Shown here piece after piece: positions 1-39,227 of a stretch of 39,227 nt of DNA (position 1 is the first letter of the stretch; every line of letters begins with the position of its first letter). The stretch comes from a virus. The notes below the pieces were generated by a model. The model was not told the origin of the DNA and did not search any database. It worked only from the letters and a program-made list of their open reading frames with translations. Both the position numbers and the translations under genes were made by a program. The stretch is taken from IMG/VR virus record IMGVR_UViG_3300020395_000034, positions 1 through 39,227 of that record. One strand, 5' to 3'.

Positions 1-417
1 TATTATACCTTGTTGCATCCATTTAGGCAAATTCTCATAAGCAGTTTGAAGTCTACCCAACAAATCTCTAGCAGTTGCTGCTTTGTTTGCCAATATTCCA
101 ATATTTACACTATCATTAAAAACACAATAATGTAAAAGATATGAAACAGATGTAGTAGACTTACCTGTTTGACGAGGCATCTTACAAATGTTAAATCTAT
201 TCTCGTGGAAATTTGTAATTAATTTCTCTTGAAAATCATATGGTTTAAATTGAACAAGTCCCTCATCAAGAGAAACAATTTTCATATAATTGTTCGCAAA
301 ATATACAGGGTCTTCCTTACACTTTAAAAATTCACGAATATTATCTTCCGTAAATTCTATCTGAGTATTTGCTTTTTTTAAATTGGGATTACCTAAGTAA
401 ACATCATTATCAGGCAT
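1..417 (-). CDS. 17: Terminase large subunit gp17, N-terminal part (runs off window)
   Basis: ATPase/nuclease motor that pumps DNA into the prohead. Only the first 139 codons are in the window. The ATG at 417 follows AGGTGA, a good Shine-Dalgarno sequence that also contains the stop codon of the upstream gene, which fixes this start. An adenine-recognition (Q-like) motif FKPYDFQEKLI lies at residues 57-67. The ATPase P-loop is RQTGKST at 82-88, preceded by ICKMP. The following stretch NIGILANKAATARDLLGR matches the same part of T4 gp17 (VGILAHKG...). Walker B and the nuclease domain lie outside the window. Position directly after gp16 is the T4 order. Very secure assignment. Confidence 0.96.
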   Translation of the reverse strand, partial: MPDNDVYLGNPNLKKANTQIEFTEDNIREFLKCKEDPVYFANNYMKIVSLDEGLVQFKPYDFQEKLITNFHENRFNICKMPRQTGKSTTSVSYLLHYCVFNDSVNIGILANKAATARDLLGRLQTAYENLPKWMQQGII

Positions 418-424
418 AATAATT

Positions 425-730
425 TCACCTCAAATAATTTAAATCTTTTCTCCAATCGGAGTTTTTATAAAATAATTCTTTTCTCCAATTTGATTCACTT
501 AATCCTCCATCATGAACGCCATCATTACCATGAGCATTGCCGTTACCATTCCCGTTCCCATTACCATTAGACTTGCCATTTTTATTATTTCCATTTTTTT
601 TCTTTTTTTCCTCATCATCATCTTTTTCTTTTCGAAGCCATCCACCCAAAGCTACACGATATCCTAATGGTATCTTCTTACATTTTTTGTCTTGATGACA
701 ATAATAGTAGCCTGGTTTACATTTCTTCAT
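425..730 (-). CDS. Cys-rich, Gly/Asn-repeat conserved cyanophage protein (101 aa)
   Basis: Small basic protein between gp16 and gp17. The N-terminus has three cysteines at 4, 11 and 17 in an aromatic setting (CKPGYYYC), then a GWLRKE segment, an acidic/lysine tract (KDDDEEKKKK, about 36-46) and a Gly-Asn dipeptide run (GNGNGNGN, about 56-66). I recall similar proteins at this place in T4-like cyanophages; their function is not known to me. The cysteines could bind a metal, but nothing proves it. It starts 3 nt after the gp16 stop and its TGA lies within the gp17 ribosome binding site, so it probably shares their mRNA. T4 has no equivalent here. Confidence 0.8.
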   Translation of the reverse strand: MKKCKPGYYYCHQDKKCKKIPLGYRVALGGWLRKEKDDDEEKKKKNGNNKNGKSNGNGNGNGNGNAHGNDGVHDGGLSESNWRKELFYKNSDWRKDLNYLR

Positions 731-732
731 TT

Positions 733-1179
733 TTATTTATTATTCTTTACATTAGAGTTATTGTCTAAAAATTGTTGTTTCAACATTTTAGATAAATCTG
801 AAGTTGACCCAACAAATAAAGCATTATTAGTAACTTGTGTAGTCTTTCCTTTATCTTCATCAATTTCCTTAACTTTTTTCTGAAGTTCCATTAATTTATC
901 TGTTGTATCAGCAACAGACTTAATAATTTGTCCCGCTACTTCATATGCTCTTGGACTTGCACTTTCACCAGCAAGTTCCATTATACCATTGAGAGATTCT
1001 TGTCCCTTTTCAATTAAAGAATATAAATTAGCACGAGTATATTCATAATCTTTATCAACATCATCTGTAATATTTTTAATATCATCTTTTCTTCTAATAC
1101 AACCACCTTCTGGTGTATTACTTACTTCTATACTACTACTAGTATTAAGTGCCTCGTCAATAGAATCATAATTATTCAT
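733..1179 (-). CDS. 16: Terminase small subunit gp16
   Basis: 148 residues, close to the 164 of T4 gp16. The small subunit recognises or holds concatemeric DNA and regulates the gp17 motor. The central part is the family core: DYEYTRANLYSLIEKGQESL followed by ELAGESASPRAYEVAGQIIKS, then a predicted coiled coil (ADTTDKLMELQKKVKEID, about 90-107) of the kind that builds the ring oligomer. The N-terminal 40 residues are Ser/Thr/Asp-rich and probably disordered. It sits 3 nt downstream of gp15 and 2 nt upstream of the Cys-rich gene, in T4 order 15-16-17. Confidence 0.93.
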   Translation of the reverse strand: MNNYDSIDEALNTSSSIEVSNTPEGGCIRRKDDIKNITDDVDKDYEYTRANLYSLIEKGQESLNGIMELAGESASPRAYEVAGQIIKSVADTTDKLMELQKKVKEIDEDKGKTTQVTNNALFVGSTSDLSKMLKQQFLDNNSNVKNNK

Positions 1180-1182
1180 AAT

Positions 1183-1980
1183 TTAAATGTCCTTTTTCTG
1201 AGTTGGGCTATATGATTTACCATCTGAGAAGAATGATGTAGTCTCACTAAATCCAAAATCATCATCAGGTCCAGCACTAACAGGATCTGGTGTGACTGTA
1301 TATCTTACTTCACGTTTAGACTTCTTAGTATCAGTATCAGCATAGTAATCGACCTGAACTTTCTTAATAAGACCTTCTGAGGACTCAGCAACAGGACCAA
1401 ACAAGTATGTTTTAGCAGTGAATGTTAATGTATAAATTAATGCTCTCCTAGTAGAAAAATCACCTTCATAATCGTCTTGAAAAGCTATGTTATCCAAAAC
1501 AATTGGTATATCTCTTTTCTCTCCTATAGATTTTACTAAATCTACTGTTAAATTAAATGATGGTTGAAAATATGGAAGTATCTGCTCAATAATTTGTAAG
1601 GCATCATCATTCATTTTGGTTAAAATATTTAATTCAAATCCAATATTATATGGTACTGGCATAAAAACTTTCTTCAAATTTGTACCATCAGATGCTTTAA
1701 AAGTTTGTGTTACACCAACCTTTCTGGTAGAATCATAACTAATATTATTCATCTCAAAAGACATTCTTGGTAATGTTATTTGAGTTGGTTTATTTAAATC
1801 TGCTTGTTGCTCTAACCTTGCCAAAAACTTTTGTGATGGTCCATATGCTAGTGGAACTTTCATTTCACTATAAGTATTTCCAGTCGCATCATCATGTCTA
1901 ATGTAAATTTGGTTGAATAAAGTACCAAAGGCTACAATAGATTTTCTAACAATTTCGTGATAGTAATAAGTTCCTAACAT
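1183..1980 (-). CDS. 15: Proximal tail sheath stabilisation / tail completion protein gp15
   Basis: 265 residues, against 272 in T4. gp15 caps the tail tube and sheath and forms the head-tail interface. The opening MLGTYYYHEIVRKSIVAFGTLFNQIYIRH is typical of T4-type gp15, and the length and place between gp14 and gp16 agree. It contains a PLAYGPSQKFLARLEQ segment (about 43-58) that is well conserved in this family. Its ATG overlaps the gp14 stop as TAATG, which suggests translational coupling. The Ser/Asp-rich C-terminus (last 40 residues) looks flexible. Confidence 0.93.
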   Translation of the reverse strand: MLGTYYYHEIVRKSIVAFGTLFNQIYIRHDDATGNTYSEMKVPLAYGPSQKFLARLEQQADLNKPTQITLPRMSFEMNNISYDSTRKVGVTQTFKASDGTNLKKVFMPVPYNIGFELNILTKMNDDALQIIEQILPYFQPSFNLTVDLVKSIGEKRDIPIVLDNIAFQDDYEGDFSTRRALIYTLTFTAKTYLFGPVAESSEGLIKKVQVDYYADTDTKKSKREVRYTVTPDPVSAGPDDDFGFSETTSFFSDGKSYSPTQKKDI

Positions 1981-3419
1981 TATGCTTGTCCAAATGGATT
2001 TTTCTCTGTGAAATCAAGAATAGAATCTGATTCTGTTTCTATTTCATCACTTTTATCATATTTATCAGCATATTCTGCTGACTCTATATAATCAACACTA
2101 TATCTAGCATCAGAAGTTGATCCTATAGCAATATCACCTGAAACAAATGTTCCATTAGTTGTTCCAAGTTTAAGTGTATTTGTAGTAACATCCCAAGTCT
2201 TAACTCTACCTGTAGCATTAGAAACAGATCCAGTTACAATTTCATTAAACTTATATGTTCCAGTACCAGATATTATTGGTGGTGGTGTTACAGTTCCTAT
2301 ATTACCTGTGAATCCAGAAGGATATCCAGTACCAGCATCTGAAATAAGAATTGAAGTCACAAATCCAGCAGAATTTATAATAGCTCTACCTGTAGCAGTA
2401 TTTCCTACTCCAGCATAATTGAATATTAAAGTTGGATTTATTGGATATCCACTACCACTATTTCCAATACTTACCGTACCTATACCAGAACCATTAGTTA
2501 CTAAATTAGCAGTAGCAGCAGCACCAACACCATAAGATGTTGATCCTATACCTAATACAGTTGATCCAGCACTTACTATTGTAACTGTTGGTGTTACAGT
2601 ATATCCAGCACCTGGATTTGTTAATAATATTTCCTTAACTGAATAAACACCATTAGCAGATGTTGTTATAGCAACAGCAGTCGCATTAGTACCTCCAGCA
2701 GGAGCAGTTGTTATTGCTACTGTAGGAACTTTAGTATAATCATATCCATCATTGTTGAGAATAATATTTCTAACATATCCTGATCCTGTAGTAGTACTTA
2801 CATCTAATGTTGCTGTTGATCCAATAGAAATTAATTTTAAAGATGTAATATATCCTTGATCAACCAATACAGAATCAATTTCTTCAGTAGTTGTACTAAC
2901 TTGATCCCATCCACCCATTTCATCTTCAAGTTCGAATAGTTCACATTTTAATTCATAAACATAATTTTTTCCTAACTGATAGAAAGGATTTTCGTGTTCT
3001 ACAAATTTAATTTCAAAAAGTCTTTTACCCAAGGGGAAATAAATTATATCACCTTCACGAGGTCTACTTGTAACCTCTACTTCACTATCTGGTAAACCTT
3101 CTAGAAATGGTGATATGAAATCTTCAAATCTTTCTTTTGATATTGTTACAACTAATTCATCCTTTAAACTCATACCAAATTTAGTCATTATATCACCAGC
3201 ACCACTATACCCCTCAAAAGTATTCACATAAGCTTCTATAGTAAAATTATCTGTAAATTTGGATGATTCTAATTCTGTAAATAGACTATCTTTTTTGACA
3301 ATTCTTCTAGGTAAATAAATTACATCAATTCCATAAATGGACAATTGTTCATTTATTAAATCTTGAACTAATCTTTGTTCACTTTGTGAACCTTGAAGAA
3401 AAAAGGGATTTAATGCCAT
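1980..3419 (-). CDS. 14: Neck protein gp14 with a large repeat insertion
   Basis: 479 residues, almost twice the 256 of T4 gp14. Residues 1-185 are recognisable gp14 (IYGIDVIYLPRRIVKKDSLF, then a YELKCELFELEDE segment), and the last 25 residues (DSILDFTEKNPFGQA) are the usual gp14 C-terminus. Between about 190 and 430 lies an insertion of Gly/Thr/Ser/Val-rich repeats with the signature GxGY...PT(V/L), for example GPGAGYTVTP-like, GNSGSGYPINPT and DAGTGYPSG. The same signature occurs in the gp8 and gp7-position proteins of this phage. The insertion may form an exposed beta structure decorating the neck (inference). Linked by TAATG overlaps to gp13 upstream and gp15 downstream. Confidence 0.93.
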   Translation of the reverse strand: MALNPFFLQGSQSEQRLVQDLINEQLSIYGIDVIYLPRRIVKKDSLFTELESSKFTDNFTIEAYVNTFEGYSGAGDIMTKFGMSLKDELVVTISKERFEDFISPFLEGLPDSEVEVTSRPREGDIIYFPLGKRLFEIKFVEHENPFYQLGKNYVYELKCELFELEDEMGGWDQVSTTTEEIDSVLVDQGYITSLKLISIGSTATLDVSTTTGSGYVRNIILNNDGYDYTKVPTVAITTAPAGGTNATAVAITTSANGVYSVKEILLTNPGAGYTVTPTVTIVSAGSTVLGIGSTSYGVGAAATANLVTNGSGIGTVSIGNSGSGYPINPTLIFNYAGVGNTATGRAIINSAGFVTSILISDAGTGYPSGFTGNIGTVTPPPIISGTGTYKFNEIVTGSVSNATGRVKTWDVTTNTLKLGTTNGTFVSGDIAIGSTSDARYSVDYIESAEYADKYDKSDEIETESDSILDFTEKNPFGQA

Positions 3420-4276
3420 TATCCTATCATATCAAGTGGTGGTAATTCATATTCATTATTTAATCTCTCTCTAATAGATTCTATTTCTCTTTCTGCGTCA
3501 TCATATATTTCTCTAGCATTAAACTCAATACCACCAGGCAATTTAACTCCTTTAAATTTACTTAAATTTTGACCCCATTGTCTCTTTATTAATGCTGTTA
3601 AATATAATTTCAAGAAACTATCATTATAAACTCCAGTAAAAGTATTTGGATCTAAAATTCTCCAACAATCCATTACAAAATAACTTCCAACTGATTGAGC
3701 ATTCCAATCAATATCCATATACAATCTATCTTGTCTCTTATTATATCTAATCTGTTTATCAGTTGTTAATAACATATCAATATCTTCAAGATATGTTTTT
3801 ACCATTGAATATTGTAATAAATCAATTGAATTAAAATTATATAAATCATTCAAAAATAATTGATATTTTATACTAAACATACTACCAGATATTGAACTGG
3901 TATCAAATTTAAATATTTTCTCTACACCAATAATTGAATCTGGAACTTGTATAAAATTGGATGTTTCATACCAATTCGAAGTTATTGTTCCCATTCCACT
4001 AACATTAGTAGAATTGGCAGTTGATGTTACTATACCTACTGTATTATCACTACCAGGTTTATTATAAGCAGTTCCTCTATCAATATCATCTTGAGTTATT
4101 CTATATTTCAGATACATTCTTTCAACACCATCAAAATGACGTTCATTGAATAATTGTAAGGCATCATCAACTAAATCATCTATTTGATCATCATCAACAT
4201 TAATCTCTAATACAGGAGCACCTAATTTTCTTAAACAATAATCTACTAATTCTTGTCTTGTTGTTGGTTTTGCCAT
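3419..4276 (-). CDS. 13: Neck (head completion) protein gp13
   Basis: 285 residues, against 309 in T4. gp13 joins the portal vertex and, with gp14, lets the filled head accept a tail. The start TTRQELVDYCLRKLGAPVLEINVDDDQIDDLVDDAL is the hallmark opening of T4-type gp13, followed by ALQLFNERHFDGVER and an Asn/Asp-rich middle. The C-terminal helix (DDAEREIESIRERL) is also typical. The ATG overlaps the previous stop (TGATG). There is a small Ser/Thr/Gly insertion near residues 78-105 (NTVGIVTSTANSTNVSG). Gene order 13-14-15-16-17 is exactly that of T4. Confidence 0.95.
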   Translation of the reverse strand: MAKPTTRQELVDYCLRKLGAPVLEINVDDDQIDDLVDDALQLFNERHFDGVERMYLKYRITQDDIDRGTAYNKPGSDNTVGIVTSTANSTNVSGMGTITSNWYETSNFIQVPDSIIGVEKIFKFDTSSISGSMFSIKYQLFLNDLYNFNSIDLLQYSMVKTYLEDIDMLLTTDKQIRYNKRQDRLYMDIDWNAQSVGSYFVMDCWRILDPNTFTGVYNDSFLKLYLTALIKRQWGQNLSKFKGVKLPGGIEFNAREIYDDAEREIESIRERLNNEYELPPLDMIG

Positions 4277-4707
4277 CAGAATGAACCCCCATCTATTTGT
4301 GCTATATCACCATAATATGTAACAACACCAGATGTTGCTGTTATTATTCCAGAAGAAATTTTAAGATTTCCTAATGTAGAAATACCACTAACATTTAAAT
4401 TTACAAGAGTTCCAATCGTATCTGCTGTAATACCAGTCAATCCACTAGCACTTCCATAAAAAGAAGTAGCAGTTACTGAATTAATACCACTAATATTAGT
4501 AGCACTATCTCCAATAACATTTCCACCAACATTTAAATTCCCATCAAGTGTTGATGATCCAGAAACATCTAATGAAGTTACTGAAGCAATTCCACCAATA
4601 ACATTTGTAGAATTAACGGATGTTTGTGCTATACCAGTAGTACTATTACTTGTAGCAAGTACCTTTATAGCATCAGATTGACCAATTCTTACTTTAATGT
4701 TAGCCAT
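4276..4707 (-). CDS. Small virion structural protein with fibre-like repeats (143 aa)
   Basis: Almost entirely short Ser/Thr/Gly/Val repeats of the type SLDVSGSSTLDGNLNVGG and ATSFYGSASGLTGI, characteristic of triple-stranded beta fibres in cyanophage tail proteins. The N-terminal 15 residues (MANIKVRIGQSDAIKV) are non-repetitive and probably the attachment point. No catalytic motif is seen. It lies between a 114-residue small virion-type gene and gp13, coupled to both (TAATG upstream, TGATG downstream). It occupies the interval where T4 keeps its fibre and whisker genes 12 and wac, so a short fibre or whisker-like role is possible, but this is only positional inference. Confidence 0.72.
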   Translation of the reverse strand: MANIKVRIGQSDAIKVLATSNSTTGIAQTSVNSTNVIGGIASVTSLDVSGSSTLDGNLNVGGNVIGDSATNISGINSVTATSFYGSASGLTGITADTIGTLVNLNVSGISTLGNLKISSGIITATSGVVTYYGDIAQIDGGSF

Positions 4708-5051
4708 TATCTTGTAACTCCCTCTCTAACAAGAACAGATCCTTCAACTACTCTAGTTTTTATACCAGTAGCATCTTCAGTAAGTAGAATATCATAGACA
4801 TATCTACCAGTCTTCAAAGCATTGGTTTGAACTGGAGTTAATGAAATTTGGATTTGACCTTTTGCTCCATCTGTTATAGATGCAGTAAAATCTGTTTTTG
4901 TATTACTAGAAGCATGTTTTCTGACTTGAGCAGATATCGAATACCCTGATAACACTTTTGGTCCAGAATCATCGGTTTCCACCAAATCAAATTGTTGATT
5001 AAAATTGGCTCCTGCATTAATTACAAGATTAGAAACATATACAGCTGCCAT
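4707..5051 (-). CDS. Small beta-rich virion structural protein (114 aa)
   Basis: Predicted beta-sandwich: alternating hydrophobic strands such as FNQQFDLVE, YSISAQVRKH, GQIQISLT and GRYVYDILLTE. It loosely resembles the N-terminal domain of baseplate-upper-type (BppU) proteins; that resemblance is from memory and weak. I recall similar short proteins at this site in other T4-like cyanophages. It is followed by the fibre-like 143-residue protein with a TAATG overlap, so the two are probably made together. A CATAAATA late-promoter-like octamer lies 25 bp upstream, inside the end of the preceding gene. Confidence 0.7.
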   Translation of the reverse strand: MAAVYVSNLVINAGANFNQQFDLVETDDSGPKVLSGYSISAQVRKHASSNTKTDFTASITDGAKGQIQISLTPVQTNALKTGRYVYDILLTEDATGIKTRVVEGSVLVREGVTR

Positions 5052-5076
5052 CTATTCCTAATATAAGTTCTCTTAT

Positions 5077-5084
5077 TATTTATG
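5077..5084 (-). promoter_or_regulatory. Late promoter octamer CATAAATA
   Basis: Reads CATAAATA on the minus strand, matching the NATAAATA late promoter described in T4-like cyanophages (T4 itself uses TATAAATA, recognised by gp55/gp33/gp45). It lies 25 bp upstream of the 114-residue gene and overlaps the stop end of the preceding gene, so it could start a transcript for the neck/terminase segment. Confidence 0.55.
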
Positions 5085-5286
5085 ACTTATTTAGTCCACT
5101 CACTAAAAGTTTAAGAGCATCCTTAATTTCATCAATATCTTTTCTAAGATCACTTAACTCTCTATCTTTTTTTTCTCTATGTTTTACCGATTTAACATAT
5201 TGATCATAACCAACATCATCACAATTAACTATTGCTCCTGTTTTCTCATCTCTATAGAGATTTGAATGACCTTCAACTCTAATCAT
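5080..5286 (-). CDS. Conserved small cyanophage protein with C-terminal coiled coil (68 aa)
   Basis: Begins MIRVEGHSNLYRDEKTGAIV, an opening I associate with a small conserved protein next to tail genes in many cyanomyoviruses. Residues 35-65 (REKKDRELSDLRKDIDEIK...) form a charged heptad-like coiled coil ending in LLVSGLNKS. Function unknown; a small scaffold, chaperone or minor virion role is plausible. The ATG overlaps the stop of the 2,502-residue gene (ATGA), so it should be translationally coupled to it. Confidence 0.72.
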   Translation of the reverse strand: MIRVEGHSNLYRDEKTGAIVNCDDVGYDQYVKSVKHREKKDRELSDLRKDIDEIKDALKLLVSGLNKS

Positions 5287-8200
5287 CTTACAGCAATTGT
5301 TCTTAATTCTTTCACTCTTGGTGGTTCTGCCTGATTTGTACCAGACATTACAATTTTAATAGTATATCCAATAAATTCTGGAAGATTATCAGCAGTATAC
5401 TGATATTCTTTAAATTGATTCTTAATACTAGGACCAACAAACGAATCAGATCTACCATCATTTTTTGTTTCATCTTTAACAACATCACCAAATCCATCAT
5501 CATCATTATCAATAAGATTTTTATATCCTGGGAACAATGCAAATGATTGATTTATTTCACTAGAGTCTGATTTTATTAAATTATAAAGAACTCTAATATC
5601 AGATGAAGAATGTCTATAAGCAGTCATTAATACTTTTAATGAAGTTGCTGGTTTAGATAAAGTAACAGTATTTGAAACATATTGAGCACAATGTGGATCA
5701 TCAATAACAGAATTAACTCTATTATCAACATCATATCTTTCAATTCCAACTGGATTATTCAATCTATGACTAATAAATTCAGTTGAAACACCATCCAAAT
5801 AAATGATTGGAGAAATATTTTTATCATTTGATGTTAGTGTTAATGCTGTTGTAAATGATTTTTTCCTTGGTAAATTTGAAAGATATTCATTTTCATTTAC
5901 TTTAGAAGCAACCATCCTAACACTATCCAAATCATTATAAGAATTTAATTGAACTTGTTCATATCCAAGATCATTAAATGAATTTTCAGTTCCAGATACA
6001 CTAGTTGCTGATACTGATCTTATAGTACTTGATACATTTGTAGCAGATCCACTAATACCTGTTGGAGTACCTACATCAAATCTTGGAACTAAAGCACCAT
6101 ATATGATATTTTGTGTACCTCTAACATTAGATCCACCAACAATTGAATTATCTTTAAATGATAATTGAGGTTGATTATCAGCATCAATAGATCTATTTTT
6201 ACCATTTTTAGTTCTATCAAAAGATACATAATAACTATCTAAATCAAGTGAAAGATTGCTAATATCCAATTTATCTATAGTTTCTAATCTTCTTAAAGAA
6301 ACTCCACCAATTTGATATTTTTCAACAACACTATTAACTGGATGTTCAATTGGAATACTATTATCAACACCTCTCTTATTTCCTGAAGTGTTTGCTATAT
6401 TTAAAATACCAGTTCCAACTGATTGATATCCAATAATTTCATTATTAACTTTAACATATCCTGTATTAGCAGCACTTACGGCAATACCTTCATAAGTTAA
6501 GAATTGTGATGTTGAAGCAACACTAACAGTTGCCGTTTCATCCCTATTCACAACTGCGGTTGTTGTAGTAGGAGCAATATCAGATTTTATATTTGATAAT
6601 TTAACTTTATTGGTTCCAGAATACATTCCATGATTGAAATGACTAACTTTAATATAGTTTCCATTATTAATACCACCATTATTAAAGGTACTATTAGATA
6701 AAATTGGATAAGTATTATTGCTAATAACATTTCCAGCATTATTGTAGTAACTTATACCCATACCAACTGGATATGAAGTTGCTTGTCCCTGAATATTTGT
6801 CAAATATATGGTATCAATACCACCAATAGAATTGATTGTAATTTTAGCACCTGAACCAGTTTTTGATGTAAGTGAGGAAGTCTTAATACCAACCACATCA
6901 CCAACTCTATAACCAGTTCCAAGTTCATCAGCACTTGGAGTTGCTCCAGTTAAAACACCATCAGCATTAGCAGTTATACTCAATTTTAAATCTTTTCCTT
7001 GACCAGTAATATTATAAGTTTCAGCATTAATTTGTGTTTGGTAATTATTACCACCATCAGTAACACTAGATGTTAAAGCTGAACAACCAACACCAGTAAT
7101 AACAGAAGTTGTACCTGCTTTATTACCAGTTAATTTTCTACCTGGAGCCAATGTATTAATAAGAGCAGTTTGATCTGATTGAATTGTAGTAATTCCAATA
7201 TATCCAGTCTTAGGTAGAGTTTCTATAGGATTTGTATTCAATCTAGGTGTATAACCATTGCTTTCATCCAAATCTGGATTGGTAAAGAATGCTGTTCCAT
7301 TTAATGATGTAAATTCTGCTTTATAAAGCTTAAATGTCATATCCTGTGATTGATCTTCAGTCCATAAAGCACCATTCTGTGATTTGAATAATGATCCAGA
7401 TCCATATTGTCTAGAATATCTTAATGAAGATCCACCTGAAGCACCAGGAATTGATTGTGGATTAACAGCAACATCACCATGTCTACCAGTCCAAACGGTA
7501 TAATTAACACTTCTTTCTGCTACAAGTACAGCAGCATATGATGATCCTGGTGGTAGATATAATGGTTCTGGGAATGTAAATTTAGTTTCTTTACTTGCGC
7601 TATCTCTATCAAATTCAATATTATTAACAAGATTACCATTTTCATCAACTTTAGTTGGGTATAAAGTTCTAGTTCTACCAACTATTCTCATAGAAGGTCT
7701 AGCATCACCCGTAACCGTCCTTATTTCGCATCTAACAGGTGTTCCTGCTACATCGTCTATAGAAGCAAAGAAAACCCCTACACTGGTCAGGAAGACCCCA
7801 TTCAGGTCATCGTTACCATTAATTGCTGAAGGTGCTAAAATATTTCCACCAACAACAAAAGTTTGTGCTAATGGATCAAAATATTCTACTGTTCTAGTTC
7901 TAACTGTATTTGTAGTTGATCCAGTAACACCTAAATCAACATCAGTAGTTGAATTAACATTTAATGTATTAGTATTTGTTGTTATGGTTACATCATTTTG
8001 CCATTCTTCAACAGTTCCTACTGCTGTATATGAAGTATCAGCAGTTACAATAGAAGGATCTTGTCCTGGAGGTGCTTGTCTATTCTCAGCACTTGTAGTT
8101 AATCTAAATGATTTAGTACCACTATTAACCTTCACAGTAGGTGATGGTTGTAAATAAGGATCTCTTAAGAATAATGCTCCATTAATGTCACCAAAGCTAT

Positions 8201-11200
8201 CAGTTATTAATGATAAATCTTTAACATAAGCAGAAGCACCTGACTCTTGACCAACTAATCTTGAATTTTTAGCAACATATCCAAAATATAATCCTTGAGC
8301 TTCTTCTGCTAATGAACGAGTATCGACATTTAAGAATTTTGATGTTTGACTATAATCTGTAGAAATACTATCAACTCCACGAGAATATGGATCAGATCCA
8401 TAAATTGATGTTGGAGCATTAAAAGCACCATCTTTATGATCAGGACGACAAATCCTAAACTTCATTATAATATTTCCATCAGCATCTAAAGCATGTACCT
8501 CTTCACCTATCGTAAATGATCCAACTGAACCATAATTAGATCCATTAGAACTTGGAGTTATTTCTAATAATTTTGGAATAATATCAAATATTTGTTGACC
8601 ATCTAACCAACAAAAAACCTTAGTCCACTCAGGGAACCCTGTTGCTTTATACTGAATATTTCTAGATCTCATAAAATCATCTGTTGCTGATGATATAAGT
8701 CTATTTTGGAAGAATGTATCTGTAGTGTTTATAGTTGTTGAAGCACTAGCAGATCCAGATATACTTAATGCTCCACTAAATGTCTCTACATTAGTTTCTT
8801 CAGATGTATTAACTCTTTCTGCTGCACCACTTCCAGTTTCTCTGTTTACATTAGATGTCGTAGATAATACATTACCCAAATCTAATGATCCAGACAAGTT
8901 AGTATTTAAATTTAAATTACTTACTTGATTAGTTCCACTTTGTCTTATTATATTATCTTCAAGTTGAATAGTTCTGGTCCATGTATCAGCAGATGGATCC
9001 AATTCAACATCACCACCTATAGCAGGAAGTTCATATGGGTTAACATTAATAATTTCTGTAGCATATGGTTGTGATAAAAATTCTACTTCATTGTATTTTA
9101 GAGTTATAGCATGTCCTGTTTTTTGTACATTAGAATCAAATAATTCAAAATCAGAATTAGCATCATATTGCGAACTAATAAGTGATGCTTTAGGCATTGG
9201 TTGTAATGCTAAAGTTCCTCTAGATCTAATTGGTGTTATCTCTTGTAAATCTGGATTAACAGTTACGGCTGATAAGAAACTATTAATTTTAGAATAATCT
9301 CTAAAACTATCTACAAAGAAACCACTCTTAAATCTATTTCTTCCTTCAGAATCTTGAATTTGTAATGTTTGAGCACTAGTTTCTAATAATGACAATGATG
9401 TTACTTCTTCTAAATTAGAAACTCTATCATCAATACCACCAATATCACGCATCGTATATCTTCTATTATCAACTAAAGTTAAGAAAGCATTTTGTGGATT
9501 ATACAAATAAGGTGGTAACTTAATTGTTCCCAATTCCATCAATTCATCATTTCTTACAGGAGATTTTGGATTTTCAGAAGAAACTCCTTTTTCATAGATA
9601 AAATCACCAAATTTATTCAAATAGACTTTATCAATTCTTGGAAGGTAATAATTATATCCGATAATTGAACTTTCATTTGGTATGATATATTGTTTAATAC
9701 TATCAGTAAATTCTCTTGTAGAAAATTCAAATGGTGATCCTGTCATACTTGCTGGTAAGTACTCAGGAACTCTTGGTCTAAAATCTATGGTATCAGTTGC
9801 TCTTAAACCATTTACACCAACATTAGGAATATCAGTATCAAATCTATCATTATCATAACTTAAAGCAGTGAAGACATCGCCGTCATCATTATTCTTGATT
9901 GTATAATAATCAACAACAATTAACAACTTTCCTGATGGTTCTGATGTACCTTTATTTCTAACAAGTCTTGAATAATCATAATATTGATCTTTTTGTCCTT
10001 TGTTAAGAGTAAATGAATTTGTAATATTTTTATAAGTTCCTATTGTAATATTTTCTATATTAGTTTGTATATTAGATTCTGAAAATGATACAGATTCCGA
10101 TTTAGTAAACTTATCACCAGTCAAATAAACAACAGCCAATTTATTAGCAGCAGGTTTTGAAACTATTCTGGCAACTACTTTACTATCATCACCAGAAATA
10201 TTTTCACCAATAATAGCATTTGTTTGTACATCAACAGTACTAGTAAATTGTAGTATATCTAAAGTTGGGGTATTGGTATCAATAGATTCATAAACAGCTA
10301 AGAATTTGGAAACATCTGGGAGATTTAATGATATTTCTTCATCTTGAACTCTTAAACCATATCTTCTATCAAAAATAAGTCCATCAGAAATAGAAGCAGC
10401 ACCATTACCAGTAGCAGCAGATCCTGATGTTTCATATTTTGAATATGAAACATTAACTATTTTACTTCTATTATAATCTTTTATTTTACTTGTTATTCCT
10501 TTTTTAATAATGGATGTATTAACTACAGCATTACTACCATTAGTTAAACCAGAAATTGTTATTTGATCTCCATTATTCTGATAAGCAAATCTATCACTAG
10601 TTACTGTTCCTATTCCACCATTACTAAAATGAACAGAATATCTTTCTTGATCAAATGATTCAAAACTTGCTGTGTCAACATCACTATATTGTGATTTAAC
10701 ATCGTTAATTGTAATAGTTGTTGAATTACTAGAAATTGTTCTTCCTGTAATTTGTTTCGTAACTTTTAAATTTGATCCATCAAGATTTACTTCAGAAACG
10801 TTTTTATTAGCAAGAGGAGCATGTAAATAACCTCTTCCTCTGATTATAGGTGCTCCAGCAAACATACTAACTTGTAAGGAAGAAGTTGGAATTGTTCCAT
10901 TTGTTATTCCACTAATTGCCTCAATTACTATTGAAAGACCTCCAGAACTGATTTCTTTAACTTTATTAAATGTTTCTGTAGTTTCTCCTGGTTTTACATA
11001 TCTAACAATGGAACCAGTTGTTAATCCATCAAATGGGGAGGATCCTGAAGTAACTGTAGAAACACCAGCACTTGCAGCAGTAATATTTACTGTAACTACA
11101 TTATTAGGAAGTCTAAATTTTTCTAAGTGACTATTTGCGGTAAACTCTGGATATCCAGTACTAGCAGGTTGTTTTACTGATTTTATATTCTGAGTATTTG

Positions 11201-12791
11201 CTGCTGTTGCGACACCAACAACTCCAGGATATTCTATACCATTAATTTCTATAGGTTCACCTTTAGCAAAGCTACCTGAAGTTTGATTTAAAACTATAGT
11301 TGCTGATCCATTACCAACACCAACAGAATATCCACTTGCTCCACTATTACGACCCTTAACAAATGATCCTTTAGGTAAAGATGTAGCACTTATTCCTTGA
11401 TTTAAAGTTATTTTAGTATTTGTTTGAATATCAAATAATCTAAGTTCCCAATTAGTAGAATCTCCAGTATAAGCAGCATCTTCTAAATTAAAACTATATG
11501 CTCTGGCACTACCTATGTTTGCTGCTGCTGGTGTTCCAAATTCACTATACAATTCAACAATTTTTCCTTGTTTTGGTAATCCTGAAACTTTATTTACCTT
11601 TAAAACACTACCCATATCAAAATTAACAGCCACATCACTCTTAATTCCAACATCTCTTGGTTTATCAACATCAAGAATAGTTGTTCCAACCTTTTCTATA
11701 TCATATCCTCTAACATATGCCTTACCAGAAGACAATTTAAGACACATTAAATCTTTTGATGGAGTATTTAATTGTTCTGTTTTGTCATTTTTAAAATATA
11801 ATCCACCATTACCTAAATTGTCATTTAATGAATTGTGTAATGTAAATTGAAATGGTCTAGTTGTGTAATCACCAGACTCATCAAATGTCCTTTCTGCTAT
11901 CCAATCTCTAACTATATTATATTGACTTTTTGATTGTAAGAATTTAATTTTACCATTATCAACTCTCATTAACTCAACAAAATCAGTATCATTCTGATCT
12001 GATATTAATTTTTTAGTTAAAGTTAATTTTATTTGTAATCTATCAGCACCTGGAGCAGCATAATTGGTAAATCCTTTAGCATTATCATATAAAGAATTGT
12101 CATCTTTAGCATTAACTAAAATTTCATCAACCTTTAGACCAACTCTATATGATGGTTTATTTGTATAATAATCTAAAATTAGAGTTTGATCTGTAACATT
12201 TACAAAATATCCTCTAATAAAATAGATACCTTTTGTTATAAATGATGCTGATCCAATAGATGTTGCATTTGTTTCTATTAAAGAAGCAAAAGGAGTACCA
12301 GCACCAATTGTTGTATTACCATATACTACATTTTCTGTACAACTTAATAACTCACCATCAGTAAAAGCAGATATTTGTGAATTATTATCAGAACTTAAAT
12401 ATGTAACATATATCGTTATATCATCAACATTAACATTATCAGGTAAAACAACGTACTTAATAGTAGCAGTTATACCAGAAGTTTGACCTGTTATTTTTTT
12501 ACCTATAAAATTATTCAAATATACTGATATATCAGTACCATAATTTACAGAATTAAGTTTTACTGCCTGAAAATTGCCATCATAAGATATTGCTCCAGGA
12601 ATTACAACAGATCCATCTTTAAAAATATTATCACCAAATGACTGTAATTGATTTTGTAATATGGATTGAGATGTTGTTAACTCTCTAGCTTGTACTGGAA
12701 ATCCTGGTTTATATAAGACTTTATAAAAATTCTTTTCAGAATCAAAGTCATCGTAATATGGACTTACATTTAAATTAGTTTTTTGTGCCAT
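5283..12791 (-). CDS. Giant virion structural protein, DUF4815-type N-terminus (2,502 aa)
   Basis: The N-terminus (NVSPYYDDFDSEKNFYKVLY, then PGFPVQARELTTSQSILQNQ) is the signature of the DUF4815 family of phage structural proteins. The family's second landmark, DTIDFRPRVPEYLP followed by YNYYLPRIDKVYLNKFGDF, lies near residues 1000-1090. Near 1640 is a beta domain opening DPLAQTFVVGGN and containing FLTSVGVFFASIDD, which I associate with tail or baseplate proteins of this phage group. The last 140 residues (from DPHCAQYVSNTVTLS, about 2365) look like a separate C-terminal domain. Ser/Thr/Asn-rich beta repeats fill the rest. The gene occupies the slot of T4 genes 9-12, so it probably fuses baseplate-peripheral and fibre functions (inference). 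The start lies 6 bp after the gp8 stop. Confidence 0.85.
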   Translation of the reverse strand: MAQKTNLNVSPYYDDFDSEKNFYKVLYKPGFPVQARELTTSQSILQNQLQSFGDNIFKDGSVVIPGAISYDGNFQAVKLNSVNYGTDISVYLNNFIGKKITGQTSGITATIKYVVLPDNVNVDDITIYVTYLSSDNNSQISAFTDGELLSCTENVVYGNTTIGAGTPFASLIETNATSIGSASFITKGIYFIRGYFVNVTDQTLILDYYTNKPSYRVGLKVDEILVNAKDDNSLYDNAKGFTNYAAPGADRLQIKLTLTKKLISDQNDTDFVELMRVDNGKIKFLQSKSQYNIVRDWIAERTFDESGDYTTRPFQFTLHNSLNDNLGNGGLYFKNDKTEQLNTPSKDLMCLKLSSGKAYVRGYDIEKVGTTILDVDKPRDVGIKSDVAVNFDMGSVLKVNKVSGLPKQGKIVELYSEFGTPAAANIGSARAYSFNLEDAAYTGDSTNWELRLFDIQTNTKITLNQGISATSLPKGSFVKGRNSGASGYSVGVGNGSATIVLNQTSGSFAKGEPIEINGIEYPGVVGVATAANTQNIKSVKQPASTGYPEFTANSHLEKFRLPNNVVTVNITAASAGVSTVTSGSSPFDGLTTGSIVRYVKPGETTETFNKVKEISSGGLSIVIEAISGITNGTIPTSSLQVSMFAGAPIIRGRGYLHAPLANKNVSEVNLDGSNLKVTKQITGRTISSNSTTITINDVKSQYSDVDTASFESFDQERYSVHFSNGGIGTVTSDRFAYQNNGDQITISGLTNGSNAVVNTSIIKKGITSKIKDYNRSKIVNVSYSKYETSGSAATGNGAASISDGLIFDRRYGLRVQDEEISLNLPDVSKFLAVYESIDTNTPTLDILQFTSTVDVQTNAIIGENISGDDSKVVARIVSKPAANKLAVVYLTGDKFTKSESVSFSESNIQTNIENITIGTYKNITNSFTLNKGQKDQYYDYSRLVRNKGTSEPSGKLLIVVDYYTIKNNDDGDVFTALSYDNDRFDTDIPNVGVNGLRATDTIDFRPRVPEYLPASMTGSPFEFSTREFTDSIKQYIIPNESSIIGYNYYLPRIDKVYLNKFGDFIYEKGVSSENPKSPVRNDELMELGTIKLPPYLYNPQNAFLTLVDNRRYTMRDIGGIDDRVSNLEEVTSLSLLETSAQTLQIQDSEGRNRFKSGFFVDSFRDYSKINSFLSAVTVNPDLQEITPIRSRGTLALQPMPKASLISSQYDANSDFELFDSNVQKTGHAITLKYNEVEFLSQPYATEIINVNPYELPAIGGDVELDPSADTWTRTIQLEDNIIRQSGTNQVSNLNLNTNLSGSLDLGNVLSTTSNVNRETGSGAAERVNTSEETNVETFSGALSISGSASASTTINTTDTFFQNRLISSATDDFMRSRNIQYKATGFPEWTKVFCWLDGQQIFDIIPKLLEITPSSNGSNYGSVGSFTIGEEVHALDADGNIIMKFRICRPDHKDGAFNAPTSIYGSDPYSRGVDSISTDYSQTSKFLNVDTRSLAEEAQGLYFGYVAKNSRLVGQESGASAYVKDLSLITDSFGDINGALFLRDPYLQPSPTVKVNSGTKSFRLTTSAENRQAPPGQDPSIVTADTSYTAVGTVEEWQNDVTITTNTNTLNVNSTTDVDLGVTGSTTNTVRTRTVEYFDPLAQTFVVGGNILAPSAINGNDDLNGVFLTSVGVFFASIDDVAGTPVRCEIRTVTGDARPSMRIVGRTRTLYPTKVDENGNLVNNIEFDRDSASKETKFTFPEPLYLPPGSSYAAVLVAERSVNYTVWTGRHGDVAVNPQSIPGASGGSSLRYSRQYGSGSLFKSQNGALWTEDQSQDMTFKLYKAEFTSLNGTAFFTNPDLDESNGYTPRLNTNPIETLPKTGYIGITTIQSDQTALINTLAPGRKLTGNKAGTTSVITGVGCSALTSSVTDGGNNYQTQINAETYNITGQGKDLKLSITANADGVLTGATPSADELGTGYRVGDVVGIKTSSLTSKTGSGAKITINSIGGIDTIYLTNIQGQATSYPVGMGISYYNNAGNVISNNTYPILSNSTFNNGGINNGNYIKVSHFNHGMYSGTNKVKLSNIKSDIAPTTTTAVVNRDETATVSVASTSQFLTYEGIAVSAANTGYVKVNNEIIGYQSVGTGILNIANTSGNKRGVDNSIPIEHPVNSVVEKYQIGGVSLRRLETIDKLDISNLSLDLDSYYVSFDRTKNGKNRSIDADNQPQLSFKDNSIVGGSNVRGTQNIIYGALVPRFDVGTPTGISGSATNVSSTIRSVSATSVSGTENSFNDLGYEQVQLNSYNDLDSVRMVASKVNENEYLSNLPRKKSFTTALTLTSNDKNISPIIYLDGVSTEFISHRLNNPVGIERYDVDNRVNSVIDDPHCAQYVSNTVTLSKPATSLKVLMTAYRHSSSDIRVLYNLIKSDSSEINQSFALFPGYKNLIDNDDDGFGDVVKDETKNDGRSDSFVGPSIKNQFKEYQYTADNLPEFIGYTIKIVMSGTNQAEPPRVKELRTIAVR

Positions 12792-12797
12792 TTTTTT

Positions 12798-14420
12798 CTA
12801 GAATTCCAGAATGATTTTAACGTCTTCTTTTTGTCTTACATCTCTTTTAACCATTTTGCGGTTATCAATGTAGATAATGTCTCCCGTCTTTTTATTTATC
12901 TCTGGATTTGCAAGTCCAGATGTGAAGTTTACTCCTAAATTAATTTGTTTAGAATCTATAACAGTAGTTATACCACTAAAATTGCTATCTATTCCAACAC
13001 TAAAATTAGCACCACTTGTTACAGATATAACATTAGATCCACCAGAATCAAATGTCAAAACCTTAGATTCTGTATCTACAACTCTATAATCTTGATGATT
13101 TGATTTATTACTATTATTTAAATATAAAGATCTGTCTTGAAAATATTTCAATACATTTGTATCTTTATCATATGAAGCAACATAACCTTTAGCAGTTCCA
13201 CCACCAGCAGAAACACTACGTGTTTGAGTTATTGCAGCACCAACTAACTTATCAGTATCAGCAACGGTAGTAATAGGAGATTTTAATTTTATTGAATATA
13301 ATGATGAAAATTGACTTGATGTTGTAATTCCAGTAGAATTAAATTGAGATGGATTCTTAATAATTCCAACTTGAGCAAATTGTGTATCTATTGGAAAATC
13401 TTTTGATGAATCATCAAATCTAGCATAAATTAATACTTTATCAGCACCCAATTCAGTATAAACATCATATCCATGTCCTTTTGATGGTGGAATTATAGGT
13501 ATTAAAGTTGCTGGTGTATTGTTAATAATAGCACCAGAATTTATCGAAGATAAATCAACCATACCATAAGTATATCCATAACCACCTGAAGTTACACGAA
13601 CATCAGATATTTCTCCACTGTTATTAATAATTACTAAAGCTTTTGCTCCAGTACCATCACCTAAAATATCAACAATATGCTCCCCTGCAAGATTATTACC
13701 ATAATTATCTCCAGCATTTTCAATATATATTTTTTTAATTTGATTTTTATTAATATCAGAATTTGCTGCTTCTCTAACAGTCTGTATTTGACTGTCAGTA
13801 GAAGTTTCCCAATCATTTGGCAATACAATATATTCTGTAGAATCAAATTTTATAACATCACTTGGTGAAATTGAAAAAAGATATTTCCAAATATATCCAT
13901 CACCACTTGTTCCAGCAGATGCTGGTTCCAAATCAGTAAATGTTGGTTCGTCTAAAGATCTATTTCCTTTAGCATTATCACTTCCAGGAACACCAAAAGC
14001 ACCATTATCCAAACAAACATATACTCTATAATCAGAATTTAAAACATAAAAATTTGTATTATATAACGTTTGTCCATTAGGTGCTGGATTTTTCCCTACA
14101 GAATAATCATGTCGATACATATCGTATCGAGTATTAGAAGTCCAACTATGCTTTTTAACAACTCTTCTAATATTGGCACTATTAATTTTTTTACCAAAAA
14201 GAGTTGTACTTTTATATTGAGAAGAATATGATAAATTATCTGTAGGAGGTGGAACACTGTTTGAATTTCCAGTATTCCATGTATCACTTCTACCAAAACC
14301 AACCGCAGTTGGATTTGGCAATCCTAGAAATGCATAATAAGAATTATTAGAGTCTAATACAGAATCTACAAAATTACTAGCATTCAATATTCTAAATTGA
14401 TCTGTTACTACCGCTGGCAT
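12798..14420 (-). CDS. 8: Baseplate wedge protein gp8
   Basis: 540 residues, longer than the 334 of T4 gp8. The T4 landmarks are in order: TDQFRILNASNFVDSV (T4 TSKFRTEKMLNFYNS), VGFGRSDTWN (T4 ITFGRSEPWS), SGDGYIWKYLFSISP (T4 GDGYVWEYLFEIPP) with EYIVLPNDW, and the C-terminal TGDIIYIDNRKMVKR ending in VKIILEF (T4 GEMIYMENRPPIIM...INILFTF). The extra length is mostly residues 225-320, with a GYGYTYG repeat of the type also seen in gp14, and residues 390-500. gp8 is a dimeric member of the baseplate wedge, binding gp7 and gp10 in T4. Preceded by a TATAAATA late promoter. Confidence 0.94.
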   Translation of the reverse strand: MPAVVTDQFRILNASNFVDSVLDSNNSYYAFLGLPNPTAVGFGRSDTWNTGNSNSVPPPTDNLSYSSQYKSTTLFGKKINSANIRRVVKKHSWTSNTRYDMYRHDYSVGKNPAPNGQTLYNTNFYVLNSDYRVYVCLDNGAFGVPGSDNAKGNRSLDEPTFTDLEPASAGTSGDGYIWKYLFSISPSDVIKFDSTEYIVLPNDWETSTDSQIQTVREAANSDINKNQIKKIYIENAGDNYGNNLAGEHIVDILGDGTGAKALVIINNSGEISDVRVTSGGYGYTYGMVDLSSINSGAIINNTPATLIPIIPPSKGHGYDVYTELGADKVLIYARFDDSSKDFPIDTQFAQVGIIKNPSQFNSTGITTSSQFSSLYSIKLKSPITTVADTDKLVGAAITQTRSVSAGGGTAKGYVASYDKDTNVLKYFQDRSLYLNNSNKSNHQDYRVVDTESKVLTFDSGGSNVISVTSGANFSVGIDSNFSGITTVIDSKQINLGVNFTSGLANPEINKKTGDIIYIDNRKMVKRDVRQKEDVKIILEF

Positions 14421-14437
14421 ATTAATAGTTTTTTAGA

Positions 14438-14445
14438 TATTTATA
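14438..14445 (-). promoter_or_regulatory. Late promoter octamer TATAAATA for gp8
   Basis: Perfect T4-type late promoter TATAAATA on the minus strand in the 33-bp gap between the giant gp7-position gene and gp8, 17 bp from the gp8 ATG. The resulting leader would be only about 10 nt, with no clear Shine-Dalgarno sequence. Confidence 0.72.
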
Positions 14446-14453
14446 CAAGATTT

Positions 14454-17400
14454 TTAAGTAGGAGTGGATAATGCACCACTATCCTCTAAGGTATCATTAC
14501 CACCCCGTCTTTGTAATGTTGGGAAAGTAGATAATCCAGAAATTATTCTACCAGTGACACCAATGGAAATTGGAGATGAATCTCTGGTAAATCCACTAAT
14601 CTTACCACAGGAATATTTACCTACAGGTGATGTTGTGAAACCAATAGTATTTAACCCACTAGTAGATGTATCTGATTTTATGGTACATGTAATAATACCA
14701 GACATGGTACTTGGGGCAGTTCCAGTATAACTAAATTCCTTGACAATATAGATGTTATCAACAAATTGAGTTCCTACACCAACAACGTTTGTATCGGATC
14801 CATCTGTAGATGTTAATCCAGATCCAACTCTTGTATCAGAAATATAAATTGGATTACCAACACTTATTGGATTAAATCCACTAGTACTAATAGCAACAAA
14901 TTTTAGACATAAATCACTACCAGACATTGTAGTACTAATTCCAGTAATAATACCAGCAGTATTTTGTACTGTAGGGTTAGTTCCAGTTACAAGATCATAT
15001 ACTGGATTTTCAGATGAAATCAATACAGATGGAGCAACTGTATACCCAAGACCTGAATTTGTTAGATTAATATTATTAACAGAACCATTACTTATTGTTG
15101 CTGTTGCTGTTGCTGTAACACCAATCGCAACAGCATTATCATCAAAAATATGTGGTGGAGCAGAAACAGAAACCGTTGGTGCTGAAGTATATCCACTACC
15201 ACCAGAAGAAACTTGAATATCATAAAGAGAACTACCAGCCATGATTGCTGTTGCTGTTGCTGCAGTTGATACATTACCAGAAACAATTATACCACCAAAT
15301 GATGAAGCAGTTCCGTCATATCCAAATAATTCAGCATTATCAACATAAAATTCAGTATCACTAGTTGAAAAATCTTTGATTATTCTTGCTGCTGGATATA
15401 CGTAAGGTTCTAATTTAACTCTCTTTTTAGATACAAAAACTTCATTAATTACTTTATCAACTTTTTGTTTTATCAAACTTAAAGGTTTAATATCATTTTC
15501 ATTAATACCTTGTTTTGTATAAACATTAGTCTCTAAAGTTTTAGATGTATCTAAACTTAAAACAGTTCTAACATCTTGATCTAGAGTTGTTGGAATACCA
15601 ACATTTCTCTTTATTTGAACTTCATCACCAATTTCAATAATGGTTTTTTCACCATCTTTAACTACAGAATCTTCATCATCAGTTCCTTTATAGAAGAAAA
15701 TATCAATATTATCATCTTTTGTTGGGGGTTCTTTAAATGCTAAAGATGTTCCACCAGAAAACTCATATGCTTTTCCTGGTTCCTGTATAACACCATTAAT
15801 TATTACAATAAAGACATTAGCAAGTTCACTATCAAATGTATTTGTAGACTCAACACTAATTAAACTTCCATTATAATAAAGTGGGAATTTAGTATTTACC
15901 CCATCTTGGTATCCTACAATAGGATCTATATAATCAAATTCACCAAATTGCCACATAGAGAACTTATCATTATAAGTTCTTCCAACTTCTAACACTGATT
16001 TAGATTTTAAAGAAATTAATCTTCTATCTGTAACCAAACCAACAGCTTCAAAGGTATCACCTTCCTTAAATGCATATCCACTTCTAGAAATAGAATAATC
16101 TGTTATTTCAAACAAACCAGATTCTCCATACTTATTGGAAGATGTTCCATTAACATGGGCATTAACTAAAAGACCAATACCAGTATCTGTTGTTGATCCA
16201 ATACCCCTTCTAGATATACCTTTTATCGATAGATTGTCATATGAAGGTTCAGATACAAATATTTCAGGATTTTGGTATCCAGATCCACCATTTACAATAT
16301 TAAATGCTAAGGCACCACCACCATGATTAGTTGATTTACCAATATAAACATCAAATTCATTATTATCAATCTTAATAATAGCAGTAGTTACTCCAGAAAT
16401 AGGATCTGCCAAATTAGATCTACCAACATTAACTGTAAGATCTTTTCCAGAATTAGCAGTTGCATTAGAAACAACTGTTGCTATTCCAGAAACAGGATCA
16501 GTTGATCGAGGATAAGTATGTTCACTAGCATGATCATCTCTAGCACAAGTCATTGTTAATGAATCATCAGCAATGGTTATAGTTGCTCCATTAGATATTC
16601 CATGAGCACTAGCAAATGTTAATGTAAGTTCACCAGTTTCTCCACTATAAACTGCGTTAGTTGGTTGTAATGATCCATTAACAGCAGTAGATGTAGCACT
16701 AACAAACTTATGCTCTACACCACCACGAGGATAACTATGGTGTGTTTGATAATCATCTTGAGCACATTTGAAAACAACTGTATTGTTCTTAAATTTAATA
16801 GTATTTCCTGTAACTAAATTATGATTGGTACCAGTATTAACTCTTAGAATACCTGTTACTGGATTATAAGAAGTTCCATTTTGTGGTTGTAAATTACCAC
16901 TACCACCAACAATTATCTCAATAGCATCTGATGATGCGTTAACAAATTGATGTGTATTTACACCTACAGGTTGAGCAGTAATAACTGCACCACTTCCAAC
17001 ACTCTTACCAACATCCACTGAGAATATATCATCATTAATCTTAGTAATAGTAGTGTTTACTCCAGAAATAGGATCAGTTCCTCTAGGATATTCATGTATA
17101 GTTTTATGTCCGTCTTTAGAACATGTAAATCTTAGAGATTTGGTATCAAAGTTAATTTGATTATTAGTTACTAATCCATGACCAGCGGCTGTAATAGTCA
17201 TAATTCCAGAAACTGGATCATAATCAGCAGCAGTTGGTGTTAATTGTCCACTAATTGCGTATTTATTGATAGCATTATTATCTGCTGATACAAATTTATG
17301 TTTAAAACCAGCATCTATGACTGTAACACCTATAGAAACAATATTATTATATCCAGAACCAAAAGTTAAATCATCATACCAAGGATAAACAGTACCTTGA

Positions 17401-20400
17401 CCATTATATGTGTGTGGTATAGTTGTAGTTCCAACATTAGCACTAAATTTATTTGTTGAAGATACAGAAACTATTGAGAATTTATCACCATATTTTCCAC
17501 TTGGGAAGAAGTTTGTAGTAACTCCAGAATTAGCAGGACAAGTAAAATGTAGTCCAACTAATTTAACTGAATCTGTATTTGCGTTTCCAAATACAAATTG
17601 ATGCGGTTCAACTGTAGTAATGGTAACTATACCACTAGCATTATCATATACTGCTGTTGAAATTGCTAACGCAGTTCCTTGAGTAGCAACACCTATAACA
17701 TTAGTGATAGATCCACTATTATTCAATACTGGCATAACTTTAGCACCAGCAAGTGGAGCATATCCAAGTCCATTACTATTTCCTATAGAAATAGGAACTC
17801 CACCTCTAGGTAATTGATTTGCGTTTATATCTTCATCATTTATTATTAATGATCCATTAATCGATGTAATACCAGAAAATACAACACTAGATATTCCAGA
17901 ATTTTCAACAATTTGGAAATTATTTAATGGATTATTATCAGTTGTTGGTGATTGGAATATTCCATTAACAAATAAAATTCCAGTTCCACCACTAGTTCCT
18001 ATTCCAGTGGTATTTGCCCCACCAACAGTTAATGTATATTCATTTGTAATTCCATCAAATTTCTTAGAGATATCATCATACACATTATTAGATGTATAGT
18101 TATCTCTAAGAAATACTCTTCCATTAAAGTCTGCTGTTGGGAAAGGTAATCCATTCTCTAAAAGGGGTTGTTCCTTATTACCTCTAGGTGCTTTAGAAAA
18201 GTTTATAGTTTTTCCAGTAATATTATATGAACCACCATATATTGTAACTGTTGAATTATTTGTATGTGTAGTAGAACTAGAACCTACAAATCCTCTATTA
18301 ACATTAACCAAACTATAAGTACCAACACCAACAGAAATTGGTCCTACTGTTGTTGTTCCAACTCCAACATTAATAACTTCAACATATTCATTATCAATCT
18401 TCAATATATCTTCCGTAGATATGCTAGTTATTCCACTCAATGAGAATATTGTTGAAGAAGCACTTACCTGACCACCAAGATTATATTTTAATGTATGTGT
18501 AATATTAGTAGAAGATACTGGATATTGAATAACATTATCAATACTAATAATTGATTTTGTATTGGAATTAACCATTGACAATTCATGATTATTTCCAGAA
18601 CCAACATTAATAAAGGTAACAGCTGCTCCAGCTCTAGTAGTTGAAATATTAAAACTATTATTATTAATAACTGATTTTACATAAACCCTAGATGGTAATG
18701 TTCCAGTTATGGATCCATTTTTATATGTCATTGGAGATGAACTAACACCAATAAAACTAGATCCTGATTTATATTCTAATTCTTCATTTGCTCTAAAGAA
18801 ATGATTTTCTAAAGTAAACTTACCAGTAGCAAGATCGACAGATGATGAAGATGGGTCAAATGATTTTCCAAAAATAGAAACATTATTGGTTTTTGCTTCA
18901 AATGACTTAGTATTGATTCTATTACCACCAATAGCATTATATAATAAAATGTCTACATCATCAGTAGTTTTTCCGTAAGTTAAAGTTGATGGATCATTTA
19001 AAGTATCATTTTGATTATAATAACATTGATTTAATACAATAACACTAGAAACTCCTACTACATTATCTGGATGGAATTTAACAATATAATTAGATCCAAC
19101 TACAGATCCTCCAAAAGTACCTAATCCAACACCACTATCATAATTTGAAGTTAATCCATTATTAAGTGATAATGCTTGAGATTGTTGAACATAAACATTT
19201 GTTCCATCATATACAGATAATACCTCATGAACTGCTCTTGAAGAACCAATACTAACTTCAACAATAGATTTAGAAGCATTAAATAATCCCTTATCAAGTT
19301 CTAAAATAGATGTAGTTCCAACACCACTATTAGATAATCCTTGATAGATCATAGATCTTTCAGCACCTGATGGTTGTCCTGTAGTAAGGAATCTATAAGT
19401 ACTATTGGTTGATGTTGTTAATCCAAAACCAACAATTCTTGATCTTATTTTTGTATTATTTCCATTATCATTCTTATATCTAAACTCTAAATTTCCACTA
19501 TTAATACGTGATGTTATAATACCAATATTAGTAGTGTTAAATGATGCTTCATCATTATCAGTATCAACAAAATATTGTGTCATAAATGTATCTTGTCCAT
19601 TATGTGTAACATAAGTTTCAACATAATGTAAATCATTTGTGACCGTATTTGTTATTTGTGTTGTAGCATGTATTGATCCATACTTATTAATAGGCAATTC
19701 AACAATATTTGAAGTTCCTACAGAATTAGAAATTCTATAAGCAGATATTAAATCAACAGGACCTAATAACTCTGTTCCAACTCCAACAATATTTGAACTA
19801 AACTTACTAGAAAGGATTTTTAAATCATAATCAATATTATAAGTATTAGTTGGAATAAATCTTACATAATTTTGTAAAGTTGATGGATTATTATGTAATT
19901 TAAATTCGGCAAAATTATCTGATGGTATGGATGTATCTGAATTTATTAATCCAGATTTTTCAAACATTATATTATTAGTACCATTACTCAACACAACCAA
20001 TTCTGATAATTGTAATTGTTGTGTAGATCCACTTGCACTATTAACTCTAATTAAATAATTGTTGTAAATATCAGTTGATCCATATTGATAAACATTTAAA
20101 TAATCTGTAGGTGATGCTTCTAAATTAGAAAAACTAGAACTTATATCATCAATTAATAAGCATTCATTTGTTTTACATTGTATATAATCAGATAATCTTA
20201 TATTTTCAAAATCAATAAATCTTGAACTACTTGTAGTTGTATCTTTATCAACAACCATATCAATGTAATTTACAGTATCTACTCTTTTATCATCAATAAT
20301 ATCATATATTATGGTTATAGCATTAGTTGATCCAATACCAATATTTGTTGTAGAAACAATCCCAACATCAGCAAAATTCTTTAATCCACTGGTATGGAGT

Positions 20401-23400
20401 AAATTATTAACAGAAGTTTTTAATTCATCCCAAGGAATAGTACTCTTAACTGAATATGAAAGATTTTGATAATAATCATTATCAGCAACTAGTTGACCAT
20501 CATCATTTAATTTACCAGTAGTATCAACCCATCCAAATTCTTTTAATATAGAAAATCCTGTATTATATTTTGCATTATTTTCCGTAATATTCTTTATAGT
20601 TGCTTGATTAGAACTTGTTTCTCCAACAAGTATATCACCAACATTTATAACATCAGTTCCTTTTATTTTTAAAATATTTGAACTTGATTCTGTTATTGAT
20701 AAATTAGATGATTTACCGTTGATCAATAACTTCTCACCAATATCAAAATTGTTAATTACTTGAGAAACAAAAAATGTTGGATACTTAGATTCTGATATTA
20801 TTGAAGAATATTGATTTGAAATTGTTCTAGCTATTCCAGTATTTGTTGTCAATGATGAAACATCAATAGTAACTTTATCTTGTGCACCACTATCATCATA
20901 ATTACTAACAGTTAATAATTTATACCCATAATCTTCAGAATTAAAACCAGAACCATTATTACTATATTTTTCAATACCTTCAATATAAACTTTATCACCA
21001 ATAGTAAATGGATTATTACCAAATCCCAATATTGGAGTTGTTATAGTACAAGTAAATGCTGTTCCAGCATGTGATTCGACTTTAGTAATAGTAATACCAT
21101 TAGTATTGTTTGTTGCTCTTAAAGTTACAGTATTTTCTGGAAGACCAACTGCTTTTTCTTCAATATCAATACCAACAATAGTTCCTGATAATAAATTAGG
21201 TTGTAAATATCCACTATCAATTTTAGTACCAGTATCGGAATTTACAATTATAACATTTGGATCTGAAATATATCCAGATCCACCATTTGTAACAGAAACA
21301 ATTCCAATAGTACTAGCATTTTCAATTTCAATTATAGGAGATATAAATGCTTCTGGTTGTAATGTAGGATCAGAAGAATATTCATAAGAATCGTTTATTA
21401 CTCTTATTTTATTAACTTTACCTATAGTAGACGATGTAGGTACAACTGATGCATCTTTTCCTTGAGCAATAGTTCCCACTCCAATAAATTTTGGAGAAGA
21501 TTTGTATCCAGATCCACCAGAAATAATATCTATTCTATCAATACCACCTTCAATAGTTTTTGATTTTGATGTATATTTAAGTTCGTCACAATCAGTATTT
21601 TTATATGTTAAATTTTCTGGTACTCTATTTAAAAATATGTCAAAAGTAGTTGCTGCTACACCAGATATGGGGTAACTACCATTATAATAACTATCAGAAA
21701 ATACTATTCTAGAATTATTAGATACATCAAAATCAGAAGTACTAATAAATCCAGATTTATCTATATTATAATATAAAACATTAGGCAAACTTGTACTATA
21801 TCCAACAGTTAAAGCAGTTCCAACGTTAGAAACACTAAAATTATTTGTAGATCCTGTTGATACAAATTTATTATTATATTCTTTATCATAATACAAATTA
21901 AAATTATATCCTGATAAAGAAGAATCAGATAAATCAAATACTAAATTATTATTATTGATTGCCTTTATTTGTGGATTAATCCTCGATATAGATTGAGATG
22001 ATCCTCCTGTTCCTTGAGTAATTGATACTGTTTTTATAGTGTTATTAACATCATATAAAGTTTCTCCTAATTGTATAAAATCATCATCTATTTTATAAAC
22101 ATAATAAGAACCAGTAGATAATCCAGTAGCATCTCCATCATAAAATACCTTATCACCAGTTTTAAATCCATGATTACCCAATCCCAACTTATTATGTTTA
22201 ACTGATCCACTAGTAAATGGTATTGGATTTATTAAAATATTTCCACTATTTGTTTCTCTTAAAACTTTTATAGATGTAGAAGTACCTATCCCAACAGACA
22301 AATCTGGTTTAACTGATAATGAAATTACATCACCAGAAAGTAATCCATGAGATGTTGATATTGATACTTTTGATTTTATTCTTTCAACTGTTGCATTTAC
22401 TAGATTTTTCTCAGTTTCAAATAAATATTCATCTTTATTAGCATTATTATTGTTAGCAAAAGATCTAAAATAAATTTCATTAGAATTTAAAGTAGTTTTA
22501 ATTCCAATACTATTGATAGTTTTATTTACAGCATATAATGTTGTTGGTAATATTACTGTATTATTGGACTTATCAGTTGAAATATTAATATTTGATCCAC
22601 CACTAGGTATAGTTAATTTTATCTTTTGATTTGTTTTAAATGGATGATTTTCAATATAAATGTGTTGTATAGGAACATTTCTTTGAATAGTTTTTCCACC
22701 AAAAGCAAATGATATTGGATATTCGGTTCCTTCTGTCGTACCTATACCAACAGATTTTATAGGATTGAAATAAGCAAGATCATTTAATTCAGATTTAAAA
22801 TAAGGTACCTTTTCATCTATAGTAAATGAATCTGGAATAAAGGATACTTCAGATCCTTCAGCATATGTTTTTCCATAACTAACAGCATCTCTTTTAACTC
22901 TTAGAATATTAAGATTATTGTATACATTTAATACCTTTAATGTTTCTGTACCTATACCAATACTACTTCCTATAGAAATATTACTAGGAATTCTAGAAAC
23001 ATAAATTTCTGTTGTAAATCCAGCAGAAGGAGAAGCAGTTATAGTCGAAATAGTAGTTCCTGTAGTTGATGTTATTCCTATACTATATGAATCTTTTAAT
23101 TTAATAACATTAGTTGATAATCCACTAATAACAACATTATCTCTATTTGATAAATTATTTCTAGGTAAAATTGATACTTTTATTTTATCTTCAGACCAAG
23201 TAAGAATAGTAGAATTAATTTTTTCAATAGATGTGTTTATCTCATTTATTTTTTTACCTTTAACAGATAATACCTTAGATATTAACCCACTCCCTTTTGT
23301 ACCAGTATTATCAAATTCCAATACATCATCAACTTTGTAATTTGATCCAGAATTTAAAATATTAATTTTATCAATAGATCCAGAAGAAATTGATTCTATT

Positions 23401-26400
23401 TCTATTTCTTGCTCTAAAAGAGAATTAGTTTCTGTTAAGAAATCATTACTTGCATTAAAATCCGATACTTTATATGGGAAAGTATTTCTCAATAATCCTA
23501 ATTCATTATAATCTAATGATATTTGATCAGTTTCTAAGATATTTTCTGGAATTAAAGATGATCTATAAGTATTACCTATAAAATAGGGGAATGTTGGAAT
23601 ATCTGTTGAACCAGTTACTACAGCATGATAAGCATAAACACCATTAGGGAAATCTGAATTTTTCTCATACCTACCATTAAATTCATCAAGATCACCATTT
23701 GTAGAACTATATGTATAATCTTCTACAAAATACCCTGTTTCAAACCCAGAAGGTCTATCAACAACATTAGATATGTCTATGGTATATCCAGATACCAATC
23801 TCTTTACTACTGCCCCAGGAGTGATATTTGAGGGGTCTTCATCTGGTTTTTCATATCCATATGGACCATATATTGGATTTCCATCATATGCCCATCCAAT
23901 TATACCAGATGCAGAACTATTGGACTCTTGGAAAGTATTAGTAGTATAACCACATACAGAATATTTTAAATTATTGGTAGTTTCAATTAAAAGATCTTTA
24001 CCAAATTTATTAAATTTATTTGGAGTTAATGATCTTATTTTAGTCCTAAATGATTGATTAATACCAGAAGATTTAACAACAATAGTAGCACTTGTAGAAT
24101 ATCCAATTCCTGGATTAGTAACTTTAACATCAACAATTTTTTCATTTTCTATTATTGGTCTTAACTCAGCACCAGTACCATTTTCATCTATAATAATTAA
24201 ATCTGGATTAGAGAAATATTCGATTCCACCAAAATCAATATTAACGGAATTTATTTGACCATTTAATACAATTGGTCTTAAATTTGCTTCTTTTCCTGTT
24301 TTTACTGTAATTATAGGATTTTCTTCAACATTTGTAATTGTTGTACCATATCCTGTACCAGATTCATAGACATAAACTTGATCAATATCACCTTTAACTA
24401 CTGGTGTTATATTAATAGAAGTTGTTCCAACACCAACAGCAGTAAATTCAATAAATCCTGTAATATCAGGATATTGGAAATTATGGTATCCAGTACCAAC
24501 AGAATCTAAACTTAAATAATTTTTTCTTATATAATTTGATGTTATAGTTCCACCTATACCAGCATCAGCAACTCTAAATGAATTAGAATCTATTTTGATA
24601 ACTTGGTATTGTTTTGTAGTAGTTAATCCAGTTATACTAGTTCCAGTAGATGAATATTTAATTAATTCACCATCAGAAAAACCATGATCTTTAAATGTAA
24701 TAGTATCGTAAGCAGTAGATATTGCTGAAGGTTTTACTATTAATTTTCTATTAGTATAATCTTTTCCACCATTTATTACTCTAACTTCAGTTAAAGTTTG
24801 TCTTGAAGATACTTTAAATTTATGAATACCACTACTATTAGTTCCACTAAAATCTATAGTGTTAATTCCAGAAATACAATCTGATAAAGTATTGAATAGT
24901 CTAATAGTTCTATTGTTAGAAACTCTTGGGAAGTAAACAGAATTATTAAGTAAAGTATCAGTTCCTACACCAATAGAAATAGAAGGATTTAAATTAGAAT
25001 CATAAGTTATTGGTTCTTCATTAACAAAATCATGATCGGTTAGAAATACAATTTGCTCCGTTGATGTATTAATACCACCACCTTGTGTAGTTGGAGCAGC
25101 ATTAAACAACACTTCTCTAGATCTTGTTCCTATAATTGGATCTAATATACATCCATTACCATTACCACCACTAACTCCAATAGATACAATTTTGTCAATA
25201 TCAAAATCTTGAGAATCAACATATACTTTAGTTATTGATCCCTTAAGAACTGGTTGGACTAAAGCAGTTGTACCAGTACCTGAAGAAACTGTTAACTTTG
25301 GTGGATTTATAACATCAAAGTTATTACCACGGTTTATTACATCAACTTTTTCTAAAGGTCCATAATAAATTTTATCATTGGATTTGTAATTTTCTATTTC
25401 TACACCATTAATCAACATTCCAATCCCACCACTAATGGTAGTTTGTCCAGTACCAGTTGAAATTGGTGAAGATAATGGGAATTTTTTAATTAATTTTTGT
25501 GGTGATATTAAATTTGATTTTTGAGAATAAAGTGTAAATTTATGAGAATTATCACCCACTGGTGGTAAATTAAAAGTTATAAATTTATCATCCTTTATTC
25601 CAGAATTAGAACCATATATTTTTATTTGCCTATCACTAATTGGATTTACATAATAAGATCCAGTTTCCAATCCAACCATAGAAGAACCTTGTGGTTCATA
25701 ATAAACCCTATCACCAATTTCAAATGGCATAGAAGCACCAAAATCTATTACAGAATAACTATCATTAGTAAACCCAGTTAAAAAACCTAAAGTAACACCT
25801 ATACCAGAATTGTTAAACGATATTGTGCTTGTATCTACTGTTATTTGTTGTGTAAATGGTAACCTATTACCATCTTTATCGATACGATATGATGGTAAGG
25901 AATTTGACGCAACATATGCTGAATTTTCATTTACATATACATTTTGAATATCGGATGTAATATTATCATTTCCATATTGAATATTAGTTCCAGAACTATT
26001 TGCTTTATTGATTTTTCTTCTTATATTATACTGTCTATTTACATTTGGAGAAAATGTAAATCTTTCTAAGATTATTTCATTATTTTCAATTTCTTCTGAT
26101 ACATAAGGATCACTATCAAGAGACGTTGGATATACAACCTTATTACTGTCTCTATCTGTAATTTCAACATAATCACCAAATTTTAAACTAGATCTATCAA
26201 CAGAACTATCTACTTTTATAGGTGAAAATGATTTTATATGATAGGAAGAACTTGTATTATAAATCCAAGAATTAGCAAAAACTTCTTTATATGTCTTATT
26301 TTTTTCTGGATTTAATATTTTATCACCAATAGATTTTACAGATATTATATCACCTTCAGAAACATCTAATTTCTCATTTGCATTAAGGTTGGATAAAACT

Positions 26401-27620
26401 CCAGTAAATCTTAATACCACTTTTTTATTAGAATCACCATTTTCATATCCAAAATAAAATTCTTCAGATCTTATATTGTCTATTGGAGATATTGTAGTTG
26501 CTATGGATACATTATTCCATGTACAATTTAAAAATTGATTTACTGTTTTATCAGTATATGTTATTGTATTAACACCTGAATTAATTGTTCCTGATGTATT
26601 AAAACCAACAGTAGAATCAACAATAATAGAAGATGATTGTGGAGCAAAAGATTCTAAAGATTTTGTATTTGGTATAACAACAAAATCACCTTCAACATCA
26701 CTAATTTCATCATATCCAACAAATAATCCAACTTTATAATAAGTGGTAATACCAGTACTTCCTGAATTATACCTCTCAAAAGGTTCAATTTCTGATATGG
26801 AAGCATTAATATCATTTGCAACATCACTTTTAAATAATGATTGACCTTTTAATTGTAAAGGATCTCCAGAAATTACTTCAGCAATAGCAACTTGCCTTCT
26901 AGTATATTTCGCAAAAGATGGTTTTATTAATTTTTCTTCTAAATTTAAAATATCAGGCTCAATTCCATATAAAGCATTAAATAAAATTCTAAAAGATTCA
27001 TTAGTACCTTTAGTTTTATATAATGATTTTGATTCCTTTATAAAAGAACCAGCATCTAACTTAGAGTTTAGTGTTGTATTCTCTAAACCAGGAGTAAATG
27101 TATATTTTGTTTTCTTATAAAATTCTTTTAAAAATAAAGAACTTAAATTTTGTATTGATGTATTTGCTGTATGATTAGCAGCAGTAGATTCACTAAAAAC
27201 TAATTCTTCTTGATTTAAATCTCTATGATAACTTGTAATACCAGAAAATCCACGTTTACAACCAGTAAATGAAACAGTAGTAATACCAGTATATGTTATT
27301 ACCTCACTATCAATTTTTAATAAACCATATTCTTTTGGAAATCCCTTTGTAGAACTAACATTTATTGTATCCTGAGATTCGTTTATATCACTAGAAAGAG
27401 TTGTTGAATCAATAACAACATCAGGTGTTAAATTATCTAAATTTAAATATTGATCTAAATTCTCAGCAATATCAACTGGACCTCCCTGATATTCCTGTGA
27501 AATATAGTATTGTCTAAGAAAATCTACTGTAAGTGGACTTTCTTCCAATACGTAATTGGGAAGTTGATTAGATACACTATCCTGTATTTTTAATCTGCTT
27601 TCAAATCCTGTTTGTATCAT
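14454..27620 (-). CDS. Giant baseplate/virion protein in the gp7 position (4,388 aa)
   Basis: Single uninterrupted frame of 13.2 kb between gp6 and gp8, where T4 encodes the 1,032-residue wedge protein gp7. The first 280 residues are non-repetitive (TVDFLRQYYISQEYQGGPVD; FRILFNALYGIEPDI). Around 1240-1350 lies a YHYH-type domain: GWAYDGNPIYGPYGYE, LDEFNGRYE and YAYHAVVT (about 1329), with the eponymous YHYH degraded to YAYH. Around 3400-3720 are tandem repeats carrying a Cys, an Asp/His pair and YPRGTDP or YPRSTDP, each followed by (I/V)SG. The last 400 residues contain GGSGYTSAPTVSV, the GxGY repeat also found in gp14. No enzyme motif is evident otherwise. By position it should contribute to the wedge and radiate outward (inference). 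It starts 2 nt after the gp6 stop (TAATATG). Confidence 0.85.
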   Translation of the reverse strand: MIQTGFESRLKIQDSVSNQLPNYVLEESPLTVDFLRQYYISQEYQGGPVDIAENLDQYLNLDNLTPDVVIDSTTLSSDINESQDTINVSSTKGFPKEYGLLKIDSEVITYTGITTVSFTGCKRGFSGITSYHRDLNQEELVFSESTAANHTANTSIQNLSSLFLKEFYKKTKYTFTPGLENTTLNSKLDAGSFIKESKSLYKTKGTNESFRILFNALYGIEPDILNLEEKLIKPSFAKYTRRQVAIAEVISGDPLQLKGQSLFKSDVANDINASISEIEPFERYNSGSTGITTYYKVGLFVGYDEISDVEGDFVVIPNTKSLESFAPQSSSIIVDSTVGFNTSGTINSGVNTITYTDKTVNQFLNCTWNNVSIATTISPIDNIRSEEFYFGYENGDSNKKVVLRFTGVLSNLNANEKLDVSEGDIISVKSIGDKILNPEKNKTYKEVFANSWIYNTSSSYHIKSFSPIKVDSSVDRSSLKFGDYVEITDRDSNKVVYPTSLDSDPYVSEEIENNEIILERFTFSPNVNRQYNIRRKINKANSSGTNIQYGNDNITSDIQNVYVNENSAYVASNSLPSYRIDKDGNRLPFTQQITVDTSTISFNNSGIGVTLGFLTGFTNDSYSVIDFGASMPFEIGDRVYYEPQGSSMVGLETGSYYVNPISDRQIKIYGSNSGIKDDKFITFNLPPVGDNSHKFTLYSQKSNLISPQKLIKKFPLSSPISTGTGQTTISGGIGMLINGVEIENYKSNDKIYYGPLEKVDVINRGNNFDVINPPKLTVSSGTGTTALVQPVLKGSITKVYVDSQDFDIDKIVSIGVSGGNGNGCILDPIIGTRSREVLFNAAPTTQGGGINTSTEQIVFLTDHDFVNEEPITYDSNLNPSISIGVGTDTLLNNSVYFPRVSNNRTIRLFNTLSDCISGINTIDFSGTNSSGIHKFKVSSRQTLTEVRVINGGKDYTNRKLIVKPSAISTAYDTITFKDHGFSDGELIKYSSTGTSITGLTTTKQYQVIKIDSNSFRVADAGIGGTITSNYIRKNYLSLDSVGTGYHNFQYPDITGFIEFTAVGVGTTSINITPVVKGDIDQVYVYESGTGYGTTITNVEENPIITVKTGKEANLRPIVLNGQINSVNIDFGGIEYFSNPDLIIIDENGTGAELRPIIENEKIVDVKVTNPGIGYSTSATIVVKSSGINQSFRTKIRSLTPNKFNKFGKDLLIETTNNLKYSVCGYTTNTFQESNSSASGIIGWAYDGNPIYGPYGYEKPDEDPSNITPGAVVKRLVSGYTIDISNVVDRPSGFETGYFVEDYTYSSTNGDLDEFNGRYEKNSDFPNGVYAYHAVVTGSTDIPTFPYFIGNTYRSSLIPENILETDQISLDYNELGLLRNTFPYKVSDFNASNDFLTETNSLLEQEIEIESISSGSIDKINILNSGSNYKVDDVLEFDNTGTKGSGLISKVLSVKGKKINEINTSIEKINSTILTWSEDKIKVSILPRNNLSNRDNVVISGLSTNVIKLKDSYSIGITSTTGTTISTITASPSAGFTTEIYVSRIPSNISIGSSIGIGTETLKVLNVYNNLNILRVKRDAVSYGKTYAEGSEVSFIPDSFTIDEKVPYFKSELNDLAYFNPIKSVGIGTTEGTEYPISFAFGGKTIQRNVPIQHIYIENHPFKTNQKIKLTIPSGGSNINISTDKSNNTVILPTTLYAVNKTINSIGIKTTLNSNEIYFRSFANNNNANKDEYLFETEKNLVNATVERIKSKVSISTSHGLLSGDVISLSVKPDLSVGIGTSTSIKVLRETNSGNILINPIPFTSGSVKHNKLGLGNHGFKTGDKVFYDGDATGLSTGSYYVYKIDDDFIQLGETLYDVNNTIKTVSITQGTGGSSQSISRINPQIKAINNNNLVFDLSDSSLSGYNFNLYYDKEYNNKFVSTGSTNNFSVSNVGTALTVGYSTSLPNVLYYNIDKSGFISTSDFDVSNNSRIVFSDSYYNGSYPISGVAATTFDIFLNRVPENLTYKNTDCDELKYTSKSKTIEGGIDRIDIISGGSGYKSSPKFIGVGTIAQGKDASVVPTSSTIGKVNKIRVINDSYEYSSDPTLQPEAFISPIIEIENASTIGIVSVTNGGSGYISDPNVIIVNSDTGTKIDSGYLQPNLLSGTIVGIDIEEKAVGLPENTVTLRATNNTNGITITKVESHAGTAFTCTITTPILGFGNNPFTIGDKVYIEGIEKYSNNGSGFNSEDYGYKLLTVSNYDDSGAQDKVTIDVSSLTTNTGIARTISNQYSSIISESKYPTFFVSQVINNFDIGEKLLINGKSSNLSITESSSNILKIKGTDVINVGDILVGETSSNQATIKNITENNAKYNTGFSILKEFGWVDTTGKLNDDGQLVADNDYYQNLSYSVKSTIPWDELKTSVNNLLHTSGLKNFADVGIVSTTNIGIGSTNAITIIYDIIDDKRVDTVNYIDMVVDKDTTTSSSRFIDFENIRLSDYIQCKTNECLLIDDISSSFSNLEASPTDYLNVYQYGSTDIYNNYLIRVNSASGSTQQLQLSELVVLSNGTNNIMFEKSGLINSDTSIPSDNFAEFKLHNNPSTLQNYVRFIPTNTYNIDYDLKILSSKFSSNIVGVGTELLGPVDLISAYRISNSVGTSNIVELPINKYGSIHATTQITNTVTNDLHYVETYVTHNGQDTFMTQYFVDTDNDEASFNTTNIGIITSRINSGNLEFRYKNDNGNNTKIRSRIVGFGLTTSTNSTYRFLTTGQPSGAERSMIYQGLSNSGVGTTSILELDKGLFNASKSIVEVSIGSSRAVHEVLSVYDGTNVYVQQSQALSLNNGLTSNYDSGVGLGTFGGSVVGSNYIVKFHPDNVVGVSSVIVLNQCYYNQNDTLNDPSTLTYGKTTDDVDILLYNAIGGNRINTKSFEAKTNNVSIFGKSFDPSSSSVDLATGKFTLENHFFRANEELEYKSGSSFIGVSSSPMTYKNGSITGTLPSRVYVKSVINNNSFNISTTRAGAAVTFINVGSGNNHELSMVNSNTKSIISIDNVIQYPVSSTNITHTLKYNLGGQVSASSTIFSLSGITSISTEDILKIDNEYVEVINVGVGTTTVGPISVGVGTYSLVNVNRGFVGSSSTTHTNNSTVTIYGGSYNITGKTINFSKAPRGNKEQPLLENGLPFPTADFNGRVFLRDNYTSNNVYDDISKKFDGITNEYTLTVGGANTTGIGTSGGTGILFVNGIFQSPTTDNNPLNNFQIVENSGISSVVFSGITSINGSLIINDEDINANQLPRGGVPISIGNSNGLGYAPLAGAKVMPVLNNSGSITNVIGVATQGTALAISTAVYDNASGIVTITTVEPHQFVFGNANTDSVKLVGLHFTCPANSGVTTNFFPSGKYGDKFSIVSVSSTNKFSANVGTTTIPHTYNGQGTVYPWYDDLTFGSGYNNIVSIGVTVIDAGFKHKFVSADNNAINKYAISGQLTPTAADYDPVSGIMTITAAGHGLVTNNQINFDTKSLRFTCSKDGHKTIHEYPRGTDPISGVNTTITKINDDIFSVDVGKSVGSGAVITAQPVGVNTHQFVNASSDAIEIIVGGSGNLQPQNGTSYNPVTGILRVNTGTNHNLVTGNTIKFKNNTVVFKCAQDDYQTHHSYPRGGVEHKFVSATSTAVNGSLQPTNAVYSGETGELTLTFASAHGISNGATITIADDSLTMTCARDDHASEHTYPRSTDPVSGIATVVSNATANSGKDLTVNVGRSNLADPISGVTTAIIKIDNNEFDVYIGKSTNHGGGALAFNIVNGGSGYQNPEIFVSEPSYDNLSIKGISRRGIGSTTDTGIGLLVNAHVNGTSSNKYGESGLFEITDYSISRSGYAFKEGDTFEAVGLVTDRRLISLKSKSVLEVGRTYNDKFSMWQFGEFDYIDPIVGYQDGVNTKFPLYYNGSLISVESTNTFDSELANVFIVIINGVIQEPGKAYEFSGGTSLAFKEPPTKDDNIDIFFYKGTDDEDSVVKDGEKTIIEIGDEVQIKRNVGIPTTLDQDVRTVLSLDTSKTLETNVYTKQGINENDIKPLSLIKQKVDKVINEVFVSKKRVKLEPYVYPAARIIKDFSTSDTEFYVDNAELFGYDGTASSFGGIIVSGNVSTAATATAIMAGSSLYDIQVSSGGSGYTSAPTVSVSAPPHIFDDNAVAIGVTATATATISNGSVNNINLTNSGLGYTVAPSVLISSENPVYDLVTGTNPTVQNTAGIITGISTTMSGSDLCLKFVAISTSGFNPISVGNPIYISDTRVGSGLTSTDGSDTNVVGVGTQFVDNIYIVKEFSYTGTAPSTMSGIITCTIKSDTSTSGLNTIGFTTSPVGKYSCGKISGFTRDSSPISIGVTGRIISGLSTFPTLQRRGGNDTLEDSGALSTPT

Positions 27621-27621
27621 A

Positions 27622-29550
27622 TTACTCTCTTGTTATTGATCCATTAGAATAACTTGATGTATAGAAATCTCTAGTAAATTGAACACCTGAAATCTCATCT
27701 CCTGAAGAAATTACATCTCTCATCATATTTATTTTACTTTCAGAAACAGCAAATGAGAGGTATAAATCCTTTAAACCCACAACATCATTGGATTCTGGGA
27801 AAGCTTGTATTTCAATAATATTATTTGGTTCAGCAGTTGATGTAACATTAATAGTTGATAAAAGAATTTCTCCTTTCTCATAATCAACAATACCTGCAGA
27901 AGAAGTAACAACTGTCAATATATCGTCTGTTATTTTTACAATCGATAATGTACCTTTCTTACGATCTTCATCTGGAATATCTGTTAAGTAAACAGTTGAT
28001 GATTCACCATCAACGGTAAACCCTGTAGATTTAATATTATATCCCTTAGAATCAACATGGAACTTATTACCAAAACATAACTCATATTGTGCCCATTGAT
28101 TTAATGATGCTTGTAAATCTCTCCTTATCTTAACTTTAGTAATGTTTGATGTTATAGAAGTATCAGTATCATCAATTACCTGAAGAACTTTACTATATTT
28201 AAATCTACCACCAAACTTATTAAGATTGACTGATTTTGAATAATCAGTTAATGATTTAATAACATTAGTTTTAAGTGTGTCGGGTGTTGATACAAAAGAA
28301 TCATTATAATAAACACTAGAATCAACCTCAACATATAATATTTTTAGATCAACAATTTTTTGACTAATCCCAGATACACTATATTGTTTTATTTGCGATA
28401 GTATTCTCGACTTAGAAAAATCGGATACATAACTACCATTCTTTGGTTTAATACTAATACTTACCGTACCAAATTCTGGTGGATCCAATTCCTCACCACC
28501 TATAACAGAAACTGAATCTGTATTTGGATATATTCTCTTAATCAATGCTTCATAATCTCTTGGAGTAACTGCTCTATTCTGTGCTGAATATGTTAAAGGA
28601 GAATAATACTTAACAGAGTCTAAAGATTCTATATTAGCACCATTTTGAGATGGAGCATTAGTTGTAATTGATCCAGCAAGAAATGTAGTTATATCTGCTT
28701 GATTCTGATTCTGTAAACTACCAGCAAATCTGAATATATCAGTTGATCCAACTTTTCCACCAGCACCATTGCCATCTTCACCATCAGTTACCATATAATG
28801 AACTGTAATTACATTACCATCATCAGATGATTCAGTACCTAATTTTTTACCAAATATACCATCTCCAAATTTTATTTCATACTTTTCATCTTGTATTTCT
28901 CTAATAAAATAAATTCTTGAATTTAAATTAACATCAATAAGATCGTTAATTAAATTGTATTTTAACCCAAATCCATTTTCACCAGTATTTTTAATATAAA
29001 CAACAATTTTTGATGAATCAATATACGGATTATTAAGTATAAATCTTTGATCCAATGAACCATCATATGTAAATTGCTTACTTAAAAATGTTCCTTGATA
29101 TACATTAATATTTTTAAATGATGCTTTATTGTTGGAAACATTAGTAGTTATTGATTCTGTAATAGAAAAAGTATAACTTTCATTATTAATATCTCCAGTA
29201 CAAACAATTCCTGGTTTTAAAGTAACAGAAGATATATCATTACCCAAATTAGTGATGTCAAATGATATTTGTGCTAGTGCTGCTGACCTAGATCGTGGAG
29301 TATAACCTATATTGCTTGCCAGAGACACCACATTCTCCCTGAGAGTCGCAGAATCTAGGAAAGACTCATTAACTACCATGTTGGAGTTAAATGCTGTTAT
29401 ATACGTGTTATATGCTAGTGTGTCTATTAAGACAGAAAAATTAGATCCATCAAAATCAAAGTCGGTAAAATTGGAATTTGCCCGTAAGTAATCTTTAATA
29501 GATGTCTTTATCTGATCGTAATCTAGATTTGTAAATTTAGTGAAAGGCAT
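27622..29550 (-). CDS. 6: Baseplate wedge protein gp6
   Basis: 642 residues, against 660 in T4. gp6 forms the continuous inner ring of the baseplate and drives the dome-to-star change. The N-terminus DYDQIKTSIKDYLRANSNFTDFDFDGSNFSVLID contains the wedge-protein core (its recognisable part is FDFDGSNFSVLIDTLAYN), followed by NSNMVVNESFLDSATLRENV, the hallmark of gp6/gpJ-type baseplate proteins. The middle holds YFIREIQDEKYEIKFGDGIFG, the conserved (Y/F)G(D/N)G(I/V)xG loop, and a domain opening AVTPRDYEALIKRIYP (about 325). Coupled to gp25 (ATG 2 nt after its stop). Confidence 0.95.
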   Translation of the reverse strand: MPFTKFTNLDYDQIKTSIKDYLRANSNFTDFDFDGSNFSVLIDTLAYNTYITAFNSNMVVNESFLDSATLRENVVSLASNIGYTPRSRSAALAQISFDITNLGNDISSVTLKPGIVCTGDINNESYTFSITESITTNVSNNKASFKNINVYQGTFLSKQFTYDGSLDQRFILNNPYIDSSKIVVYIKNTGENGFGLKYNLINDLIDVNLNSRIYFIREIQDEKYEIKFGDGIFGKKLGTESSDDGNVITVHYMVTDGEDGNGAGGKVGSTDIFRFAGSLQNQNQADITTFLAGSITTNAPSQNGANIESLDSVKYYSPLTYSAQNRAVTPRDYEALIKRIYPNTDSVSVIGGEELDPPEFGTVSISIKPKNGSYVSDFSKSRILSQIKQYSVSGISQKIVDLKILYVEVDSSVYYNDSFVSTPDTLKTNVIKSLTDYSKSVNLNKFGGRFKYSKVLQVIDDTDTSITSNITKVKIRRDLQASLNQWAQYELCFGNKFHVDSKGYNIKSTGFTVDGESSTVYLTDIPDEDRKKGTLSIVKITDDILTVVTSSAGIVDYEKGEILLSTINVTSTAEPNNIIEIQAFPESNDVVGLKDLYLSFAVSESKINMMRDVISSGDEISGVQFTRDFYTSSYSNGSITRE

Positions 29551-29551
29551 T

Positions 29552-29953
29552 TTATCTTGTTGCCTCTAGTAGAAAGGAATATTCTTGAGTCGGAAACTCT
29601 TGACCAATGATATCAAATGCTACAACAACTTCAAATTCATTGCTATCTGGTCTAGGATCAACTTCTATCTGTATATTATCAACTCTTGGTTCAAAATTTT
29701 CTATAGAAGACTTAATTTGATCCTCTATAATTGAAGCAGTTCCATAATCAACGAAGTCAAATAGACTTTTATACACATCAGAACCAAAATCAGAGTCAAA
29801 AAACTTTTCAGTCGGAATTGTTTCTACAATATTTCTAACGGATCTGCGAATTGCATTCTCATTCTTCAATATTGGTAGATCTTTTGTTACAGGATGAGGT
29901 TCAAAAGACAAACTAATGTCCTTAAACCCCCTTGATATCCTCGTAATTGCCAT
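29552..29953 (-). CDS. 25: Baseplate wedge protein gp25 (GPW/gp25 family)
   Basis: 133 residues, equal to the T4 length of 132. gp25 sits in the inner baseplate and nucleates sheath assembly. The opening RGFKDISLSFEPHPVTKDL and the body (NENAIRRSVRNIVETIPTEK, then FDSDFGSDVYKSLF) are family-typical. The conserved EPR motif of the gp25-like proteins is intact at residues 88-90 (NFEPRV). Earlier literature calls the protein lysozyme-like, but there is no catalytic signature. Preceded by a perfect TATAAATA late promoter 17 bp from the ATG; begins the 25-6-7-8 transcription unit. Confidence 0.96.
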   Translation of the reverse strand: MAITRISRGFKDISLSFEPHPVTKDLPILKNENAIRRSVRNIVETIPTEKFFDSDFGSDVYKSLFDFVDYGTASIIEDQIKSSIENFEPRVDNIQIEVDPRPDSNEFEVVVAFDIIGQEFPTQEYSFLLEATR

Positions 29954-29970
29954 TTAATACAGTTTTTCTT

Positions 29971-29978
29971 TATTTATA
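29971..29978 (-). promoter_or_regulatory. Late promoter octamer TATAAATA for gp25-gp6
   Basis: Perfect TATAAATA on the minus strand, 17 bp upstream of the gp25 ATG, the same spacing as at gp8. It is the likely start of the late baseplate-wedge mRNA. Confidence 0.72.
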
Positions 29979-29997
29979 CCTGCAATCTTAGTTAATA

Positions 29998-30159
29998 TTA
30001 CTCATTAAGATTGATTTTTTCTTTTTTATTGTATTCTGGAGCATCATCATGCATAACTTCTTGGATAATTCTCCCTTCACCATCATATTCAGTGATTAAT
30101 TTCACCGTATTATGCTCGGATTTCATAATTTCTCTGTTTATGTCCACTTTGATTACCAT
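29998..30159 (-). CDS. Small hypothetical protein (53 aa)
   Basis: ATG at 30159, TAA at 29998. Starts MVIKVDINREIMKSEHNTV and continues with a beta-hairpin-like KLITEYDGEGRIIQEVMHDD before an acidic/lysine tail. Not recognised. It is isolated between a terminator (30,188-30,212) and the gp25 late promoter; a CTAAATA motif 18 bp upstream is at the same distance as the clear late promoters, which supports it being an expressed late gene. Confidence 0.6.
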   Translation of the reverse strand: MVIKVDINREIMKSEHNTVKLITEYDGEGRIIQEVMHDDAPEYNKKEKINLNE

Positions 30160-30177
30160 TTTACACATACAAAAAAT

Positions 30178-30184
30178 TATTTAG
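30178..30184 (-). promoter_or_regulatory. Possible late promoter variant CTAAATA
   Basis: CTAAATA on the minus strand, 18 bp from the start of the 53-residue gene and directly after the upstream terminator. It lacks the first part of NATAAATA, so confidence rests on the position and the matching spacing. Confidence 0.35.
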
Positions 30185-30187
30185 CGT

Positions 30188-30212
30188 AAAAAAAGTGCCT
30201 CTTTCGAGACAC
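30188..30212 (-). terminator. Rho-independent terminator after the oxygenase gene
   Basis: On the minus strand GTGTCTC, loop gaaa, GAGGCAC (7 bp, one G-U) followed by seven T. It begins 6 bp after the oxygenase stop codon. Confidence 0.88.
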
Positions 30213-30217
30213 CGAGG

Positions 30218-30784
30218 TTATTTTGAATAATTAAACCATCCTGTCATAATATATTTTGTTTGAGTTTTACTTGTAATTCCTCTATGAGGATGAGTCCAGT
30301 AAGAAGGCCATATTAACATGTCTCCAACTCTAGGTTGTATTAATTTATTCTGTTGAGGGAATTCAGTATATCCACCATCAGTTACATCATTTAAATATAT
30401 CATCCATACTAGTATTTTATTGTCTATATGTGATGGTGAATGTCGAGAATTTTCACAATGTAGAAAAAAATAACCTTCATTGGGAAGATATTTTTGTATT
30501 TTATAGATATTACTAAATTCCCAAGTATCTATTTTATCAATAAAAGGATATTCTTTTATATATTGTATAACTTCATCTCGCAATTCATCTAAAAATAACA
30601 GATTAAATGGATTTTTTTGCTCTGAATCCAAATATATTTCAGTACATTTCTTTTTTTCATGATTTACACCTTCTCCCATACTCCCTTCTACCCATTTATC
30701 GGGATTCTCATCAAAAATAGAAATAATATTATCACATATTTCTTTAGATAATGCATTCTTTTTACAATATATAAAATCTTTCAT
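30218..30784 (-). CDS. 2OG-Fe(II) oxygenase (prolyl-4-hydroxylase-like, 188 aa)
   Basis: Double-stranded beta-helix dioxygenase that uses Fe(II), O2 and 2-oxoglutarate. Iron ligands: H109-C-E111 (in GYFFLHCENSRHS; HxE instead of the commoner HxD) and a distal His in WTHPHRG (H165 or H167). The conserved core LVWMIYLNDVTDGGYTEF (about 125-142) is the YLN-v-GG-T-F signature of the P4H-like family, and the end KYIMTGWF supplies the 2-oxoglutarate-side Lys/Trp region. Such genes are common in T4-like cyanophages, often near tail genes; the substrate (protein, nucleic acid or glycan) is unknown. Flanked by terminators on both sides, so it is probably a one-gene unit. Confidence 0.88.
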   Translation of the reverse strand: MKDFIYCKKNALSKEICDNIISIFDENPDKWVEGSMGEGVNHEKKKCTEIYLDSEQKNPFNLLFLDELRDEVIQYIKEYPFIDKIDTWEFSNIYKIQKYLPNEGYFFLHCENSRHSPSHIDNKILVWMIYLNDVTDGGYTEFPQQNKLIQPRVGDMLIWPSYWTHPHRGITSKTQTKYIMTGWFNYSK

Positions 30785-30797
30785 AATTTTTAGTACG

Positions 30798-30819
30798 AAA
30801 AAAGGGGATTGCTCCCCTT
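30798..30819 (-). terminator. Rho-independent terminator
   Basis: On the minus strand AAGGGGA, loop gcaa, TCCCCTT, then TTTT (7 bp stem). Begins 6 bp after the stop of the 48-residue basic gene and ends the glycosyltransferase operon. Confidence 0.9.
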
Positions 30820-30825
30820 CTTAAT

Positions 30826-30972
30826 TTATTTTCCTTGTCCTCTGTATCTTTTACGAGCCGAGTTACGGGATGTTGCCGAGTATTTTGAGTGTTTTCCTCT
30901 TCCTTGACGAGATTTTTTCGGTGTTGCCTCTATGGTATCACCACCCGATAGACCTCCTTTTGCTTTTGCCAT
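30826..30972 (-). CDS. Small basic conserved cyanophage protein (48 aa)
   Basis: ATG at 30972, TAA at 30826; MAKAKGGLSGGDTIEATPKK leads into SRQGRGKHSKYSATSRNSARKRYRGQGK-type sequence (the C-terminal half is Lys/Arg/Ser/Gly-rich, e.g. SRNSARKRYRGQGK). I recall near-identical small proteins in many T4-like cyanophages. The high positive charge suggests nucleic-acid binding (a small nucleoid or virion DNA protein), which is unproven. Last gene before a strong terminator; follows the 54-residue gene by 2 nt and has a good purine-rich upstream region within that gene's end. Confidence 0.8.
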   Translation of the reverse strand: MAKAKGGLSGGDTIEATPKKSRQGRGKHSKYSATSRNSARKRYRGQGK

Positions 30973-30974
30973 AA

Positions 30975-31139
30975 TTAATCAGTGTAAATTTCAGTTTTTA
31001 ATTCATCCTCAGTGGGATGCCCAGTTTGATAGAATTCTATCGCATAATTTTGCATGACATCGAAGTACTCCTGCTGTGTGAGTGCGGAAAATACTTCTTT
31101 GCCATCACGATATATGTTATATAACTCTTGTTTTCTCAT
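30975..31139 (-). CDS. Conserved small cyanophage protein (54 aa)
   Basis: ATG at 31139, TAA at 30975. The body EVFSALTQQEYFDVMQNYAI and end EFYQTGHPTEDELKTEIYTD match a small acidic protein I know from several cyanomyoviruses (pattern: LT-EEYFD-M, then EFY-TG-P, then ELKTEI). Function unknown. It overlaps the end of the glycosyltransferase gene by 23 nt, so the two are co-transcribed. Confidence 0.8.
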   Translation of the reverse strand: MRKQELYNIYRDGKEVFSALTQQEYFDVMQNYAIEFYQTGHPTEDELKTEIYTD

Positions 31140-31872
31140 GCCCTACTCTTACTCGTGGATCACACCATATTTGGAAACCTGCTTCTATCGCATCAAGGCA
31201 GAAAGAAACATCCTCACCACACATGTCCTGTACTTCACCACTTTCGAAAACTTGCATCTTTGGTGCGAACCATGGATACTTCATCTCAGCATGTTCAAAG
31301 ACTCCATTCTTGATAAGCAGCCATCCAAAACCTGTGTAATCGACAGTGAATGGTTTTTTACGTTTGCTTATACTTTCAATAGTTTCATGATTCATCACTC
31401 CACCATTGTTTCTGAAATCATCTTCATCTAACCAATGTGCTACAGATGTAGTCTTACCATCCTCTGTACAATACCATCCTGCTGCAATGTCTTGTTCCAT
31501 TAAGACTACTTGCCAGAACTTTTCAGTATTGAATACAATATCACTATCAATCCATAATTGATAATCATACTTTAATTTACCATCCCATGGTAACTGATCA
31601 GGTCCTCTGAGAACATTAGCACCAAGACACTTACATCTTGCGAAGTTTACCATAGATGAATAATCTTGTGAGATCTGTATCTGTGCTCCTGCTTGAACTA
31701 AGTCAAAACAGAGTTGTACAAAACTCTTAAGAAAAGCAAATGATACTCCTCTTCCTGGTAAACAAAATACTACTGCTTTTCCTTTAACTATCTCTTTTGC
31801 TTTTTCATAATCCCATTCAGGTTCTTTATTAACTTTCTTGGGAGCTGCTTTAACAGTAAATCCTTTTGCCAT
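31117..31872 (-). CDS. GT-A fold glycosyltransferase-like protein (251 aa)
   Basis: Soluble predicted nucleotide-sugar transferase. GKAVVFCLPGRGVSFAF (about 31-47) is the first beta-alpha unit; the DxD metal/nucleotide motif is D109-S-D111 in YQLWIDSDIVF; a later acidic pair E220-D221 (CGEDVSFCLDAIEAGF) could supply the general base, and WCDPRVRVGHEK (about 236-246) gives the distal His typical of GT-A enzymes. Acceptor unknown (phage DNA, capsid or host surface). I recall close relatives in other cyanophages. It starts the operon GT / 54 aa / 48 aa, ending at 30,798, and has its own TTGACA-17-TATGAT promoter immediately upstream, suggesting early expression. Confidence 0.8.
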   Translation of the reverse strand: MAKGFTVKAAPKKVNKEPEWDYEKAKEIVKGKAVVFCLPGRGVSFAFLKSFVQLCFDLVQAGAQIQISQDYSSMVNFARCKCLGANVLRGPDQLPWDGKLKYDYQLWIDSDIVFNTEKFWQVVLMEQDIAAGWYCTEDGKTTSVAHWLDEDDFRNNGGVMNHETIESISKRKKPFTVDYTGFGWLLIKNGVFEHAEMKYPWFAPKMQVFESGEVQDMCGEDVSFCLDAIEAGFQIWCDPRVRVGHEKTRVI

Positions 31873-31894
31873 AACGTGTTGTAATTACTTCACT

Positions 31895-31923
31895 ATCATA
31901 CAGTATATAGTGTCTATTGTCAA
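31895..31923 (-). promoter_or_regulatory. Sigma70-type promoter for the glycosyltransferase operon
   Basis: Minus strand TTGACA, 17 bp, TATGAT (perfect -35, 5 of 6 in the -10). The -35 overlaps the stop codon of the upstream 59-residue gene; transcription would start about 15 bp before the glycosyltransferase ATG. Likely a host-RNA-polymerase early promoter. Confidence 0.75.
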
Positions 31924-32099
31924 TATGATGCTTCTGATAATTCTTCACTATCTTTACGGTCTTCCGTAACCTCTGAATATGTTAAGTCTTCCATAAAATA
32001 TGTCTGATAGATTCTTCCCCATATTACCTCAAACTCCGCTTCACTTAAATCTTTGAATAAACATTCCTCTCTTAAGTAGATGTGATATGTTTTAGTCAT
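31920..32099 (-). CDS. Conserved small cyanophage protein (59 aa)
   Basis: ATG at 32099, TGA at 31920. MTKTYHIYLREECLFKDLSE then EAEFEVIWGRIYQTYF is a sequence type I know as a frequent small cyanophage protein (HIYL-EECLFK-L-E-EFE-IW). The C-terminal 20 residues are Asp/Glu/Ser-rich. Function unknown. ATGA overlap with the upstream AbrB-like gene means coupled translation. Its stop codon lies inside the -35 of the next promoter. Confidence 0.8.
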   Translation of the reverse strand: MTKTYHIYLREECLFKDLSEAEFEVIWGRIYQTYFMEDLTYSEVTEDRKDSEELSEASY

Positions 32100-32266
32100 T
32101 CTTCTTCAGTTATAATGATATCTCCATTATCTATATTCCATTTTAATATCATCTCTTCGTACCACCCAAATTCATTTATCATCTCTTCAGGAATGTTTAT
32201 ATAATACCTACCAGTTACTGGATCGACCTCTATAGTCGAAAAAATTTTATCGAAATTTTTTTTCAT
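32096..32266 (-). CDS. AbrB/SpoVT-like small DNA-binding protein (56 aa)
   Basis: ATG at 32266, TGA at 32096. The core VDPVTGRYYINIPEEMINEFG (about 14-34) followed by WYEEMILKWNIDNGDIIIT matches the swapped-hairpin AbrB-like fold (IPxEhhxxhGhxxxDxhxh), with YY-I-IPEE-h-x-x-GW as in cyanophage relatives. Such proteins dimerise and bind DNA, usually as transcription regulators or antitoxin-like factors. No toxin gene is recognised beside it (the partner gene is the 59-residue protein). It would be a candidate local regulator. Confidence 0.68.
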   Translation of the reverse strand: MKKNFDKIFSTIEVDPVTGRYYINIPEEMINEFGWYEEMILKWNIDNGDIIITEEE

Positions 32267-32388
32267 TCTATTAGCAGTTTGTGAACCTTGTGGTCGTTTT
32301 TATATAGGGAAAAATTTTTTTATATGAAAGGAACTTATATCTAGCTATCGTAACACTTTGTAGACTAAGGGATCCATCGGTTTTTAAA

Positions 32389-32421
32389 CGGGGCATAACA
32401 ATAACCCCCGCTAAACGGGGG
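32389..32421 (-). terminator. Terminator-like GC hairpin with an alternative fold
   Basis: On the minus strand CCCCCG, loop tttag, CGGGGG (32,405-32,421), followed by TTATTGTTATG, then CCCCG (32,389-32,393). The GGGG arm can pair either with the upstream CCCC or with the downstream CCCC, giving two mutually exclusive hairpins. It follows the last gene of the 33.4-32.45 kb operon by 32 bp. The T-run is weak. Confidence 0.6.
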
Positions 32422-32452
32422 CAACTGTCATATTCACGCACGAATGAGTTGT

Positions 32453-32587
32453 TTATACTTTAACCTCTGCTTTTACATTGATTTGTGTAAACAATCGAAT
32501 CGCTTTTAATGCCTTTTCATATGTATTAAATGACATATATCTGTATTTTAAATCATCAGGAAAGGAATACATGATTGTGGTGTTCAT
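32453..32587 (-). CDS. Small hypothetical protein (44 aa)
   Basis: ATG at 32587, TAA at 32453. MNTTIMYSFPDDLKYRYMSF then NTYEKALKAIRLFTQI; compact, mildly basic, probably alpha/beta. Not recognised. Fourth and last gene of the operon started by the promoter at 33.36-33.40 kb; begins 2 nt after the previous stop and precedes a GC hairpin. Confidence 0.6.
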   Translation of the reverse strand: MNTTIMYSFPDDLKYRYMSFNTYEKALKAIRLFTQINVKAEVKV

Positions 32588-32589
32588 TG

Positions 32590-32730
32590 TTAATTAAGGG
32601 GTGAAGGGTTAGTGTTAGTTTCGGTGAGGAATTCCATCATAAAGTAATCACAAGTGATTTCTAATTGTGAGGCATACTTCTCAATTTCCTCATACATATC
32701 GGGTGAGTATGTTATCATTTTATCACGCAT
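32590..32730 (-). CDS. Small hypothetical protein (46 aa)
   Basis: ATG at 32730, TAA at 32590. MRDKMITYSPDMYEEIEKYA then SQLEITCDYFMMEFLTETN. A predicted amphipathic helix (MYEEIEKYASQLE) follows a short strand, faintly like ribbon-helix-helix proteins, but too little to call. Overlaps the preceding 42-residue gene by 8 nt. Confidence 0.6.
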   Translation of the reverse strand: MRDKMITYSPDMYEEIEKYASQLEITCDYFMMEFLTETNTNPSPLN

Positions 32731-32851
32731 AATCTGTCTCCCCATTGATATAACTTTCTACGTCAAATTTGTCTTCCTGTTGTAACTCTGGAATGTCAAA
32801 GATTTCGCCTGGAGTATTCATTAACTCCAGGAGGATTTCGTCTTCATACAT
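32723..32851 (-). CDS. Small acidic hypothetical protein (42 aa)
   Basis: ATG at 32851, TGA at 32723. MYEDEILLELMNTPGEIFDI then PELQQEDKFDVESYINGETD; strongly acidic with no basic patch. Not recognised. Acidic micro-proteins in phage early regions often bind host enzymes, but that is only a general possibility. Overlaps the next gene by 8 nt; lies 38 bp downstream of the 115-residue gene. Confidence 0.58.
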   Translation of the reverse strand: MYEDEILLELMNTPGEIFDIPELQQEDKFDVESYINGETDYA

Positions 32852-32889
32852 GATAATTAAGGGGGGTAATTGGATAGGGGTTGTTGTTA

Positions 32890-33237
32890 CTAACTGTAAG
32901 ACAATTCGGGTGTGTCATGTAATACAATACCATCAAAGAATGACGTGGTTTTTTGTCTAAAACTAACAAACCAATTCCAATTCCTTTGATATACACTTGC
33001 CCCGTATTTTACCTCAGATAAGATTGCATTTAGTCTTGATTTTGTCGTCACTGTTTCATATCCACAGGAAGACAATAACACTGACTTAGTGTTATAATCA
33101 TAGGTTGCAATTTGATGCCCGTGTAGAAAGATTTGACTACACTTTGTCAAGTCGTTATAAGAAACTTGGGTGTTTGCTTGACACCAGTCTTCTCTATTAC
33201 GGATTGCTTGACACATTTTTGCTTCAATTTTACGCAT
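32890..33237 (-). CDS. Conserved phage protein with MRKIEAxM...AIRNRxDW opening (115 aa)
   Basis: The open frame extends upstream to 33375, but that part overlaps the promoter and leader, so I place the start at the ATG at 33237 (MRKIEAKMCQAIRNREDWCQ). The pattern that follows, ANTQVSY...IFLHGHQIATYD, then TTKSRLNAIL and WNWFV, matches small proteins I recall from phages of many bacteria, including cyanophages: a compact alpha/beta domain of unknown role in which LHGHxIA and TTKSRLNA are the signature. The leader is about 113 nt. First gene of a four-gene operon driven by the box promoter at 33,357-33,398. Confidence 0.75.
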   Translation of the reverse strand: MRKIEAKMCQAIRNREDWCQANTQVSYNDLTKCSQIFLHGHQIATYDYNTKSVLLSSCGYETVTTKSRLNAILSEVKYGASVYQRNWNWFVSFRQKTTSFFDGIVLHDTPELSYS

Positions 33238-33356
33238 GGTAATTAAAGAGAAATAGTGGTGAAAAGTGGGTGAGGTAGCAGATGTCTGACTTATGCTAAC
33301 TCCTTTGCGAAGTCTAATTAAAGTCTCAGGGATGCCAACCTCTCTCCCACCTTTAT

Positions 33357-33398
33357 AATATACATGATTTTGCAACTGTATGGGAGTTTACTGTGACA
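33357..33398 (-). promoter_or_regulatory. Box promoter D (TGTCACA-29-TATATT)
   Basis: Minus strand: TGTCACA (33,392-33,398), five bases, CTCCCAT, then -10 TATATT (33,357-33,362), exactly 29 bp from box to -10. Drives the 115/42/46/44-residue operon. A CGATCG palindrome ends 17 bp upstream. Confidence 0.75.
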
Positions 33399-33415
33399 CT
33401 TTCTCAACTGGTTTC

Positions 33416-33429
33416 CGATCGCACGATCG
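33416..33429. repeat. CGATCG-CA-CGATCG palindrome (HIP1-like)
   Basis: Two CGATCG sites separated by 2 bp between the terminator of the 133-residue gene and box promoter D. The minus-strand copies GCGATCGT and GCGATCGG each differ from HIP1 (GCGATCGC) at one base. The same 14-mer recurs at 34,394 and 34,679. Confidence 0.85.
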
Positions 33430-33430
33430 C

Positions 33431-33455
33431 AAAAAAAATCCCCCGTGAGGGGGAT
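33431..33455 (-). terminator. Strong rho-independent terminator
   Basis: On the minus strand ATCCCCC, loop tcac, GGGGGAT, then eight T. Begins 7 bp after the stop of the 133-residue gene. Confidence 0.93.
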
Positions 33456-33461
33456 AGTTGA

Positions 33462-33863
33462 CTAAGTGGTTTCAAGTGACTTAACTAACTGTCTGTAATA
33501 TGGTAGAATAGTATTAACAAATCCTCTGATATCTTTCACCAATTCCTGTATCTCATAATGATGAATATTCCAACGGTTAGAAATGTCACGTTGGTAGTCT
33601 CTCATTTGGATTAGAGGGGCATTTGGTTTCACTAATTCAGTTGATTTGTTTACAACTTTACCAGATTCGAAAGTAGTTACTGTTACTTTCTTTGTCTCAA
33701 TCTTTGGAGTTGTTGTAACTTTAGGAGAAGGAGTTGCCTTCTTTGTTGTTACTTTAGCAACTGATTTTGCTGCTGTTGTTGTAGTCTTACGTGTGCGTCT
33801 TTTGCGTGGGGTTGTTGCCTTAGCAGGTGTCGCAGTTGTTGACTTAACAGGCATAAAATTCAT
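33462..33863 (-). CDS. Basic Lys/Thr/Pro-rich protein with a conserved C-terminal domain (133 aa)
   Basis: Residues 1-75 are low complexity: TTPRKRRTRKTTTTAAKS has an AT-hook-like basic core, followed by KVTTKKATPSPK repeats, resembling histone-H1-type tails. Residues 85-130 (IQMRDYQRDISNRWNIHHYE, then IQELVKDIRGFVNTILPYYR) are a helical domain. I would guess a DNA- or RNA-binding protein, possibly nucleoid-organising; not demonstrated. ATG at 33863 chosen; a second in-frame ATG (33854, MPVKSTT) is possible. The leader is only about 13 nt and has no Shine-Dalgarno sequence. Single-gene unit: box promoter E in front, strong terminator behind. Confidence 0.78.
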   Translation of the reverse strand: MNFMPVKSTTATPAKATTPRKRRTRKTTTTAAKSVAKVTTKKATPSPKVTTTPKIETKKVTVTTFESGKVVNKSTELVKPNAPLIQMRDYQRDISNRWNIHHYEIQELVKDIRGFVNTILPYYRQLVKSLETT

Positions 33864-33882
33864 TCATTCGTTTGACTCTCTT

Positions 33883-33924
33883 AATATACACGGTTTTAGG
33901 TATCAGTGGGAGAAATGTGTGCCA
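33883..33924 (-). promoter_or_regulatory. Box promoter E (TGGCACA-29-TATATT)
   Basis: Minus strand: TGGCACA (33,918-33,924), five bases, CTCCCAC, -10 TATATT (33,883-33,888), spacing 29. Drives the 133-residue basic protein. Divergent to box promoter A; both share the single CGATCG at 33,943. Confidence 0.75.
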
Positions 33925-33942
33925 CTTATCCAACTGGTTTCA

Positions 33943-33965
33943 CGATCGCAAATTCCGGCTGGAAT
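33943..33965. repeat. CGATCG plus ATTCC-ggct-GGAAT hairpin between divergent promoters
   Basis: CGATCG (33,943-33,948) followed by the inverted repeat ATTCC / GGAAT with loop ggct (33,952-33,965). The same CGATCGCAA-ATTCCGGCTGGAAT block precedes box promoter C (34,687-34,709). Confidence 0.8.
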
Positions 33966-33978
33966 CCAATCAACAAAC

Positions 33979-34020
33979 TGTCACAGTGTTTTCCCATACG
34001 TGGTTAAAATGGTTTATATT
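33979..34020 (+). promoter_or_regulatory. Box promoter A (TGTCACA-29-TATATT)
   Basis: TGTCACA (33,979-33,985), five bases, TTCCCAT ACG, -10 TATATT (34,015-34,020), spacing 29. Predicted start near 34,027, just 5 nt before the structured RNA element at 34,032. Drives the 88-residue gene. Confidence 0.75.
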
Positions 34021-34031
34021 ATGAATAACAA

Positions 34032-34068
34032 CGGGGAAAGGCGAATGTGCCCCGTGAGTCGCCCTCAC
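34032..34068 (+). ncRNA. Predicted pseudoknot / kissing-loop leader RNA
   Basis: Order of elements: CGGGG, aaa, GGCGA, atgtg, CCCCG, tga-g, TCGCC, CTCAC. CGGGG pairs with CCCCG; GGCGA in that loop pairs with TCGCC; GTGAG (sharing the final G) can also pair with CTCAC, placing TCGCC in its loop. All three helices are perfect 5-mers. It lies at the extreme 5' end of the transcript from box promoter A. Not matched to any riboswitch class I know. Confidence 0.5.
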
Positions 34069-34110
34069 TGAAAGACATCCACCGGTTATTCATTTTTCAT
34101 TCTTTTCTCT

Positions 34111-34377
34111 ATGCTTTACGAAATCATTTCAGACAATGTGGATTTCATGTTTACCGATGTTGAAGAGATAGGCACAAGTGACGTTTCCATATGTGTCAAC
34201 CGTATCATCAAAGAATATTCTCCTTTCACTGAAGACTATGCCTCAACCCCTACACGGCAAGTCATCCGTAGAATGGTTAACAATTGCCTGGCAACGTTGA
34301 ATGATTTACATCACACCCAAGTATGGGAAGACATGGCAAGGCAAACCTGCGAATTTACTGCCTCTCCCCCTTACTAA
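34111..34377 (+). CDS. Hypothetical protein (88 aa)
   Basis: MLYEIISDNVDFMFTDVEEI, then GTSDVSICVNRIIKEYSPFT and TRQVIRRMVNNCLATL; acidic N-terminal half, helical C-terminal half. Not recognised. The ATG is preceded by a pyrimidine-rich stretch with no Shine-Dalgarno sequence, and the roughly 80-nt leader holds the pseudoknot-like element, so its translation may be regulated. The TAA stop lies in the loop side of the downstream terminator hairpin. Base composition is visibly richer in G+C than the structural genes. Confidence 0.7.
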   Translation: MLYEIISDNVDFMFTDVEEIGTSDVSICVNRIIKEYSPFTEDYASTPTRQVIRRMVNNCLATLNDLHHTQVWEDMARQTCEFTASPPY

Positions 34378-34387
34378 GGGGGTTTTT
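34366..34387 (+). terminator. Rho-independent terminator containing the stop codon
   Basis: CCCCCTT, loop act, AAGGGGG, then TTTTT. The stop TAA of the 88-residue gene is at 34,375-34,377, within the loop and the first bases of the 3' arm. Confidence 0.9.
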
Positions 34388-34393
34388 AATGTC

Positions 34394-34408
34394 CGATCGT
34401 GCGATCGC
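34394..34408. repeat. CGATCG-TG-CGATCG palindrome with an exact HIP1 octamer
   Basis: CGATCGTGCGATCG followed by C, so GCGATCGC (HIP1) is present at 34,401-34,408. It ends 17 bp upstream of the TGGCACA of box promoter B. Confidence 0.88.
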
Positions 34409-34424
34409 AAACCAATTGACAAAG

Positions 34425-34467
34425 TGGCACATAAAACTCCCAAAGTGCCCCCTTTTGTGTGTATAAT
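34425..34467 (+). promoter_or_regulatory. Box promoter B (TGGCACA-30-TATAAT)
   Basis: TGGCACA (34,425-34,431), five bases, CTCCCAAA, -10 TATAAT (34,462-34,467), spacing 30. The predicted start coincides with the ATG at 34,474, so the mRNA would be leaderless or nearly so. Confidence 0.72.
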
Positions 34468-34473
34468 AAGTTT

Positions 34474-34668
34474 ATGTTTAATCCTAATACTACTTTCAAT
34501 CCTGCGTTTCCTTACGCAGTCGTATGTGCGGCAGCACCGCATGAAAATACCGTTAAAAAAACTTTAGATGAGTGTTGGGGTTTATGTCTTGACTTATCCG
34601 AAGAATACGGGCACTCTGAAATATGGTATGGAAAATGCCTGATGGGTGAATATAGAAACGGGCAGTGA
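34474..34668 (+). CDS. Hypothetical protein (64 aa)
   Basis: An upstream GTG at 34,459 is in frame but overlaps the -10 box, so the ATG at 34,474 is the start. MFNPNTTFNPAFPYAVVCAA, then PHENTVKKTLDECWGLCLDL, SEEYGHSEIWYGKCLMGEYR. Four Cys. The second half (a helix ECWGLCLDLSEEYG, then a strand and GEY) resembles small proteins of cyanobacterial phages that I cannot name. The transcript is probably leaderless. The stop TGA sits in the loop of the downstream hairpin. Single-gene unit between box promoters B and C. Confidence 0.68.
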   Translation: MFNPNTTFNPAFPYAVVCAAAPHENTVKKTLDECWGLCLDLSEEYGHSEIWYGKCLMGEYRNGQ

Positions 34669-34675
34669 TGCCCGT
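34658..34675 (+). terminator. Perfect hairpin with the stop codon in its loop
   Basis: ACGGGCA, loop GTGA, TGCCCGT (7 bp, GC-rich). The stop TGA (34,666-34,668) is three of the four loop bases. There is no T-run, so termination may be weak or Rho-aided, or the hairpin may protect the mRNA end. Confidence 0.6.
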
Positions 34676-34678
34676 GCC

Positions 34679-34709
34679 CGATCGTGCGATCGCAAATTCC
34701 GGCTGGAAT
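34679..34709. repeat. CGATCG-TG-CGATCG palindrome (HIP1) plus ATTCC-ggct-GGAAT hairpin
   Basis: CGATCGTGCGATCGC with HIP1 at 34,686-34,693, then ATTCC / GGAAT (34,696-34,709). Same composite block as at 33,943. Confidence 0.88.
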
Positions 34710-34722
34710 CCAATTAAATAAG

Positions 34723-34764
34723 TGGCACACACTTTCCCTATTCGTGGGTAAAATCGTTTATATT
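34723..34764 (+). promoter_or_regulatory. Box promoter C (TGGCACA-29-TATATT)
   Basis: TGGCACA (34,723-34,729), five bases, TCCCTATTCG, -10 TATATT (34,759-34,764), spacing 29. Leader of about 20 nt with AAGGA 8 bp before the ATG of the 83-residue gene. Confidence 0.75.
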
Positions 34765-34790
34765 TAAAGAGTCAACAAAGGATTTGCATT

Positions 34791-35042
34791 ATGAATGGTT
34801 GGAAAGATTACGAAACCTGGAATGTATCCCTTTGGATTCAAAACACGGAATGCCTTTACAGATTGGCATTAGAGTGTGCAGGGTTTCAAGAATGGAAAAA
34901 CGTCATGCACAACGACGTTGGAAGTTTCTTCACGGATGACGGGGTTGCTTGGGATGATGCTGACTACTCTGAAGTGCAGAGCATGTTTAATGAAATGAAA
35001 GCAACGACTGATTTGCATCACTGGCGACTGGCACTACAGTAA
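34791..35042 (+). CDS. Conserved YETWNVSLWI-family small protein (83 aa)
   Basis: Starts MNGWKDYETWNVSLWIQNTE, the signature of a small family (K-YETWNV-LW-N-E-LY) that I recall from phages, bacteria and archaea and whose function is unknown. A second half DDADYSEVQSMFNEM leads to an amphipathic end. A clear AAGGA ribosome binding site supports the ATG. Monocistronic: box promoter C upstream and a strong terminator 2 bp downstream. Composition is closer to the 33-35 kb block than to the virion genes. Confidence 0.82.
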   Translation: MNGWKDYETWNVSLWIQNTECLYRLALECAGFQEWKNVMHNDVGSFFTDDGVAWDDADYSEVQSMFNEMKATTDLHHWRLALQ

Positions 35043-35044
35043 AA

Positions 35045-35070
35045 AAATACCCCCGAAAGGGGGTATTTTT
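35045..35070 (+). terminator. Strong terminator, probably bidirectional
   Basis: AAATACCCCC, loop gaaa, GGGGGTATTT, then TT; there is an A-run on the 5' side, so it could also stop minus-strand transcripts. It is followed by a CGATCG (35,072-35,077) and a CCGGCTG remnant of the promoter block without an associated box promoter. Confidence 0.9.
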
Positions 35071-35121
35071 GCGATCGGAGATTTCCGGCTGCCGATAGTA
35101 CAAAAATACTCTTCACATAAG

Positions 35122-35154
35122 AAAAAAGATATGTATCATTTACTGACACATATC
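35122..35154 (-). terminator. Terminator with the stop codon in its loop
   Basis: On the minus strand GATATGTGTC, loop agtaaat, GATACATATC (10 bp with one G-U), then six T. The TAA of the 61-residue gene is in the loop (35,140-35,142). Confidence 0.85.
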
Positions 35155-35325
35155 CTCATTTAAAAGTGTTACAAACTCAGCATATTGTTCATCACTATAT
35201 GCTCTTTTGTCATTAAGATTGAAATCCTGCCATTCAGTGCCTTCAACCCTAAATGATAGATTGCCGTTGACTATTTGATAATCAAACTCACAATCATCGA
35301 TTGGAGAGATAAACTTTTTAATCAT
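35140..35325 (-). CDS. Small hypothetical protein (61 aa)
   Basis: MIKKFISPIDDCEFDYQIVN, then GNLSFRVEGTEWQDFNLNDK and RAYSDEQYAEFVTLLNEDMC. Predicted beta strands then a helix. Not recognised. Starts 2 nt after the TAA of the 48-residue gene and is the last gene of the three-gene unit begun by box promoter G; its stop codon is inside the terminator loop. Confidence 0.68.
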   Translation of the reverse strand: MIKKFISPIDDCEFDYQIVNGNLSFRVEGTEWQDFNLNDKRAYSDEQYAEFVTLLNEDMCQ

Positions 35326-35327
35326 AA

Positions 35328-35474
35328 TTAATCAAAAACTTTATCAGTTAGAGAATCGTAATCCTCTGAATTAATGTTATCAGGTAAACCCACATCGTTG
35401 AAATAACGTATAATCTCAACTAACGCAGTTTCTTCTGATTCAGTAATACTTAGTGTGCGTAATGTTTGAGACAT
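35328..35474 (-). CDS. Small protein, paralogue of the 55-residue gene at 38.6 kb (48 aa)
   Basis: ATG at 35474, TAA at 35328. MSQTLRTLSITESEETALVE then IIRYFNDVGLPDNINSEDYD. Alignment by eye with the 55-residue protein at 38,546-38,713 (MNETKRTLTISEAEESVLVE / MVMFFNDNGWINEESQNEYD) gives about half identical positions over the first 40, including RTL(S/T)I(T/S)E-EE, LVE, FFND/YFND and D-YD-L-(D/E)KV. So this is a small conserved family present twice in the window. Function unknown. Second gene of the box promoter G unit. Confidence 0.72.
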   Translation of the reverse strand: MSQTLRTLSITESEETALVEIIRYFNDVGLPDNINSEDYDSLTDKVFD

Positions 35475-35482
35475 GATGATAA

Positions 35483-35791
35483 TTAGTTAGATGAATCTTG
35501 TATGTTAATGTAACGATTAGGCACGAAATCTTTCAACGTGTCACTGTTAATAAACTGAGGTGGCATATACTCACTAATTAACTCCCAATCAGGTGAAAGT
35601 GTCATACGTTGAATATCATATTCAAACGTATCTTTACTCACTAATTGTTTGCTATAAGTCTTAAATCCACCTGCCATAAACTCAACGACTTTGAAGATTA
35701 CGTTTTCATTTATAACATTACCCCAAGATTTAACGGGATAAAAGTTAACAACTGTGTTTCCACTAATTGTATCCTTACGAAGAAATTCCAT
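35483..35791 (-). CDS. Hypothetical protein (102 aa)
   Basis: The start at 35791 gives MEFLRKDTISGNTVVNFYPV, a normal soluble opening; an ATG at 35830 in the same frame (METILSLFVITF, adding 13 hydrophobic residues) lies exactly at the predicted transcription start and would be leaderless. I cannot decide with certainty; the longer frame reaching 35,872 would run through the promoter. The body VIFKVVEFMAGGFKTYSKQLVS and ...TFEYDIQRMTLSPDWELISEYM is not recognised. First gene of the 102/48/61 unit, driven by box promoter G. Confidence 0.68.
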   Translation of the reverse strand: MEFLRKDTISGNTVVNFYPVKSWGNVINENVIFKVVEFMAGGFKTYSKQLVSKDTFEYDIQRMTLSPDWELISEYMPPQFINSDTLKDFVPNRYINIQDSSN

Positions 35792-35836
35792 AATGAAAGT
35801 AATAACGAAAAGTGAAAGAATTGTTTCCATGTTGTT

Positions 35837-35878
35837 AATATAACATGAAATTTCAACGAATGGGAAAATCATGTGACA
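35837..35878 (-). promoter_or_regulatory. Box promoter G (TGTCACA-29-TATATT)
   Basis: Minus strand: TGTCACA (35,872-35,878), five bases, TTCCCATTCG, -10 TATATT (35,837-35,842), spacing 29. The box overlaps the final codons and stop of the 82-residue gene (GTC ACA TGA). No CGATCG upstream. Confidence 0.75.
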
Positions 35879-36117
35879 GTTTCTAGAGTGTCAATCTTCT
35901 GTTGCTTAAGTGTTATTAACCGTGAGATAATATCAAAGAGAATATTATAATTAACTCCTTGCCAATCATCCCACTCTGATACATAACCAGCACAGTCAAA
36001 ATCAACTCCCCCTTCTATTAACGAAGGAGCATATTTCAAATCATTTGTTACATCTTCCAACCAAAATCCCATACCAAAGTATTCACTTGAAACTACAATC
36101 GGGTTGTTAGATGTCAT
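35869..36117 (-). CDS. Conserved small cyanophage-type protein (82 aa)
   Basis: MTSNNPIVVSSEYFGMGFWL, then EDVTNDLKYAPSLIEGGVDF and GYVSEWDDWQGVNYNILFDI. The middle (D-TNDLKYAP then GYVSEW-DW) recalls small cyanophage proteins; function unknown. C-terminal predicted coiled helix (SRLITLKQQKIDTLE). Its last codons are the TGTCACA box of promoter G, so the two are constrained together. Preceded by box promoter F and a leader hairpin. Confidence 0.72.
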   Translation of the reverse strand: MTSNNPIVVSSEYFGMGFWLEDVTNDLKYAPSLIEGGVDFDCAGYVSEWDDWQGVNYNILFDIISRLITLKQQKIDTLETVT

Positions 36118-36143
36118 AAACTGTTTTTGGTAATTGTTTACAA

Positions 36144-36165
36144 ATACTCGACTGATTTCGAGTAT
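36144..36165 (-). promoter_or_regulatory. Leader hairpin at the predicted 5' end of the 82-aa mRNA
   Basis: ATACTCGA, six-base loop, TCGAGTAT (8 bp perfect inverted repeat), starting near the predicted transcription start from box promoter F; either an mRNA-protecting hairpin or an operator. Confidence 0.6.
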
Positions 36166-36171
36166 ATGTAT

Positions 36172-36213
36172 ATACTACCATGGAATATTAACGAATAGGA
36201 ATATTATGTGCCA
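36172..36213 (-). promoter_or_regulatory. Box promoter F (TGGCACA-29-TAGTAT)
   Basis: Minus strand: TGGCACA (36,207-36,213), five bases, TTCCTATTCG, -10-like TAGTAT (36,172-36,177) at spacing 29; TATATA is 3 bp further on. The weakest -10 of the seven copies, but the upstream boxes are well kept. Confidence 0.65.
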
Positions 36214-36233
36214 CTTATATTACCGTCATAAGT

Positions 36234-36331
36234 TTTTGCAGTCGGTGCAAAATATCATGTTATTTTATAATTAACGCAACAAATCATCCCCCTATCTTGC
36301 ACTTACTGCTGCAGATTGGAAGATGATTTGT
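36234..36331. ncRNA. Non-coding patch with two strong inverted repeats
   Basis: First hairpin TTTTGCA-gtcgg-TGCAAAA (36,234-36,252). Second element: ACAAATCATC (36,279-36,288) and GATGATTTGT (36,322-36,331) form a perfect 10-bp outer stem; inside, ATCTtGCA and TGCAGAT form a second 7-bp stem with one bulged T around an eight-base loop. The 36,214-36,385 interval has no gene. Could be a small structured RNA or a protein-binding site; the strand is not known. Confidence 0.45.
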
Positions 36332-36385
36332 ATAACTTTATACTTGATAATCTGGTTCTTTTATGATATAATAGAACTATGCTTT

Positions 36386-36547
36386 TCATGCATAATGTAT
36401 GTACGCCAGCTGAGAATAGTCGCATGTGTCTCGTGCGTACTCCTCATCTAGATCATATGAATCTTGTATGTTATATGTTGCATGATTCTCGTGCAAGTAC
36501 TCATGTGCAGAATACTCGTAGTCAAAAACTGATGGATAATCGTTCAT
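36386..36547 (-). CDS. Small acidic, Tyr-rich protein (53 aa)
   Basis: The frame extends to 36607, but the upstream part overlaps a perfect promoter; the ATG at 36547 (MNDYPSVFDYEYSAHEYLHE) lies about 25 nt after the predicted transcription start. Rest: NHATYNIQDSYDLDEEYARD, then TCDYSQLAYIHYA. Very acidic, with 10 Tyr and several His; no homologue recognised. Such composition is common among phage host-takeover proteins, but this is a guess. Isolated gene with the strongest promoter seen here. Confidence 0.65.
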   Translation of the reverse strand: MNDYPSVFDYEYSAHEYLHENHATYNIQDSYDLDEEYARDTCDYSQLAYIHYA

Positions 36548-36578
36548 GAATCTAGTAGGAGAATGTATGTATATAATG

Positions 36579-36607
36579 ATTATAACAAAATCTCGACTAG
36601 ATGTCAA
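36579..36607 (-). promoter_or_regulatory. Consensus sigma70 promoter TTGACA-17-TATAAT
   Basis: On the minus strand both hexamers are perfect and the spacer is 17 bp. Four 12-mer repeats lie 34-95 bp upstream of the -35, and a related AAATCTCG-ACTAG sequence is in the spacer. Expected to be a very strong early promoter for the 53-residue gene. Confidence 0.88.
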
Positions 36608-36616
36608 GCGTTTGTT

Positions 36617-36637
36617 ATGTATAATGTATAATGTATT
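36617..36637. repeat. Tandem heptamer ATGTATA x3
   Basis: ATGTATA, ATGTATA, ATGTATT back to back, between the promoter and the 12-mer repeats. Confidence 0.85.
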
Positions 36638-36640
36638 AAA

Positions 36641-36702
36641 GAAATCTCGTAGCGAAATCTCGTAGTGTATATGGCACGAAATCTCGTAGTAAAATCTCGT
36701 AG
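36641..36702. repeat. Four copies of RAAATCTCGTAG (iteron-like)
   Basis: Copies start at 36,641, 36,654, 36,678 and 36,691 (steps 13, 24, 13), i.e. nearly two copies of a 37-bp unit each holding two 12-mers. Three copies are GAAATCTCGTAG and one is AAAATCTCGTAG. No gene covers them. A cluster of protein-binding sites upstream of the perfect promoter is the simplest reading. Confidence 0.9.
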
Positions 36703-36732
36703 CAAACTATCAGTCAGTAGTATGTATGAACT

Positions 36733-36740
36733 TATTTATA
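36733..36740 (-). promoter_or_regulatory. Late promoter octamer TATAAATA
   Basis: Perfect TATAAATA on the minus strand, upstream of the repeats; could give the 53-residue gene a late transcript as well. No gene starts within 150 bp. Confidence 0.45.
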
Positions 36741-36882
36741 AAAAAAATGTTACGAAATGCGAATTTCTGCGATCCTGATACTTGACAAACTGCGATCCTC
36801 ATGCTACGGTCGCTTAGTCCACAAGATCTGAGACCATTAAAAATAACAAATAATTCTATTAATTCACCCTATAAAGATACTC

Positions 36883-36937
36883 AAGGATACTATCCTTATA
36901 AACAACAGTTTTATATTTATAAAGGTATTTAAAACCT
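36883..36937. repeat. Two short AAGG...CCTT inverted repeats in an AT-rich tract
   Basis: AAGGATA-c-TATCCTT (36,883-36,897) and AAGGT-attaaa-type loop-ACCTT (36,921-36,937) in a gene-free, very AT-rich stretch downstream of the 126-residue gene. A weak terminator or operators. A TATAAATA on the minus strand (36,914-36,921) lies between them. Confidence 0.4.
36914..36921 (-). promoter_or_regulatory. Late promoter octamer TATAAATA
   Basis: Perfect TATAAATA on the minus strand within the AT-rich gene-free tract; by chance such octamers are not rare in DNA this AT-rich, and no gene follows closely. Confidence 0.35.
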
Positions 36938-36981
36938 TATTTTAATATAAAACGGTATCAATTTATACAGTTTAAGTTATA

Positions 36982-37362
36982 TCAGGGATCTATGTATCTT
37001 CCCTCCTGACTCTTATAAGCATCAGCAATACTGTCTACCTTTTTCTCTTCTTTATACACATCTACATCATCATATACACTCTTTCTTTTTGTTACAAATT
37101 GTAAATCTTTCCAGTCTGAATCATTACACAATAACAAAATATGATGTTTCTTATGTATCATTGGTTTACCACTTGTATAAACACAATGATGTTTATCCTT
37201 TACTCCTATCTCAATGGTTATGTAACGTGATAATACTTTCCATCCTTCCTTTATTCTCTTTTCATTATCTATTGGTTCCCCCTTAAAATAAACCCATCCT
37301 TCATGCCTACCGTATTCACCTTGATCCCATATTACATAATCATTTACTTCTGGTTCATACAT
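36982..37362 (-). CDS. Conserved cyanophage protein with EGWVYFK motif (126 aa)
   Basis: MYEPEVNDYVIWDQGEYGRH, then EGWVYFKGEPIDNEKR and YITIEIGVKDKHHCVYTSG, then HKKHHILLLCNDSDWKDLQF. The order NDYV-W, EGWVYFK, YITIE-GVK, HKK-H-LLLC matches a conserved cyanophage protein family I remember, with no known function; the beta-rich N-terminal half looks like a small barrel. The C-terminal 30 residues are charged and probably flexible. The ATG overlaps the end of the 54-residue gene by 8 nt. Last gene of the 39.2-37.0 kb array. Confidence 0.8.
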   Translation of the reverse strand: MYEPEVNDYVIWDQGEYGRHEGWVYFKGEPIDNEKRIKEGWKVLSRYITIEIGVKDKHHCVYTSGKPMIHKKHHILLLCNDSDWKDLQFVTKRKSVYDDVDVYKEEKKVDSIADAYKSQEGRYIDP

Positions 37363-37519
37363 CTCTTGTTATCCTGAGTCTACTTGGATTCATACCTTCA
37401 GCAAGTATTCCCTCATATATCTCTTGGGTTTTTTGTTTACTCATCTTAGTATATTTTTCATCATATACTATCCATCCAGTAGTAACAAACTCTTCTATTG
37501 TATAAAGTGGTTCAGTCAT
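37355..37519 (-). CDS. Conserved small cyanophage protein, YTIEEF-TTGW type (54 aa)
   Basis: ATG at 37519, TGA at 37355. MTEPLYTIEEFVTTGWIVYD, then EGILAEGMNPSRLRITRD. The pattern YT-EEF-TTGW ... L-xEG-NP-RLR is a small protein I know from many cyanophages; function unknown. AGGTGA upstream (inside the end of the preceding 29-residue gene) is an excellent ribosome binding site. Confidence 0.8.
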   Translation of the reverse strand: MTEPLYTIEEFVTTGWIVYDEKYTKMSKQKTQEIYEGILAEGMNPSRLRITRDV

Positions 37520-37522
37520 AAT

Positions 37523-37612
37523 TCACCTATTGGGATCATACTTATATATTGTAATTATTAAACCGATAAATGCTATCAATGATAAGGATAAAATAAGAAT
37601 AAGAAAATTCAT
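37523..37612 (-). CDS. Micro membrane peptide (29 aa)
   Basis: ATG at 37612, TGA at 37523. MNFLILILSLSLIAFIGLII then TIYKYDPNR: one transmembrane helix (about 2-22) followed by a positive tail. The start overlaps the previous stop as TAATG and the stop overlaps the next ribosome binding site (AGGTGA), which supports that it is translated. May act at the inner or thylakoid membrane; role unknown. Confidence 0.62.
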   Translation of the reverse strand: MNFLILILSLSLIAFIGLIITIYKYDPNR

Positions 37613-37854
37613 TAATTACCCTCCCAGTACATAGCATTAAACTCTGCTATTGATAGATACTCATCATCATGTAACCTATCAACATCTTCAGGATCACATT
37701 CAAATATAAACTCATCACAGAAATATTCAGCACCTATATCACCTAACCTCTCACATACTCTTAACATCTCACCAATTTGTTCATTGGTCATGTCTAATAT
37801 ATCAATACAAAAAGCAATGTCCTTTTGTACCTTTTCAATTTGTTGGGTGGTCAT
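37612..37854 (-). CDS. Small acidic hypothetical protein (80 aa)
   Basis: MTTQQIEKVQKDIAFCIDIL, then EMLRVCERLGDIGAEYFCDE and CDPEDVDRLHDDEYLSIAEF. Helical and acidic, four Cys. Not recognised. ATGA overlap with the upstream membrane protein gene and TAATG overlap with the downstream micro peptide, so it sits between two predicted membrane peptides in a coupled array. Confidence 0.68.
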   Translation of the reverse strand: MTTQQIEKVQKDIAFCIDILDMTNEQIGEMLRVCERLGDIGAEYFCDEFIFECDPEDVDRLHDDEYLSIAEFNAMYWEGN

Positions 37855-37997
37855 GATTGAACCTCTTGGAATAGTTTTTCAATAGTAGTGTTACGTTCTT
37901 CTATCTTATCCAACATTTTACTGTCCCTTATTGCCAGTAACAGATTAATACCAAACATAAGTACAACACCTGATATTATAATTGGAACCCATCTCAT
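37851..37997 (-). CDS. Small single-pass membrane protein (48 aa)
   Basis: ATG at 37997, TGA at 37851. MRWVPIIISGVVLMFGINLL is a transmembrane helix (about 4-23), followed by a charged helix AIRDSKMLDKIEERNTTIEK that could form a coiled coil. Size and layout resemble phage Rz1/spanin-adjacent or membrane-associated inhibitors, but no specific match. ATGA overlaps on both ends. Confidence 0.62.
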   Translation of the reverse strand: MRWVPIIISGVVLMFGINLLLAIRDSKMLDKIEERNTTIEKLFQEVQS

Positions 37998-38230
37998 TGT
38001 TGTTGCTCCTCCTCTTCTATATGTTGAGGTTTTATATCTTCTGGTTTGATATAACCTAAATGAAGTGCGGTGGCATCTATAATATGTTTGAATTGATCTA
38101 TGAACATTTCATTAATCTCTTCCTCTACCAAATCACATACTCTCTTAACTTGGTCACGACTAAAATTTGGATGCTTTTCAATTACCCACTTAGGTAGATT
38201 GAGTTCAATAACATTCTCTTGATTTTCCAT
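37994..38230 (-). CDS. Small hypothetical protein (78 aa)
   Basis: MENQENVIELNLPKWVIEKH, then PNFSRDQVKRVCDLVEEEIN and FIDQFKHIIDATALHLGYIK, ending in EEEEQQQ. Helical; not recognised. Start coupled to the 104-residue gene by TAATG, stop coupled to the membrane protein gene by ATGA. Confidence 0.68.
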   Translation of the reverse strand: MENQENVIELNLPKWVIEKHPNFSRDQVKRVCDLVEEEINEMFIDQFKHIIDATALHLGYIKPEDIKPQHIEEEEQQQ

Positions 38231-38544
38231 TAATACTTACCTCCAGTGTTATTAATATCCATGACTGTTTCGTTAGTTACGTTATCAACCAGTTCATTAT
38301 ACAATCCTTCATCATAATTGTCAATCTCTTCTTTTAATTCAACACTACTACAATCTTCATAATAATCATTTAATTGATCTGTTACTAATGCGACCAGAGT
38401 TTTCATATCCATACCATCCACAACTATTTCAACAAACTGTTGGTAAACTTCTCTTTCTTGATCTCTGGTTAGATTTGCTTTTTTGATGATTGTTTTTGCG
38501 TCCATTTCAGAATTGGTTGCGTTAGGGTTTGCTTTAATGTTCAT
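38230..38544 (-). CDS. Conserved small cyanophage protein (104 aa)
   Basis: The open frame reaches 38658 but would overlap the 55-residue gene; the ATG at 38544 (MNIKANPNATNSEMDAKTII) lies 1 nt after that gene's stop and is the better start. VYQQFVEIVVDGMDMKTLVA then QLNDYYEDCSSVELKEEIDN and YDEGLYNELVDNV: the second half (D-Y...EL-E-ID-YDE-L-(D/N)EL) is a pattern I know from small cyanophage proteins. Function unknown. Confidence 0.72.
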   Translation of the reverse strand: MNIKANPNATNSEMDAKTIIKKANLTRDQEREVYQQFVEIVVDGMDMKTLVALVTDQLNDYYEDCSSVELKEEIDNYDEGLYNELVDNVTNETVMDINNTGGKY

Positions 38545-38545
38545 T

Positions 38546-38713
38546 TTAATTGTACTCCCAAAATGCTGGTTCACATACTTTCTCACATAATGTATCATAC
38601 TCATTTTGTGATTCTTCATTGATCCATCCATTGTCATTGAAGAACATAACCATTTCAACTAATACACTCTCTTCTGCTTCAGAGATTGTAAGTGTTCTTT
38701 TTGTTTCATTCAT
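38546..38713 (-). CDS. Small protein, paralogue of the 48-residue gene at 35.4 kb (55 aa)
   Basis: ATG at 38713, TAA at 38546. MNETKRTLTISEAEESVLVE, MVMFFNDNGWINEESQNEYD, TLCEKVCEPAFWEYN. Shares RTL-I-E-EE-LVE-FND and YD-L-(E/D)KV with the protein at 35,328-35,474. Two copies in separate transcription units suggest the family is useful to the phage. Start overlaps the upstream stop (ATGA). Confidence 0.75.
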   Translation of the reverse strand: MNETKRTLTISEAEESVLVEMVMFFNDNGWINEESQNEYDTLCEKVCEPAFWEYN

Positions 38714-38871
38714 TGTGATTTAGATCTCCTAATTTGTTTTTTTACTTTGTTAAATTGTTTGGATTCTTCAGGTGTTAATCCACAAAAATAATTAAGAAGA
38801 TTGCCTTCGTAAGCATCACTTAACTTGTCTATATCAGATTCATTTCTGATAGTAAATTTGTCTATGTTCAT
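38710..38871 (-). CDS. Small hypothetical protein (53 aa)
   Basis: ATG at 38871, TGA at 38710. MNIDKFTIRNESDIDKLSDA, then NYFCGLTPEESKQFNKVKKQ with a basic end IRRSKSQ. Not recognised. TAATG overlap upstream and ATGA downstream; AGGAG appears within its 3' end at a position to serve the next gene. Confidence 0.65.
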   Translation of the reverse strand: MNIDKFTIRNESDIDKLSDAYEGNLLNYFCGLTPEESKQFNKVKKQIRRSKSQ

Positions 38872-39008
38872 TAATCAATCTCCATAGAAAAATCAACTGT
38901 AAATTGATGGGTGTTATCAATGTAATCAATGATTTTAATTGGACATTGATTTAACCACTCTTGGAACTTTTCATACTGTTCCTTTTGACTCTCTTCTGAA
39001 ACGTACAT
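38871..39008 (-). CDS. Small hypothetical protein (45 aa)
   Basis: ATG at 39008, TAA at 38871. MYVSEESQKEQYEKFQEWLN then QCPIKIIDYIDNTHQFTVDF. N-terminal helix, C-terminal hairpin. Not recognised. Begins 2 nt after the stop of the edge gene, next to AGGAG, a clear ribosome binding site. Confidence 0.65.
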   Translation of the reverse strand: MYVSEESQKEQYEKFQEWLNQCPIKIIDYIDNTHQFTVDFSMEID

Positions 39009-39010
39009 GA

Positions 39011-39227
39011 TTAAACTCCTGATAGTGTGAACTTTGGATTCTCAAGGATTATATCTCTTACCCTCTCTCTATCCACACTATCACCATCACCCCACTCATA
39101 ATGAACATATTCCAAATCACCCTTTTCAATTCTCTCAATGTAAATGTTAGTGGCATCTACAATGTCCTTTTTGGTTAATCCTGTAATAGGATAAAGTGGA
39201 TCATCATTGCCATAGAATGACCATACA
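39011..39227 (-). CDS. C-terminal part of an unidentified gene (cut by window edge)
   Basis: Open frame from the window edge to TAA at 39,011; 71 residues visible. It contains WSFYGNDDPLYPITGLTKKD, IVDATNIYIERIEKGDLEYV and HYEWGDGDSVDRERVRDII. Acidic, alpha/beta-looking; not recognised. The continuous frame, fitting codon use and tight spacing to the next gene make it a real gene whose start lies outside. Confidence 0.7.
   Translation of the reverse strand, partial: VWSFYGNDDPLYPITGLTKKDIVDATNIYIERIEKGDLEYVHYEWGDGDSVDRERVRDIILENPKFTLSGV

Follow-up and report, generated by a model that had tools for sequence, protein, structure and literature searches.

Near-perfect copies of the cyanobacterial Yfr2 operator element at seven putative small-gene promoters in a marine cyanophage fragment

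Results

Seven sites and their genes

The window, meaning the whole 39,227-nt stretch analysed, is IMG/VR record IMGVR_UViG_3300020395_000034. It is a marine cyanophage fragment in which seven predicted small-gene promoters, located between positions 33,357 and 36,213, carry near-perfect copies of the cyanobacterial Yfr2 operator element (Table 1). An initial annotation had described a family of TGKCACA boxes, and all seven boxes were located at the positions it gave; the AA(C/G) it noted ahead of the box in six copies is present in all seven. The annotation treated the box as the unit, but it forms only the half nearer the promoter of a 24-bp dyad, TGTGMCASTY-N4-RASTGKCACA; the far half (YCASTT), which is conserved too, had been missed. 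The full element is this dyad with its end 29-30 bp before a -10 hexamer. A TATATT-like hexamer had been placed at 29 bp in six sites and at 30 bp in the seventh; five sites have TATATT at exactly 29 and the site at 34425 has TATAAT at 30, but at 36213 the hexamer at 29 is no better than a weak TAGTAT. The second block, YTCCCA beginning five bases after the box, is exact in five of the seven sites, the exceptions being TCCCTA, in register, at 34723 and TTCCTA at 36213. A gene does follow every copy, though not always immediately, the 5' leaders ranging from practically none (34425, 35878) to more than 100 nt (33398). The site 1 gene probably starts at an ATG near 33238. Leaderless transcripts are predicted at site 4, where the ATG at 34474 lies 6 nt past the -10, and at site 6, where an in-frame ATG near 35830 is the seventh nucleotide after the -10.

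Table 1. Elements of the seven putative promoters, with predicted target genes and nearby terminators
Feature	Position	Strand	Sequence	Matrix score	Remarks
Site 1 dyad (operator), 24 bp	33392..33415	-	GAAACCAGTTGAGAAAGTGTCACA	28.3	
Site 1 -10	33357..33362	-	TATATT		29 nt after dyad
Site 1 predicted target, Kyano_Gp96 gene	32890-33375	-			ORF
Site 2 dyad, 24 bp	33918..33941	-	GAAACCAGTTGGATAAGTGGCACA	28.5	
Site 2 -10	33883..33888	-	TATATT		predicted to drive ORF 33462-33863 (phrog_27005)
Site 3 dyad, 24 bp	33962..33985	+	GAATCCAATCAACAAACTGTCACA	20.6	
Site 3 -10	34015..34020	+	TATATT		predicted to drive ORF 34111-34377
Site 4 dyad, 24 bp	34408..34431	+	CAAACCAATTGACAAAGTGGCACA	28.6	
Site 4 -10	34462..34467	+	TATAAT		spacing 30; ORF 34474-34668 (phrog_17176)
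Site 5 dyad, 24 bp	34706..34729	+	GAATCCAATTAAATAAGTGGCACA	21.3	
Site 5 -10	34759..34764	+	TATATT		predicted to drive ORF 34791-35042 (DUF7249, phrog_871)
Site 6 dyad, 24 bp	35872..35895	-	ATTGACACTCTAGAAACTGTCACA	26.9	
Site 6 -10	35837..35842	-	TATATT		ORF 35483-35872
Site 7 dyad, 24 bp	36207..36230	-	TATGACGGTAATATAAGTGGCACA	24.2	
Site 7 -10 (weak)	36172..36177	-	TAGTAT		predicted to drive ORF 35869-36117 (phrog_13427)
Intrinsic-terminator-like hairpin	33438..33455	-			upstream of site 1 dyad
Intrinsic-terminator-like hairpin	34366..34382	+			upstream of site 4 dyad

The seven sites are genuine and far from chance expectation. The pattern TGKCACA-N5-YTCCCA with up to two mismatches has seven matches in 39 kb, all of them the seven sites and five of them free of mismatches; shuffled sequence gave a mean of 2.3 matches, and seven were reached in 2 of 100 shuffles. 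The initial annotation had also suggested a matrix search of the whole phage genome and of related cyanophages. With a matrix trained solely on eight other cultured cyanophages, the top seven scores in the window (20.6-28.6) were the seven sites, followed by the same dyads in reverse (19.3, 13.1) and then by 7.3. The best score in 50 second-order Markov shuffles averaged 8.9, with a maximum of 21.5.

Distribution and structure of the module

The class was found in related cyanophages, at up to about 30 modules per genome in ACG-2014f, P-SSM2, S-PM2, S-CRM01, S-SKS1, P-HM2 and Syn9, mostly ahead of small ORFs. Among the genomes scanned, it was not found in T4, Pelagibacter phage HTVC008M, Ma-LMM01 or P-SSP7. 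Of the 111 dyad-plus-minus-10 sites in the reference genomes (the eight cultured cyanophages supply 110), 54 have the -10 at spacing 29 and 45 have it at spacing 30. In IMG/VR the strict dyad plus a -10 was found at spacing 29 in at least 120 stretches, versus 13 at spacing 26, and reversed-pattern controls were near zero. The 24 non-redundant sites drawn from 33 viral contigs and the window have the second half-site, TCG before the -10 and GT at about +7. The modules sit in small-ORF regions. Querying phage records by BLAST with two individual sites returned short dyad matches in P-HM2 and S-ShM2 and was otherwise mostly uninformative; S-TIM5, which has the same host strain as S-ShM2, carries a GGCCCA-like variant.

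Between dyad and -10, YTCCCA is one variant and is not conserved throughout the class; in other phages its place is taken by a -35 resembling TTGACA/TTGGCA or by the hairpin of an intrinsic terminator. TTGACA-like hexamers (at least 5/6 match) occur in 28 of 110 spacers (1.2 in shuffles), and terminators in 21 of 110 (1.6 in shuffled spacers). No covariation was seen between the arms of the dyad (44 of 111 sites paired versus 46.8 expected; 41 versus 50.3), which argues for a protein site rather than an RNA hairpin.

Comparison with host yfr2 promoters

The initial annotation knew of no cyanophage promoter class with such a layout, but the same dyad, spacing and -10 are found upstream of the host sRNA Yfr2 (Cyano-1). 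At five cyanobacterial loci the exact dyad lies directly ahead of an Rfam Cyano-1/Yfr2 RNA, a TATNNT-like hexamer generally being present at 29-30. Scored with a matrix trained on phages only, 73% of the picocyanobacterial yfr2 upstream regions tested exceeded the 99th percentile of control windows (p = 3e-16), 7 of 26 falling under that threshold. The phage sites have the CGRE1/PlmA-type arrangement, a 24-bp dyad whose distance to the -10, 29-30 bp, matches that of yfr2 promoters. From the position of the dyad and the yfr2 promoters compared here, we infer that it is the published CGRE1 motif. The host promoter with the CGRE1 motif, reportedly bound by PMM1637/PlmA (Lambrecht 2018, via PMC6778093 and PMC7344720), and the phage sites share the TGTGACAGTT dyad arm, the 29-30 bp to the -10 and a start near +7. 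Symmetry is greater in the phage copies, of which a genome has up to about 30; these would drive protein genes, frequently with a terminator inside the module, while a host genome has one to five yfr2 genes, in which the right half of the dyad is clearly weaker.

Picocyanobacterial chromosomes contain almost no strict dyads. Allowing up to two mismatches, a wider regulon was not seen in Cyanobiaceae, where 19 of 151 genomes had the dyad, near the control level; several of these dyads lie in coding DNA, inside a conserved coding sequence. PMC6778093 states that the CGRE1 motif occurs nowhere else in MED4, and that PMM1637, a protein common to all cyanobacteria, binds the yfr2 promoters carrying it and mediates the induction of Yfr2. 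PMC7344720 equates this regulator with PlmA.

Candidate binding factor

The likeliest protein at the phage dyads is PlmA/PMM1637, a host regulator of the GntR family, because the dyad and its spacing recur upstream of Yfr2 and the phages encode no GntR. A search of 13 phage genomes for a GntR protein gave no match above threshold and one sub-threshold match, in T4; with none found by a profile of the acidobacterial proteins either, a phage-encoded GntR factor was rejected. Indirect support for PlmA comes from Acidobacteria, in which six dyads lie near a GntR gene, five of them within about 110 bp, and the encoded protein aligns with cyanobacterial PlmA over up to about 300 aa (E down to about 1e-19). 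In the sites of YtrA-like GntR proteins, GT/AC is placed well away from the dyad centre (PMC4494728). No dyad lies near plmA starts, in agreement with the description of PMM1637 as not an autoregulator (PMC6778093). The cyanophage MarR (PMC9692554) was also rejected as the factor: it is a podovirus protein whose site downstream of the start does not fit, and P-SSP7 lacks the dyads.

Comparison with other promoter systems

The PeSL (promoter-early stem-loop) of T4-like phages, reportedly described by Arbiol 2010 and Comeau 2014, is said to be a short repeated terminator-plus-early-promoter unit between small genes of hyperplastic regions. The phage modules are likewise short repeated terminator-plus-promoter units between small genes, with a terminator joined to the promoter in the 21 of 110 spacers and, in the window, upstream of sites 1 and 4; here, however, the hairpin, if present, lies between operator dyad and -10. 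In S-PM2 the dyad at 11347-11370 directly precedes a stem-loop at 11369-11391, noted in PMC4503421, which falls in its spacer. With the sigma-70-like early promoters of S-PM2 and Syn9 (PMC2984593) the class shares a -10 for host RNA polymerase and sometimes a TTGACA-like -35; in the dyad class it is the dyad that is kept while the -35 is often absent, and the review's account of those promoters gives no operator dyad. T4 MotA/AsiA middle promoters are similar in having an activator site in place of a poor -35, but the site here is a 24-bp dyad of host type that ends upstream of the -35 position, and cyanophages are described as lacking motA and asiA (PMC2984593). Column counts of the aligned sites revealed neither a TGCTT-type MotA block at -30 nor an NtcA block, GTA-N8-TAC, centred near -41.

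Discussion

The initial annotation's view of coordinated tiny-gene promoters on both strands, with the box at a fixed distance from the -10 and best read as an activator site, holds. It left open a phage or a host activator, and our best reading, to which we give a probability of roughly 0.7, is that these are host PlmA-dependent promoters captured by phages. PlmA binding to the phage copies, activation by PlmA and the timing are all three what we infer from sequence comparison. The 24-bp operator, with its centre some 53 bp ahead of the predicted start, would bind a PlmA dimer (PMM1637 in Prochlorococcus MED4), and the bound dimer would assist host RNA polymerase of the sigma-70 type in initiating from the -10 located 29-30 bp downstream, the -35 being weak, absent or replaced by the preceding gene's terminator. 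Phages carry up to about 30 near-symmetric copies, every one in a narrow space ahead of a small gene, whereas the host genome has one to a few copies of lower symmetry. The phages would therefore capture the greater part of the factor and switch their small genes on together, probably at an early stage of infection.

GntR regulators are often repressors, and PlmA might bind but repress or delay the genes, or the copies might be mainly decoys, up to about 30 per genome being able to titrate a factor away from host yfr2. We consider this unlikely: the dyad is upstream of the -35 region at a strictly fixed distance from the -10, as expected for an activator, a decoy would need no -10, and PMM1637 is described as a mediator of Yfr2 induction (PMC6778093). 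It is also improbable that a phage-encoded DNA-binding protein occupies the operator and that the yfr2 likeness reflects shared ancestry or convergence. The greater symmetry of the phage copies, the S-TIM5 variant in a host strain shared with S-ShM2 and the scarcity of strict dyads in picocyanobacterial chromosomes fit such a protein, but the phage-trained matrix detects host yfr2 promoters with the same spacing, a host factor for these promoters has been published (PMC6778093), and the phages lack GntR. That the dyad is a hairpin of the upstream transcript (terminator or processing site), or a recombination site of shuffled cassettes, is very improbable, even though its arms could pair with a 4-nt loop, terminators lie beside or within many modules and the modules occupy gene-shuffling regions; the absent arm covariation led us to reject the RNA hairpin, and the strict -10 spacing and the same arrangement before yfr2 count against both. 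A role of the dyad in shuffling is compatible with promoter function. Least credible is an alternative sigma factor reading YTCCCA as its -35, which the initial annotation also offered, since the block, although it begins five bases after the box in many copies, is elsewhere replaced by TTGACA-like hexamers or terminator hairpins while dyad and -10 spacing remain.

T4-like cyanophages are described as also lacking alt and mod, and the control of their early and middle genes as unclear (PMC2984593); the PlmA regulon has been called undefined (PMC6243067). The dyad-defined class in eight cultured phages supplies a concrete candidate regulator that is directly testable. As a tentative extension of host PlmA-dependent promoters, somewhat short of an even chance, cyanomyophages of several genera may run a virus-wide early regulon via host PlmA, through arrays of improved sRNA-operator copies fused to terminators. 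Such a regulon would couple early phage transcription to the light, redox and nitrogen state of the host (PII-PipX, thioredoxin) and divert PlmA from Yfr2. If PlmA does act at these promoters, the expression of dozens of host-takeover genes of unknown function would be governed by a host factor with links to PII-PipX and thioredoxin, early promoters could be predicted in phage genomes and contigs, and the PlmA regulon would be larger in viruses than in PlmA's own genome. The results suggest that these viruses activate dozens of their tiny genes through a light- and nitrogen-linked switch of the host.

Anatomy of the promoter element

The 39-kb IMG/VR virus fragment encodes structural proteins of T4-like cyanophage type and a Gp96 of the Kyanoviridae. 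All seven TGKCACA boxes reported in the initial annotation were found at their positions; within the window the two-block pattern occurs, with up to two mismatches, at these seven places only, and they take the top ranks under a matrix trained on eight other cultured phages alone. An exact scan of the collection with that pattern gave 33 further viral contigs. In an alignment of 24 non-redundant sites, CCASTT is conserved as well, at 13 to 8 bases upstream of the box. Together with AA(S)TGKCACA this block forms a 24-bp dyad, TGTGMCASTY-N4-RASTGKCACA; in this alignment the -10 is preceded by TCG, and GT follows ~7 bases downstream of it. When only the dyad was used to scan these contigs, many further promoters appeared. 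In these additional promoters the place between dyad and -10 is taken not by the YTCCCA block, first read as -35-like, but by other sequence, for example CCCCC-loop-GGGGG-TTTTTT, an intrinsic terminator of the preceding gene. The constant part of the promoter class is the dyad. Its arms do not covary, and it therefore acts as DNA.

Among 111 sites having a -10, the spacing from dyad end to -10 was 29 in 54 and 30 in 45, and in IMG/VR the dyad plus -10 occurred in at least 120 stretches at spacing 29 versus 13 at spacing 26. Terminator-like hairpins were present in 21 of 110 spacers (1.6 in shuffles), and 28 of 110 had a -35 differing from TTGACA by no more than one base (1.2 in shuffles). The S-PM2 stem-loop at 11369-11391, in a deletable ORFanage region (PMC4503421), is directly 3' of a dyad (11347-11370), inside the spacer ahead of its -10.

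From the placement of the ATG 6-7 nt past the -10, sites 34425 and 35878 are predicted to give leaderless transcripts; leaders of the remaining five range from about 20 to >100 nt. The same ATG distance, kept between contigs, recurs in modules of viral contigs L012, L015, L016 and L017, e.g. TATAATAAGKATATG, whose transcripts are likewise predicted to be leaderless. The leader behind the -10 of site 1, GGTGGGAGAGAGGTTGRCATCCCTGAGACTTTAATTAGACT, is common to several contigs (L020, L037, L017) and is a possible structured leader.

Other repeats were noted. Six HIP1-like sites (GCGATCGC, at most one mismatch; 0.5 expected; 0/100 shuffles reach six) all lie within the small-gene cluster, mostly just 5' of dyads, and adjoin a repeated TTCCGGCTGGAATCC palindrome. 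Such sites are unusual in a 31% GC cyanophage fragment.

Dyad counts in phage genomes (up to four mismatches over 18 positions) and positions of window features
Feature	Location	Count or note
Dyads	ACG-2014f	32
Dyads	S-CRM01	21
Dyads	P-HM2	16
Dyads	S-SKS1	16
Dyads	P-SSM2	15
Dyads	S-PM2	15
Dyads	Syn9	10
Dyads	S-ShM2	7
-10/ATG region, predicted leaderless	window 34462-34476	site 34425
-10/ATG region, predicted leaderless	window 35828-35842	site 35878
Leader of site 1	window 33240-33356 (-)	
HIP1-like sites	window 33415-35078	6
Perfect TTGACA-17-TATAAT promoter, no dyad	window 36579-36607 (-)	ahead of further small genes
Perfect TTGACA-17-TATAAT promoter, no dyad	window 38296-38324 (-)	ahead of further small genes
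Short GAAATCTCGTAG repeats	window 36628-36715	gene-poor stretch

Distribution among phages

Eleven phage genomes were read piecewise, and dyads scoring 14/18 matching positions or better were counted; reversed-pattern controls gave 0-3. T4 had one such dyad, HTVC008M four, none reaching 16/18, and S-TIM5 none. A panel of 16 phage records was searched for the dyad followed by a -10 at a spacing of 29 or 30; Ma-LMM01 and P-SSP7 had no match to this pattern. Five dyad-like sites in S-TIM5 (JQ245707, 163.8-171 kb), 30 from the -10 and mostly with TGGCCCA or CGGCCCA replacing TGKCACA, are possibly a variant operator. In the 27-56 kb stretch of ACG-2014f, 23 of 28 promoters lie in gaps of at least 60 nt, which make up 11% of the stretch; promoters fill 23 of its 32 such gaps. 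For most of these promoters the next start codon is 22-27 nt downstream of the -10. These comparisons of sequence establish the dyad, its fixed spacing and its phage distribution.

Host yfr2 promoters and PlmA

Among bacterial genomes the strict dyad was found at 59 loci, mostly in acidobacteria and non-marine cyanobacteria, with one Cyanobium; no locus in that scan was titled Prochlorococcus or marine Synechococcus. At five cyanobacterial loci the dyad is directly 5' of an RNA called Cyano-1 (Yfr2) by Rfam, and in most of them a TATNNT-like hexamer follows the dyad at 29-30. Yfr2 RNA is present in 57 of 61 Cyanobiaceae genomes sampled, and the upstream regions carry TGTGACAGTT-N4-WAG or near variants at a near-constant distance from the RNA start. 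Under a matrix trained on phages only, 19 of 26 yfr2 upstream regions outscored 99% of 1156 control windows. At the level of motif and spacing, phage and host yfr2 promoters have a common layout.

According to PMC6778093, PMM1637, a GntR regulator in all cyanobacteria, binds CGRE1-bearing yfr2 promoters and is the factor through which Yfr2 is induced under high light and late in nitrogen starvation; the same paper places the CGRE1 motif of MED4 at yfr2 promoters only. PMC7344720 identifies PMM1637 as PlmA, a PII-PipX partner reduced by thioredoxin. A GntR gene is near six acidobacterial dyads, within ~110 bp in five, and the encoded proteins align to cyanobacterial PlmA over up to ~300 residues; this proximity is a line of evidence independent of the yfr2 literature. 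The acidobacterial dyads point to a putative PlmA-like regulon beyond cyanobacteria; PlmA has been described as unique to cyanobacteria. One acidobacterial genome, Pyrinomonadaceae SSF56, has six dyad sites (loci L225, L236, L241, L250, L264, L270); in other acidobacteria (L227, L233, L234, L246, L249, L269) the dyad is beside PlmA-like GntR genes.

No GntR gene was found in the phages searched. We infer that PlmA would bind and activate the phage copies of the dyad, and that these PlmA-driven promoters would fire early in infection. The many strong phage copies may then compete with yfr2.
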